NCBI RefSeq assembly: GCF_001589285.1
Contig: NZ_JEMA01001269.1
Location: 1 to 33,265, forward strand
Direction: 5' to 3'
Length of the DNA stretch: 33,265 bases
DNA from: Sorangium cellulosum
GTDB taxonomy: Bacteria; Myxococcota_A; Polyangia; Polyangiales; Polyangiaceae
This document shows, one piece after another, positions 1 to 33,265 of this stretch (position 1 is its first letter; each line of letters opens with the position of its first letter). Made by a program: the position numbers and the translations under genes. Below the pieces are notes generated by a model. It searched no databases. It was not told where the DNA came from and saw nothing but the letters and a program-made list of their open reading frames with translations.

Positions 1-123
1 CCTGGCCCCGCCCGGGGGCGAGCCGGGGGCGGCGGGCGGCAAGGGGCTGTCGGCGCAGCTCGAGAGCGCGGGGACCAAGGCGGCGAGCGCGGCGAGCGCG
101 GCGCGGAGGAGGGCTCTTCGCAC
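1..123 (-). CDS. Putative lipoprotein, N-terminal end only (runs off left edge)
   Basis: From the GTG at 123-121 the minus strand is open to the window edge (41 codons). The translation begins with two arginines, then a hydrophobic Ala/Leu stretch, and reaches a lipobox L-S-S-C with Cys at residue 27, followed by a Pro/Gly/Ala-rich linker. This is the layout of a signal peptidase II substrate anchored in the membrane as a lipoprotein. A GGAG lies about 7 nt upstream of the GTG, which supports this start. The mature domain is outside the window, so no function can be given. It is too short to be certain, but the signal peptide, ribosome site and lack of stops agree. Confidence 0.55.
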   Translation of the reverse strand, partial: MRRALLRAALAALAALVPALSSCADSPLPPAAPGSPPGGAR

Positions 124-249
124 GGGGGGGCTCCGGTCGTTGTGCGGCGGGGCGAGCGTGAACGACGCAGGCCAGCCGGCGCTGGGGTTGGTCGATCGAC
201 ACCCGGTCGGGCCGGAGGTTCCCGCGGCGAGGCGCGGTGTCGCCGGCGC

Positions 250-1425
250 TCAGGGAGGGAGCCTCTCCATGAAGCGCGTGACGTGCTGCGCGATCGCGAC
301 CGCCTGCTCCTCCACGGCGAAGTGCCCCGCGTCCAGCAGGTGGAGCTCTGCGCGGGGGACATCGCGGAGGTACGCCGTCGCGCCCGCGCGGATGAAGTCC
401 GCGTCGTTGCGCCCCCAGACGATGAGGGTCGGCGGCTGGCGGGAGCGCAAGAACGCCTGCCATGACGGATAGGCGTCGATGTTCGTCTGGTAGTCCTGGA
501 GGAGCTGAACCTGGATCTCGCGGTCCTCGGGGGTGGCGAGGAAGGCGAGGTCGTGGGTCCAGCTGTCCGGGCTCAACCGCTCCCGCCGATCGCCGGGCAG
601 ATCCCGGAGGTATTGCTGTTCCTTGATCGCCGCGGCGCTGACGATCTGGGCGACGGCGGCGGCGCCCTCCCGGGATCTGTCGTCGTGGGCGCGCCGGAGG
701 AACGCCCGCAGCGCCTCGGGCAGACCGTCGAGGTACGCGTTGCCATTCTGCACGACGAGCCCGCGCAGCCTCTCGGGATGGGCCATGGCGACACGGAACC
801 CGACCGGCGCGCCGAAGTCCTGCATGTAGAGCACGTACCGCGTGAGCCCGAGCGCCTCGGTGAAGCCGGTGATGTGGTCCGCGAGCAGGTCGAACGTATA
901 CGTGACCTCGTGAGGGCTCGGGTGATCGCTGAAGCCCGACCCCAGGTTGTCCGGTGCCACCACGCGGTACCGGCCTGACAGGAGAGGGATCAGCTCTCTG
1001 TAGCTGTGGGACGACGACGGATAGCCGTGGAGCAGGAGCAGCGCGGGGCGGTCGCGGCGCCCCGCCTCGCGGTAGAAGATCCGACGCCCGCGCACATCGA
1101 CGGTGCGGTAAGCCGTCTTCTCCGGCCAGACCGCGTCGGGCACCGCCGCCGCGGCGCGGCCTCCCGTCGCCACGCCGCGCTCGCTGCTCGGCGCGGGCGA
1201 CCTGCCGGCGCAGCCCGCGACGAGGACGACGAGCGCCAGCCGCGCCGCCGCCCGGCCGAGACGCGCCAGCCGCGGGCGCCTGCCAGCCGTCGAGCCCGCG
1301 AGGCCGGCCGTCGCCATGTCACGGCGCATGTCCACGTCGTTGCCCGACCGACCTCGCGAGCTCGCGCCGCCTGTCGCGCGCGACCCGGTGGCCAGCGCCG
1401 CCCGCGCCTCACCCCTTCGTCTCAT
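250..1425 (-). CDS. Lipoprotein alpha/beta hydrolase, epoxide hydrolase / haloalkane dehalogenase type
   Basis: 391 aa from the ATG at 1425, chosen because GGAGG sits 5 nt upstream; the frame is open further up to 1530 without such a site. An unusually long N-terminal leader ends in a lipobox L-V-A-G-C (Cys about residue 72), so the enzyme is probably exported and lipid-anchored. The fold signature is clear: oxyanion motif H-G-Y-P near residue 133, nucleophile elbow Q-D-F-G (Asp about 203), acid in W-G-R-N-D (Asp about 341) and His in A-G-H-F (about 368). An Asp nucleophile, rather than Ser, places it with epoxide hydrolases and haloalkane dehalogenases, which form a covalent alkyl-ester intermediate. 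The exact substrate cannot be read. It is divergent from the CGNR regulator at 1493, which is the obvious candidate to control it. Confidence 0.85.
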   Translation of the reverse strand: MRRRGEARAALATGSRATGGASSRGRSGNDVDMRRDMATAGLAGSTAGRRPRLARLGRAAARLALVVLVAGCAGRSPAPSSERGVATGGRAAAAVPDAVWPEKTAYRTVDVRGRRIFYREAGRRDRPALLLLHGYPSSSHSYRELIPLLSGRYRVVAPDNLGSGFSDHPSPHEVTYTFDLLADHITGFTEALGLTRYVLYMQDFGAPVGFRVAMAHPERLRGLVVQNGNAYLDGLPEALRAFLRRAHDDRSREGAAAVAQIVSAAAIKEQQYLRDLPGDRRERLSPDSWTHDLAFLATPEDREIQVQLLQDYQTNIDAYPSWQAFLRSRQPPTLIVWGRNDADFIRAGATAYLRDVPRAELHLLDAGHFAVEEQAVAIAQHVTRFMERLPP

Positions 1426-1446
1426 TGTAACCTCCGTAAGTCCTGT

Positions 1447-1481
1447 TTGACGGTTATACGGCGAACATGCTAACCAGTCAA
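1447..1481. promoter_or_regulatory. Inverted repeat, candidate operator between hydrolase and CGNR regulator
   Basis: TTGACGGTTA (1447-1456) is mirrored by TAACC-A-GTCAA (1471-1481): ten pairing bases per arm with one extra A in the right arm, separated by 14 nt. The arms cover both the -35 and the -10 of the hydrolase promoter, and the left arm could also serve as a weak plus-strand -35 (TTGACG). The position fits a site where the adjacent CGNR regulator controls the divergent pair. Binding is inferred, not shown. Confidence 0.45.
1453..1481 (-). promoter_or_regulatory. Sigma-70-like promoter for the alpha/beta hydrolase
   Basis: On the minus strand TTGACT (1481-1476) is followed after exactly 17 nt by TATAAC (1458-1453). 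Each differs from consensus by one base. The expected transcription start, near 1446, leaves a short leader with the GGAGG and ATG of the hydrolase at 1425. In a genome of this GC content such a match is unlikely by chance in so short a gap. No experimental support. Confidence 0.6.
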
Positions 1482-1492
1482 CGCGGAGATCG

Positions 1493-2101
1493 ATGGTTAC
1501 AACCACGTCGCCTTTCCTCTGGCTCGGCAATCACCGGGCGCTCGATTTCCTCAACACCGAGCATTTGCACCGCGGCGACCGCGTGGACTTGCTCCCCGAC
1601 CTGCGCGCGCTCGTCGCCTGGTCCGAGGAGGCGGGCTTCCTCGAAGGGGCGACCGCGGGCTGCGTCCTCGATCGCTGGGAGGGGTCGCGGGAGGGCGAGA
1701 GCGCTCTCGACCGAGCGCGGCAGCTCCGGAGCGCGCTGCGCGCGTTGTTGGAGCGGCCCCGCGCGCAGAGGGCGCATTGCCAGGGCGCCGTCGACGTGAT
1801 CAACAGAGCCCTCCGCCTCGATACGGGGTACACCGAGATCGTGCGTGCGGGCTCCGGGTTCACGCGGCGGGCTCATGTGCAGATCGACGCGCCGGACCAG
1901 CTCCTCCGCCCTGTCGCCGAGGCTGCCGCCAACCTTCTCTGCGACGTGGACCCGGAGCTCGTGAAGCGCTGCGCGAACCCCGACTGCGTCCTCTACTTCC
2001 ACGACGGTTCGAGGAACCACGCGCGGCGCTGGTGCAGCATGGATCTGTGCGGCAACCGGATGAAGGTGGCCGCCCATTACCTCCGCAACCGGAATGGCTA
2101 G
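1493..2101 (+). CDS. CGNR zinc-finger transcriptional regulator (ABATE domain)
   Basis: 202 aa, ATG preceded by GGAG. The N-terminal part (about 8-150), beginning with W-L-G-N-H-R-A-L-D-F-L-N-T, matches the ABATE / DUF1470 ligand-binding region. The C-terminus is a CGNR zinc finger: Cys160 and Cys165, then Cys181 and Cys186, with the naming motif C-G-N-R at 186-189 and a basic tail. Members of this family are presumed DNA-binding regulators of stress or catabolic genes. It is read away from the hydrolase across a 67-nt gap holding a promoter and an inverted repeat, and followed 46 nt later by a cupin gene on the same strand. Its effector is unknown. Confidence 0.88.
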   Translation: MVTTTSPFLWLGNHRALDFLNTEHLHRGDRVDLLPDLRALVAWSEEAGFLEGATAGCVLDRWEGSREGESALDRARQLRSALRALLERPRAQRAHCQGAVDVINRALRLDTGYTEIVRAGSGFTRRAHVQIDAPDQLLRPVAEAAANLLCDVDPELVKRCANPDCVLYFHDGSRNHARRWCSMDLCGNRMKVAAHYLRNRNG

Positions 2102-2147
2102 GACAAGCCCCGCGCCGCGGACACACGCAAATCGAAGGAGGCCAGCC

Positions 2148-2696
2148 GTGTCGAGCAACGATGAACAAGACGATCCGCAGCAGATCCGCAAGCCGATCGC
2201 CGTCGAGAGCGTCCCCTGGGAAGAGTGGTCGGAGGGCTCGCGCTTCGGCAGCCGGTTCCGGCACCTGACCAGGGCGGTCATGGGCAAAGGCCATCACGTA
2301 GGCGTGCTGATGGAGGAGCTCTTGCCGGGAAAGCAATCCTCCCCCGCGCACTACCACCTGCTGGAGGAAGAGCACATCCTCATCCTCGAGGGTCGCGCCA
2401 CGCTGCGGCTCGCCGAGGAGACGATAGAGATGTCGGCCGGAGACTACGTCTGCTTCCCGGCGCGCCAGAAGGCCGGCCACTGCCTCGTCAACACCAGCGA
2501 CGCGCCCTGCCGCTTCCTCGTGATCGGCGAGAAGAAGCCAGATGATGTCTGCGTCTACACCGACTCGAACAAGATCCTCGTGGGCTCGGTCGACGAGATC
2601 TATGACAAGTCGCAGGTAAGAGCTTACTGGCACGGCGAAGAAACAGGCGGAGATCCCGCGTCTCCTTCGTCGTCCTCCTCTTCCTCTTCCTCTTGA
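2148..2696 (+). CDS. Cupin-domain protein with poly-Ser tail
   Basis: 182 aa from the GTG at 2148, chosen because AAGGAGG lies 6 nt upstream; an ATG at 2094 in the same frame overlaps the previous gene's end and has no ribosome site. A single cupin_2 domain spans about 45-135. The metal ligands of motif 1 (H68-x-H70, Glu about 75) and motif 2 (His about 111) are present, so a metal-binding beta-barrel is expected. Proteins of this type include small dioxygenases, isomerases and sugar-binding proteins; the reaction cannot be told. The protein ends in a run of ten serines encoded by a TCN-rich low-complexity stretch, which is unlikely to be part of the fold. It probably shares a transcript with the regulator upstream. 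Confidence 0.82.
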   Translation: MSSNDEQDDPQQIRKPIAVESVPWEEWSEGSRFGSRFRHLTRAVMGKGHHVGVLMEELLPGKQSSPAHYHLLEEEHILILEGRATLRLAEETIEMSAGDYVCFPARQKAGHCLVNTSDAPCRFLVIGEKKPDDVCVYTDSNKILVGSVDEIYDKSQVRAYWHGEETGGDPASPSSSSSSSSS

Positions 2697-2700
2697 TGCT

Positions 2701-2731
2701 CCCCGCGGCCCTCCGCTGTCGCGAGGCGGGG
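2701..2731 (+). terminator. Hairpin after the cupin gene, possible terminator
   Basis: Five bases after the cupin stop codon, CCCCG (2701-2705) pairs with CGGGG (2727-2731) and, inside it, CCTC (2710-2713) with GAGG (2723-2726), leaving a 4-nt bulge. There is no T-tract, so this is a weak call; it could also be a processing or stabilising stem before the hydrolase at 2776. Confidence 0.28.
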
Positions 2732-2775
2732 CCCTTGGCCGGTCACCGCCGCGGTGGTACCAGAACATAAAGGAC

Positions 2776-3771
2776 ATGGACGGTCGGCCACACCCCGAAG
2801 ATCCGGCGCGCACGGCGCTGCTGATCATCGACATGCAGAACGACTTCCTCGCGGAGGGGGGCGCGTTCTCGAAGCGGCACAGCGACCCGCGCCAGCTCGC
2901 GCAGAGCGTGGCCTGGCTGGCGCGCGCCGCGCGCGCGCAGGGGCGTATCGTGGTGTGGGTGACCGCGGCCTACGGCGAGATCGACGCGCCCCCGGACGCG
3001 CTCCGCGGGCAGACGCACACAGGCAGCGCGTGCTGCGCGCGCGGCACGTGGGGCGCCGAGCTGTTCCCCGCGCTCGTGCCCGTGCGCGCCGAGCGCGCCG
3101 AGCGCCCCGCCGGGACGGCGGAATGGCACGTCGAGAAGCGGTGGTATTCGGCCTTCCGCGACACCGATCTGCACGCTCGCCTGCAGGAGGCGGGCGTGAC
3201 AGCCGTGGTCCTGTGCGGCGTCGCGACCAACGTGTGTGTCCTCGCCGCCGCCCGCGACGCGCGCCGGCTCGGCTATGACGTCGAGGTCCTCGAGGACGCG
3301 ACAGCGGCGAGCACCGCGGGCAAGCACGCCACGGCGCTGCGCGAGATCGAGGCCCTGGGCGCCCGGCGCCGCCGCTGGGCCGATCTGCTCGCCGACGGAT
3401 CCGGGCCAGTCCGCGTCGACGGCATCGGCGCGGGCGGCACATCGCTGTGGTGCGGCGCCCTCGACGAGGGCGCCGGCGCCTTCGCGTCGGTCGAGCGCGA
3501 GGTGGCATGGACCACGATGCGCCACCGCGGCGGGGCCGGGACCGGGCGTCTCGGTCTCCGCGATTCACGGGCGGCCGACGGCCGCGCGCAGCTCGTCGAG
3601 CGACGCTCGGAGCGCTGTGTCGCTCACGCGGATGCCCGTCGCGGCGGGCAGGATCTCGGCGAACATCCGCCCGGCCTCCTCGATGCCGCACACCTTGTGT
3701 GGGAACCGCTGGCGGGCGACGAAAGACAGCCCTGTCACGACGCTGCGCACCGCCGCCGCGCGGAGCGCTGA
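2776..3771 (+). CDS. Isochorismatase-family cysteine hydrolase with AlkB-like, apparently cut-off C-terminus
   Basis: 331 aa. Residues about 12-200 form an isochorismatase-like hydrolase with the full catalytic triad: Asp19 (I-I-D-M-Q-N-D-F), Lys121 (V-E-K-R-W) and Cys154 (A-T-N-V-C). This family hydrolyses vinyl ethers, amides or ureas such as isochorismate, nicotinamide or biuret; which one cannot be decided. Normal members end near residue 200-220. Here residues about 211-253 follow, and their end (E-V-A-W-T-T-M-R-H-R-G-G) resembles the beginning of AlkB-type 2-oxoglutarate dioxygenases. That similarity stops abruptly, and the rest (from residue 264) is read antisense through the 3' end of the kinase gene at 3565. 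I infer a truncated hydrolase-AlkB fusion. AAAGGA lies only 1 nt before the ATG, so the start is slightly uncertain. Confidence 0.78.
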   Translation: MDGRPHPEDPARTALLIIDMQNDFLAEGGAFSKRHSDPRQLAQSVAWLARAARAQGRIVVWVTAAYGEIDAPPDALRGQTHTGSACCARGTWGAELFPALVPVRAERAERPAGTAEWHVEKRWYSAFRDTDLHARLQEAGVTAVVLCGVATNVCVLAAARDARRLGYDVEVLEDATAASTAGKHATALREIEALGARRRRWADLLADGSGPVRVDGIGAGGTSLWCGALDEGAGAFASVEREVAWTTMRHRGGAGTGRLGLRDSRAADGRAQLVERRSERCVAHADARRGGQDLGEHPPGLLDAAHLVWEPLAGDERQPCHDAAHRRRAER

Positions 3772-5268
3772 TCCTTCGAGGACGACGGCGGAGCACCGGA
3801 TGAACGCGCTCGCCTCCGCGAGGAACCTCGCGAGCGCCCTGCGCGCGGATGCCTGCGGCAGCGGGGCCGCGCCCTCGACGATGGTGAGCAGCCCTATGCC
3901 GCGCGGATGTTGCTTTGCGAACTCCGCGCACGCCTCGCTCACGCGGCGCACGTCGTCCTCGGCCGTCTCCTGGAGCCAGATGGTGCAGAAGATCTGGCGC
4001 CAGCTCGCGACGATGTAACCGGGGTGTCTGGCGATCATGCGCCAGGGTTCGAGAGGCGCGCTCGTGCCGGGGCCGGAGGGGGGTGCCTCCATGTCCATCG
4101 TCTCGTCCCCGATCCCATCCCGCGAGACGACGCGCCCGAGCCGTTCGTGCGCGTCGTCCTCGGCGTCCTGCGTCGCGAGCTTCTCCGCCCTCGTGGCGCG
4201 GGTCGCCGCGCTGACCGGGACGAGGAGCTCCTCCCGGAGGGCGAAGCCGTCGGGCAGGAGCGGTCGAATCGCGTCGAGCATCGCCGCCGCGGTGGCGAAC
4301 CTCTCGGAGGTGTCGAGCCGGAGCGCGCCGTGCACAACGGCCGCCGCCTCGGGTGGGACCCAGGGCGCGAGCGCCTGGACCGAGATCGGCGCCTGCGAGC
4401 AGATCGCGACGATCAGATCGCCGAGGCCGGTGATGTGCTCGTGCGGGAGCCTCCCCGCGAGGGCGCGGTAGAGCACCATGCCGAGCGACCAGAGGTCGGC
4501 GCGGTAGTCGATGTCGGCGCAGCCTCGAGCCTGCTCCGGCGCCATGTAAAGCGGTGAGCCGAGGACCCCTCCGGAGCGGCTGAGGCCCGTGGTCGCGCCG
4601 ACATGATCCGGCTCCTGCTTGATCTTGGCGATCCCGAGATCGAGGATCTTGACGACGATCTCGCCCTCCTCACGCCGGGCGAGGAAGAGGTTGGCCGGCT
4701 TGATGTCCCGATGGACGATGCGCGCCGCGTGGGCCTTCTGCAGGCCGCGGCAGACCTGCGCCGCGATGCGGAGGGCGGCGTCGGGCTCGAGGCTCCCGAC
4801 CCTGTCGAGCAGGAGCTGGAGGTCCTCTCCTCGCAGGAGCTCCATCACGATGTAGGGCGCGTTCGTCTCCGGCTCCGTCCCTGCATCGAGCACCCGGACC
4901 ATGTGATCGGTGTCGATCGCGCTCATGGCCTTCGCCTCGCGGTGGAAGCGCGCCAGGCTGCTCTTGAAGGGGAACTGGAGGGCCCCGTCCATGCATTTCA
5001 GCGCGACGTGCTCGCCGGTCTCGACGTGCTCGGCCTCGTAGACCGCGCCCATGCCGCCGCGCCCGAGCAAGCGGAGGATCCGGTACTTTCCGTCGTAGAG
5101 CTGCCCGATCAACGCATGAATATCGTAGAGGACGCTGGCGTGCGGAGGCAACCGCCCTCTGCCCTGCCCCAGGGCGCCGGCCGATCCACCTCGAGGCGGA
5201 TCAACGCCCCTCCTCGGCATGGCGCCCGCGGCGCCGCGCTGCGCAGCAACGGGGCCGGGACGTCCCAC
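3565..5268 (-). CDS. Ser/Thr protein kinase (PknB type) with myxobacterial C-terminal domain
   Basis: 567 aa from the GTG at 5268; no good ribosome site is seen, and the true start could be as late as about residue 45. The kinase domain (about 62-335) has the glycine loop G-R-G-G-M-G (69-74), Lys91, Glu111, catalytic H-R-D-I-K-P-A-N with Asp188, D-L-G in place of D-F-G (Asp210) and A-P-E (243-245), so it should be active. There is no transmembrane segment; it is probably cytoplasmic. After a linker, residues about 410-550 form a separate globular domain of unknown function, starting near G-Y-I-V-A-S-W-R-Q. From memory, similar tails follow kinases in other myxobacteria, but I cannot name a family. 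The last 207 bp overlap the convergent isochorismatase-like frame. Confidence 0.88.
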   Translation of the reverse strand: MGRPGPVAAQRGAAGAMPRRGVDPPRGGSAGALGQGRGRLPPHASVLYDIHALIGQLYDGKYRILRLLGRGGMGAVYEAEHVETGEHVALKCMDGALQFPFKSSLARFHREAKAMSAIDTDHMVRVLDAGTEPETNAPYIVMELLRGEDLQLLLDRVGSLEPDAALRIAAQVCRGLQKAHAARIVHRDIKPANLFLARREEGEIVVKILDLGIAKIKQEPDHVGATTGLSRSGGVLGSPLYMAPEQARGCADIDYRADLWSLGMVLYRALAGRLPHEHITGLGDLIVAICSQAPISVQALAPWVPPEAAAVVHGALRLDTSERFATAAAMLDAIRPLLPDGFALREELLVPVSAATRATRAEKLATQDAEDDAHERLGRVVSRDGIGDETMDMEAPPSGPGTSAPLEPWRMIARHPGYIVASWRQIFCTIWLQETAEDDVRRVSEACAEFAKQHPRGIGLLTIVEGAAPLPQASARRALARFLAEASAFIRCSAVVLEGSALRAAAVRSVVTGLSFVARQRFPHKVCGIEEAGRMFAEILPAATGIRVSDTALRASLDELRAAVGRP

Positions 5269-6037
5269 TGGCGTTCAGGGGACACGCTGGCAGACAGCAG
5301 TCACGACGCCCCCCCGGCTCCGGGCGTGATGCCCAGGTGCCCGCCCTCCATCGATTCGCCGGTACGGCGGCGCCCGTTTCCGCTGCGGACGATCGCGGCA
5401 GCGCGCCCCCTCGCGCCGGCGCTGTGCCGCAGGGTGGAGCCGAGCGCAGGCGCTACCCCAGAGTCGTCCACACCGAAAAGTCACTTCCGCACGGACGCCA
5501 GCACCGCGCCCCATTTCCAATGACACGTCATCTCGAGTGACGCGCCGACCGCCGACAGCGGAGCGAGGCACGCAAGCGCATGCGTAGTTGCGCAACGTGC
5601 GGCCAGCATGGTCATGTTCTATCCGTCTCAATCGCTCGATGGATACAACGCCGGCGTGCGTCTCCGCGCTCCCGAGCGGAGCCCGCGAGCAGCAGGTCCC
5701 TCCGCGAAACTGCGGCGATATGCGCCTGTCACGGCGGTGCCCCCCGGGTCGCGCAGCCTCGGACCGCGCTGCGCGCTCCTTACCCCCCCTCGAGAACGGC
5801 GGATGGCACACGCCCTGCTTTGCAGGTGACCGGCCACAGCCGGGCATGCAGGGAGGCGCGAGGTCTCGCGCCGCTCCGGCCGGACGGTGGTCCACTGCGC
5901 AAGAGAAGTCACCCTTGCCGGTCCGAGGCGGTGGACAGTTGTTGAGCGCCCCGGGAAGCACCGGCGCGCGCAGCTTGTCGAGCAGATCGCGTGAACCGTT
6001 GCATCACCCTCGGTGATGCGCCCCTCAGGAGGTTTGT
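5269..6037. other. Long intergenic region, no convincing gene
   Basis: About 770 bp between the kinase start and the beta-propeller lipoprotein. Open frames exist on both strands (for example 5275-5961 minus) but their translations are rich in Arg, Cys, Pro and His, show no domain and have no ribosome site. Composition is less biased than in the neighbouring genes. The region holds a short palindrome ATGAC-AC-GTCAT (5520-5531) and GTTGCGCAAC (5587-5596), and ends with the hairpin and ribosome site of the next gene. It probably carries the promoters of both divergent genes; I cannot place them. Confidence 0.6.
6001..6019 (+). promoter_or_regulatory. Perfect 8-bp hairpin in front of the ribosome site of the beta-propeller gene
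   Basis: GCATCACC, loop ctc, GGTGATGC: eight perfect pairs with a 3-nt loop. It ends 6 nt before the AGGAGG of the gene at 6038. It may be an RNA structure affecting translation or mRNA stability, or a DNA operator. The two cannot be told apart from sequence. Confidence 0.45.
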
Positions 6038-7405
6038 ATGAAGAGCTATCGTTTCGGTGGGTTGGCGTGCATCGTGTTGGGCGCCTTCGGGTGCGGCGCG
6101 GCAGAGCGGCCCGGCGATCCGGAGGCGATGGACGGCGTGAGGCAAGCCCTGCACGACACGACCGCTGTGTTTGCGTACGTCGACATGATGTCGTACGAGC
6201 TCAAGTTCTACGAGCCCAGCCTCGACATGGAGGCGAGCGTGGATCTGCGCACGTTGCCGGGGTACGGCAGCGGTGTTCCGCTGCACGCGTACATCACCGA
6301 AGGCGGCCACAAGGTGTACGTGGGGTTCAACGGTGACGCGAGCAGCCCTACCGGCCTGGCGGTGATCCGCGTCAACGACATCTTCTGGCACGAGCACGCC
6401 GCCGACGTGGAGCTGGTCAAGAAGCTCATCCTCGACGACCCGGCTCACCCGCACGAGTTTCCCGCGGTCACGCAGGTCGACCCGCGGCAACCCTTTCAGC
6501 CGTGGACGGCGCAGCCGTTCACGCAGCTGCACGGGCCCGCCGAGCTGTTCAGCAAGCACCGCTTGTTCTGGACCGTCCTCACCGACGATCGCGTGGTCAC
6601 CGTGAACACGAGCAACGACACCCTGCTGCCGACCCAGGAGTTCGGCGACGCCAGCCGCGCGCTCCACGGCATCAGCTTCAACGCCGCAGAGACGCGCGGC
6701 CTCGGCGCCGGTTACTTCTACGACAGGGGGTACTTGCCTGTCTTCAGTGTACAGGCCGACGGGACGCTCGCGAGCGATGGTGAGATCTGGCTGGGTACCC
6801 CCAAGTCTCACGCCGCCTTCGTGCACAACGTCGAGTGGCAGACGAACCGCTACGCGTTCGTGGGCACCATGCAGTTCGCTCGCACGTCCCTCACCCCGAG
6901 CAGCACGGAGATCCTGGGCCCGAGCGTCTGGTACGTCGACACCAAGGTGAGGATAGCCAAGCGCATCATCAAGCCGACCACGGACGTGAATGGGGCGGGC
7001 ATCTTCCGCTCGGCTTCCTGGGTGGAGGTCGTCGGTGACAAGCTGTTCGTCGGAGAAGAGGACTCACTCGACGACTCCTTCGGAGACGACGGTTACGTGT
7101 CGGTCTTCGACGTCAAGGACCCGTGGCGCCCTCGCTTCATCAAGCGGCTGAAGCCGGGGGTCGAGCTGCCTGCCGACTTCGCGGTGGGGCACGCGCTGGC
7201 CCCGACGCCCGACGGCAAGAGCGTGATCCTCGAGAGCTACCCGTCTGGCTACGTGCTCCGCATCGGCACGGAGAGCCTGCTCGTGGAGCACGTCATCCAC
7301 CACGACACCATGCATTCGATGCCTCACGGCGGCTCGATCGTCGGCATCGAGGAAGGGCACGACTCGGCGGCGCTCAGGACGTCCGCCTTCGGTCTCGACG
7401 AGTAG
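6038..7405 (+). CDS. Lipoprotein, probable beta-propeller of unknown function
   Basis: 455 aa, ATG behind a strong AGGAGG at 6 nt spacing. The signal peptide ends at Cys19 (G-A-F-G-C), a lipobox-like site, so the protein is probably lipid-anchored outside the cytoplasm. The rest has repeated patterns such as G-H-K-V-Y-V-G-F, D-R-V-V-T-V-N-T, G-Y-V-S-V-F-D-V and D-G-K-S-V-I-L-E, which resemble blades of a seven-bladed YncE/amine-dehydrogenase-like propeller. I recognise no specific family. The C-terminal segment V-I-H-H-D-T-M-H-S-M-P-H-G-G has four His and two Met close together and might bind a metal. The gene is bounded by hairpins on both sides (6001-6019, 7417-7452) and is probably its own transcript, although the diiron enzyme gene follows on the same strand. 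Confidence 0.72.
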   Translation: MKSYRFGGLACIVLGAFGCGAAERPGDPEAMDGVRQALHDTTAVFAYVDMMSYELKFYEPSLDMEASVDLRTLPGYGSGVPLHAYITEGGHKVYVGFNGDASSPTGLAVIRVNDIFWHEHAADVELVKKLILDDPAHPHEFPAVTQVDPRQPFQPWTAQPFTQLHGPAELFSKHRLFWTVLTDDRVVTVNTSNDTLLPTQEFGDASRALHGISFNAAETRGLGAGYFYDRGYLPVFSVQADGTLASDGEIWLGTPKSHAAFVHNVEWQTNRYAFVGTMQFARTSLTPSSTEILGPSVWYVDTKVRIAKRIIKPTTDVNGAGIFRSASWVEVVGDKLFVGEEDSLDDSFGDDGYVSVFDVKDPWRPRFIKRLKPGVELPADFAVGHALAPTPDGKSVILESYPSGYVLRIGTESLLVEHVIHHDTMHSMPHGGSIVGIEEGHDSAALRTSAFGLDE

Positions 7406-7416
7406 CGTTCAACGAA

Positions 7417-7452
7417 GCGCAGGCGAGCGCGAGCGCTCGTGCCCGCCTGCGC
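7417..7452 (+). terminator. Strong hairpin between the lipoprotein and the diiron oxygenase genes
   Basis: GCGCAGGCG (7417-7425) pairs perfectly with CGCCTGCGC (7444-7452), and the loop itself contains the palindrome CGAGCGCTCG. It starts 12 nt after the stop of the lipoprotein gene. There is no T-tract, but in this GC range a stem of this size is a reasonable terminator or mRNA-end structure, and it separates the lipoprotein gene from the oxygenase gene at 7486. Confidence 0.5.
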
Positions 7453-7485
7453 GCCCTCGCAGCAAGGCACCAGAGGACACCCGTC

Positions 7486-8436
7486 ATGCACCAGACAAAC
7501 GCGATCCTGGCACCCTATAGAAGGCCTCTCTCCGAGTGGGACGCCGCGAGCTGGATCCGCAGCAAGCCGATCCGCAGCGCCAGCTGCGAGGGCTTCGCGT
7601 TCCCGCCCGAGCTGGTCCCGCTGTCGCGCCATCCGCGCTTCGTCGACGACCGCGCGTCGACGGAGAGGCTGCTCGCGTACCGCCTGCTCACTCACCTGCA
7701 GTTCACGACGATGCTGGAGCTCGAGCACGTGAACGCGGTCTGCTCCAGGCTCGCGCGCGACTGCTACGCGCTGGAGCTGAGCCGCGAGCAGAAGAACGAT
7801 GCTCTGCGCATCTACTGCGACGAGGGCGCCCACGCGCTCTTCGTCGAGCTGCTCAGCGTGTCGATCGAGAGCCGTCATGGCGTCGAGCGCGGCGCGCTGC
7901 CCCAGCCTCGCTTCCACGCCGTGCTCGAGCGGATCTTCGAGCGGCACGGCGGCGAGATCGCCCCGGAGATCTTGCACCTGTTCTTCGTGTCCGTCTCGGA
8001 GACCCTGGTCAGCAAGATCCTCCGCGAGATCCCGCGCCACCCGCAGGTCGCGCCGCTCGTCCGCGAGGTGATCGGCGACCACGCGCAGGACGAGGGGACG
8101 CACAGCGTCTACTTTCACTGGCTCTTTCCCCGAGCCTGGAGCCGCCTCGACCGACCGAAACAGGAGCTCGTCGGACGGCTCTTGCCCAGGTTCGTGGACG
8201 CGTTCCTGGCCCCCGATCTGGGCTGCGATGCGCGCGTCCTCGAGGCGCTCTCGTTCGACGAGCCGACGCGGGAGAAGATGCTGGAGGAGACATATCAACC
8301 CGGGCCCGTGCGGAGCGCCGTGCGTTCCGCCGCCCAGCCGACGCTGCGCATGTTCGAGGCGGCTGGCGTGTTCGAGACGGCGGCCGGCGCAGACGCCTTC
8401 GCCGAGTACGACCTTTACCTGGAGAATGCCCAGTGA
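7486..8436 (+). CDS. AurF-like diiron oxygenase (probable N-oxygenase)
   Basis: 316 aa from the ATG at 7486, with AGAGGA 8 nt upstream; the frame is open further upstream but only as a shadow of the previous gene. The helical protein has the ferritin-like diiron ligand set Glu78, Glu113, His116, Glu172, His199, Glu203, His206. The spacing E-x34-E-x2-H-x55-E-x26-H-x3-E-x2-H matches the known set of p-aminobenzoate N-oxygenase AurF (E101, E136, H139, E196, H223, E227, H230) apart from one residue in the middle gap. AurF and CmlI oxidise arylamines to nitroarenes using O2 and external electrons. I infer an amine or hydroxylamine oxidation here, substrate unknown. The stop overlaps the next gene's GTG by 4 nt (GTGA), so the two are translationally coupled. 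The rubredoxin and flavoprotein at 10425-11854 are the likely electron donors. Confidence 0.85.
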   Translation: MHQTNAILAPYRRPLSEWDAASWIRSKPIRSASCEGFAFPPELVPLSRHPRFVDDRASTERLLAYRLLTHLQFTTMLELEHVNAVCSRLARDCYALELSREQKNDALRIYCDEGAHALFVELLSVSIESRHGVERGALPQPRFHAVLERIFERHGGEIAPEILHLFFVSVSETLVSKILREIPRHPQVAPLVREVIGDHAQDEGTHSVYFHWLFPRAWSRLDRPKQELVGRLLPRFVDAFLAPDLGCDARVLEALSFDEPTREKMLEETYQPGPVRSAVRSAAQPTLRMFEAAGVFETAAGADAFAEYDLYLENAQ

Positions 8437-9170
8437 AGACCGCAGTGGTGATCCGTCACGTTCACTTCGAGCACCTCGGCGCTCTCGAGCCGGCGCTGCG
8501 CGAGGCAGGCTATGGTGTCCGGTACCTCGAGGCGCCGACAGCGGCCTTCGAGCTGCACTCGCTGCCCGATCTGCTGGTCGTCCTCGGCGGCCCCATCTCG
8601 GTCAACGATACAGAGGATTACCCGTTCCTGGCGCGCGAGCTATCGCTCGTGCAGCGCCAGATCGAGCAGAAGCTGCCCCTGCTCGGGATTTGCCTGGGAG
8701 CGCAGCTGATCGCGCGTGCTCTCGGAGCTCGGGTCTTCCCGATGCGGGGCAAGGAGGTGGGGTGGTCGCCGCTCGCGCTGACCGAGGCGGGAGCGCGCCA
8801 CGCGATCAGGCACCTGGCAGCGCCGGGGCTCGATGTCCTGCACTGGCACGGCGAGACGTTCGACCTGCCCGCGGGCGCGGCGCGCCTCGCCAGCACGCCG
8901 CTCTGCGAGAACCAGGCGTTCAGCGTGGGCGACCACGCGCTCGGCTTGCAGTTTCACCCGGAGGTCACGGCCGAGCAGCTCGAGAGCTGGTTCGTGGGCC
9001 ACGTCGGCGAGCTGGCCAGCATCCCCGTCCAGGTCACCCGGCTGCGTGGGCAGAGCGCGCCGAGGGCCAAGCGTCTGGAAGAGCCGCTGCGCCGCTTCCT
9101 CAACGAGTGGTTGAGGGCTTCGGAGGAACCACGGGCAAGCGGCGCTTCGGATCTCCGGCGGCTGTCATGA
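8433..9170 (+). CDS. Class I glutamine amidotransferase-like protein
   Basis: 245 aa from the GTG at 8433, which overlaps the stop of the diiron oxygenase gene. The GATase triad is complete: Cys87 in G-I-C-L-G-A-Q, His175 and Glu177 in Q-F-H-P-E. The conserved L-G-G-P-I-S-V-N-D segment and the H-W-H-G-E-T-F motif place it with the stand-alone GuaA-like amidotransferases. Such proteins release ammonia from glutamine for a partner, or hydrolyse gamma-glutamyl amides (as PuuD does). No synthetase partner is encoded here. With an amine oxygenase directly upstream, hydrolysis of a gamma-glutamylated amine or hydroxylamine is a plausible role, but this is inference. Its last 71 bp overlap the end of the convergent MarR gene. 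Confidence 0.85.
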   Translation: MKTAVVIRHVHFEHLGALEPALREAGYGVRYLEAPTAAFELHSLPDLLVVLGGPISVNDTEDYPFLARELSLVQRQIEQKLPLLGICLGAQLIARALGARVFPMRGKEVGWSPLALTEAGARHAIRHLAAPGLDVLHWHGETFDLPAGAARLASTPLCENQAFSVGDHALGLQFHPEVTAEQLESWFVGHVGELASIPVQVTRLRGQSAPRAKRLEEPLRRFLNEWLRASEEPRASGASDLRRLS

Positions 9171-9810
9171 ACCTCGCGCGGTTCTCGGCCTGGAGCTCGG
9201 CGCTGCCGGCCTCATGATCGGCACATTGCGCGCGCAGCTCGGCGTCGCCGATCGCCGCGTCGAGCAGCTGGCAGTGGTGAGGCTTGGGCTCGCCCGGATG
9301 TGCGTTCGCGCGGAAGTTCGTGCAGCTCACGCACATCTGGGCGACCGGGATATACCCGCGCTCTTGCAGCGACGAGATGATGGTGAGCACGCCGCGCAGC
9401 ATGGCGGCCTGATCCTCGTCGGAGAGGTCGTCCACCGCGTCCAGCAGGAACGAGGGCCATTGAGCGACAGCCAGCGCCTCGCTCTCGCCTTGCTTCGTGA
9501 GGGAGATCTTGATGGCTCGTCCATCGCTCAATGCCTGCGTCTTCTTGACCAGCCCCTTGGCCACCAGGGCGCGCACCGTTTCACTCGCGGTGGCGGGCGT
9601 CACGCTGAGCGCCTCGGCGATGTCGAGGAGGCGCAGCCCTTCACCCTTGTGGGTGCGCAGCGTCGTGAGCACCTGTCCCTGCGTCGGGGTGAGGCCTCGA
9701 GCGAACGCTTCGCTCCAGGCCTGCGCCCGCAGCGCGGATCCGAGTCGCTCGAGCCCAGCGATCAACTGGCTGTTCAGGTCCGCAGTGACGAGTTTGCCGC
9801 GACGGGTCAA
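9100..9810 (-). CDS. MarR-family regulator with C-terminal Cys4 cluster
   Basis: 236 aa from the TTG at 9810. No ATG or GTG is available in frame before a stop at about 9846; GAAG lies 5 nt upstream. The winged helix spans about 35-120: L-T-P-T-Q-G-Q-V-L near 40 and the recognition region S-V-T-P-A-T-A-S-E-T-V about 69-79. Unlike ordinary MarR proteins (about 150 aa), it has an extra C-terminal segment with Cys160-x2-Cys163, His178/His179-Cys180 and Cys196, which could bind zinc or an Fe-S cluster and act as a redox or oxygen sensor. It lies between the oxygenase/amidotransferase pair, which it meets tail to tail, and the rubredoxin operon, from which it diverges. It is the likely regulator of both and of itself. 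Confidence 0.85.
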   Translation of the reverse strand: MTRRGKLVTADLNSQLIAGLERLGSALRAQAWSEAFARGLTPTQGQVLTTLRTHKGEGLRLLDIAEALSVTPATASETVRALVAKGLVKKTQALSDGRAIKISLTKQGESEALAVAQWPSFLLDAVDDLSDEDQAAMLRGVLTIISSLQERGYIPVAQMCVSCTNFRANAHPGEPKPHHCQLLDAAIGDAELRAQCADHEAGSAELQAENRARFMTAAGDPKRRLPVVPPKPSTTR

Positions 9811-9815
9811 CGTCG

Positions 9816-9838
9816 CTTCATAGTCGACCAGTTTGAAG
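9816..9838. promoter_or_regulatory. Inverted repeat upstream of the MarR start, candidate operator
   Basis: CTTCA (9816-9820) and TGAAG (9834-9838) are separated by 13 nt that include GTCGAC. A minus-strand TTGACT (9846-9841) lies just beyond, as a possible -35 for the MarR gene. The half-site TTCA/TGAA recurs in the palindrome in the divergent promoter at 10070-10077. The arms are short, so this is a weak autoregulation candidate. Confidence 0.3.
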
Positions 9839-10055
9839 TTTAGTCAAGCGGCCGAGCTTCGCGCGCACGGCCTGGCAACGGCCATGCGTGCACATGTAGG
9901 CCAACATCTCCCTTCGCCTTACATCGATCGTACGGTTCGTCGTACCGAGGCAGAGCGTCGGGGAGGCGCGTCGGGTGATCGATCCGGTCGCCTGAGTCGC
10001 CAATCCCGGAGGATTCCTCAGGTTTGTGAGCACGCACGGGCAACCACTTTTATTA

Positions 10056-10083
10056 TTGACTTTGTTCGTTTCATGAATCTAAT
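10056..10083 (+). promoter_or_regulatory. Promoter of the glutaredoxin-rubredoxin-MOSC operon with built-in palindrome
   Basis: TTGACT (10056-10061), 16 nt, TCTAAT (10078-10083): both hexamers differ from sigma-70 consensus at one position and lie in the most AT-rich stretch of the window. The spacer contains TTCATGAA (10070-10077), a perfect 8-bp palindrome that extends imperfectly to 12 bp (10068-10079) and sits directly against the -10. A repressor bound there would block RNA polymerase, and the MarR protein encoded divergently is the natural candidate. The remaining gap (9847-10055) shows no other gene. Confidence 0.62.
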
Positions 10084-10122
10084 TAGGAGTACTGAGCATC
10101 GCCTCAGCGAAGGAGGAAGGTC

Positions 10123-10356
10123 ATGAGCAAGGCAGTTTTTTTCCATGCAGGGTGCCCGGTTTGCGTCTCCGCCGAACAGAATCTGGCCAACGCCATCGAT
10201 CCGAAGCGCTATCAGATCGAGAGCGTTCACCTCGGTAAGGACAAGTCGCGGCTCGCGGAGGCGCGCGCGGCGGGCGTGAAGTCCGTTCCTGCGCTCGTGC
10301 TCGATGGCTCGGCGTACCACATCAATTTCGGAGCGGCCCTCAGCGACCTCGGCTGA
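10123..10356 (+). CDS. Small glutaredoxin/thioredoxin-fold protein (CPVC)
   Basis: 77 aa, ATG with AAGGAGG about 6 nt upstream. The first strand leads into F-F-H-A-G-C-P-V-C, a CxxC redox centre at Cys11 and Cys14, and a later V-K-S-V-P-A-L provides the cis-proline typical of the thioredoxin fold. The length equals that of minimal glutaredoxins such as NrdH. It probably reduces a disulfide in a partner protein. It is the first gene after the strong promoter at 10056-10083 and is followed by a terminator-like hairpin, so it may be made in larger amounts than the genes after it. No NrdEF genes are nearby, so it is not called NrdH. Confidence 0.8.
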
Positions 10357-10367
10357 GGACTGCACGG

Positions 10368-10394
10368 CCGGCGGGGCGATCTCGTCCCCGCCGG
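10368..10394 (+). terminator. 9-bp perfect hairpin with T-tract between glutaredoxin and rubredoxin genes
   Basis: CCGGCGGGG (10368-10376) pairs with CCCCGCCGG (10386-10394) around a 9-nt loop; TTTT follows at 10403-10406. The short interval between stem and T-run makes it a partial rho-independent terminator or attenuator. It lies in the 68-nt gap inside what otherwise looks like one operon, and could set the ratio between the first gene and the rest. Confidence 0.55.
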
Positions 10395-10424
10395 TCCTCC
10401 CCTTTTCAACGCTGGGAGTCGGTC

Positions 10425-10670
10425 ATGTCGATGACGTCAACCTCTGCCGTTCCGGATGCTCAGGCGCCGATCTCGCGTCGGGCCGGCGTCCGACAGAAAC
10501 GCTGGCGTTGTATCATTTGCGGCTTCGTCTACGACGAGAGGCTCGGCTTGCCTCACGAGGGCATCGCGCCGGGTACGGCGTGGGCTGATATCCCCGAGTC
10601 CTGGACCTGCCCGGATTGCGGAGTCCGCAAGGTGGACTTCTCGATGGTGGCGCTGCTGGAGTCAGGCTGA
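10425..10670 (+). CDS. Rubredoxin
   Basis: 81 aa, ATG with GGGAG 6 nt upstream. After a variable N-terminal extension of about 25 residues there is a complete rubredoxin domain: Cys29-x2-Cys32 ([11 protein letters not shown]) and Cys62-x2-Cys65 (W-T-C-P-D-C-G), which bind one iron, plus the usual G-I-A-P-G-T and W-x-D-I-P. It carries single electrons from a flavoprotein to an oxygenase or a peroxidase-type enzyme. The stop overlaps the start of the reductase gene (TGATG), which supports direct pairing with it. The AurF-like diiron enzyme 2 kb upstream is the best acceptor in the window; this link is inferred. Confidence 0.95.
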
Positions 10671-11854
10671 TGTCCCCGGCCGCCCCTGACGGCGTGGTGA
10701 TCGTCGGCGCAGGTCTCGCCGGCTATTCGGCGGCGCGCGCGCTCCGCTCGCTGGCCCCGGAGCTGTCCATCACGATCGTGACCGCGGACGACGGCGACTT
10801 CTATAGCAAGCCCACGCTGTCGGTCTCGGCCAGCCAGCGCGCCGGCGCGCCGGATCTGGTCCTGCGCAGCGCCGAGCAGATGAGGAAAGAGCTGGGTTGT
10901 CGCCTCATCACCCGCACGCGGGTGCACAGCCTGGATTGCGGCAAGCGCGTCCTCGTCGCCGGGGACGAGGCCATGCCGTATTCGAAGCTCGTGCTCGCGA
11001 TCGGAGCCGTGCCGTGGACGCCGCCGGTGCCTGGGCTGGCGAGCAGCTCGAGCGTGCTGAGCGTCAATCACCTGGACGACTACCGTCGGCTCATTCAGCG
11101 GCTCTCCCGGAGCACGCGTGTCGCCATCCTGGGCGCCGGCTTCGTTGGCTGTGAGCTCGCCAACGATCTACAGCGGGGCGGACACGCCGTGACGTTGATC
11201 GACCGCGCGTCGGAGCCGCTGCCGAACCTGGTGTCGCCGCAGCTCGGGAAGAGGCTACGCGCGAGGCTGGAAGAGGCGGGGATCGTCTGCCGCTTCGGCG
11301 TGTCTCCCCTCAGCGTCGAGCCGCTCGGCGACGGCGTGTGGGTCGAGCTCGACGGTGAGCGTCCGCTCGCGGCCGACCTGGTGATCTGTGCCACCGGTCT
11401 GCGCGCCGGCGAGCTCGCGGAGAGCGCCGGGCTGAAGACGCAGCGGGGCGTGGTCGTCGACCGCTCGCTCCGCACGAGCGATGAGCATGTCTACGCGCTG
11501 GGCGACTGCGCCAGCCTCGCGCCGTACAACCTTCAATTCGTCGCGCCGATCCCGCACGCTGCCGCCGCGCTGGCGCGCTCGCTGCTCGGCGCGAGCGTCT
11601 CGCTGACGCTGCCGCCACTGGCGATCAGCGTCAAGACGCCGTGCTTCCCTGTTGTCAGCTCGGCCGGTCCGCGCGAGGCTGGGTTGACGTGGGAGGTCTC
11701 CGCGGACACCGAGGGCACGACGGAGCTGGCCTTCGACGCGGCCGGAGCGCTGCGGGCGTTCGCGCTGGGCGGCAGTCACGTGAAGGCCCGCGGCGAGTAT
11801 CTCAGCAGGTTGCCGCCGCTCCTGGGGGCGGCGGCCTCGGAGGGAGCGTCATGA
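10670..11854 (+). CDS. FAD-dependent NAD(P)H:rubredoxin reductase-like oxidoreductase
   Basis: 394 aa from the ATG at 10670, overlapping the rubredoxin stop by 1 nt. It is a Pyr_redox_2 protein: FAD-binding G-A-G-L-A-G near residue 13, NAD(P)-binding G-A-G-F-V-G near 155, an A-T-G element and the second FAD motif Y-A-L-G-D-C-A-S near 280. Domain order and size agree with rubredoxin reductases and NorW-type flavorubredoxin reductases. The likely role is hydride transfer from NAD(P)H to FAD and single-electron reduction of the adjacent rubredoxin. The stop overlaps the next gene by 4 nt (ATGA). Whether NADH or NADPH is used cannot be told. Confidence 0.88.
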   Translation: MSPAAPDGVVIVGAGLAGYSAARALRSLAPELSITIVTADDGDFYSKPTLSVSASQRAGAPDLVLRSAEQMRKELGCRLITRTRVHSLDCGKRVLVAGDEAMPYSKLVLAIGAVPWTPPVPGLASSSSVLSVNHLDDYRRLIQRLSRSTRVAILGAGFVGCELANDLQRGGHAVTLIDRASEPLPNLVSPQLGKRLRARLEEAGIVCRFGVSPLSVEPLGDGVWVELDGERPLAADLVICATGLRAGELAESAGLKTQRGVVVDRSLRTSDEHVYALGDCASLAPYNLQFVAPIPHAAAALARSLLGASVSLTLPPLAISVKTPCFPVVSSAGPREAGLTWEVSADTEGTTELAFDAAGALRAFALGGSHVKARGEYLSRLPPLLGAAASEGAS

Positions 11855-12396
11855 CTCGATTGGCCGAGTGGAGTGTGAGCCGTTGGTTCAACAGCCGCGA
11901 ACCCCTGACCCTGGCGGGGCTCCGCGGGAAGGTCGTGCTGATCCACGCCTTTCAGATGCTATGCCCGGGCTGCGTGGTGAAGGCCACTCCGCAAGCGCAG
12001 CGGGTGTTCGAGATATTCCGTGGCTCCAGGCTCCAGGTAGTCGGCCTGCACACCGTCTTCGAGCACCACGCGGCGATGAACGAGGGGGCGCTGGAAGCGT
12101 TCATTCACGAGTTCAAGGTGACCTTCCCGGTAGGCGTGGACCGACCGGGACGGGGCAGTCTTCCCGAGACGATGGAGCGTTACGCGCTGCGTGGCACTCC
12201 CAGCACGCTGCTGGTCGACGCCGAAGGGAACCTCCGGCGTCATCTGTTCGGCATCCACGACGACTTGTTGCTCGGGGCCGAGATCGGGGGCCTGCTCGCC
12301 GAGGCCGAGGTCGGGGCGTCCAGCGCGGCCACGGCCGGCGTCGCTCAGGGGAGCTGCGCGGTCGGCGACGGCTGCCGTCCGATCGTGGGCGAGTGA
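11851..12396 (+). CDS. Thioredoxin-fold (TlpA/AhpC-like) protein with CPGC centre
   Basis: 181 aa, translationally coupled to the flavoprotein (ATGA overlap). Residues about 15-150 form a redoxin domain: L-R-G-K-V-V-L-I-H-A-F-Q then C-P-G-C at 38-41, and the cis-proline segment G-T-P-S-T-L-L-V near 112. There is no signal peptide, so it is cytoplasmic, unlike classical TlpA. A second pair of cysteines stands in the last 15 residues (G-S-C-A-V-G-D-G-C), possibly an internal resolving pair or a metal site. It may be a thiol reductase or peroxidase serving the same pathway. Confidence 0.82.
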   Translation: MTRLAEWSVSRWFNSREPLTLAGLRGKVVLIHAFQMLCPGCVVKATPQAQRVFEIFRGSRLQVVGLHTVFEHHAAMNEGALEAFIHEFKVTFPVGVDRPGRGSLPETMERYALRGTPSTLLVDAEGNLRRHLFGIHDDLLLGAEIGGLLAEAEVGASSAATAGVAQGSCAVGDGCRPIVGE

Positions 12397-12402
12397 TCTC
12401 CC

Positions 12403-13101
12403 ATGTCGCAGGTCTATCCGCTCCACGGGCTCCTCGTCGGCAAGAAGGTCCCGCTAGGCCCTTCGGGCCAGCTCAGCGCGATCGCGAAGTCGCTTGTCTT
12501 CGAGCCGCTTCGATTGAGCGAGCGAGGGCTGGAGGGCGACGAGCAGGGCGACATGGTGCGCCACGGCGGCGTGGAGAAGGCGCTGCACCACGTTCCACTG
12601 CAGCACTACGGCTGCTGGGAGCAGCGGCTCGGCCTTCCCGCCAAGAGCCTCGCGGCGGGGGCGTTCGGCGAGAATATCTCCACGCGCGGCCTCGACGAAA
12701 GCAGCGTGTGCGTCGGTGACACATGGACGCTCGGCAGCGCGGTGATCCAGGTCTCGCAGGGGCGCCAGCCTTGCTGGAAGCTGAATCTCCGCTTCTCTCG
12801 GGCCGACATGGCTCGCTTGCTGCAAGAGAGCGGGTGGAGCGGCTGGTACTACCGGGTGCTCCAGCCGGGCGTCGTCGCGCCGCAGGACGAGCTCAAGCTC
12901 CTGCACCGCCCGCAGCCGGGCTGGCCCATCGCGAGGCTGTTGCGGGCCCTGCACCGCGACGGGCTGAACCACGCAGAGCTCGAGCGCATGGAGGCGCTGC
13001 CGGAGCTGGCGCCCTCATGGCGCGCCATCGCTCGTCGTCGCCTGGAGCTCGGCGCGGTCGAGGACTTCGCTCCGCGCTTGACGACGCCGAGCGGGCTCTA
13101 A
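12403..13101 (+). CDS. MOSC-domain protein, YiiM type
   Basis: 232 aa, ATG 6 nt after the previous stop, last gene of the operon. The MOSC domain covers about 10-165: G-D-M-V-R-H-G-G near 49-56, G-A-F-G-E-N-I at 86-92, V-G-D-T-W near 104, and the molybdenum-ligand cysteine in R-Q-P-C-W-K-L (Cys124). The C-terminal tail is the 3-alpha bundle of YiiM. E. coli YiiM and the related mARC/YcbX enzymes reduce N-hydroxylated compounds such as 6-hydroxylaminopurine. Its occurrence with an AurF-type N-oxygenase is striking: one could make, the other remove, an N-O bond. The stop overlaps the convergent HTTM gene by 4 nt. Confidence 0.88.
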   Translation: MSQVYPLHGLLVGKKVPLGPSGQLSAIAKSLVFEPLRLSERGLEGDEQGDMVRHGGVEKALHHVPLQHYGCWEQRLGLPAKSLAAGAFGENISTRGLDESSVCVGDTWTLGSAVIQVSQGRQPCWKLNLRFSRADMARLLQESGWSGWYYRVLQPGVVAPQDELKLLHRPQPGWPIARLLRALHRDGLNHAELERMEALPELAPSWRAIARRRLELGAVEDFAPRLTTPSGL

Positions 13102-15296
13102 TTCCCCGCGCTCTCTTCCTTCCGCACCGGCGGCAGCGCCGGCATCCCGGCCCGCGGCCGATACCCCGGCTTCCGGTACGACAGGATCGGGATCGCCTCG
13201 TTCTTGTACGGCGCGACCTCCCCCGGCCTCGGGCACTGGTCCCGCACCCAGTAGACGTCGAACGCGAGGATCTCGTCCTCCTGCCGCCCGGTGCGCTCAT
13301 GATACCTGAGCAGGTAGTCCTGGAGCCCGGGCCTGCGAAACGCCTTGTTCCGGTCGAGCCGGATCCGGTTGAAATAGTCCTGCCGGATCTGCCCGAGCCC
13401 GAGCCCCCGCGCGTCGGTGAGATCGAGATCCGGCGGCTGCCCCGTGAACGGGTCCACGTGGCGCCCGTCGATGGTGATCGCGTCGACGGTGATCGACCCG
13501 TCCTCGGTGATCGGGTTCGGGGCGAACATCCCCCACCCCTGGAGGAGGCGCGGATAGACGATCGTCGCCTGCACGAACTTCGGCTGGGTGTGCTTGAGGA
13601 TCGCGGGCACGCTCTTGTTCTCGTTGATCGCCTGGCTCACCGCGCACAGCCCGAGGTACGCGACGAGCGCCTCCCGCGCGATCACCCGCCCGCGGGCGAG
13701 CTTCTCCGAGAGCGGCGACGGGCTCTCCGCCACCTCCCCCGCCCTCGCGCGCGCCCGCCGCGTCAGCCCGAAGAACCGGGCGATCGCGTCGCGCCGCCGC
13801 GACGCGATCCCGAGCAGCGCGCCGGGCGCGCCGAGCGTCAGCGCCCAGAGGAGCGGCCGCGCGAAGCGGCCCCCCGGGAGCGCCTGCAGGATCTCGCGCA
13901 GCGCCCCGGCGCCCTGGAACACCCGGCCATCCGACGGATCGCGCACGACGAAGAGCTCCGGCCGTGGCTCCCCTCCCCCGGCCTCCTCCGCCGCCCCGGC
14001 CGCCTCGCCGCGCGCCTCCTCGAACCGGAGCAGCTCGAGGCCGTCGAGCCGGACGAGGAAGCGCATGAGGGCGAACGCGAGGGGCGAGCTGCCGTCATAG
14101 ACGACGACCCGGGGCGCCGCGCGGCGTCGGTACCACCGCTCGAGCGCGTCCCAGTGCTGCGCCGTCGGGAGCAGGAACGACCAGCCGATCATGAACCACG
14201 AGAAAGGGCCGAGGCGCATCATCACCCCGAACGAGCCGTGCAGGGCCCACATCCCGCCCATGGCGAGCGCGCGCGTGAAGCGGCGGCCATAGGGCGAGAG
14301 GATCCACGGCACGAGCATCGCCTCGAGCATGAGGACTCCCCAGGTCATCCCCTTCTTCGCCCAGAAGGGGATGTACTCCCGCGCGACGACAGCGAGCCCC
14401 GTCACCATGCGGTCGAGGTGCAGCACGTAGTGCACCGTGTCGCCGCGGCGCCAGATCTGGCCTGATTTGTTGACGACGTTGAAATAGTAGATGGTCGCCA
14501 GGTTCAGGATCGCGAGGAGCACGATCCCCGAGACGTACGGCTGGGTCGCCCACGCGGGGCGGCTCCGGTCCGCGAGGTCGGCGGCCGTGCGCTCCTTCCG
14601 CTCGCGGTACGAGCGGACAAGGGCGTCCACGGAGAAGCGCCTGCCGGTCGGCATGAACATGGCCCAGCAGGTGATGAGGTTCACGACGACATAGCCGCCG
14701 TTCTCGATCATGACGATCCGGTTGTCCCTGCTCGTCACGAGGACAAAGGAGAGGATCGAGAACAGCCGCGTATGCCAGCCGATGAAGAAGCAGAAGAAGC
14801 AGAAGAGCGAGAGCGCGAACGCGACGTGGACCTCTCCGATCGACGAGAACGCGTGATAGAGGCTGAAGTTGAATCCGCTGCTCGGGTGGAAGAGGTGATA
14901 GTGGTTGGTGAGCACCCCGTCGTTGCTGTAGATCCAGCGCGCCTCGGCCCAGTGGCGCAGGCAGTCGCTCACCAGCAGAAAGCCGAGCACGAGCCGGAAC
15001 AGCCCGAGCGTGCGGACGTCGATGGTGCAGTAATGATCCCGGATCCAGCGCCCCAGGCGCCGTGAGCGGCTCTCGGCCGGCGGCCTCGGGGCTGCGGCCC
15101 TGGGCGGCGCGGGCGCGCTCCCCTCGGGCGCGCCCTCTCCGCCCGGCGCGCTCCCCTCGGGCGCGCCCTCTCCGCCCGACGCGTCGTCTGCACGCGCCGC
15201 GCTCTCCTCGGGCGCGCCCGCGTCCTCTCCACCCGGCGCGCCCTCCTCCGGCGCGCCGGCAGCCGCGGCGCTCGGGTCCTCGTCAGCCGCACGCAT
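13098..15296 (-). CDS. HTTM-domain membrane protein with degenerate DCC-like region (paralogue 1)
   Basis: 732 aa. A disordered N-terminus of about 78 residues rich in Gly, Glu, Ala, Pro includes a duplicated 11-residue unit (see the repeat at 15113-15178). Then comes an HTTM domain, the membrane module shared with vitamin K-dependent gamma-carboxylase, with about eight hydrophobic helices between residues 95 and 385; characteristic pieces are T-L-G-L-F-R, Y-S-N-D-G-V-L and Y-H-A-F-S-S. Around residue 400 the segment V-V-Y-D-G-S-S-P-L-A aligns with the DCC-like motif of the neighbouring paralogue but lacks both cysteines. A soluble C-terminal domain (about 555-720) contains W-G-M-F-A-P-N-P. 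It starts 9 nt after the stop of the paralogue. Function unknown. Confidence 0.85.
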   Translation of the reverse strand: MRAADEDPSAAAAGAPEEGAPGGEDAGAPEESAARADDASGGEGAPEGSAPGGEGAPEGSAPAPPRAAAPRPPAESRSRRLGRWIRDHYCTIDVRTLGLFRLVLGFLLVSDCLRHWAEARWIYSNDGVLTNHYHLFHPSSGFNFSLYHAFSSIGEVHVAFALSLFCFFCFFIGWHTRLFSILSFVLVTSRDNRIVMIENGGYVVVNLITCWAMFMPTGRRFSVDALVRSYRERKERTAADLADRSRPAWATQPYVSGIVLLAILNLATIYYFNVVNKSGQIWRRGDTVHYVLHLDRMVTGLAVVAREYIPFWAKKGMTWGVLMLEAMLVPWILSPYGRRFTRALAMGGMWALHGSFGVMMRLGPFSWFMIGWSFLLPTAQHWDALERWYRRRAAPRVVVYDGSSPLAFALMRFLVRLDGLELLRFEEARGEAAGAAEEAGGGEPRPELFVVRDPSDGRVFQGAGALREILQALPGGRFARPLLWALTLGAPGALLGIASRRRDAIARFFGLTRRARARAGEVAESPSPLSEKLARGRVIAREALVAYLGLCAVSQAINENKSVPAILKHTQPKFVQATIVYPRLLQGWGMFAPNPITEDGSITVDAITIDGRHVDPFTGQPPDLDLTDARGLGLGQIRQDYFNRIRLDRNKAFRRPGLQDYLLRYHERTGRQEDEILAFDVYWVRDQCPRPGEVAPYKNEAIPILSYRKPGYRPRAGMPALPPVRKEESAGN
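15113..15178. repeat. Perfect 33-bp tandem duplication inside the HTTM gene
   Basis: Two identical 33-bp copies (15113-15145 and 15146-15178) encode two copies of an 11-residue Gly/Glu/Ala/Pro/Ser unit in the N-terminal linker. A diverged third copy follows. As 33 is a multiple of three, the frame is kept. Perfect identity suggests recent slippage. Confidence 0.85.
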
Positions 15297-15305
15297 GCGA
15301 GCGCC

Positions 15306-17351
15306 TCAGTTCGGTTTGTTCGGTCGAAGGAGGCCTGGCGAGAGGGGCGGGACGCGGTCGCCGAGCCTCCCCGCGCCGCCGCGCGAGTGCGAGAACAGCT
15401 TCACCCGCTCGACGCCGCTCGGCGCAGGCTCGCCCGGCGCGGGGATCGGCGCGGAGACCCAGTACGCGTCGAAGCCCGAGAGCGACATCTCGCGCCCCCC
15501 CTCCTCCGCGAGCGGCCCGCCCTTCGCGAGGTAGTCGCGGAACGCCCGCTGGAAATCGCTCCACTCCGGCCGCCGGATGCGGTCGAGGTAGTCGGACCAG
15601 AGCTGGCCGAGCCTCGTCGCGGGCTGCCCCGCGGGCTGGAGCCGGGGCTCCTCCCCGGTCAGCGGATCGATCGGCTGCGACGCGCGCGTCTGGCCGTCGA
15701 TCACCAGCAGCTCGTTGCTCCGCGGCGGCTCCGGCGCCATCACGTCCCACCGCGCCAGCATGCGCGGCCACGACGCCACGCCCGCGAGCACCGCCCCCTG
15801 CGGGATGGCGCCCGCCCCGGGCAGCGGGTTCTCCTTCGCCGTCTGCGCGAGCATCGCGGCGAGCACCACGAGCACCGCCACCTCTCGCAGCGACCCCAGC
15901 GCGAGCCGCGCCGCCCGCACCGCGGCCGCGGGCCGGTCCGGCGCGGCCCCCTCGTCGTCGCCGTCCGCGTGGCTCTCGTCGAACAGCGGGATCCCGCACG
16001 CCTGCTTGCCGAGCACCATGCTGATGTGGTGCCGGCGGGTCGCGACCACCTCGTAGAGCACGTCGAGCACGTGCGAGATCCCGGGCAGCTTGAGCGGCAA
16101 CGCCAGCCAGCCGAACGGCAGCGCGAGCAGCCCCTCGGTCACCGCGCCCCCCTTCCGGTAGACGCGCCCGTTCCTGTCGATCGCCAGCACCGTCTGCTCG
16201 ACCAGCTCCGCCGTGACCTCCTTCGGCATCGGCACGCGCTCCGTCGCGCCGGTCTGGTTGCGCACGTAGAGCTCGTCGAGCGCGCCGTTGCCCTGGAAGG
16301 CCACGTGCCCGCGCAGGTCGAGCCGCTTGATCAGCCGGCACAGCGTGAGACAGAGCCCGCAGTCGGCGTCGTACACGAGCGTCCGCGCCCGCCCCTCGTT
16401 CCAGGAGCGCTCGTACACGTCCCACAGCTCACCCGACAGCACGAGCGGCGCCGCCGCGGCGAGCGCCCACCCGAACAGCCCGAAATCGAAGAAGATCCCG
16501 AGGACGAGGCCGTGCACCACCATCAGCGCGGCGGCGAGCCCGCGCGTCCAGCGGAAGGCCGCGGGGACGAAGAGGAGCGCCGGGATCGCGAGCTGCATCG
16601 CCCAGGTCCCGTACGTGAGGCCGCGCAGGGTGCCGAGCGGCACGGCGTCGCGGAGCCAGGCGCCCGCGTCGCTCGCCCAGCGATCGACGTGGAGCGCATA
16701 GTAGAACGCCGAGCCGTCGCGCCACGCCGCGCCGCGCTGCTGGAGCGCCGTGCACAGGTAGATGAGCGCGAGCTGCAGCAGCACGGCCAGCGCGGCGAGC
16801 GAGGTCGGCGACCAGCCGGGCAGGCGCTCGGCCGCGATCTCGGAGTCCGCGGCCCTCGACCTGTCGTTCAGCTCGGTGTCGCGCTTCTCGTCCCGGAGCG
16901 CCAGCGAGGCGCGCAGGCTGTCGAGCGAGAAGCGGCCCCCGCACGGCAGGAAGGCGGTGAACGCGAGGATCGCGATCGCCGCGTAGTTGCCGGCGTTCTC
17001 GAGCAGGATGTTCCTCGACGTCAGGCTCACGAGCACCACGAGCGCCAGGACGTGGAACACGCGCGTCCGGTAGCCGATGAGGAACAGGGCGTAGACGAGG
17101 AGCGCGAGCGCGAAGGCGAAGTGGGCCTCTCCCACCGTCGAGAAGGCGTGGAACAGGCTGAAGACCTGCTGCTTGCCGCGGAGGTTGAAGAGGTGGTTGT
17201 GGTTCGGGAGGACGCCCTCGTTCGAGTAGAAGTCCCGCACCCATCGCCACCGCGCGAAGAGGTCGGCGATAAGGACGAGCCCGAAGGTGATACGAAAAAG
17301 CCCGAGCGAACGGGCGTCGATCCGCAAGAAGTGATCGCGAAGTGATTTCAC
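15306..17351 (-). CDS. HTTM-domain membrane protein with CxxC DCC-like domain (paralogue 2)
   Basis: 681 aa from the GTG at 17351, which overlaps the TGA of tryptophan dioxygenase by 4 nt; the frame is open upstream but only as a shadow of that gene. The HTTM membrane domain (about 5-300) matches paralogue 1 throughout (S-L-G-L-F-R, Y-S-N-E-G-V-L, H-A-F-S-T-V-G-E). Residues about 326-460 form a DCC-like thiol-disulfide oxidoreductase domain starting Y-D-A-D-C-G-L-C with Cys331 and Cys334. The C-terminal domain (about 540-665) contains M-A-P-E-P-P. HTTM proteins are related to gamma-carboxylase, but their bacterial function is mostly unknown; the CxxC suggests redox coupling at the membrane. 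The coupling to tryptophan dioxygenase is unexplained. Confidence 0.87.
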   Translation of the reverse strand: MKSLRDHFLRIDARSLGLFRITFGLVLIADLFARWRWVRDFYSNEGVLPNHNHLFNLRGKQQVFSLFHAFSTVGEAHFAFALALLVYALFLIGYRTRVFHVLALVVLVSLTSRNILLENAGNYAAIAILAFTAFLPCGGRFSLDSLRASLALRDEKRDTELNDRSRAADSEIAAERLPGWSPTSLAALAVLLQLALIYLCTALQQRGAAWRDGSAFYYALHVDRWASDAGAWLRDAVPLGTLRGLTYGTWAMQLAIPALLFVPAAFRWTRGLAAALMVVHGLVLGIFFDFGLFGWALAAAAPLVLSGELWDVYERSWNEGRARTLVYDADCGLCLTLCRLIKRLDLRGHVAFQGNGALDELYVRNQTGATERVPMPKEVTAELVEQTVLAIDRNGRVYRKGGAVTEGLLALPFGWLALPLKLPGISHVLDVLYEVVATRRHHISMVLGKQACGIPLFDESHADGDDEGAAPDRPAAAVRAARLALGSLREVAVLVVLAAMLAQTAKENPLPGAGAIPQGAVLAGVASWPRMLARWDVMAPEPPRSNELLVIDGQTRASQPIDPLTGEEPRLQPAGQPATRLGQLWSDYLDRIRRPEWSDFQRAFRDYLAKGGPLAEEGGREMSLSGFDAYWVSAPIPAPGEPAPSGVERVKLFSHSRGGAGRLGDRVPPLSPGLLRPNKPN

Positions 17352-18448
17352 GGAGAGTCCTCGACCCGGAATCCGTAGTCCGATGCGTGCTCGAGCGCGG
17401 GGACGCTCGGCTGGCGCAGGAGCAGGGAGCGCACTGTCCAGAGATCGCCGAACACGCGGTAGCGCAGCGCGGTCTGGTCGAGGTAATCGACGCCCGCGGA
17501 GCCGCCGGTGCCCGTGCGGCGGCCGATCACCCGCTCGACCATCCGCGCGTGGCGCTGCCGCCAGATGAGCATGGCCTGCTCCATCTCCAGGATGCGGTCG
17601 AGCACCTCGCGCGGCCACGCGAGCCTGGGCAGCTCGCGGTAGCTCTCGATGAAGACGATCGCCGCGCGGATCGCCCGGCGCTTCTCGCGCGTGGGCCCGT
17701 CGGCGTCGGGGTCGTCCTCGGCGAGGAGGAACGCCTCGGCGTTCGCGTTATCCGCCTCGTAGCGCGCGCGGAGCCGCTCGACGTCCGCCGGGGTGAGCGC
17801 CTTGCCGATCGCGATCTGCACCCGGCGCTCGTTCTCCTCGCGCATCGAGCGCATGTAGTTGCGCAGGAAGCCCAGGACCGCGCCCGGATCGCTCGACCCG
17901 TCGATCGGCGTCCGCGAGAGCCACTCGTAGAGGTAGTGCTTGAGGCTCGGCCCGCTCGCGAGCCGCGCCTCGAGCCGCCGCGTCGCCGACGACGGCGAGC
18001 CGTCCGCTGTCTTGAGCGCCTCCTTGTAGCTCCCCTCGCGGCCGAGCGGGATCCGCGCCGCGTCGTCGAGGCCGAGGAGGACCTCGATCTCGCGGAGCTG
18101 CGCCGACTGGAAGCCGCTCGCGGGGATCAGGCGATCCCGAAAATCGAGGTAATCACGGGTGGTTAGCGTCTCCATCACCCGGAAGTGCTGGATCGCCTGC
18201 TCGAAGATGGTGACGACCCGCCGGAACGAGCGCGCGGCCGAGGCGAGCTTCTGATCGGGCACGGGGTTCTGGCGGAAGAGCTCGCGCGCCGAGGTGAGCT
18301 CGCGGAGGATGAGCTTGAACCAGAGCTCGTAGATCTGGTGGACGACGATGAACAGGGCCTCGTCGTTGCCGACCTTCTGCTCGTCGTCGTCGAACCCGCC
18401 CTGGAGCGCGAGCAGCTCCTCGACGTGGATGTAATCCCAGTAGTTCAT
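17348..18448 (-). CDS. kynA: Tryptophan 2,3-dioxygenase
   Basis: 366 aa, ATG at 18448. Haem enzyme that opens the indole ring of L-tryptophan with O2 to give N-formylkynurenine, the first step of the kynurenine pathway. Diagnostic segments: H-Q-I-Y-E-L-W-F-K with active-site His37, F-R-D-R-L-I-P-A-S-G-F-Q-S about 103-115 with the substrate-binding Arg, the proximal haem ligand His300 in R-Q-R-H-A-R-M-V, and G-T-G-G-S-A-G at 313-319. It is longer than the roughly 280-aa bacterial enzymes, mainly through an insert about 135-255 between the two halves. No kynurenine formamidase or kynureninase is nearby. It forms an operon with the two HTTM genes downstream. No clear ribosome site is seen at the start. 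Confidence 0.93.
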   Translation of the reverse strand: MNYWDYIHVEELLALQGGFDDDEQKVGNDEALFIVVHQIYELWFKLILRELTSARELFRQNPVPDQKLASAARSFRRVVTIFEQAIQHFRVMETLTTRDYLDFRDRLIPASGFQSAQLREIEVLLGLDDAARIPLGREGSYKEALKTADGSPSSATRRLEARLASGPSLKHYLYEWLSRTPIDGSSDPGAVLGFLRNYMRSMREENERRVQIAIGKALTPADVERLRARYEADNANAEAFLLAEDDPDADGPTREKRRAIRAAIVFIESYRELPRLAWPREVLDRILEMEQAMLIWRQRHARMVERVIGRRTGTGGSAGVDYLDQTALRYRVFGDLWTVRSLLLRQPSVPALEHASDYGFRVEDSP

Positions 18449-18680
18449 GTCGTTGGCGATCGCGGGACCTCTGCCCGGGGGTGGACCGCGCCGCTTGCCC
18501 GCTGCGGGCGCTGCGCCGGCTCCCGCGAGCAGCGCGGGGAGTCTACTTCCCGCCCCCCAGGAAACGGAAGCGCGCCGGCGCCGTTCGCAAGGAAAGCGCG
18601 CCCGGTCCGGGAAGCGGTTTCATCCGACGGGCGCGCCTTCCAGAGCGCGCGGCGCGCGCCGGGCAGCGTGGCGCGCGCCG

Positions 18681-18734
18681 CACGGCGGAACGCGCGCTCA
18701 CGGCGGAACGCGCGCGCCTCGGGACGCGCGCTCA
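18681..18734. repeat. 18-bp tandem repeats in the gap before tryptophan dioxygenase
   Basis: CACGGCGGAACGCGCGCT (18681-18698) is repeated with one change (18699-18716), followed by a diverged copy. It occupies part of the 283-bp gap (18449-18731) between two minus-strand genes. The rest of the gap is very rich in GCGC and shows no gene. The repeat may form stem-loops downstream of the lipoprotein gene. Confidence 0.5.
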
Positions 18735-19418
18735 CGGCGGGCTCGCCGCGCCGGGCGGCGGCTCGACAGGCGTGCGCCGCACGCCGTCGGGGCCCATGTC
18801 GAAGGGCGGCGCGTAGCTCTTGAGCACGGCCTTCTCGTGGCTCGCGCCGCTTTCGGCCTCGATCGCCACCACGCCGACGTCGGGGCAGAACGTCGACACG
18901 TAGCGCGCGGGGCTGTCGCCGAGGCGCTCCTCCACGGTCTGCACGCACCCGGTGAACCGGCCCGCGGGCACCTCGACGGCGGCGTCGACGGCGGTGATGC
19001 GGGCGCGGCCGCCGTGCTCGCCGGTCCACGTCGTGCCGGGCGCGATCGGCGCCTTCAGCACGAAGACGCCCGCGTCGCTGCGGAGGACGCCCTCGGCCGT
19101 GAACTCGAAGCGCTTCACGCCCGAGGGGAACCTGAGCTCGCCGCGGCGCTCGTCGGCGCGGTGCACGCGCGCGACGAGCATGCCCTGCTCGCCGCCGTCG
19201 CTCAGGGTCACGTAGTGGTAGACGTGCCCGTCGATGAGCGGGAAGTAACGCTCGGCCTGCGTGCCCGAGGAGGCGCCCTCCTGACCGTCGGGCGCCGCGT
19301 TCCACGCCGTGGGCTGCGCCGCGCCGGGGGCGCCGCCGCAGCCGAGCAGCGCGAGCGCGAGCGCGGCGAGCGGCCGCGCGAGGGGGCGGCCCGGAGGACG
19401 TGCGCGCTCGACGCTCAC
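18732..19418 (-). CDS. Putative lipoprotein of unknown function
   Basis: 228 aa from the GTG at 19418, with AGGAGG 5 nt upstream. The signal peptide (basic start, then L-A-A-L-A-L-A-L-L-G-C) ends at Cys27, a clear lipobox. The mature part begins with a Gly/Ala/Pro linker and is then rich in beta-strand patterns, e.g. Y-H-Y-V-T-L-S, K-R-F-E-F and G-R-F-T-G-C-V-Q-T. Cysteines at G-C-V and F-C-P could form a disulfide. The wording I-D-G-H-V-Y-H-Y and P-G-T-T-W-T-G resembles outer-surface proteins of myxobacteria that I recall as hypothetical. Function cannot be assigned. It lies in a same-strand run with two other exported or membrane proteins. Confidence 0.7.
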   Translation of the reverse strand: MSVERARPPGRPLARPLAALALALLGCGGAPGAAQPTAWNAAPDGQEGASSGTQAERYFPLIDGHVYHYVTLSDGGEQGMLVARVHRADERRGELRFPSGVKRFEFTAEGVLRSDAGVFVLKAPIAPGTTWTGEHGGRARITAVDAAVEVPAGRFTGCVQTVEERLGDSPARYVSTFCPDVGVVAIEAESGASHEKAVLKSYAPPFDMGPDGVRRTPVEPPPGAASPP

Positions 19419-19452
19419 CGCGCTGCCTCCTCGGTCGTCACGGGCGGGGTCG

Positions 19453-19923
19453 TCACGGAGACATGTGGCTGTGGGACCAGTACCAGAGCGACAGGAACGC
19501 GAGCAGCGCCGCGGCCGCGACGAGCAGGGCGACGGCGAGCGGGTCGGGCTCGATCCGGCGCAGCAGCGCCCGCGCGGCGCGGCGGACCTCAGCGCGATCG
19601 GCCTCGGTGCGATCGGCCTCGGTGCGATCGGCCTCGGTGCGATCGGCCTCCTGCGCGTCGAGAGGCCGGTAGGGGTGCCTCTCCGCCGGAGCCGCGCCGC
19701 GGAGCTCGTCGGGATCGGCCTTGCTCAGGAGCCGCTTCGCGCCGGCCCGGACGAGCGCGTAGTCGCCGCGCTCGAACGCCTGCTCGAGCCGCGCGAGCTC
19801 GGGATCGCGCGGCAGGCCCGGCGCGCCGTCGCCCTGGACCGACGCGGCTTCCCCATCGCGCCGCTTCGCGCGCTTCTTCGTGCGGCGCGGCGCCTCGGCG
19901 TCTCCCTGCGCCCTGTCCGTCAC
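19453..19923 (-). CDS. Tail-anchored membrane protein with pentapeptide repeat
   Basis: 156 aa from the GTG at 19923, which has GGGAG about 6 nt upstream. A basic N-terminal part (R-R-T-K-K-R-A-K-R-R) is followed by a short helical, TPR-like region (L-E-Q-A-F-E-R-G-D-Y-A-L-V-R), a repeat of E-A-D-R-T, the segment R-R-A-A-R-A-L-L-R-R-I-E-P-D-P and one transmembrane helix at the very end (about 132-152). The membrane topology is therefore N-terminus in the cytoplasm with a C-terminal anchor. The repeat is inserted between two halves that look continuous in function. Role unknown. Confidence 0.68.
   Translation of the reverse strand: MTDRAQGDAEAPRRTKKRAKRRDGEAASVQGDGAPGLPRDPELARLEQAFERGDYALVRAGAKRLLSKADPDELRGAAPAERHPYRPLDAQEADRTEADRTEADRTEADRAEVRRAARALLRRIEPDPLAVALLVAAAALLAFLSLWYWSHSHMSP
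19596..19650. repeat. 15-bp in-frame tandem repeat (GATCGGCCTCGGTGC)
   Basis: Three identical 15-bp units (19596-19610, 19611-19625, 19626-19640) and a 10-bp partial fourth. On the coding (minus) strand each unit gives one E-A-D-R-T pentapeptide. The length keeps the frame, so copy number could vary without breaking the gene. Confidence 0.9.
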
Positions 19924-20067
19924 GTGCAGCTCCCGGTGGTGATGAAGGCCATGGCGCGAACCCCTGCGGCGGATCCTCGAGACGGCGCAGGCTACCTCGA
20001 TCCAGGGCCCACGTGCCCCCAAAACGCCTGCAAAACCCGGGATCGGCCGGCGCGCCGGGGTGCCGGC

Positions 20068-20421
20068 CTACGGCAGCCGGTCCCGCTGCCGGTCGACGTC
20101 GGCCGGCTCGGGGCGGTCTCGCCAGGGCACCGCCGCCTCGCCCTCGCCGCTCACCACGCAGCGGAGCGCCTCGCAGGCGGCCCGGTAGTACGCCTTGCGG
20201 CCGCAGCCCACGGCCTTGAACTGGCCGCCGATCTGCTCCTCGACGCGGACGTCCTTGTCCGGGCAGTCGAGATCGGAGACAGCGCGCGACCGGACCATCG
20301 GCATCGCGTTCGACGGCACGTTGGCGATGCTGCACGCCGGCGAGAGCGCGCCGACGACGAGGGCGGCCAGGGGGACGAGGGCGGCGAGCGGAGAGGGGCG
20401 CACGGCGTGAGCGTAGTGCAC
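20068..20421 (-). CDS. Small cysteine-rich lipoprotein of unknown function
   Basis: 117 aa from the GTG at 20421; a second GTG at 20403 is also possible. A hydrophobic signal ends in L-S-P-A-C with Cys30 as the lipidated residue. The mature part is about 85 residues and carries four further cysteines in D-L-D-C-P-D-K-D, V-G-C-G-R-K, A-A-C-E-A and L-R-C-V-V, likely two disulfides outside the cytoplasm. Similar short proteins with a C-P-D-K and V-G-C-G-R-K pattern are, from memory, common in myxobacteria, without known function. The C-terminus is charged and rich in Arg, Asp and Pro. Confidence 0.68.
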   Translation of the reverse strand: MHYAHAVRPSPLAALVPLAALVVGALSPACSIANVPSNAMPMVRSRAVSDLDCPDKDVRVEEQIGGQFKAVGCGRKAYYRAACEALRCVVSGEGEAAVPWRDRPEPADVDRQRDRLP

Positions 20422-20553
20422 CGATCCGCTCGAAAGCGCGAGAAATGCGCCGGCGGTGGAACCGAGGGGAGCCTGTGCGCCAGAGCACTGCGCCCCGGCC
20501 CCTGGACCCCGTCGCCGCGCCGCCCTGCGCTTCGCTGCCCTGCCGGCGCCGGC

Positions 20554-22047
20554 TCAGAACTGGAAGTACACGAACGGCACGGCGGTCGCGCTCGCGGCCT
20601 CGTGGAGCCCGACGGCGACGAGGAACAGCAGCGCGCCCTGCAGCGGCGCCGGCGCCGCGATGAACGACGCGCGGGCGCGCTCGTAGAGGCGCTCCGGCAC
20701 GTAGTGGGACAGGAGCGCGACCCCGAGGAGCGCGACAAGCACGGGCGGGAGGTTCGGGTGGAACGTCGTGAGCGTGCCGATCTGCCGCAGGATGAGCACG
20801 GCCTGCGAGAAGGTCGGCACGCGGAAGAAGATCCACGCGAAGCAGACGTAGTGGAACGTCAGCAGCACGCAGAGCGCGTGGAGGGGGAACCGCAGGAGGG
20901 AGGAGGAGGCCGGCGCGCGCCCCGCCACCTCGCCCGCGCCCTCGGCGCCCGGCCGGCGGCGCCTGATCGCGCGCTGGAAGGCGCGCGTCACGGCGAGGCC
21001 GAGGCCGTGGAGGAAGCCCCAGAAGACGAAGTTCCACGACGCCCCGTGCCAGAGGCCGCCGAGCAGCATCGTGATCATCAGGTTGCGGTACGTCGCCAGC
21101 TCGGAGCCGCGGTTGCCGCCGAGCGGGATGTACAGGTAGTCGCGCAGCCACGTGGACAGCGAGATGTGCCAGCGGCGCCAGAAGTCGGCGAGGTTCCGGG
21201 CCTTGTAGGGCGCGTCGAAGTTCTTCGGGAACCGCACGCCGAGCAGGAGCGCCGAGCCGATCGCGATGTCGGTGTAGCCCGAGAAGTCGCAGTAGATCTG
21301 CGCGGCGTAGCCGTAGACACCCGCGAGCACCTCCAGGGCCGAGTAGTTCTCCGGGCGCTCGAAGACGCGGTCGACGAGGTTGAGCGCGAGCTGATCGGAG
21401 AGGACGACCTTCTTCACGAGGCCGATCGCGACGAGGAACATCCCCTCGCCGCCCTGCTCGCGGGTGAGGCTCGGGGCGCGCTCGAACTGCGGGAGCAGGT
21501 CGCGCGGGCGGACGATGGGGCCGGCGACGAGGTGCGGGAAGAAGGCGACGAAGAGCAGGTAGCGGAGGTAGCTCTTGTGGGGCCGCAGCTCGCCCCGGTA
21601 GACGTCGATGACGTAGCTCATCGACTCGAACGTGAAGAACGAGATGCCGACAGGCGGCAGCAGCACCCGGAACGCGGTGCTCACGGTCGCCGGCTCGCCC
21701 GTGAGCAGGGCGCGGAGCGCCGCGGCGTTCTCGATCGCGAAGTTCCAGTACTTGAAGAACCCCAGGAACCCGAGGTTCAGCGCCACGGTGGCGATGAGCA
21801 TCGCGCGCCGCGCCCGCGGCCTCGCCTCGCGGGCGATCGCGCGCGCGAGCAGGAAGTCGACGGTGGACGAGGCGAAGATGAGCGGCAGGTAGCGCCAGTC
21901 CCAGGCCGCGTAGAACCCGTAGCTCACGAGCAGCAGGAACACGAGGCGCGCGCGGTTCGCCGACGTCCGCGCGAACCGCGCGAGCGCCCACGATCCGACG
22001 AAGACGGCGGCGAAGAACTCGGCGTAGCGAAGGGTGTTGAAGAGCAC
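20554..22047 (-). CDS. MBOAT-family O-acyltransferase (AlgI-like)
   Basis: 497 aa from the GTG at 22047. Polytopic membrane protein with about ten hydrophobic helices. MBOAT signatures are complete: F-W-R-R-W-H-I-S-L-S-T-W with His294, Y-I-P-L-G-G-N-R-G (306-314), and the catalytic His334 in G-L-W-H-G-A-S-W. This is the alginate O-acetyltransferase AlgI / DltB branch, which moves acyl groups across the membrane to a polysaccharide or cell-wall polymer. Such enzymes normally work with an SGNH-type partner (AlgJ/AlgX, DltD) encoded next door; none is visible here. A NodB deacetylase lies divergent at 22869, which hints at modification of a surface polysaccharide. Confidence 0.92.
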   Translation of the reverse strand: MLFNTLRYAEFFAAVFVGSWALARFARTSANRARLVFLLLVSYGFYAAWDWRYLPLIFASSTVDFLLARAIAREARPRARRAMLIATVALNLGFLGFFKYWNFAIENAAALRALLTGEPATVSTAFRVLLPPVGISFFTFESMSYVIDVYRGELRPHKSYLRYLLFVAFFPHLVAGPIVRPRDLLPQFERAPSLTREQGGEGMFLVAIGLVKKVVLSDQLALNLVDRVFERPENYSALEVLAGVYGYAAQIYCDFSGYTDIAIGSALLLGVRFPKNFDAPYKARNLADFWRRWHISLSTWLRDYLYIPLGGNRGSELATYRNLMITMLLGGLWHGASWNFVFWGFLHGLGLAVTRAFQRAIRRRRPGAEGAGEVAGRAPASSSLLRFPLHALCVLLTFHYVCFAWIFFRVPTFSQAVLILRQIGTLTTFHPNLPPVLVALLGVALLSHYVPERLYERARASFIAAPAPLQGALLFLVAVGLHEAASATAVPFVYFQF

Positions 22048-22307
22048 GACCGGTCGGAGCCCGGGCCAGGCCGCCGCGGGGGGCGCGGCGCGCCGCAGGG
22101 CCGGGCGCTGTGGGCTGTGGAGCCGCGGAACCGCGGATCCGTGGAACCGCAGCGCCGCGGGACGTTGGTACGGTGGACGGGCCCCCCGGGGCGGCGGGGG
22201 CCGCCCGGGCGGTGGGCGCCCTCTACCACGGCGCGCGCCGCGCGGTCGCGCTTGCGGCGCGGCGCCCTGTTGAACAGCGCCCGGCGTCGTGCCAAGGATG
22301 GAATCTG

Positions 22308-22865
22308 ATGCTGGGTCGCCTGATCCTCGGGATTGTGAAGGGGCTCATCGTGGGGGGCTTGCTGGGGTTCGGGCTGGCGAAGCTCGGCTACGGCGCGCCC
22401 ATCGCGATCGTCGCCTACCTGGCCGCGGCGCTCGCCGGGGTGCTGGTCGGGCTCATCGCGGGAAAGCCCATCTGGGCGAAGGACGCAAAGATCGAGGCGG
22501 GCATGAAGGCCTTCGCCGGGGCGCTGCTCGGCGCCGGCCTGATGTACGCCGCGCGCCGGTGGCTGACCTTCCCGGTGCCGGTGCCGCTCGGCGAGCTCGG
22601 CGGCGCGAACCTGTCGCTCGGCGAGGCCGCGGGGAGCGCCGGGACGTTCGGCGGCCTCGCGATCACGTCGCTCGCCGCGGTGGCCGCCCTGCTGGGCGGC
22701 TTCTACGAGGCCGACAACGACCCGTCGGACGAGGCGGCGCCGGGCGCGACGCCGGAGGCGAAGGCCGCGGCGGGGGGCAACAAGCGCATCGCCGCCTCGC
22801 CCGCGGCCGACGATCTCGAGGACGACCTCGAGAGCGAGCCCGAGAAGAAGCGCTCCAAGAAGTAG
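22308..22865 (+). CDS. Small polytopic membrane protein with acidic/basic C-terminal tail
   Basis: 185 aa from the ATG at 22308 (AAGGA about 9 nt upstream); the frame is open up to 22110 but that extension is Arg/Ala-rich and unlikely. Glycine-rich hydrophobic segments (about 3-25, 30-52, 66-84, 108-130) suggest four membrane helices. The tail is Ala-rich, then acidic (D-D-L-E-D-D-L-E) and ends in lysines (E-K-K-R-S-K-K). No family recognised. It is followed after 3 nt by the deacetylase gene, so the two are probably cotranscribed and may act together at the envelope. The 260-bp gap upstream (22048-22307) is divergent from the MBOAT gene and holds only short GC-rich inverted repeats. Confidence 0.72.
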   Translation: MLGRLILGIVKGLIVGGLLGFGLAKLGYGAPIAIVAYLAAALAGVLVGLIAGKPIWAKDAKIEAGMKAFAGALLGAGLMYAARRWLTFPVPVPLGELGGANLSLGEAAGSAGTFGGLAITSLAAVAALLGGFYEADNDPSDEAAPGATPEAKAAAGGNKRIAASPAADDLEDDLESEPEKKRSKK

Positions 22866-22868
22866 CCC

Positions 22869-23678
22869 GTGCCGGTCGCGCGGGCGCTCCTCTACGCGGC
22901 ATCGGCCGGCGCGCTCGCGCTGGTCGCGCGCTCGCTGCTCGTCGCGCCGGTGCCGTTCGCCGTGGCCGGCGCGGCGCTCGTCGGGTACGTCGCGCTCGTC
23001 CTGTGCGGGGTCTTCTTCCTCGGGCTCGGCGTGTTCGTGGACGTGGTGAAGCGCGGCCCGCCCGGCGCGCGCGGCGTCGCGCTGACGTTCGACGACGGGC
23101 CGAGCCCGGAGCACACGCCGCGGGTGCTCGCGCTCCTCGACGAGGCGGGCGTGAAGGCGACGTTCTTCGTCATCGGCCGCAAGGCCGAGGCGCACCCCGA
23201 GCTCGTCCGCGAGATCGCGGCGCGGGGCCACGCGGTCGGGCTGCACAGCCACGAGCACGACCGGCTGTTCTCGCTCCGCTCGGCCCGCCGCGTCGAGCGC
23301 GACCTCCGGCGCAACCTCGACGTCATCGAGCGGATCACAGGCGACCGCCCTGCCCTGTTCAGGCCGCCCGTCGGCCACACAAGCCCGCGCATCGCCCGCG
23401 TCGTCGACGCGCTCGACCTCGACGTAATCGGCTGGTCGGCGCGGGGGTTCGACGGGCTGGCCGGGGCGAGCCCCGAGCGGGTGGCGGCCCGGATCATCCC
23501 GGGGCTCCGCGACGGGGCCATCGTGCTGCTCCACGATGCGGCCGAGCGCGACGACCACGCGCCCGCGGGGGTGGCGGCGCTCCCGCGCATCCTCGCGGCG
23601 ATGAGCCAGCGCAACCTGGCCGGGGTGCGCGTCGACGCGTGGCTCGACGAAGGCGCCCGGGACGACGCCCTGGCCTAG
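22869..23678 (+). CDS. Polysaccharide deacetylase (NodB domain), membrane-anchored
   Basis: 269 aa from the GTG at 22869, three bases after the preceding stop. Two N-terminal hydrophobic stretches (about 4-30 and 32-58) anchor or export it. The NodB domain (about 68-250) has T-F-D-D-G-P with catalytic Asp75 and metal Asp76, metal-binding His126 and His130 in H-S-H-E-H, R-P-P-V-G-H near 166, and the late L-L-H-D motif. It is a carbohydrate esterase family 4 enzyme, removing N- or O-acetyl groups from peptidoglycan, chitin-like or exopolysaccharide chains. With the MBOAT acyltransferase across the divergent gap, acylation and deacylation of a surface polymer is a reasonable but unproven idea. 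Confidence 0.9.
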   Translation: MPVARALLYAASAGALALVARSLLVAPVPFAVAGAALVGYVALVLCGVFFLGLGVFVDVVKRGPPGARGVALTFDDGPSPEHTPRVLALLDEAGVKATFFVIGRKAEAHPELVREIAARGHAVGLHSHEHDRLFSLRSARRVERDLRRNLDVIERITGDRPALFRPPVGHTSPRIARVVDALDLDVIGWSARGFDGLAGASPERVAARIIPGLRDGAIVLLHDAAERDDHAPAGVAALPRILAAMSQRNLAGVRVDAWLDEGARDDALA

Positions 23679-23712
23679 ACCATTTCTCTCAGGTGGCGCT
23701 ACGCTCCGTCCG

Positions 23713-24468
23713 ATGGCTGCGCCGGTGAGTCTGACGATGTTCGCGCATATCGCGGCGAGGCCGGAGGACGAGCTCGACCTCGCCGAGGCGGCGCTCCTCA
23801 TCGACGACGCCGCGTACCCGGGCCTCGACATCCCGCACTACCTCGGCGTGCTCGACCGCCTCGGCGGCGAGGCGCGCCGCGCGATCGAGCGGCCGCAGCG
23901 CGCGCCGGAGGCGACGCCGGGCAGCGGCCCGATCGAGGCGCTGCTGCGCTGGTTCTACGGGGATCTCGGGTTCCACGGGAACACGGGGGACTACTACGAC
24001 CCGAAGAACAGCTACCTGCACGAGGTGCTCGATCGCCGGACGGGCATTCCCATCACGCTGGCGGTGGCGCTCCTCGAGGTGTGCTGGCGGGCCGGCATGG
24101 ACGCGCAGGGCGTGTCGTTCCCGGGTCATTTCCTGGTGAGGACGCCGGTCCGCGGCGGCGTGCTGCTCATCGATCCGTTCGAGGGCCGCCTGCTCGGCCG
24201 GGACGACCTGCGCGCGCTGCACACCCGCGCCACGGGGGCCACGCGCGATCCGGACCCGCGGCTGCTGGTGCCGGCGCAGAAGCGGCAGATCCTGGTGCGC
24301 ATGCTGAACAACCTGCGCTCGATCTACTCGAGCCGCTCGGACGCGGCGAAGCTGCGCAGCGTTCTCGAGCGGATGCAGGTGCTCGCGCCGTCCGACGAGC
24401 TGCGCAAGGAGCTCGACCAGCTCGGCGGCGAGCGGCCGTGGCCGTCGTCGGGTCGCGTGGTGAACTGA
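23713..24468 (+). CDS. SirB1-family / transglutaminase-like protein
   Basis: 251 aa from the ATG at 23713, 34 nt after the deacetylase stop. The central domain (about 70-175) matches the SirB1 / transglutaminase-like N-terminal family: N-S-Y-L-H-E-V-L-D-R-R-T-G-I-P, then V-S-F-P-G-H-F-L-V-R and I-D-P-F-E-G-R. In these proteins the catalytic Cys of true transglutaminases is generally missing; here too no Cys occurs in the G-I-P-I-T-L-A stretch, only one at C-W-R. The C-terminal helical part (R-M-L-N-N-L-R-S-I-Y and on to 240) is TPR-like. The molecular role of the family is not well established. The protein is probably cytoplasmic. Confidence 0.82.
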   Translation: MAAPVSLTMFAHIAARPEDELDLAEAALLIDDAAYPGLDIPHYLGVLDRLGGEARRAIERPQRAPEATPGSGPIEALLRWFYGDLGFHGNTGDYYDPKNSYLHEVLDRRTGIPITLAVALLEVCWRAGMDAQGVSFPGHFLVRTPVRGGVLLIDPFEGRLLGRDDLRALHTRATGATRDPDPRLLVPAQKRQILVRMLNNLRSIYSSRSDAAKLRSVLERMQVLAPSDELRKELDQLGGERPWPSSGRVVN

Positions 24469-24539
24469 CGCTGGACCGACGTGGGCTGACGGCGGCTCGC
24501 GCCCTGCGCGCGATCGGATACCAGGTCTCTCCCGACGCA

Positions 24540-26093
24540 TCACCGCCCTCGCCCCCCCGCCGCCGGCAGCCTCACAACGAACCGCGCCCCGCCGCCGTCG
24601 CCCCGCTCGATCCCGATCGAGCCGCCCGCCGCCTCGACGAGCCCCCGGCACACAGCGAGCCCGAGCCCCGTCCCCCCGCCGACCTCCTTGGTCGTGATGA
24701 ACGGCTCGAACAGCGTCTCGCGGACCGCCTCCGCGATCCCCGGCCCGTTGTCCTCGACCTCGATCCGCGCGCCCCCGTCCGCGCCCCGCGACGCGCGCAC
24801 CCGGACGCGCCCGCCGGGGCGCGGCACCGCGTCGGCCGCGTTCAGGAGCAGGTTCAGCAGCACCTGCACGAGGCGCCCGTGCGACAGCGGCACGGGCGGC
24901 ACGTCGGGCGCGAGGTCCCGCGCGAGCTCGACCCCGCGGAACTCCTTCTGCGGCGCCACCAGCGACAGCACGTCCTCGAGCGCGTCCGCCACCGAGCCGG
25001 AGGGCGCGTCCCCCGCCTCACCCGCGCCGGGCGCCGCCGGCCGCGCGAAGTCGAGCAGGTCGCGCAGGATCTTGTGGATGCGCTCCGTCTCCCGCTTCAT
25101 CCGCTCGACGAAGTCGCGCTCCTCCGCCGGCGCGAGGCCCCCCGCGAGCAGCAGCTCCTGGAGGCCGAGGATCGCCGCGATCGGGTTGCCGATCTCGTGC
25201 GCCAGCCCCGCCGCGAGCCGCCCCACCGAGGCGAGCCGCTCCGACCGGACCAGCCGCTCCTGCGCGCTCTTCAGGTCCGCCGCGTAGCGCTCGACCTCCG
25301 CGATCTTCGCCCGCAGCGACTCCTCGTCGGCGCGGAGGCGGCTCGTCATGTGCGCGAGGCTCGCCCCGAGCTCCGCGAGCTCCCGCGCGCCCGCCTGCGG
25401 CGCCTCGAGGTCGCGCGCGCCGCCGGCCACGCGCCCCGCGGCCCGCGACAGCGCGTCGATCGGCCGCACCACGAGGCGCGTCATCGCGATGTACGCGAAC
25501 ACGAGCAGCCCGAGCGCCACCACCCCCGTGTAGAGCGCGACGATCCGGACGAGCGGCGCGGCGGGCACTGTCGACGGGTCCGTCGGCACCAGCACCGCGA
25601 CCGAGCCCGCCGGCGCCGCGCCCGCGGCCCCCCGTCCGCTGCCCCCGCCCGCTGCGCCCTCGCGCGCGCGCTCCGGCACGACCACCAGGAGCGCGCCCCC
25701 GTGCGCCGTGCGCACCGCCCGCAGCACCTCCGCGCCCGCCTCCACCGAGGCCGGCAGCGCGGCCGCGATCTCCGGCTCCCCGGCGCGATCCGCGAGCGCG
25801 CCCGCCGCGTCGTAGACCCCGATCGCCGACGCCCCGTCCGGCCCGAGCTGCGCCTCGAGCAGCTGCGACAGCTCCGGCGCGGACCGGCTCGCCCGCGCCG
25901 CGGCGACGTGCCCGGCGATGGCCCGACCGATCGCGCGGGCGCTCGACGCGCGCACGCCGCCCATCGTGGCCTGCGTGAGGCTCGCGACAGCGAAGAAGAG
26001 CGGCACGAACGCCAGCACGAGCAGCACGCCGAGCGCGAGCAAGAGCTGAAGCCGGATTCCGAGCCGCACGGTGTCGTTGCCCCTCCGCGCCAT
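24540..26093 (-). CDS. Sensor histidine kinase (HAMP, NtrB/ZraS-like), orphan
   Basis: 517 aa from the ATG at 26093; the frame extends to a TTG at 26132, but neither has a clear ribosome site. A transmembrane helix at about 14-40, an extracytoplasmic domain of about 140 residues, a second helix (about 180-205), a HAMP linker, a coiled coil, then HisKA with the phospho-acceptor His299 in G-L-A-H-E-I-G-N-P. The ATP-binding domain has N-L-L-L-N-A-A-D-A-V, D-N-G-P-G-I, F-E-P-F-I-T-T-K and G-G-G-T-G-L-G-L. The H-E-I-x-N-P type usually pairs with NtrC-class activators. No response regulator gene is adjacent. The sensor part has no recognisable ligand domain. Confidence 0.92.
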   Translation of the reverse strand: MARRGNDTVRLGIRLQLLLALGVLLVLAFVPLFFAVASLTQATMGGVRASSARAIGRAIAGHVAAARASRSAPELSQLLEAQLGPDGASAIGVYDAAGALADRAGEPEIAAALPASVEAGAEVLRAVRTAHGGALLVVVPERAREGAAGGGSGRGAAGAAPAGSVAVLVPTDPSTVPAAPLVRIVALYTGVVALGLLVFAYIAMTRLVVRPIDALSRAAGRVAGGARDLEAPQAGARELAELGASLAHMTSRLRADEESLRAKIAEVERYAADLKSAQERLVRSERLASVGRLAAGLAHEIGNPIAAILGLQELLLAGGLAPAEERDFVERMKRETERIHKILRDLLDFARPAAPGAGEAGDAPSGSVADALEDVLSLVAPQKEFRGVELARDLAPDVPPVPLSHGRLVQVLLNLLLNAADAVPRPGGRVRVRASRGADGGARIEVEDNGPGIAEAVRETLFEPFITTKEVGGGTGLGLAVCRGLVEAAGGSIGIERGDGGGARFVVRLPAAGGRGR

Positions 26094-26208
26094 CCTCGCC
26101 CATGTCGCGCCCGATCGCACCGGCGGGCGCAACGCGGGCTCGACGCGCGCTCGCGCTCAGCCGTCGTGCCGCGGGCGCCGGCAGGCCCGGGGGCGCGCCG
26201 CGGCGAAC

Positions 26209-28806
26209 ATGCTAGCCTGGCACGTGGGTTGTCCGGCGGGTGACCTCCAGGGCCGATTGATCGACGCGCATCGGGAGCCGTCGGACGTAGGCCGGCAGAG
26301 CCTGGCCCCCTCCGAGGACGAGCGGGGCGCGCCGGCTGATCCGGAGGACGATGGCGCGCGGGCGCTCCTCCTCGCGGTGGACGTGCTGCTCTGGGAGATG
26401 CGGGGCGACGCGCTCGAGCTGTCGTCGGTGCGCGCGCCGGCGAGGGAGCTGTTCGGGCACGCCGCCGAGCGCTGGGCGGCGGACGACGGGCTGTTCTGGA
26501 GGCAGCAGCACCCGGAAGACCGGCCGCGGCTGCTCGCGCTCGTGCGCAAGGTCCTCGCGGAGGGGGCGACCGAGCGGATCGAGCACCGCTTCCTCGCCGC
26601 GGATGGCCGCCCTGTGTGGCTGAGCAGCGAGCTCGCCCGCCGCAGGGACCAGGCGGGCAGGGCGCCCGCGATCCTCGGCGTCTCCACGGACGTGACGCGG
26701 GCGAGGGCCGCCGAGGACGCGCTCCGCGAGGCAGAAGAGCGGATGCAGGCGCTGCTCGAGTCGACCGAGCAGGGCATCTACGGGCTCGATCGCGCGGGGC
26801 GATGCACCTTCGCCAACCCGGCCTGCGTGCGGCTGCTCGGCTACCAGAGCGAGGCGGAGCTCGTCGGGCGCAACATGCACCAGCTCGTCCACCACACGCG
26901 CCCGAGCGGCGCGGCGCTGCCCGAGTCCGAGTGCCGTATCTGCGGCACGCTCCGGAACGGGGAGCCCGCGCACCTCGACGGCGAGCTGCTCTTCCGCGCG
27001 GACGGGACGGGCCTCGCCGTCGAGTACTGGTCCCGCTCCATCCGCCGGCAAGGCGAGGTCGTCGGCGCCATCGTCACGTTCGTCGACATCACGGAGCGGA
27101 AGCGGAGCGAAGAGCTCCTCGAGGTGCAGGCGCTCATGAGCGCGCTCCGGGCGGAGGTGAGCGCGGCGCTGGCCCGCTCCGGGACGATGTCGGAGCTCTT
27201 GCAGGGCTGCGCCGAGGCGATCCGGGGGCACCTCGACGCCGCGTTCGCGCGCATCTGGCTGCTCGACGACCTCCACCAGGTGCTCGAGCTCCACGCCAGC
27301 GCGGGGATGTACACGCACCTCGACGGGCCTCACAGCCACATCCCCGTCGGCAGCTACAAGATCGGCCGCATCGCGAAGGAGCGCCGGCCGCACCTGACGA
27401 ACGACGTCCTGAACGACCCGCAGGTGAGCGAGAAGGCGTGGGCGCGGCGCGAGGGCATGGTGTCCTTCGCCGGGTATCCCCTGCTCGTCGAGGACCGGCT
27501 CATCGGCGTCGTCGCGATGTTCGCGCGGAGGCCCCTGCACGAGCACGTGCTCGACGCGCTGGGGACGATCGCCGACACTGTCGCGCAGGGGATCGAGCGC
27601 AAGCGCGCCGAGGACGCGCTCCAGCGGAGCGAGGGCAGGCGCGCGGCCGAGCACGCGGTGCTGCGGCGCCTCATCGAGCAGAGCGGCGACGGGATCGTCA
27701 TGGTGGACGAGCACGGCGTCGTCCGCCTGATGAACCCGGAGGCCGAGCGGCAGCTCGGGCCGGCCGCGGAGCGCACGATCGACGCGTGGGCCAGCACGGC
27801 GGGCTTCTTCACGCCGGAGGGCGCCCCGATGCCGGCCGCGCAGACGCCGCTCCACCGCGCCCTGCACGGGGAGAAGGTGGAGAGCGCCCGCTGGCAGGTC
27901 CGGCGTCCTGACGGCTCGCTGCGCGTCCTGTCGGCGAGCGCCTCGCCCCTGCGCCGCGCGGACGGCGCGCCCGCCGGCGCCGTGATGAACACGCGCGACG
28001 AGACCGAGCGGCTCCGGCTGGAGCAGGAGCGCGAGCGGCTGCTCCAGAGCCTCCAGGAGGCGGTCCAGGTGCGCGACGAGTTCCTCTCCATCGCGTCGCA
28101 CGAGCTCAAGACGCCGCTCACGGCGCTCGTGCTGCAGGTGGAGAGCCTGCGCCGGGCGATCCGGCGCGGGCAGGCCCCCCAGGGCGTGCCGCGGCTCGAC
28201 GCCAAGCTCTCGACCATCCACCGGAGCGTCTTCCGGCTGAGCGATCTCGTGAACGATCTGCTCGACGTCTCGCGGATCTCCGCGCAGGGCCTGCCGCTGC
28301 ACGTCGAGGACTTCGACCTCGTCGCGCTGCTCCGCGAGGGCGTCGAGCGGTTCCAGGAGGCGCAGGCGCAGGGCTCGCCGATCCGGCTGCTCGGGAGCCC
28401 GGAGGTCCTCGTGCGCTGGGATCGCTCCCGCATGGAGCAGGTGGTCACGAACCTCCTGTCGAACGCCGTGAAGTACGGCGCCGGCGCCCCGATCGACGTG
28501 CGCGTCGAGGCCGACGCGGAGCGGGTCCGGTTCGCCGTGCAGGACCGCGGCATCGGCATCGCGCCGGGCGACCAGGCGCGCATCTTCGAGCGGTTCCAGC
28601 GCGCGGCGTCGGTGATGCACTACGGCGGGTTCGGCCTGGGCCTCTGGATCGTGCGGCTCATCGTGGAGCAGCACGGCGGCGCCGTGCGGGTGGAGAGCGC
28701 GCCCGGGAGCGGCGCGACCTTCTCGGTCGATCTGCCCCGCGTCATCGCCGGGGCCGGCGCCCCGGCGGAGGGCGAGCCGCCGCGGGGGCCCGCGCCGCCG
28801 GGGTAG
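26209..28806 (+). CDS. Soluble multi-PAS/GAF sensor histidine kinase, orphan
   Basis: 865 aa from the ATG at 26209; the frame is open up to 26071, but that part overlaps the divergent kinase gene. Domain order: a PAS fold at about 50-165, a second PAS about 178-300 ending D-I-T-E-R-K-R-S, a GAF domain about 315-460, a third PAS about 485-600, then HisKA with His631 in I-A-S-H-E-L-K-T-P and an ATPase with N-L-L-S-N-A-V-K-Y, D-R-G-I-G-I and G-F-G-L-G-L. There is no transmembrane segment, so it senses an intracellular signal. Typical of large myxobacterial signalling repertoires. It lies 115 bp from, and divergent to, the other kinase; no receiver-domain gene is near. The ligand cannot be deduced. 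Confidence 0.93.
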   Translation: MLAWHVGCPAGDLQGRLIDAHREPSDVGRQSLAPSEDERGAPADPEDDGARALLLAVDVLLWEMRGDALELSSVRAPARELFGHAAERWAADDGLFWRQQHPEDRPRLLALVRKVLAEGATERIEHRFLAADGRPVWLSSELARRRDQAGRAPAILGVSTDVTRARAAEDALREAEERMQALLESTEQGIYGLDRAGRCTFANPACVRLLGYQSEAELVGRNMHQLVHHTRPSGAALPESECRICGTLRNGEPAHLDGELLFRADGTGLAVEYWSRSIRRQGEVVGAIVTFVDITERKRSEELLEVQALMSALRAEVSAALARSGTMSELLQGCAEAIRGHLDAAFARIWLLDDLHQVLELHASAGMYTHLDGPHSHIPVGSYKIGRIAKERRPHLTNDVLNDPQVSEKAWARREGMVSFAGYPLLVEDRLIGVVAMFARRPLHEHVLDALGTIADTVAQGIERKRAEDALQRSEGRRAAEHAVLRRLIEQSGDGIVMVDEHGVVRLMNPEAERQLGPAAERTIDAWASTAGFFTPEGAPMPAAQTPLHRALHGEKVESARWQVRRPDGSLRVLSASASPLRRADGAPAGAVMNTRDETERLRLEQERERLLQSLQEAVQVRDEFLSIASHELKTPLTALVLQVESLRRAIRRGQAPQGVPRLDAKLSTIHRSVFRLSDLVNDLLDVSRISAQGLPLHVEDFDLVALLREGVERFQEAQAQGSPIRLLGSPEVLVRWDRSRMEQVVTNLLSNAVKYGAGAPIDVRVEADAERVRFAVQDRGIGIAPGDQARIFERFQRAASVMHYGGFGLGLWIVRLIVEQHGGAVRVESAPGSGATFSVDLPRVIAGAGAPAEGEPPRGPAPPG

Positions 28807-28830
28807 GCCGATCCCCGTGGCGCCGCGGCG

Positions 28831-30318
28831 TCACGGGCCGGCCGTCAGCGTGCTGTGCTTGCGGCCGTAGCCGAAGTAGATCGCGAGCCCGAGGAGGAGC
28901 CAGGCGGCCAGGCGCAGCCAGTTCTCGGTGGGCAGCGAGAACATGAGGAGGAGGCAGATCGCGATCCCGAGGATCGGGGTGAGCGGGTAGAGCGGCACCC
29001 GGAACGGGCGCGGCGCGTCCGGCGCCGTCCGGCGCATGATCAGGACCGCGGCGCAGACGAACAGGAACGCAAGGAGCGTCCCGATGTTGACGAGCTCCGC
29101 CAGGATCCGCAGCGGGAGGAACGCCGAGAGGGCGGCGACAACGAACCCGGTGAGGAACGTGGACTTCCACGGCGTCCTGAAGACCGGGTGCACCGATCCG
29201 AAGAAGCTCCTGGGCAGGAGCCCGTCGCGGGCGATGGCGAGCAGCACGCGCGGCTGGCTGAGCATGAGCACGAGCAGCACGGAGGTGATCCCGGCGATCG
29301 CCCCGAGGGAGATGATGAACTGCGCCCACGGGAGGCCGACGCGCGCGAAGGCGTCGGAGACCGGCGCGTCGATGCTCAGCTCGGTGTAGGGCACCATGCC
29401 CGTCAGGATCGCCGCGACGGCGACGTAGAGGACGGTGCAGATGACGAGCGAGGCCACGATGCCGATGGGCAGATCGCGCTGCGGGCACTTCGACTCCTCG
29501 GCGTGGGTCGAGACCGCATCGAACCCGATGTACGCGAAGAAGATGGTCGCGGCGCCGGCGAGCATCCCGAGCGGCTCTCCCCCTTTGCCTACCTCGCCGA
29601 AGATCGTGTGACCGAAGAAGCTGAGCCCCCCGTACCCGAACGGCGCGAACGGCCGCCAGTTGTCCGGGTTGACGTAGAACGCGCCGACGACGAGGACGAA
29701 GAGCACGACCGCGAGCTTGAGCACCACCATCGCGGCGTTGAACGCCGCGCTCTCGCGGATCCCCTTGAGCAAGAGCATCGTGACCGCTGTCGTCACGAGG
29801 ATGGCGGGGAGATCGAGGATCGCCCCCGTGGACACGAGCTCGCCGAGCGCTGGATCGTAGTCGAACGGCGCGCTCCTGAGCTCTCTTGGCAGCTGTACCC
29901 CGAAGATCCCGATGAAATCCTGGAAGTAGTGGGACCACCCGTGCGCCACGGCGGCGGCGCCGACGGCGTACTCGAGGACGAGGTCCCACCCGATGATCCA
30001 CGCTGGCAGCTCTCCGAGCGTCGCGTACGCGTACGTGTAGGCCGAACCCGCGACCGGCACCATGGCCGCGAACTCCGCGTAACAGAGGGCCGCGAACACG
30101 CAGGCAAGCCCCGCGACAACGAAGGACAGCATCAGCGAGGGACCGGCCTTGTCGTGCGCGGCCTGACCGGTGAGCACGAAGATGCCTGTCCCGACGATGG
30201 CGCCGATCCCGAGGCTGGTGAGCTGCAGCGGCCCGAGGGCGCGCCGGAGGCGGTGCTCCCCCTCCAGCTCCTTTTTCAGCAGCGACAGCGGTTTGCGGAC
30301 GAGCAGCCGACTCCCCAT
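28831..30318 (-). CDS. APC-family amino acid permease (cationic amino acid transporter type)
   Basis: 495 aa from the ATG at 30318; frame open to 30363 but the extension is not needed. About 12 membrane helices plus a C-terminal pair. The first helix carries the substrate-binding G-I-G-A-I-V-G-T-G-I-F of APC transporters, and helix 6 has F-F-A-Y-I-G-F-D-A-V-S. The conserved N-terminal K-P-L-S-L-L-K-K-E and overall length match the YfnA / CAT-like branch, which imports amino acids with protons. The particular amino acid is unknown. It is convergent with the PAS kinase at 24 nt, with no obvious terminator. Confidence 0.93.
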   Translation of the reverse strand: MGSRLLVRKPLSLLKKELEGEHRLRRALGPLQLTSLGIGAIVGTGIFVLTGQAAHDKAGPSLMLSFVVAGLACVFAALCYAEFAAMVPVAGSAYTYAYATLGELPAWIIGWDLVLEYAVGAAAVAHGWSHYFQDFIGIFGVQLPRELRSAPFDYDPALGELVSTGAILDLPAILVTTAVTMLLLKGIRESAAFNAAMVVLKLAVVLFVLVVGAFYVNPDNWRPFAPFGYGGLSFFGHTIFGEVGKGGEPLGMLAGAATIFFAYIGFDAVSTHAEESKCPQRDLPIGIVASLVICTVLYVAVAAILTGMVPYTELSIDAPVSDAFARVGLPWAQFIISLGAIAGITSVLLVLMLSQPRVLLAIARDGLLPRSFFGSVHPVFRTPWKSTFLTGFVVAALSAFLPLRILAELVNIGTLLAFLFVCAAVLIMRRTAPDAPRPFRVPLYPLTPILGIAICLLLMFSLPTENWLRLAAWLLLGLAIYFGYGRKHSTLTAGP

Positions 30319-30409
30319 GGTCTTTGGTGTGCTGGCTCTGCGGCCCGTCCCCGGGCACGTCAAGCCAGAGGCGGCCCGAGGCGCCGCCGGGCGTCCGGGC
30401 GGGGCAGGC

Positions 30410-31084
30410 TCAGCTCGCCCGTGCCGCGGCCGCGGCCGCGGCCTCGTGCGCCGCGGCGACCTCTGCGTCCTTGCCCGCGATCCGCGCGAACGCGGGCCGA
30501 CTGCACACCCGCGCGACGTAGCCTTTGACCTCCGGCAGCTCGGGCACGAGCTTGAACATCATCATCCAGTCCAGCGCCTTCCCCCAGAGGACGTCGGCCG
30601 CGGAGAACCGATCGCCGAGCAGATACGGCCCCTTCCGGAGCGCCTCCGCCACCACGCCGAACATCGTATCGAACTCCCCGTACGGAGATGTCGCCGGCGG
30701 AGCCGGATCGCGCTTCATCGCCCGATCGACGACGGCCGGCTCGAAGCACGACCCGTAGTACGCGATCCACCGGAGATACGGCCCGCGCAGCGGATCCCCG
30801 AGGGCCGGGGCCAGGCCGGCCTCCGGGAACAGATCGGCGAGGTAGATGACGATCGCGACCTGCTCGGTGATGAGCGCTCCGTCGTGAAGAATCGCGGGCA
30901 CCTTGCCGAGCGGGTTCACCGCGAGGTACGGGGCCCTCCGTTGCTCGCCGGCCTTCATGTTCAGGATGCGCAGCTCGTGCGGCGCGCCCAGCTCCTCGAG
31001 CAGGATGCGCGTGCCCGACGAGCGCGAGTTCGGTGAATGGAAGAAGACGAGGTTGCCCCTCGAGGTCGTGGTCGAATCAGCCAT
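30410..31084 (-). CDS. Glutathione S-transferase family protein
   Basis: 224 aa, ATG at 31084 with GGAGG 6 nt upstream. The N-terminal thioredoxin-like domain (about 10-90) has F-F-H-S-P-N-S-R-S with candidate catalytic Ser near residue 17-22, cis-proline in G-K-V-P-A-I (60-65) and the glutathione-contact region I-T-E-Q-V-A-I. The C-terminal all-helical domain (about 100-205) contains L-G-D-R-F-S-A-A-D-V, the conserved N-capping motif. It ends in an alanine-rich tail. A role in conjugating or isomerising electrophiles is likely; the substrate is unknown. It is divergent from the AraC regulator at 31155 over 70 bp, a frequent arrangement for regulator and target. Confidence 0.9.
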   Translation of the reverse strand: MADSTTTSRGNLVFFHSPNSRSSGTRILLEELGAPHELRILNMKAGEQRRAPYLAVNPLGKVPAILHDGALITEQVAIVIYLADLFPEAGLAPALGDPLRGPYLRWIAYYGSCFEPAVVDRAMKRDPAPPATSPYGEFDTMFGVVAEALRKGPYLLGDRFSAADVLWGKALDWMMMFKLVPELPEVKGYVARVCSRPAFARIAGKDAEVAAAHEAAAAAAARAS

Positions 31085-31154
31085 GTTGTGCCTCCGGGAC
31101 GGACGCTACTGCCACGGCCAGGCGCGGTATTGTAAAACAGCGCCACGCGCGATC

Positions 31155-31973
31155 ATGAGCCCGAGCATCACCCCCGCGGACCCCACCCGCGGCATCCTGA
31201 ACCCCGCCGCAGGTCTCCAGCGCTTCGAGCTGCGCCGCCACGCGCCCGCGCCCGACCTGGCCAGGCTCGTCGACTGGCACTGGGTCGTCCGCTGGTCGCT
31301 CACAACGCCGTTCGAGCAGGAGATCCTGCCGCACCCCTGCGTCAACCTGGCCATCGAGGCGCCGGGCTCGGCGCTGCACGGCATCGGGACCCGGCGCGAG
31401 GTCGCCCGGCTCGAGGGGACGGGGCGCGTCGTCGCGACGAAGTTCAAGCCGGGCGGCTTCTTCCCGTTCGCGCCGCTCCCCATGCGACGACTGGTCGACC
31501 GCGTCGTCCCGCTCGTCGAGATCTTCGGCAGCACGGCCCAGCCGATCGAGCGCGCCGTGCTCGGCCAGCCGGACGATGTCCTGGCGGTCCGCGCCGTGGA
31601 GGAGCTCCTGCGCGAGCGCAAAGGCCCGGAGGACGCCGTGCTCGACGAGGCCATGGCGCTCGCCGCCCGCGCGCAGGACGATCGCGACATGCACCGCGCC
31701 GAGGATCTCGCCCGGATGGCGGGCGTCTCGGTCCGCACGCTGCACCGCGCGTTCGAGCGGTACATCGGCGTCGGGCCCAAGTGGATCATCCGGCGGTCAC
31801 GCGTGCAGGAGGCCGCCGAGCGCGTGGCGTCGGGCGCGCCCGTCGCGTGGGCGGCGCTCGCGCAGGAGCTCGGGTACCACGATCAGGCGCACCTGATCCG
31901 GGACTTCAAGGCCCAGGTCGGCTTCACACCGGCCGCCTACGCAGAGCGGTGCGCGGCAGCGCGGTCGAGATGA
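31155..31973 (+). CDS. AraC-family transcriptional regulator
   Basis: 272 aa from the ATG at 31155; the open frame upstream is antisense to the GST gene and rejected. The N-terminal part (about 20-130), containing V-D-W-H-W-V-V-R-W and L-P-H-P-C-V-N-L, matches the DUF6597-type sensing domain found in AraC regulators. Two helix-turn-helix motifs follow: D-L-A-R-M-A-G-V-S-V-R-T-L-H-R-A-F about 183-200 and A-L-A-Q-E-L-G-Y-H-D-Q-A-H-L about 235-250, ending in G-F-T-P-A-A-Y. It probably controls the divergent GST gene. A minus-strand TACAAT (31134-31129) in the 70-bp gap could be a -10 for the GST gene, but no matching -35 is seen. Confidence 0.9.
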   Translation: MSPSITPADPTRGILNPAAGLQRFELRRHAPAPDLARLVDWHWVVRWSLTTPFEQEILPHPCVNLAIEAPGSALHGIGTRREVARLEGTGRVVATKFKPGGFFPFAPLPMRRLVDRVVPLVEIFGSTAQPIERAVLGQPDDVLAVRAVEELLRERKGPEDAVLDEAMALAARAQDDRDMHRAEDLARMAGVSVRTLHRAFERYIGVGPKWIIRRSRVQEAAERVASGAPVAWAALAQELGYHDQAHLIRDFKAQVGFTPAAYAERCAAARSR

Positions 31974-32093
31974 GGTGATTGCGCAAAGGGCCCTGGCGGC
32001 GATTTACCTCGGCGTCGTCGACCGGATCGATCGCTGATCTGAAGCGGAGGCCAGCGGGCACGCGACGCATCCGTGGGATATCCTGCTCATCCC

Positions 32094-32767
32094 ATGGAGA
32101 TCCTGCTCCCGATCGCGCCGGGCCTTCGCTACCGGGTGGGCCTGCGCGCGGCCATCGCGTCCGGGTACCCCGATCACGGGATGCCCGAGCGCCTCGAGGC
32201 GATGAAGCTCCTCGTGCCCGGCGTGGAATCCTTTGAGCACGAGGAGCGCCAGTGGGCCGTCCTCGTGCCGACGTGGGGTGCCTCGATCGCCTCGCCACGT
32301 TCGTGCGGGCGTGCTCGCCCGCGGACGCGCCCCCGCAATGGAGCGCGCCCGCGCCGCTCGAGCGCGTCACCCTGCGGAGCGCCGTCGAGGTCACCGGAAA
32401 GCACATCCGGCACGTCTCCGGCCCCGGCGCGTACGCGTGGCTCCGATTCCTCTTCGAGCCTGATCCCTCCCTCGGCGACGCGATCGCGCTGCGCGCGGCG
32501 GCCGTCCCGCTCGAGCACCCGCACGCGCTCCCCGACGAGGCGTTTCGGATGTTCCTCCCCGCGCTGTGCACCGGGCTCGCCCGAGCCGCGCGCGCGGCCT
32601 CAGGCGACGCCGTGCTCTCGGGCGTGAGCGCCACGCTGCTCGAGGCCCGGTTTCATGAAGTCGACTCCCGCGCGATGGCGTATCAGCACGCCGCTGCCCT
32701 CGCCGTCCGCCAGGCCGTTGTCCAGGCCGGGACCGATCCGCTCCCGCAGCGCGCGCAGGACAAGTAG
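32094..32767 (+). pseudogene. Gene of unknown function broken by an apparent one-base frameshift
   Basis: Starting at the ATG at 32094, one frame gives M-E-I-L-L-P-I-A-P-G-L-R-Y-R-V and on to V-L-V-P-T-W-G (about 62 residues). Near 32275 the sensible reading switches to another frame, continuing G-C-L-D-R-L-A-T-F-V-R to the TAG at 32765-32767. Adding a single G in the GGGG of acgtggggtgcctc joins the two into one product of about 225 residues with steady composition. So the gene is either a recent pseudogene or affected by a homopolymer sequencing error. No domain recognised; neither half has a signal peptide or membrane helix. No neighbour suggests a role. The 120 bp upstream (31974-32093) holds no gene. 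Confidence 0.6.
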
Positions 32768-32819
32768 GCGCTCGCCGGCATGCAACGAACGCGCGCGGGC
32801 CCGATCACCGCTGCAATGG

Positions 32820-33265
32820 TCACGCTCCCTGCGCTGTCTTGTGGCGCCTGGACTTCGTTCTCCCCGGAGTCGCGTCCTGCGCGTGCCCGCGAACGACCTT
32901 CTCGAGCGCGTTGCCCGAGGCCCCCTTGGCGATGGCGTCGACGACCGCGCGCGCGCTCTTCTCGGGCGCGGGCACCACGGCGCCCAGGATCGGCCTGCGC
33001 GGATCGACGCCGGCGTTCGCGAGCGTCACGTGCAGCGGATCCTGGCTGCCGAGCGCGCGGTTCGCCTCGACAAGGATCTCGGCGAGCTCGGGCAGGTACC
33101 GGACAGCGACGTCGAGGTCGCCGGTGCGAAGCGAGAAGTAGAGCGCGGCGCCCGGCGGGAGGCGCGCGATCTGCTCGGCCGACGCGGGCGGCAGCTCGGG
33201 TCCGGCGTCCCCGGGCGCAGCCGGGTCGCCCGCTGCCGCTTGCGCTGGCGCTGCTGCGGAGGCGC
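32820..33265 (-). CDS. Partial protein of unknown function (C-terminal end; runs off right edge)
   Basis: The minus strand is open from the window edge to the stop at 32820, about 147 codons; the start lies outside. The visible part begins with an Ala/Gln/Pro linker (typical of an exported or lipoprotein leader region), followed by L-P-P-G-A-A-L-Y-F-S-L-R-T-G-D-L-D-V-A and L-H-V-T-L-A-N-A-G-V-D-P-R-R-P-I-L, which resembles the start of large secreted myxobacterial proteins of unknown function. The end, after V-V-D-A-I-A-K-G-A, changes to a basic stretch (T-P-G-R-T-K-S-R-R-H-K-T) and stops early, so the gene may be truncated. A GTG at 33029 exists but is internal. Confidence 0.6.
   Translation of the reverse strand, partial: ASAAAPAQAAAGDPAAPGDAGPELPPASAEQIARLPPGAALYFSLRTGDLDVAVRYLPELAEILVEANRALGSQDPLHVTLANAGVDPRRPILGAVVPAPEKSARAVVDAIAKGASGNALEKVVRGHAQDATPGRTKSRRHKTAQGA

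Follow-up and report, generated by a model that had tools for sequence, protein, structure and literature searches.

The question raised by this locus, located in a 33,265-nucleotide stretch of the Sorangium cellulosum genome (the window), is whether the redox genes gathered around a diiron protein of the AurF family form a single unit, and what chemistry this unit might perform. An earlier note on this DNA had counted seven genes, although its own list contains eight proteins; the cluster itself stands, with eight genes being recovered by Pfam and NCBIfam. These genes encode the AurF-family diiron protein, a glutamine amidotransferase (GATase), a MarR regulator with four cysteines in its tail (Cys4 MarR), a thioredoxin (Trx)-like protein, a rubredoxin, a rubredoxin reductase, a redoxin, and a YiiM protein. 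This eight-gene module is real, and is confirmed here. The reading preferred for its function, which is put forward tentatively, is that the module may be a Dnf-like hydroxylamine-forming unit situated beside a cassette for redox or nitrosative stress, in which both the glutamine substrate and the direction of the reaction (the making, rather than the removal, of hydroxylamine) are what we infer.

Gene content and arrangement

The genes of the diiron protein (7486–8436, + strand) and the GATase (8433–9170, + strand) overlap at the stop codon of the former, and this unit is convergent with the MarR gene (9100–9810, − strand; start codon uncertain). Beyond the MarR gene, all on the + strand, are the genes of the small thioredoxin/glutaredoxin-like CxxC protein (10123–10356), the rubredoxin (10425–10670), a NorW-like NAD(P)H:rubredoxin reductase (10670–11854), the redoxin (11851–12396), and the YiiM-type MOSC molybdoenzyme (12403–13101), of which the last four can be regarded as one operon because the genes overlap or almost touch.

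A further gene, directly 5' of the diiron gene (6038–7405, + strand) and outside the region covered by the earlier note, encodes a protein of no assigned function, with no match in either Pfam or NCBIfam. This gene is probably a member of the module, given that a homologue (34% identity over 402 amino acids, E 1e-77) is found directly 5' of the diiron gene in another cluster, L132, whose upstream gene has no match in plasmids. Read by eye, the sequence of the product is beta-propeller-like.

The L132 cluster is also the best match to the module as a whole, with six genes in common in addition to the upstream gene. The earlier note had proposed counting how often the complete set recurs; all eight genes occur together in no other locus examined. 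No account of this gene arrangement was found in the open-access PMC literature. The upstream gene had escaped the earlier note, as had the stress cassette, the operator-like site, and the resemblance to the Dirammox and TsnB systems.

The diiron protein and its amidotransferase partner

The description of the diiron protein as AurF-like holds, given its match to PF11583 (E 2.8e-28; 99.3 bits, in comparison with a curated cut-off of 29.6) and a structure model (pLDDT 90, pTM 0.88) with the fold of the arylamine N-oxygenases. In a Foldseek search, this model recovered nine PDB matches at E < 0.001, solely CmlI and AurF, with an E value of 2e-7 for CmlI. The predicted diiron ligands, four glutamates and three histidines (E78, E113, H116, E172, H199, E203, and H206), form an EEHEHEH set that is retained in all 28 aligned diiron proteins. 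The protein is, then, a predicted N-oxygenase of the AurF fold, which shares its fold and ligands with AurF and CmlI, but diverges from them in sequence, with 16–18% identity in the structural alignments and 18 bits in the AurF model NF045603, far below the cut-off of 620.

In the phylogeny, the protein adjoins the amide oxygenase SaAmOx/TsnB7, as the sister of SaAmOx (WP_313772112, 38% identity) at a fork supported by 96/95, from which SaAmOx extends along a long end branch (1.08). An arylamine, as suggested in the earlier note, is for this reason no longer the best guess at the substrate. The protein falls outside the branch containing the dnf-type proteins of clusters L133 and L134 (100/100), at a point where long branches meet, with these two proteins representing the DnfA branch in place of Alcaligenes DnfA. 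Ordinary AurF/CmlI antibiotic chemistry was dropped as the first choice due to the placement with SaAmOx/TsnB7 and to the fact that, as previously claimed, none of the usual biosynthetic genes was recognised in the window.

The nearest characterised diiron relative thus belongs to the TsnB6/7/9 (trichostatin A) and SaAmOx-AS/SaAmOx/SaHAT (benzohydroxamic acid) systems. According to PMC13418202, SaAmOx and its accessory subunit make glutamyl hydroxamate in E. coli, and, by homology to SaAmOx/TsnB7 with this subunit, the diiron enzyme of the module would hydroxylate glutamine at its side-chain amide, with gamma-glutamyl hydroxamate as the product. The module differs from these systems in that its partner enzyme is a class I GATase, rather than an AsnB-like hydroxyamidotransferase, and in that no acceptor biosynthesis was recognised; a BLAST search for a TsnB6-type accessory subunit, made against the compared module proteins, gave no match at E < 0.01. 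It is highly improbable that the diiron/GATase pair makes a hydroxamate or N-oxygenated secondary metabolite, with the neighbouring genes providing self-protection. While relatives of the AurF family adjoin AsnB-like, PabAB, PKS/NRPS, or AMP-binding genes in Streptomyces, Burkholderia, and Rhodococcus, a reading of the 33 kb by eye, with searches for the families of a few genes, revealed no recognisable assembly-line, ligase, or tailoring gene.

The coupling of the diiron gene to a glutamine amidotransferase, also proposed previously, is borne out by the overlap of the genes, the match to NF005458/PRK07053 (307 bits, cut-off 250), and the recurrence of the pairing. Residues C87, H175, and E177 are invariant in all eight aligned GATase sequences, and the protein shares 48% identity with its counterpart in the dnf-type cluster L133 and 50% with PDB entry 9xfs, which is named only “Glutamine amidotransferase”. 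A two-sequence diiron alignment, used to scan genomes, returned zero relatives, and relatives were found instead by a DNA pattern scan, in which all 12 of the closest relatives have a same-strand GATase gene 18–705 bases 3' of their diiron gene. The GATase is also 3' of the diiron gene on a Nostoc plasmid, and this copy and the 12 relatives are all cyanobacterial. The scan also gave 34 relatives that are more distant, 25 of them with at least 1 kb of downstream sequence, and near these 34 there was no GATase match. The same type of GATase accompanies another lineage of diiron proteins, that of the dnf-type clusters L133 and L134. The idea that the GATase marks the module specifically was rejected, since 15 of the 18 genomes with a strong match in a GATase-centred survey have none of the profiled genes nearby, so that most members of the family in this survey are not tied to the module. 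In the GATase tree, which has poor resolution, the window sequence does not group with its cyanobacterial counterparts.

The system that most directly invites comparison is DnfABC (Dirammox) of Alcaligenes, which comprises a diiron hydroxylamine oxidase (DnfA), an FNR/2Fe-2S reductase (DnfB), and a GATase (DnfC). DnfC is reported, in a statement of PMC11160463 made on the authority of other work, to hydrolyse glutamyl hydroxamate, and the GATase of the module would, by homology, release glutamate and hydroxylamine from gamma-glutamyl hydroxamate; the idea of a gamma-glutamyl compound as the amidotransferase link, found in the earlier note, comes close to this DnfABC/TsnB literature. Compared through the L133 and L134 sequences, used in place of those of Alcaligenes, the module shares with DnfABC an adjacent GATase of the same family and an AurF-family diiron protein, whose seven ligands are all shifted by 10 relative to the positions printed for DnfA in PMC9478400. 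It differs in that the diiron protein belongs to another branch (21–23% identity to the L133/L134 proteins over ~100 residues), and in that a rubredoxin and its reductase are present instead of DnfB, for which a profile built from the L134 protein had no match in the window. In addition, the gene list of the window, read by eye, showed no dnf PLP-enzyme or MocR-like genes, and the module adds YiiM, Trx, redoxin, and the Cys4 MarR. A point against the glutamine route is the statement, in PMC11440038, that there is no direct evidence of the oxidation of glutamine by DnfA, which does not bind this amino acid.

In its most specific form, which is possible rather than probable, the preferred reading would posit a second, separately assembled glutamine-to-hydroxylamine route in the cyanobacteria and this genome. 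Here, a TsnB7-like amide oxygenase, and not DnfA, would be joined to a DnfC-type hydroxamate hydrolase, driven in this genome by rubredoxin, beside a new four-cysteine MarR and with YiiM as a built-in N-hydroxy reductase. If this is true, the formation of hydroxylamine from glutamine extends beyond the Alcaligenes-type Dnf, having arisen with two or more diiron lineages and having reached the cyanobacteria.

The rubredoxin chain and the YiiM protein

The transfer of electrons from NAD(P)H through a flavoprotein and a rubredoxin to the diiron centre, suggested in the earlier note, is backed by clusters L132 and L158, in which the rubredoxin (Rd) gene lies directly beside the diiron gene, in the order diiron-Rd-GATase-YiiM-MarR in L132 and GATase-SHMT-like-diiron-Rd-reductase in L158. 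The rubredoxin matches PF00301 (E 1.9e-21). The reductase contains the Pyr_redox_2 (PF07992) and Rbx_binding (PF18113) domains, as found in NorW (NADH:flavorubredoxin reductase) and other rubredoxin reductases, but its score in the NorW model (310 bits) is below the cut-off of 392, and no flavorubredoxin or alkane hydroxylase was recognised nearby. Because these two other clusters pair a rubredoxin with the diiron gene and this type of GATase, the rubredoxin and its reductase would substitute for DnfB, and the order of the genes in this module, L132, and L158 is consistent with a flow from NADH to the flavoprotein, the rubredoxin, and the diiron enzyme. If true, this would supply an enzyme of the AurF family with a defined electron chain based on rubredoxin. 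Rubredoxin was absent from the stretches examined around the diiron gene at all 13 cyanobacterial loci, where the search for partners covered the GATase and a profile panel.

The YiiM protein matches the MOSC (PF03473, E 8.6e-36) and YiiM_3-alpha (PF03475) domains, with 167 bits in model NF008577, below the cut-off of 294. Its C124, invariant in eight of eight sequences, corresponds by spacing to C120 of E. coli YiiM, as given in PMC5818509. It is a predicted molybdoenzyme and N-reductase, with the domains and MOSC cysteine of the YiiM/YcbX/mARC enzymes, which may reduce stray N-hydroxy compounds; a MoaA-type gene is present in the host genome. Unlike these enzymes, it shares an operon with a rubredoxin and a rubredoxin reductase, whereas mARC uses cytochrome b5.

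This arrangement invites the rather improbable alternative of two independent neighbours, in which the rubredoxin and its reductase feed YiiM, as a bacterial mARC-like N-reductase, and the diiron/GATase pair is an unrelated insertion. The tight packing of the operon, the position of the MarR gene between it and the diiron unit, and an operator-like site found only before the operon all fit this arrangement, as do the electron partner of E. coli YiiM, stated in 2018 as not identified (PMC5818509), and the supply of mARC by a flavoprotein and a small carrier (PMC10637980). The idea of a rubredoxin serving YiiM alone is, however, lowered by the counts, with rubredoxin in none of the 14 loci that have YiiM without a diiron gene, versus three of the 28 diiron loci scanned, and a diiron gene in all three rubredoxin-bearing loci. 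In L158, moreover, rubredoxin accompanies the diiron gene with no YiiM seen within its 15 kb, and the diiron gene occurs together with the MarR/YiiM set in Nostoc and L132 as well. If the preferred reading is true, YiiM would gain a testable electron partner.

The Cys4 MarR and the stress cassette

The MarR regulator (PF01047, E 2.8e-11) has a C-terminal tail with the spacing C-x2-C-x16-C-x15-C, the four cysteines of which are kept in all 29 members examined, the window's included; its single-sequence structure model (pLDDT 56) is too poor to judge the Cys site. The operator-like palindrome TTAGGAGTACTGA (10083–10095), with two mismatches relative to TWAGGASTCCTWA, lies 27 bases 5' of the Trx-like start codon, and when the intergenic region (312 bases) was put through 4000 dinucleotide shuffles, 32 of these contained an equally good site. 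As a site with up to two mismatches precedes the Trx operon alone, the diiron unit may not share this control.

At least one of the Trx, redoxin, YiiM, GATase, and secreted protein families is present in 26 of the 28 MarR-centred loci, whereas 20 control segments taken from those genomes contained none of these five recurring partners, and the association exceeds chance. The Trx-like family, represented here by a GCPVC protein (Thioredoxin_3, 26.3 bits, barely above the cut-off of 24.8), is present in 14 of the 28 loci, and the redoxin family in 11, one of them weak; the redoxin of the module (AhpC/TSA, TlpA-like, with an LCPGC motif) scores 25.4 bits as AhpC/TSA-like, slightly below the cut-off of 26. 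The MarR, Trx, redoxin, YiiM, and often the GATase make up a stress cassette that recurs, and that carries an operator-like palindrome. The Cys4 MarR would bind the palindrome between its own gene and the Trx operon, and let go when the four-cysteine site, which we infer to hold a metal, is attacked by the presumed signal (NO, peroxide, or an N-oxide), while the Trx-like protein and the redoxin would deal with thiol damage. If true, this would define a new group of candidate redox/NO-sensing MarR regulators with a candidate operator.

The same regulator bears on the possibility, considered unlikely, that the module serves detoxification, and not production, with the diiron enzyme oxidising hydroxylamine to N2 in the manner of DnfA, the GATase clearing gamma-glutamyl hydroxamate formed in a side reaction, YiiM reducing other N-hydroxy compounds, and the MarR answering nitrosative stress. 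Genes related to NO or hydroxylamine do occur near several Cys4 MarR loci, including those of flavohaemoglobin (L106, L132), a globin (L020), cytochrome P460 (L107), NnrS with a truncated haemoglobin (L024), and Rrf2 regulators (L023, L024, L106, L110), and the GATase is present without a diiron gene in seven of the 28 MarR-centred loci. DnfA turns hydroxylamine into N2 in vitro (PMC9478400), but this formation of N2 in Alcaligenes has been argued to be partly abiotic (PMC11440038), and a hydroxamate is what the closest diiron relative of characterised function makes, with the dnf-type proteins in the other branch. A reading by eye of the genes listed for the window revealed no such NO gene, the flavohaemoglobin profile had no match there, and neither MOSC nor MarR is mentioned in the main text of the NO-network paper PMC1274295.

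The Cys4 MarR was rejected as a companion of the diiron pairs in cyanobacteria, with weak matches at most in the 12 pattern-scan genomes, where the best profile match has an E of 6e-13, two genomes have none, and the matches end before the tail. Among the cyanobacterial diiron carriers, the full Cys4 MarR match is restricted to the Nostoc plasmid (E 1e-104).

Gene arrangement and host genome

The gene cluster that the earlier note placed at 7486-13101 was borne out, with all eight genes confirmed there, and its MarR gene (9100-9810, minus strand), encoding a regulator with a four-cysteine C-terminal tail (Cys4 MarR), is flanked by two units. On the left, the AurF-family diiron gene (7486-8436, plus strand) overlaps at its end the start of the glutamine amidotransferase (GATase) gene (8433-9170, plus strand); the GATase gene in turn overlaps the MarR gene at the latter's 3' end. 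On the right, the genes for a Trx-like protein, rubredoxin, rubredoxin reductase, redoxin, and YiiM (10123-13101, plus strand) are read as a single operon, because they overlap (rubredoxin/rubredoxin reductase and rubredoxin reductase/redoxin) or nearly touch, with six bases between redoxin and YiiM. Searches of the open-access PMC literature turned up no account of such an arrangement.

The source draft genome (G000) comprises 11.9 Mb in 1269 contigs, and is listed with 7.94% contamination. The diiron gene is present in one of the 116 genomes of the class, the single positive being the window's own genome, and at E 0.001, matches were recovered in 4/282 genomes of the phylum, the three others being far weaker. 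Given the contamination, the number of contigs, and this class-wide rarity, the assignment of the contig and the host lineage need checking. Downstream, a tandem pair of large proteins (13098-17618) has HTTM-like regions below the cut-off and DCC1-like regions above it in the second protein only, while 17348-18448 encodes a tryptophan 2,3-dioxygenase (PF03301).

The diiron protein and its GATase partner

The membership of the diiron protein in the AurF-type family is secure, and all seven ligands are present, offset by exactly 10 residues from those given for DnfA in PMC9478400 (E88, E123, H126, E182, H209, E213, and H216). A structure model built from 22 sequences (pLDDT 90) has CmlI and AurF as its sole PDB matches below E 0.001, so the protein falls outside the non-oxygenase ferritin-like proteins, a grouping that the earlier note had named among its refuting outcomes. 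In a midpoint-rooted tree of 28 proteins, from which AurF and CmlI themselves were left out, the protein clusters with cyanobacterial proteins (support 100/100), the sister of the resulting group being the glutamine amide oxygenase SaAmOx of Streptomyces angustmyceticus (96/95). The other branch (100/100) unites the dnf-type proteins (L133 and L134) with the proteins of L132 and Tistrella, one of Rhodococcus, and two that are PabAB-linked. Long branches are a caveat on this tree, both single ones (SaAmOx 1.08, PKS_L131 4.07) and those that meet between its two halves.

The expression of SaAmOx with its accessory subunit SaAmOx-AS in Escherichia coli yields glutamyl hydroxamate, as stated in PMC13418202, where the printed SaAmOx accession, WP313772112, is the match in locus L025. 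No TsnB6-like accessory subunit was found among the module proteins. It is very improbable that the module makes a secondary metabolite.

When genome contigs were scanned with a DNA pattern encoding I-Y-C-D-E-[GA]-x-H-A, 51 stretches were recovered, 46 of which match the diiron protein (tblastn). The 12 relatives above 44% identity are all cyanobacterial, and each has a same-strand GATase gene 18-705 bases downstream; no GATase match was found in the 34 relatives below 39% identity, at least 1 kb of downstream sequence being available for 25 of these only. A plasmid of Nostoc sp. C057 provides a 13th pair, together with a Cys4 MarR, Trx-like protein, MOSC, thiol peroxidase, and globin. The cyanobacterial gene is rare (2/292 genomes at E 1e-40, both already in the pattern scan and one being the centre of the genome set), and no rubredoxin occurs at any cyanobacterial diiron locus within the stretches covered.

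The GATase is not specific to the module, since 15 of the 18 Pseudomonadota genomes with strong matches (of 200 searched) have no module or dnf-type genes nearby, these being present in the other three. The GATase tree is poorly resolved, and the diiron-linked GATases fall into more than one group as drawn, a single origin being compatible with the well-supported branches. On a Variovorax plasmid (L162:5291-6690), the gene for the GATase overlaps that for YiiM and the stretch covered has no diiron match, which suggests that the two can work together without the diiron protein.

Comparison with Dnf and the place of the rubredoxin

The DnfABC system of Alcaligenes is annotated as a diiron oxygenase, an NADH-dependent FNR/2Fe-2S reductase, and a glutamine amidotransferase (PMC9478400). 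In PMC11160463, PMC11440038, and PMC12575085, the proposed route runs from glutamine to glutamyl hydroxamate (DnfAB), hydroxylamine (DnfC), and N2 (DnfA). The first step is disputed, with DnfA reported to lack glutamine binding and direct evidence to be wanting (PMC11440038), and a share of the N2 may arise abiotically (PMC11440038 and PMC12575085). The DnfABC system as defined was rejected for the window, because two of the features tested, the DnfA branch and the DnfB reductase, fail. The module may nevertheless work like DnfABC, and the production of hydroxylamine is quite possible, if tentative.

A search of 379 genomes from the family of a Burkholderiales genome returned five AurF-family matches. 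The diiron-reductase-GATase order of L133 and L134 leads us to infer dnf clusters. In L134, a Fer2 domain is present in the reductase, and by eye one of the genes upstream is SHMT-like. For L132, the order is upstream gene-diiron-rubredoxin-GATase-YiiM-Cys4 MarR-flavohaemoglobin, with DUF2024, redoxin, and secreted-protein genes close by; its MarR reaches just 56 bits against the profile, yet has the four tail cysteines, and the product of its upstream gene is 34% identical to that of 6038-7405 (plus strand), which immediately precedes the diiron gene in the window. On plasmid pTM3 of Tistrella mobilis (L158), the order is GATase-SHMT-like-diiron-rubredoxin-flavoprotein reductase. The rubredoxin thus adjoins the diiron gene at the place of DnfB in two clusters, both of which have the GATase as well, and as their diiron proteins (58% identity) belong to one lineage, this amounts to one independent case plus the window. 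In the profile panel, in which several stretches are short and absences apply to the sequence covered, rubredoxin was found in 3/28 diiron loci and in none of the 14 loci with YiiM but no diiron gene.

The complete gene set grouped by the earlier note did not recur, all eight genes being together in the window only and in no other locus examined; the closest is L132, with six of the eight and the upstream gene. It is rather improbable that two unrelated units simply lie side by side.

The Cys4 MarR group, its neighbours, and a candidate operator

Two samples of Cys4 MarR genes were compiled, one of 13 of the 74 matching plasmid records, picked for variety, and one of all 15 matches that 398 Pseudomonadota genomes gave at E 1e-25. 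The four tail cysteines are kept in all 28 proteins and in that of the window, and the following histidine in 22/29. Nearby genes encode the Trx-like protein (14/28), redoxin (11, one weak), the secreted protein (11), YiiM (9), GATase (8), DUF2024 (5), and the diiron protein (1), with rubredoxin at none of the 28 loci. The first five are all missing from two loci, L022 and L107. At least one of these five occurs at 15/15 survey loci vs. 0/20 control segments taken from those genomes, where the single MarR match was weak (Fisher p 3e-10, a value that overstates independence, as some of the loci are near relatives). Genes related to NO lie near several Cys4 MarR loci, a setting in which the removal of hydroxylamine, as detoxification, may be considered, although this appears somewhat unlikely; the production of hydroxylamine is the tentatively favoured reading.

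The palindrome TWAGGASTCCTWA or ATAGGANTCCTAT was found upstream of many Cys4 MarR genes. With up to three mismatches, it lies near the MarR start in 12/29 loci vs. 21/4000 random control windows, a partly circular comparison, given that the motif was derived from the same loci. With up to two, the 30 MarR loci contain 21 sites and the controls none, but equally good sites are present in 9/12 AT-rich cyanobacterial diiron loci. A different palindrome is common to L119-L122 and L124, five loci that belong to a divergent subgroup. The window's single site with up to two mismatches, TTAGGAGTACTGA (10083-10095), lies ahead of the Trx operon, and one as good arose in 32/4000 shuffles of the intergenic region; over the whole window, the three sites with up to three mismatches are at chance level (13/100 shuffles had as many). 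Neither the diiron gene nor the gene upstream of it is preceded by such a site.

The group, with its candidate palindromic operator and recurring Trx/redoxin/YiiM/GATase/secreted-protein neighbourhood, occurs on records of the Cyanobacteriota, Pseudomonadota, Deinococcota, and Bacteroidota (L020-L024, L103-L125), and no published account of it was found in the open-access PMC literature. The predicted secreted protein (~240 aa) lies beside the Cys4 MarR in L104, L110, L112, L116, L118, L122-L124, L132, and others, and that of L110 has no Pfam match. In six loci (L119-L124), small ROF-like (Rho modulator) proteins are encoded in the vicinity of the Trx-like gene, and a short protein near the Trx gene of the Nostoc plasmid (L020:6252-6374), with no Pfam match, is ROF-like by eye. 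On plasmid pXAUT01 of Xanthobacter Py2 (L164), YiiM is close to a globin, an Rrf2 regulator, and DUF488, which is again an NO-type setting.
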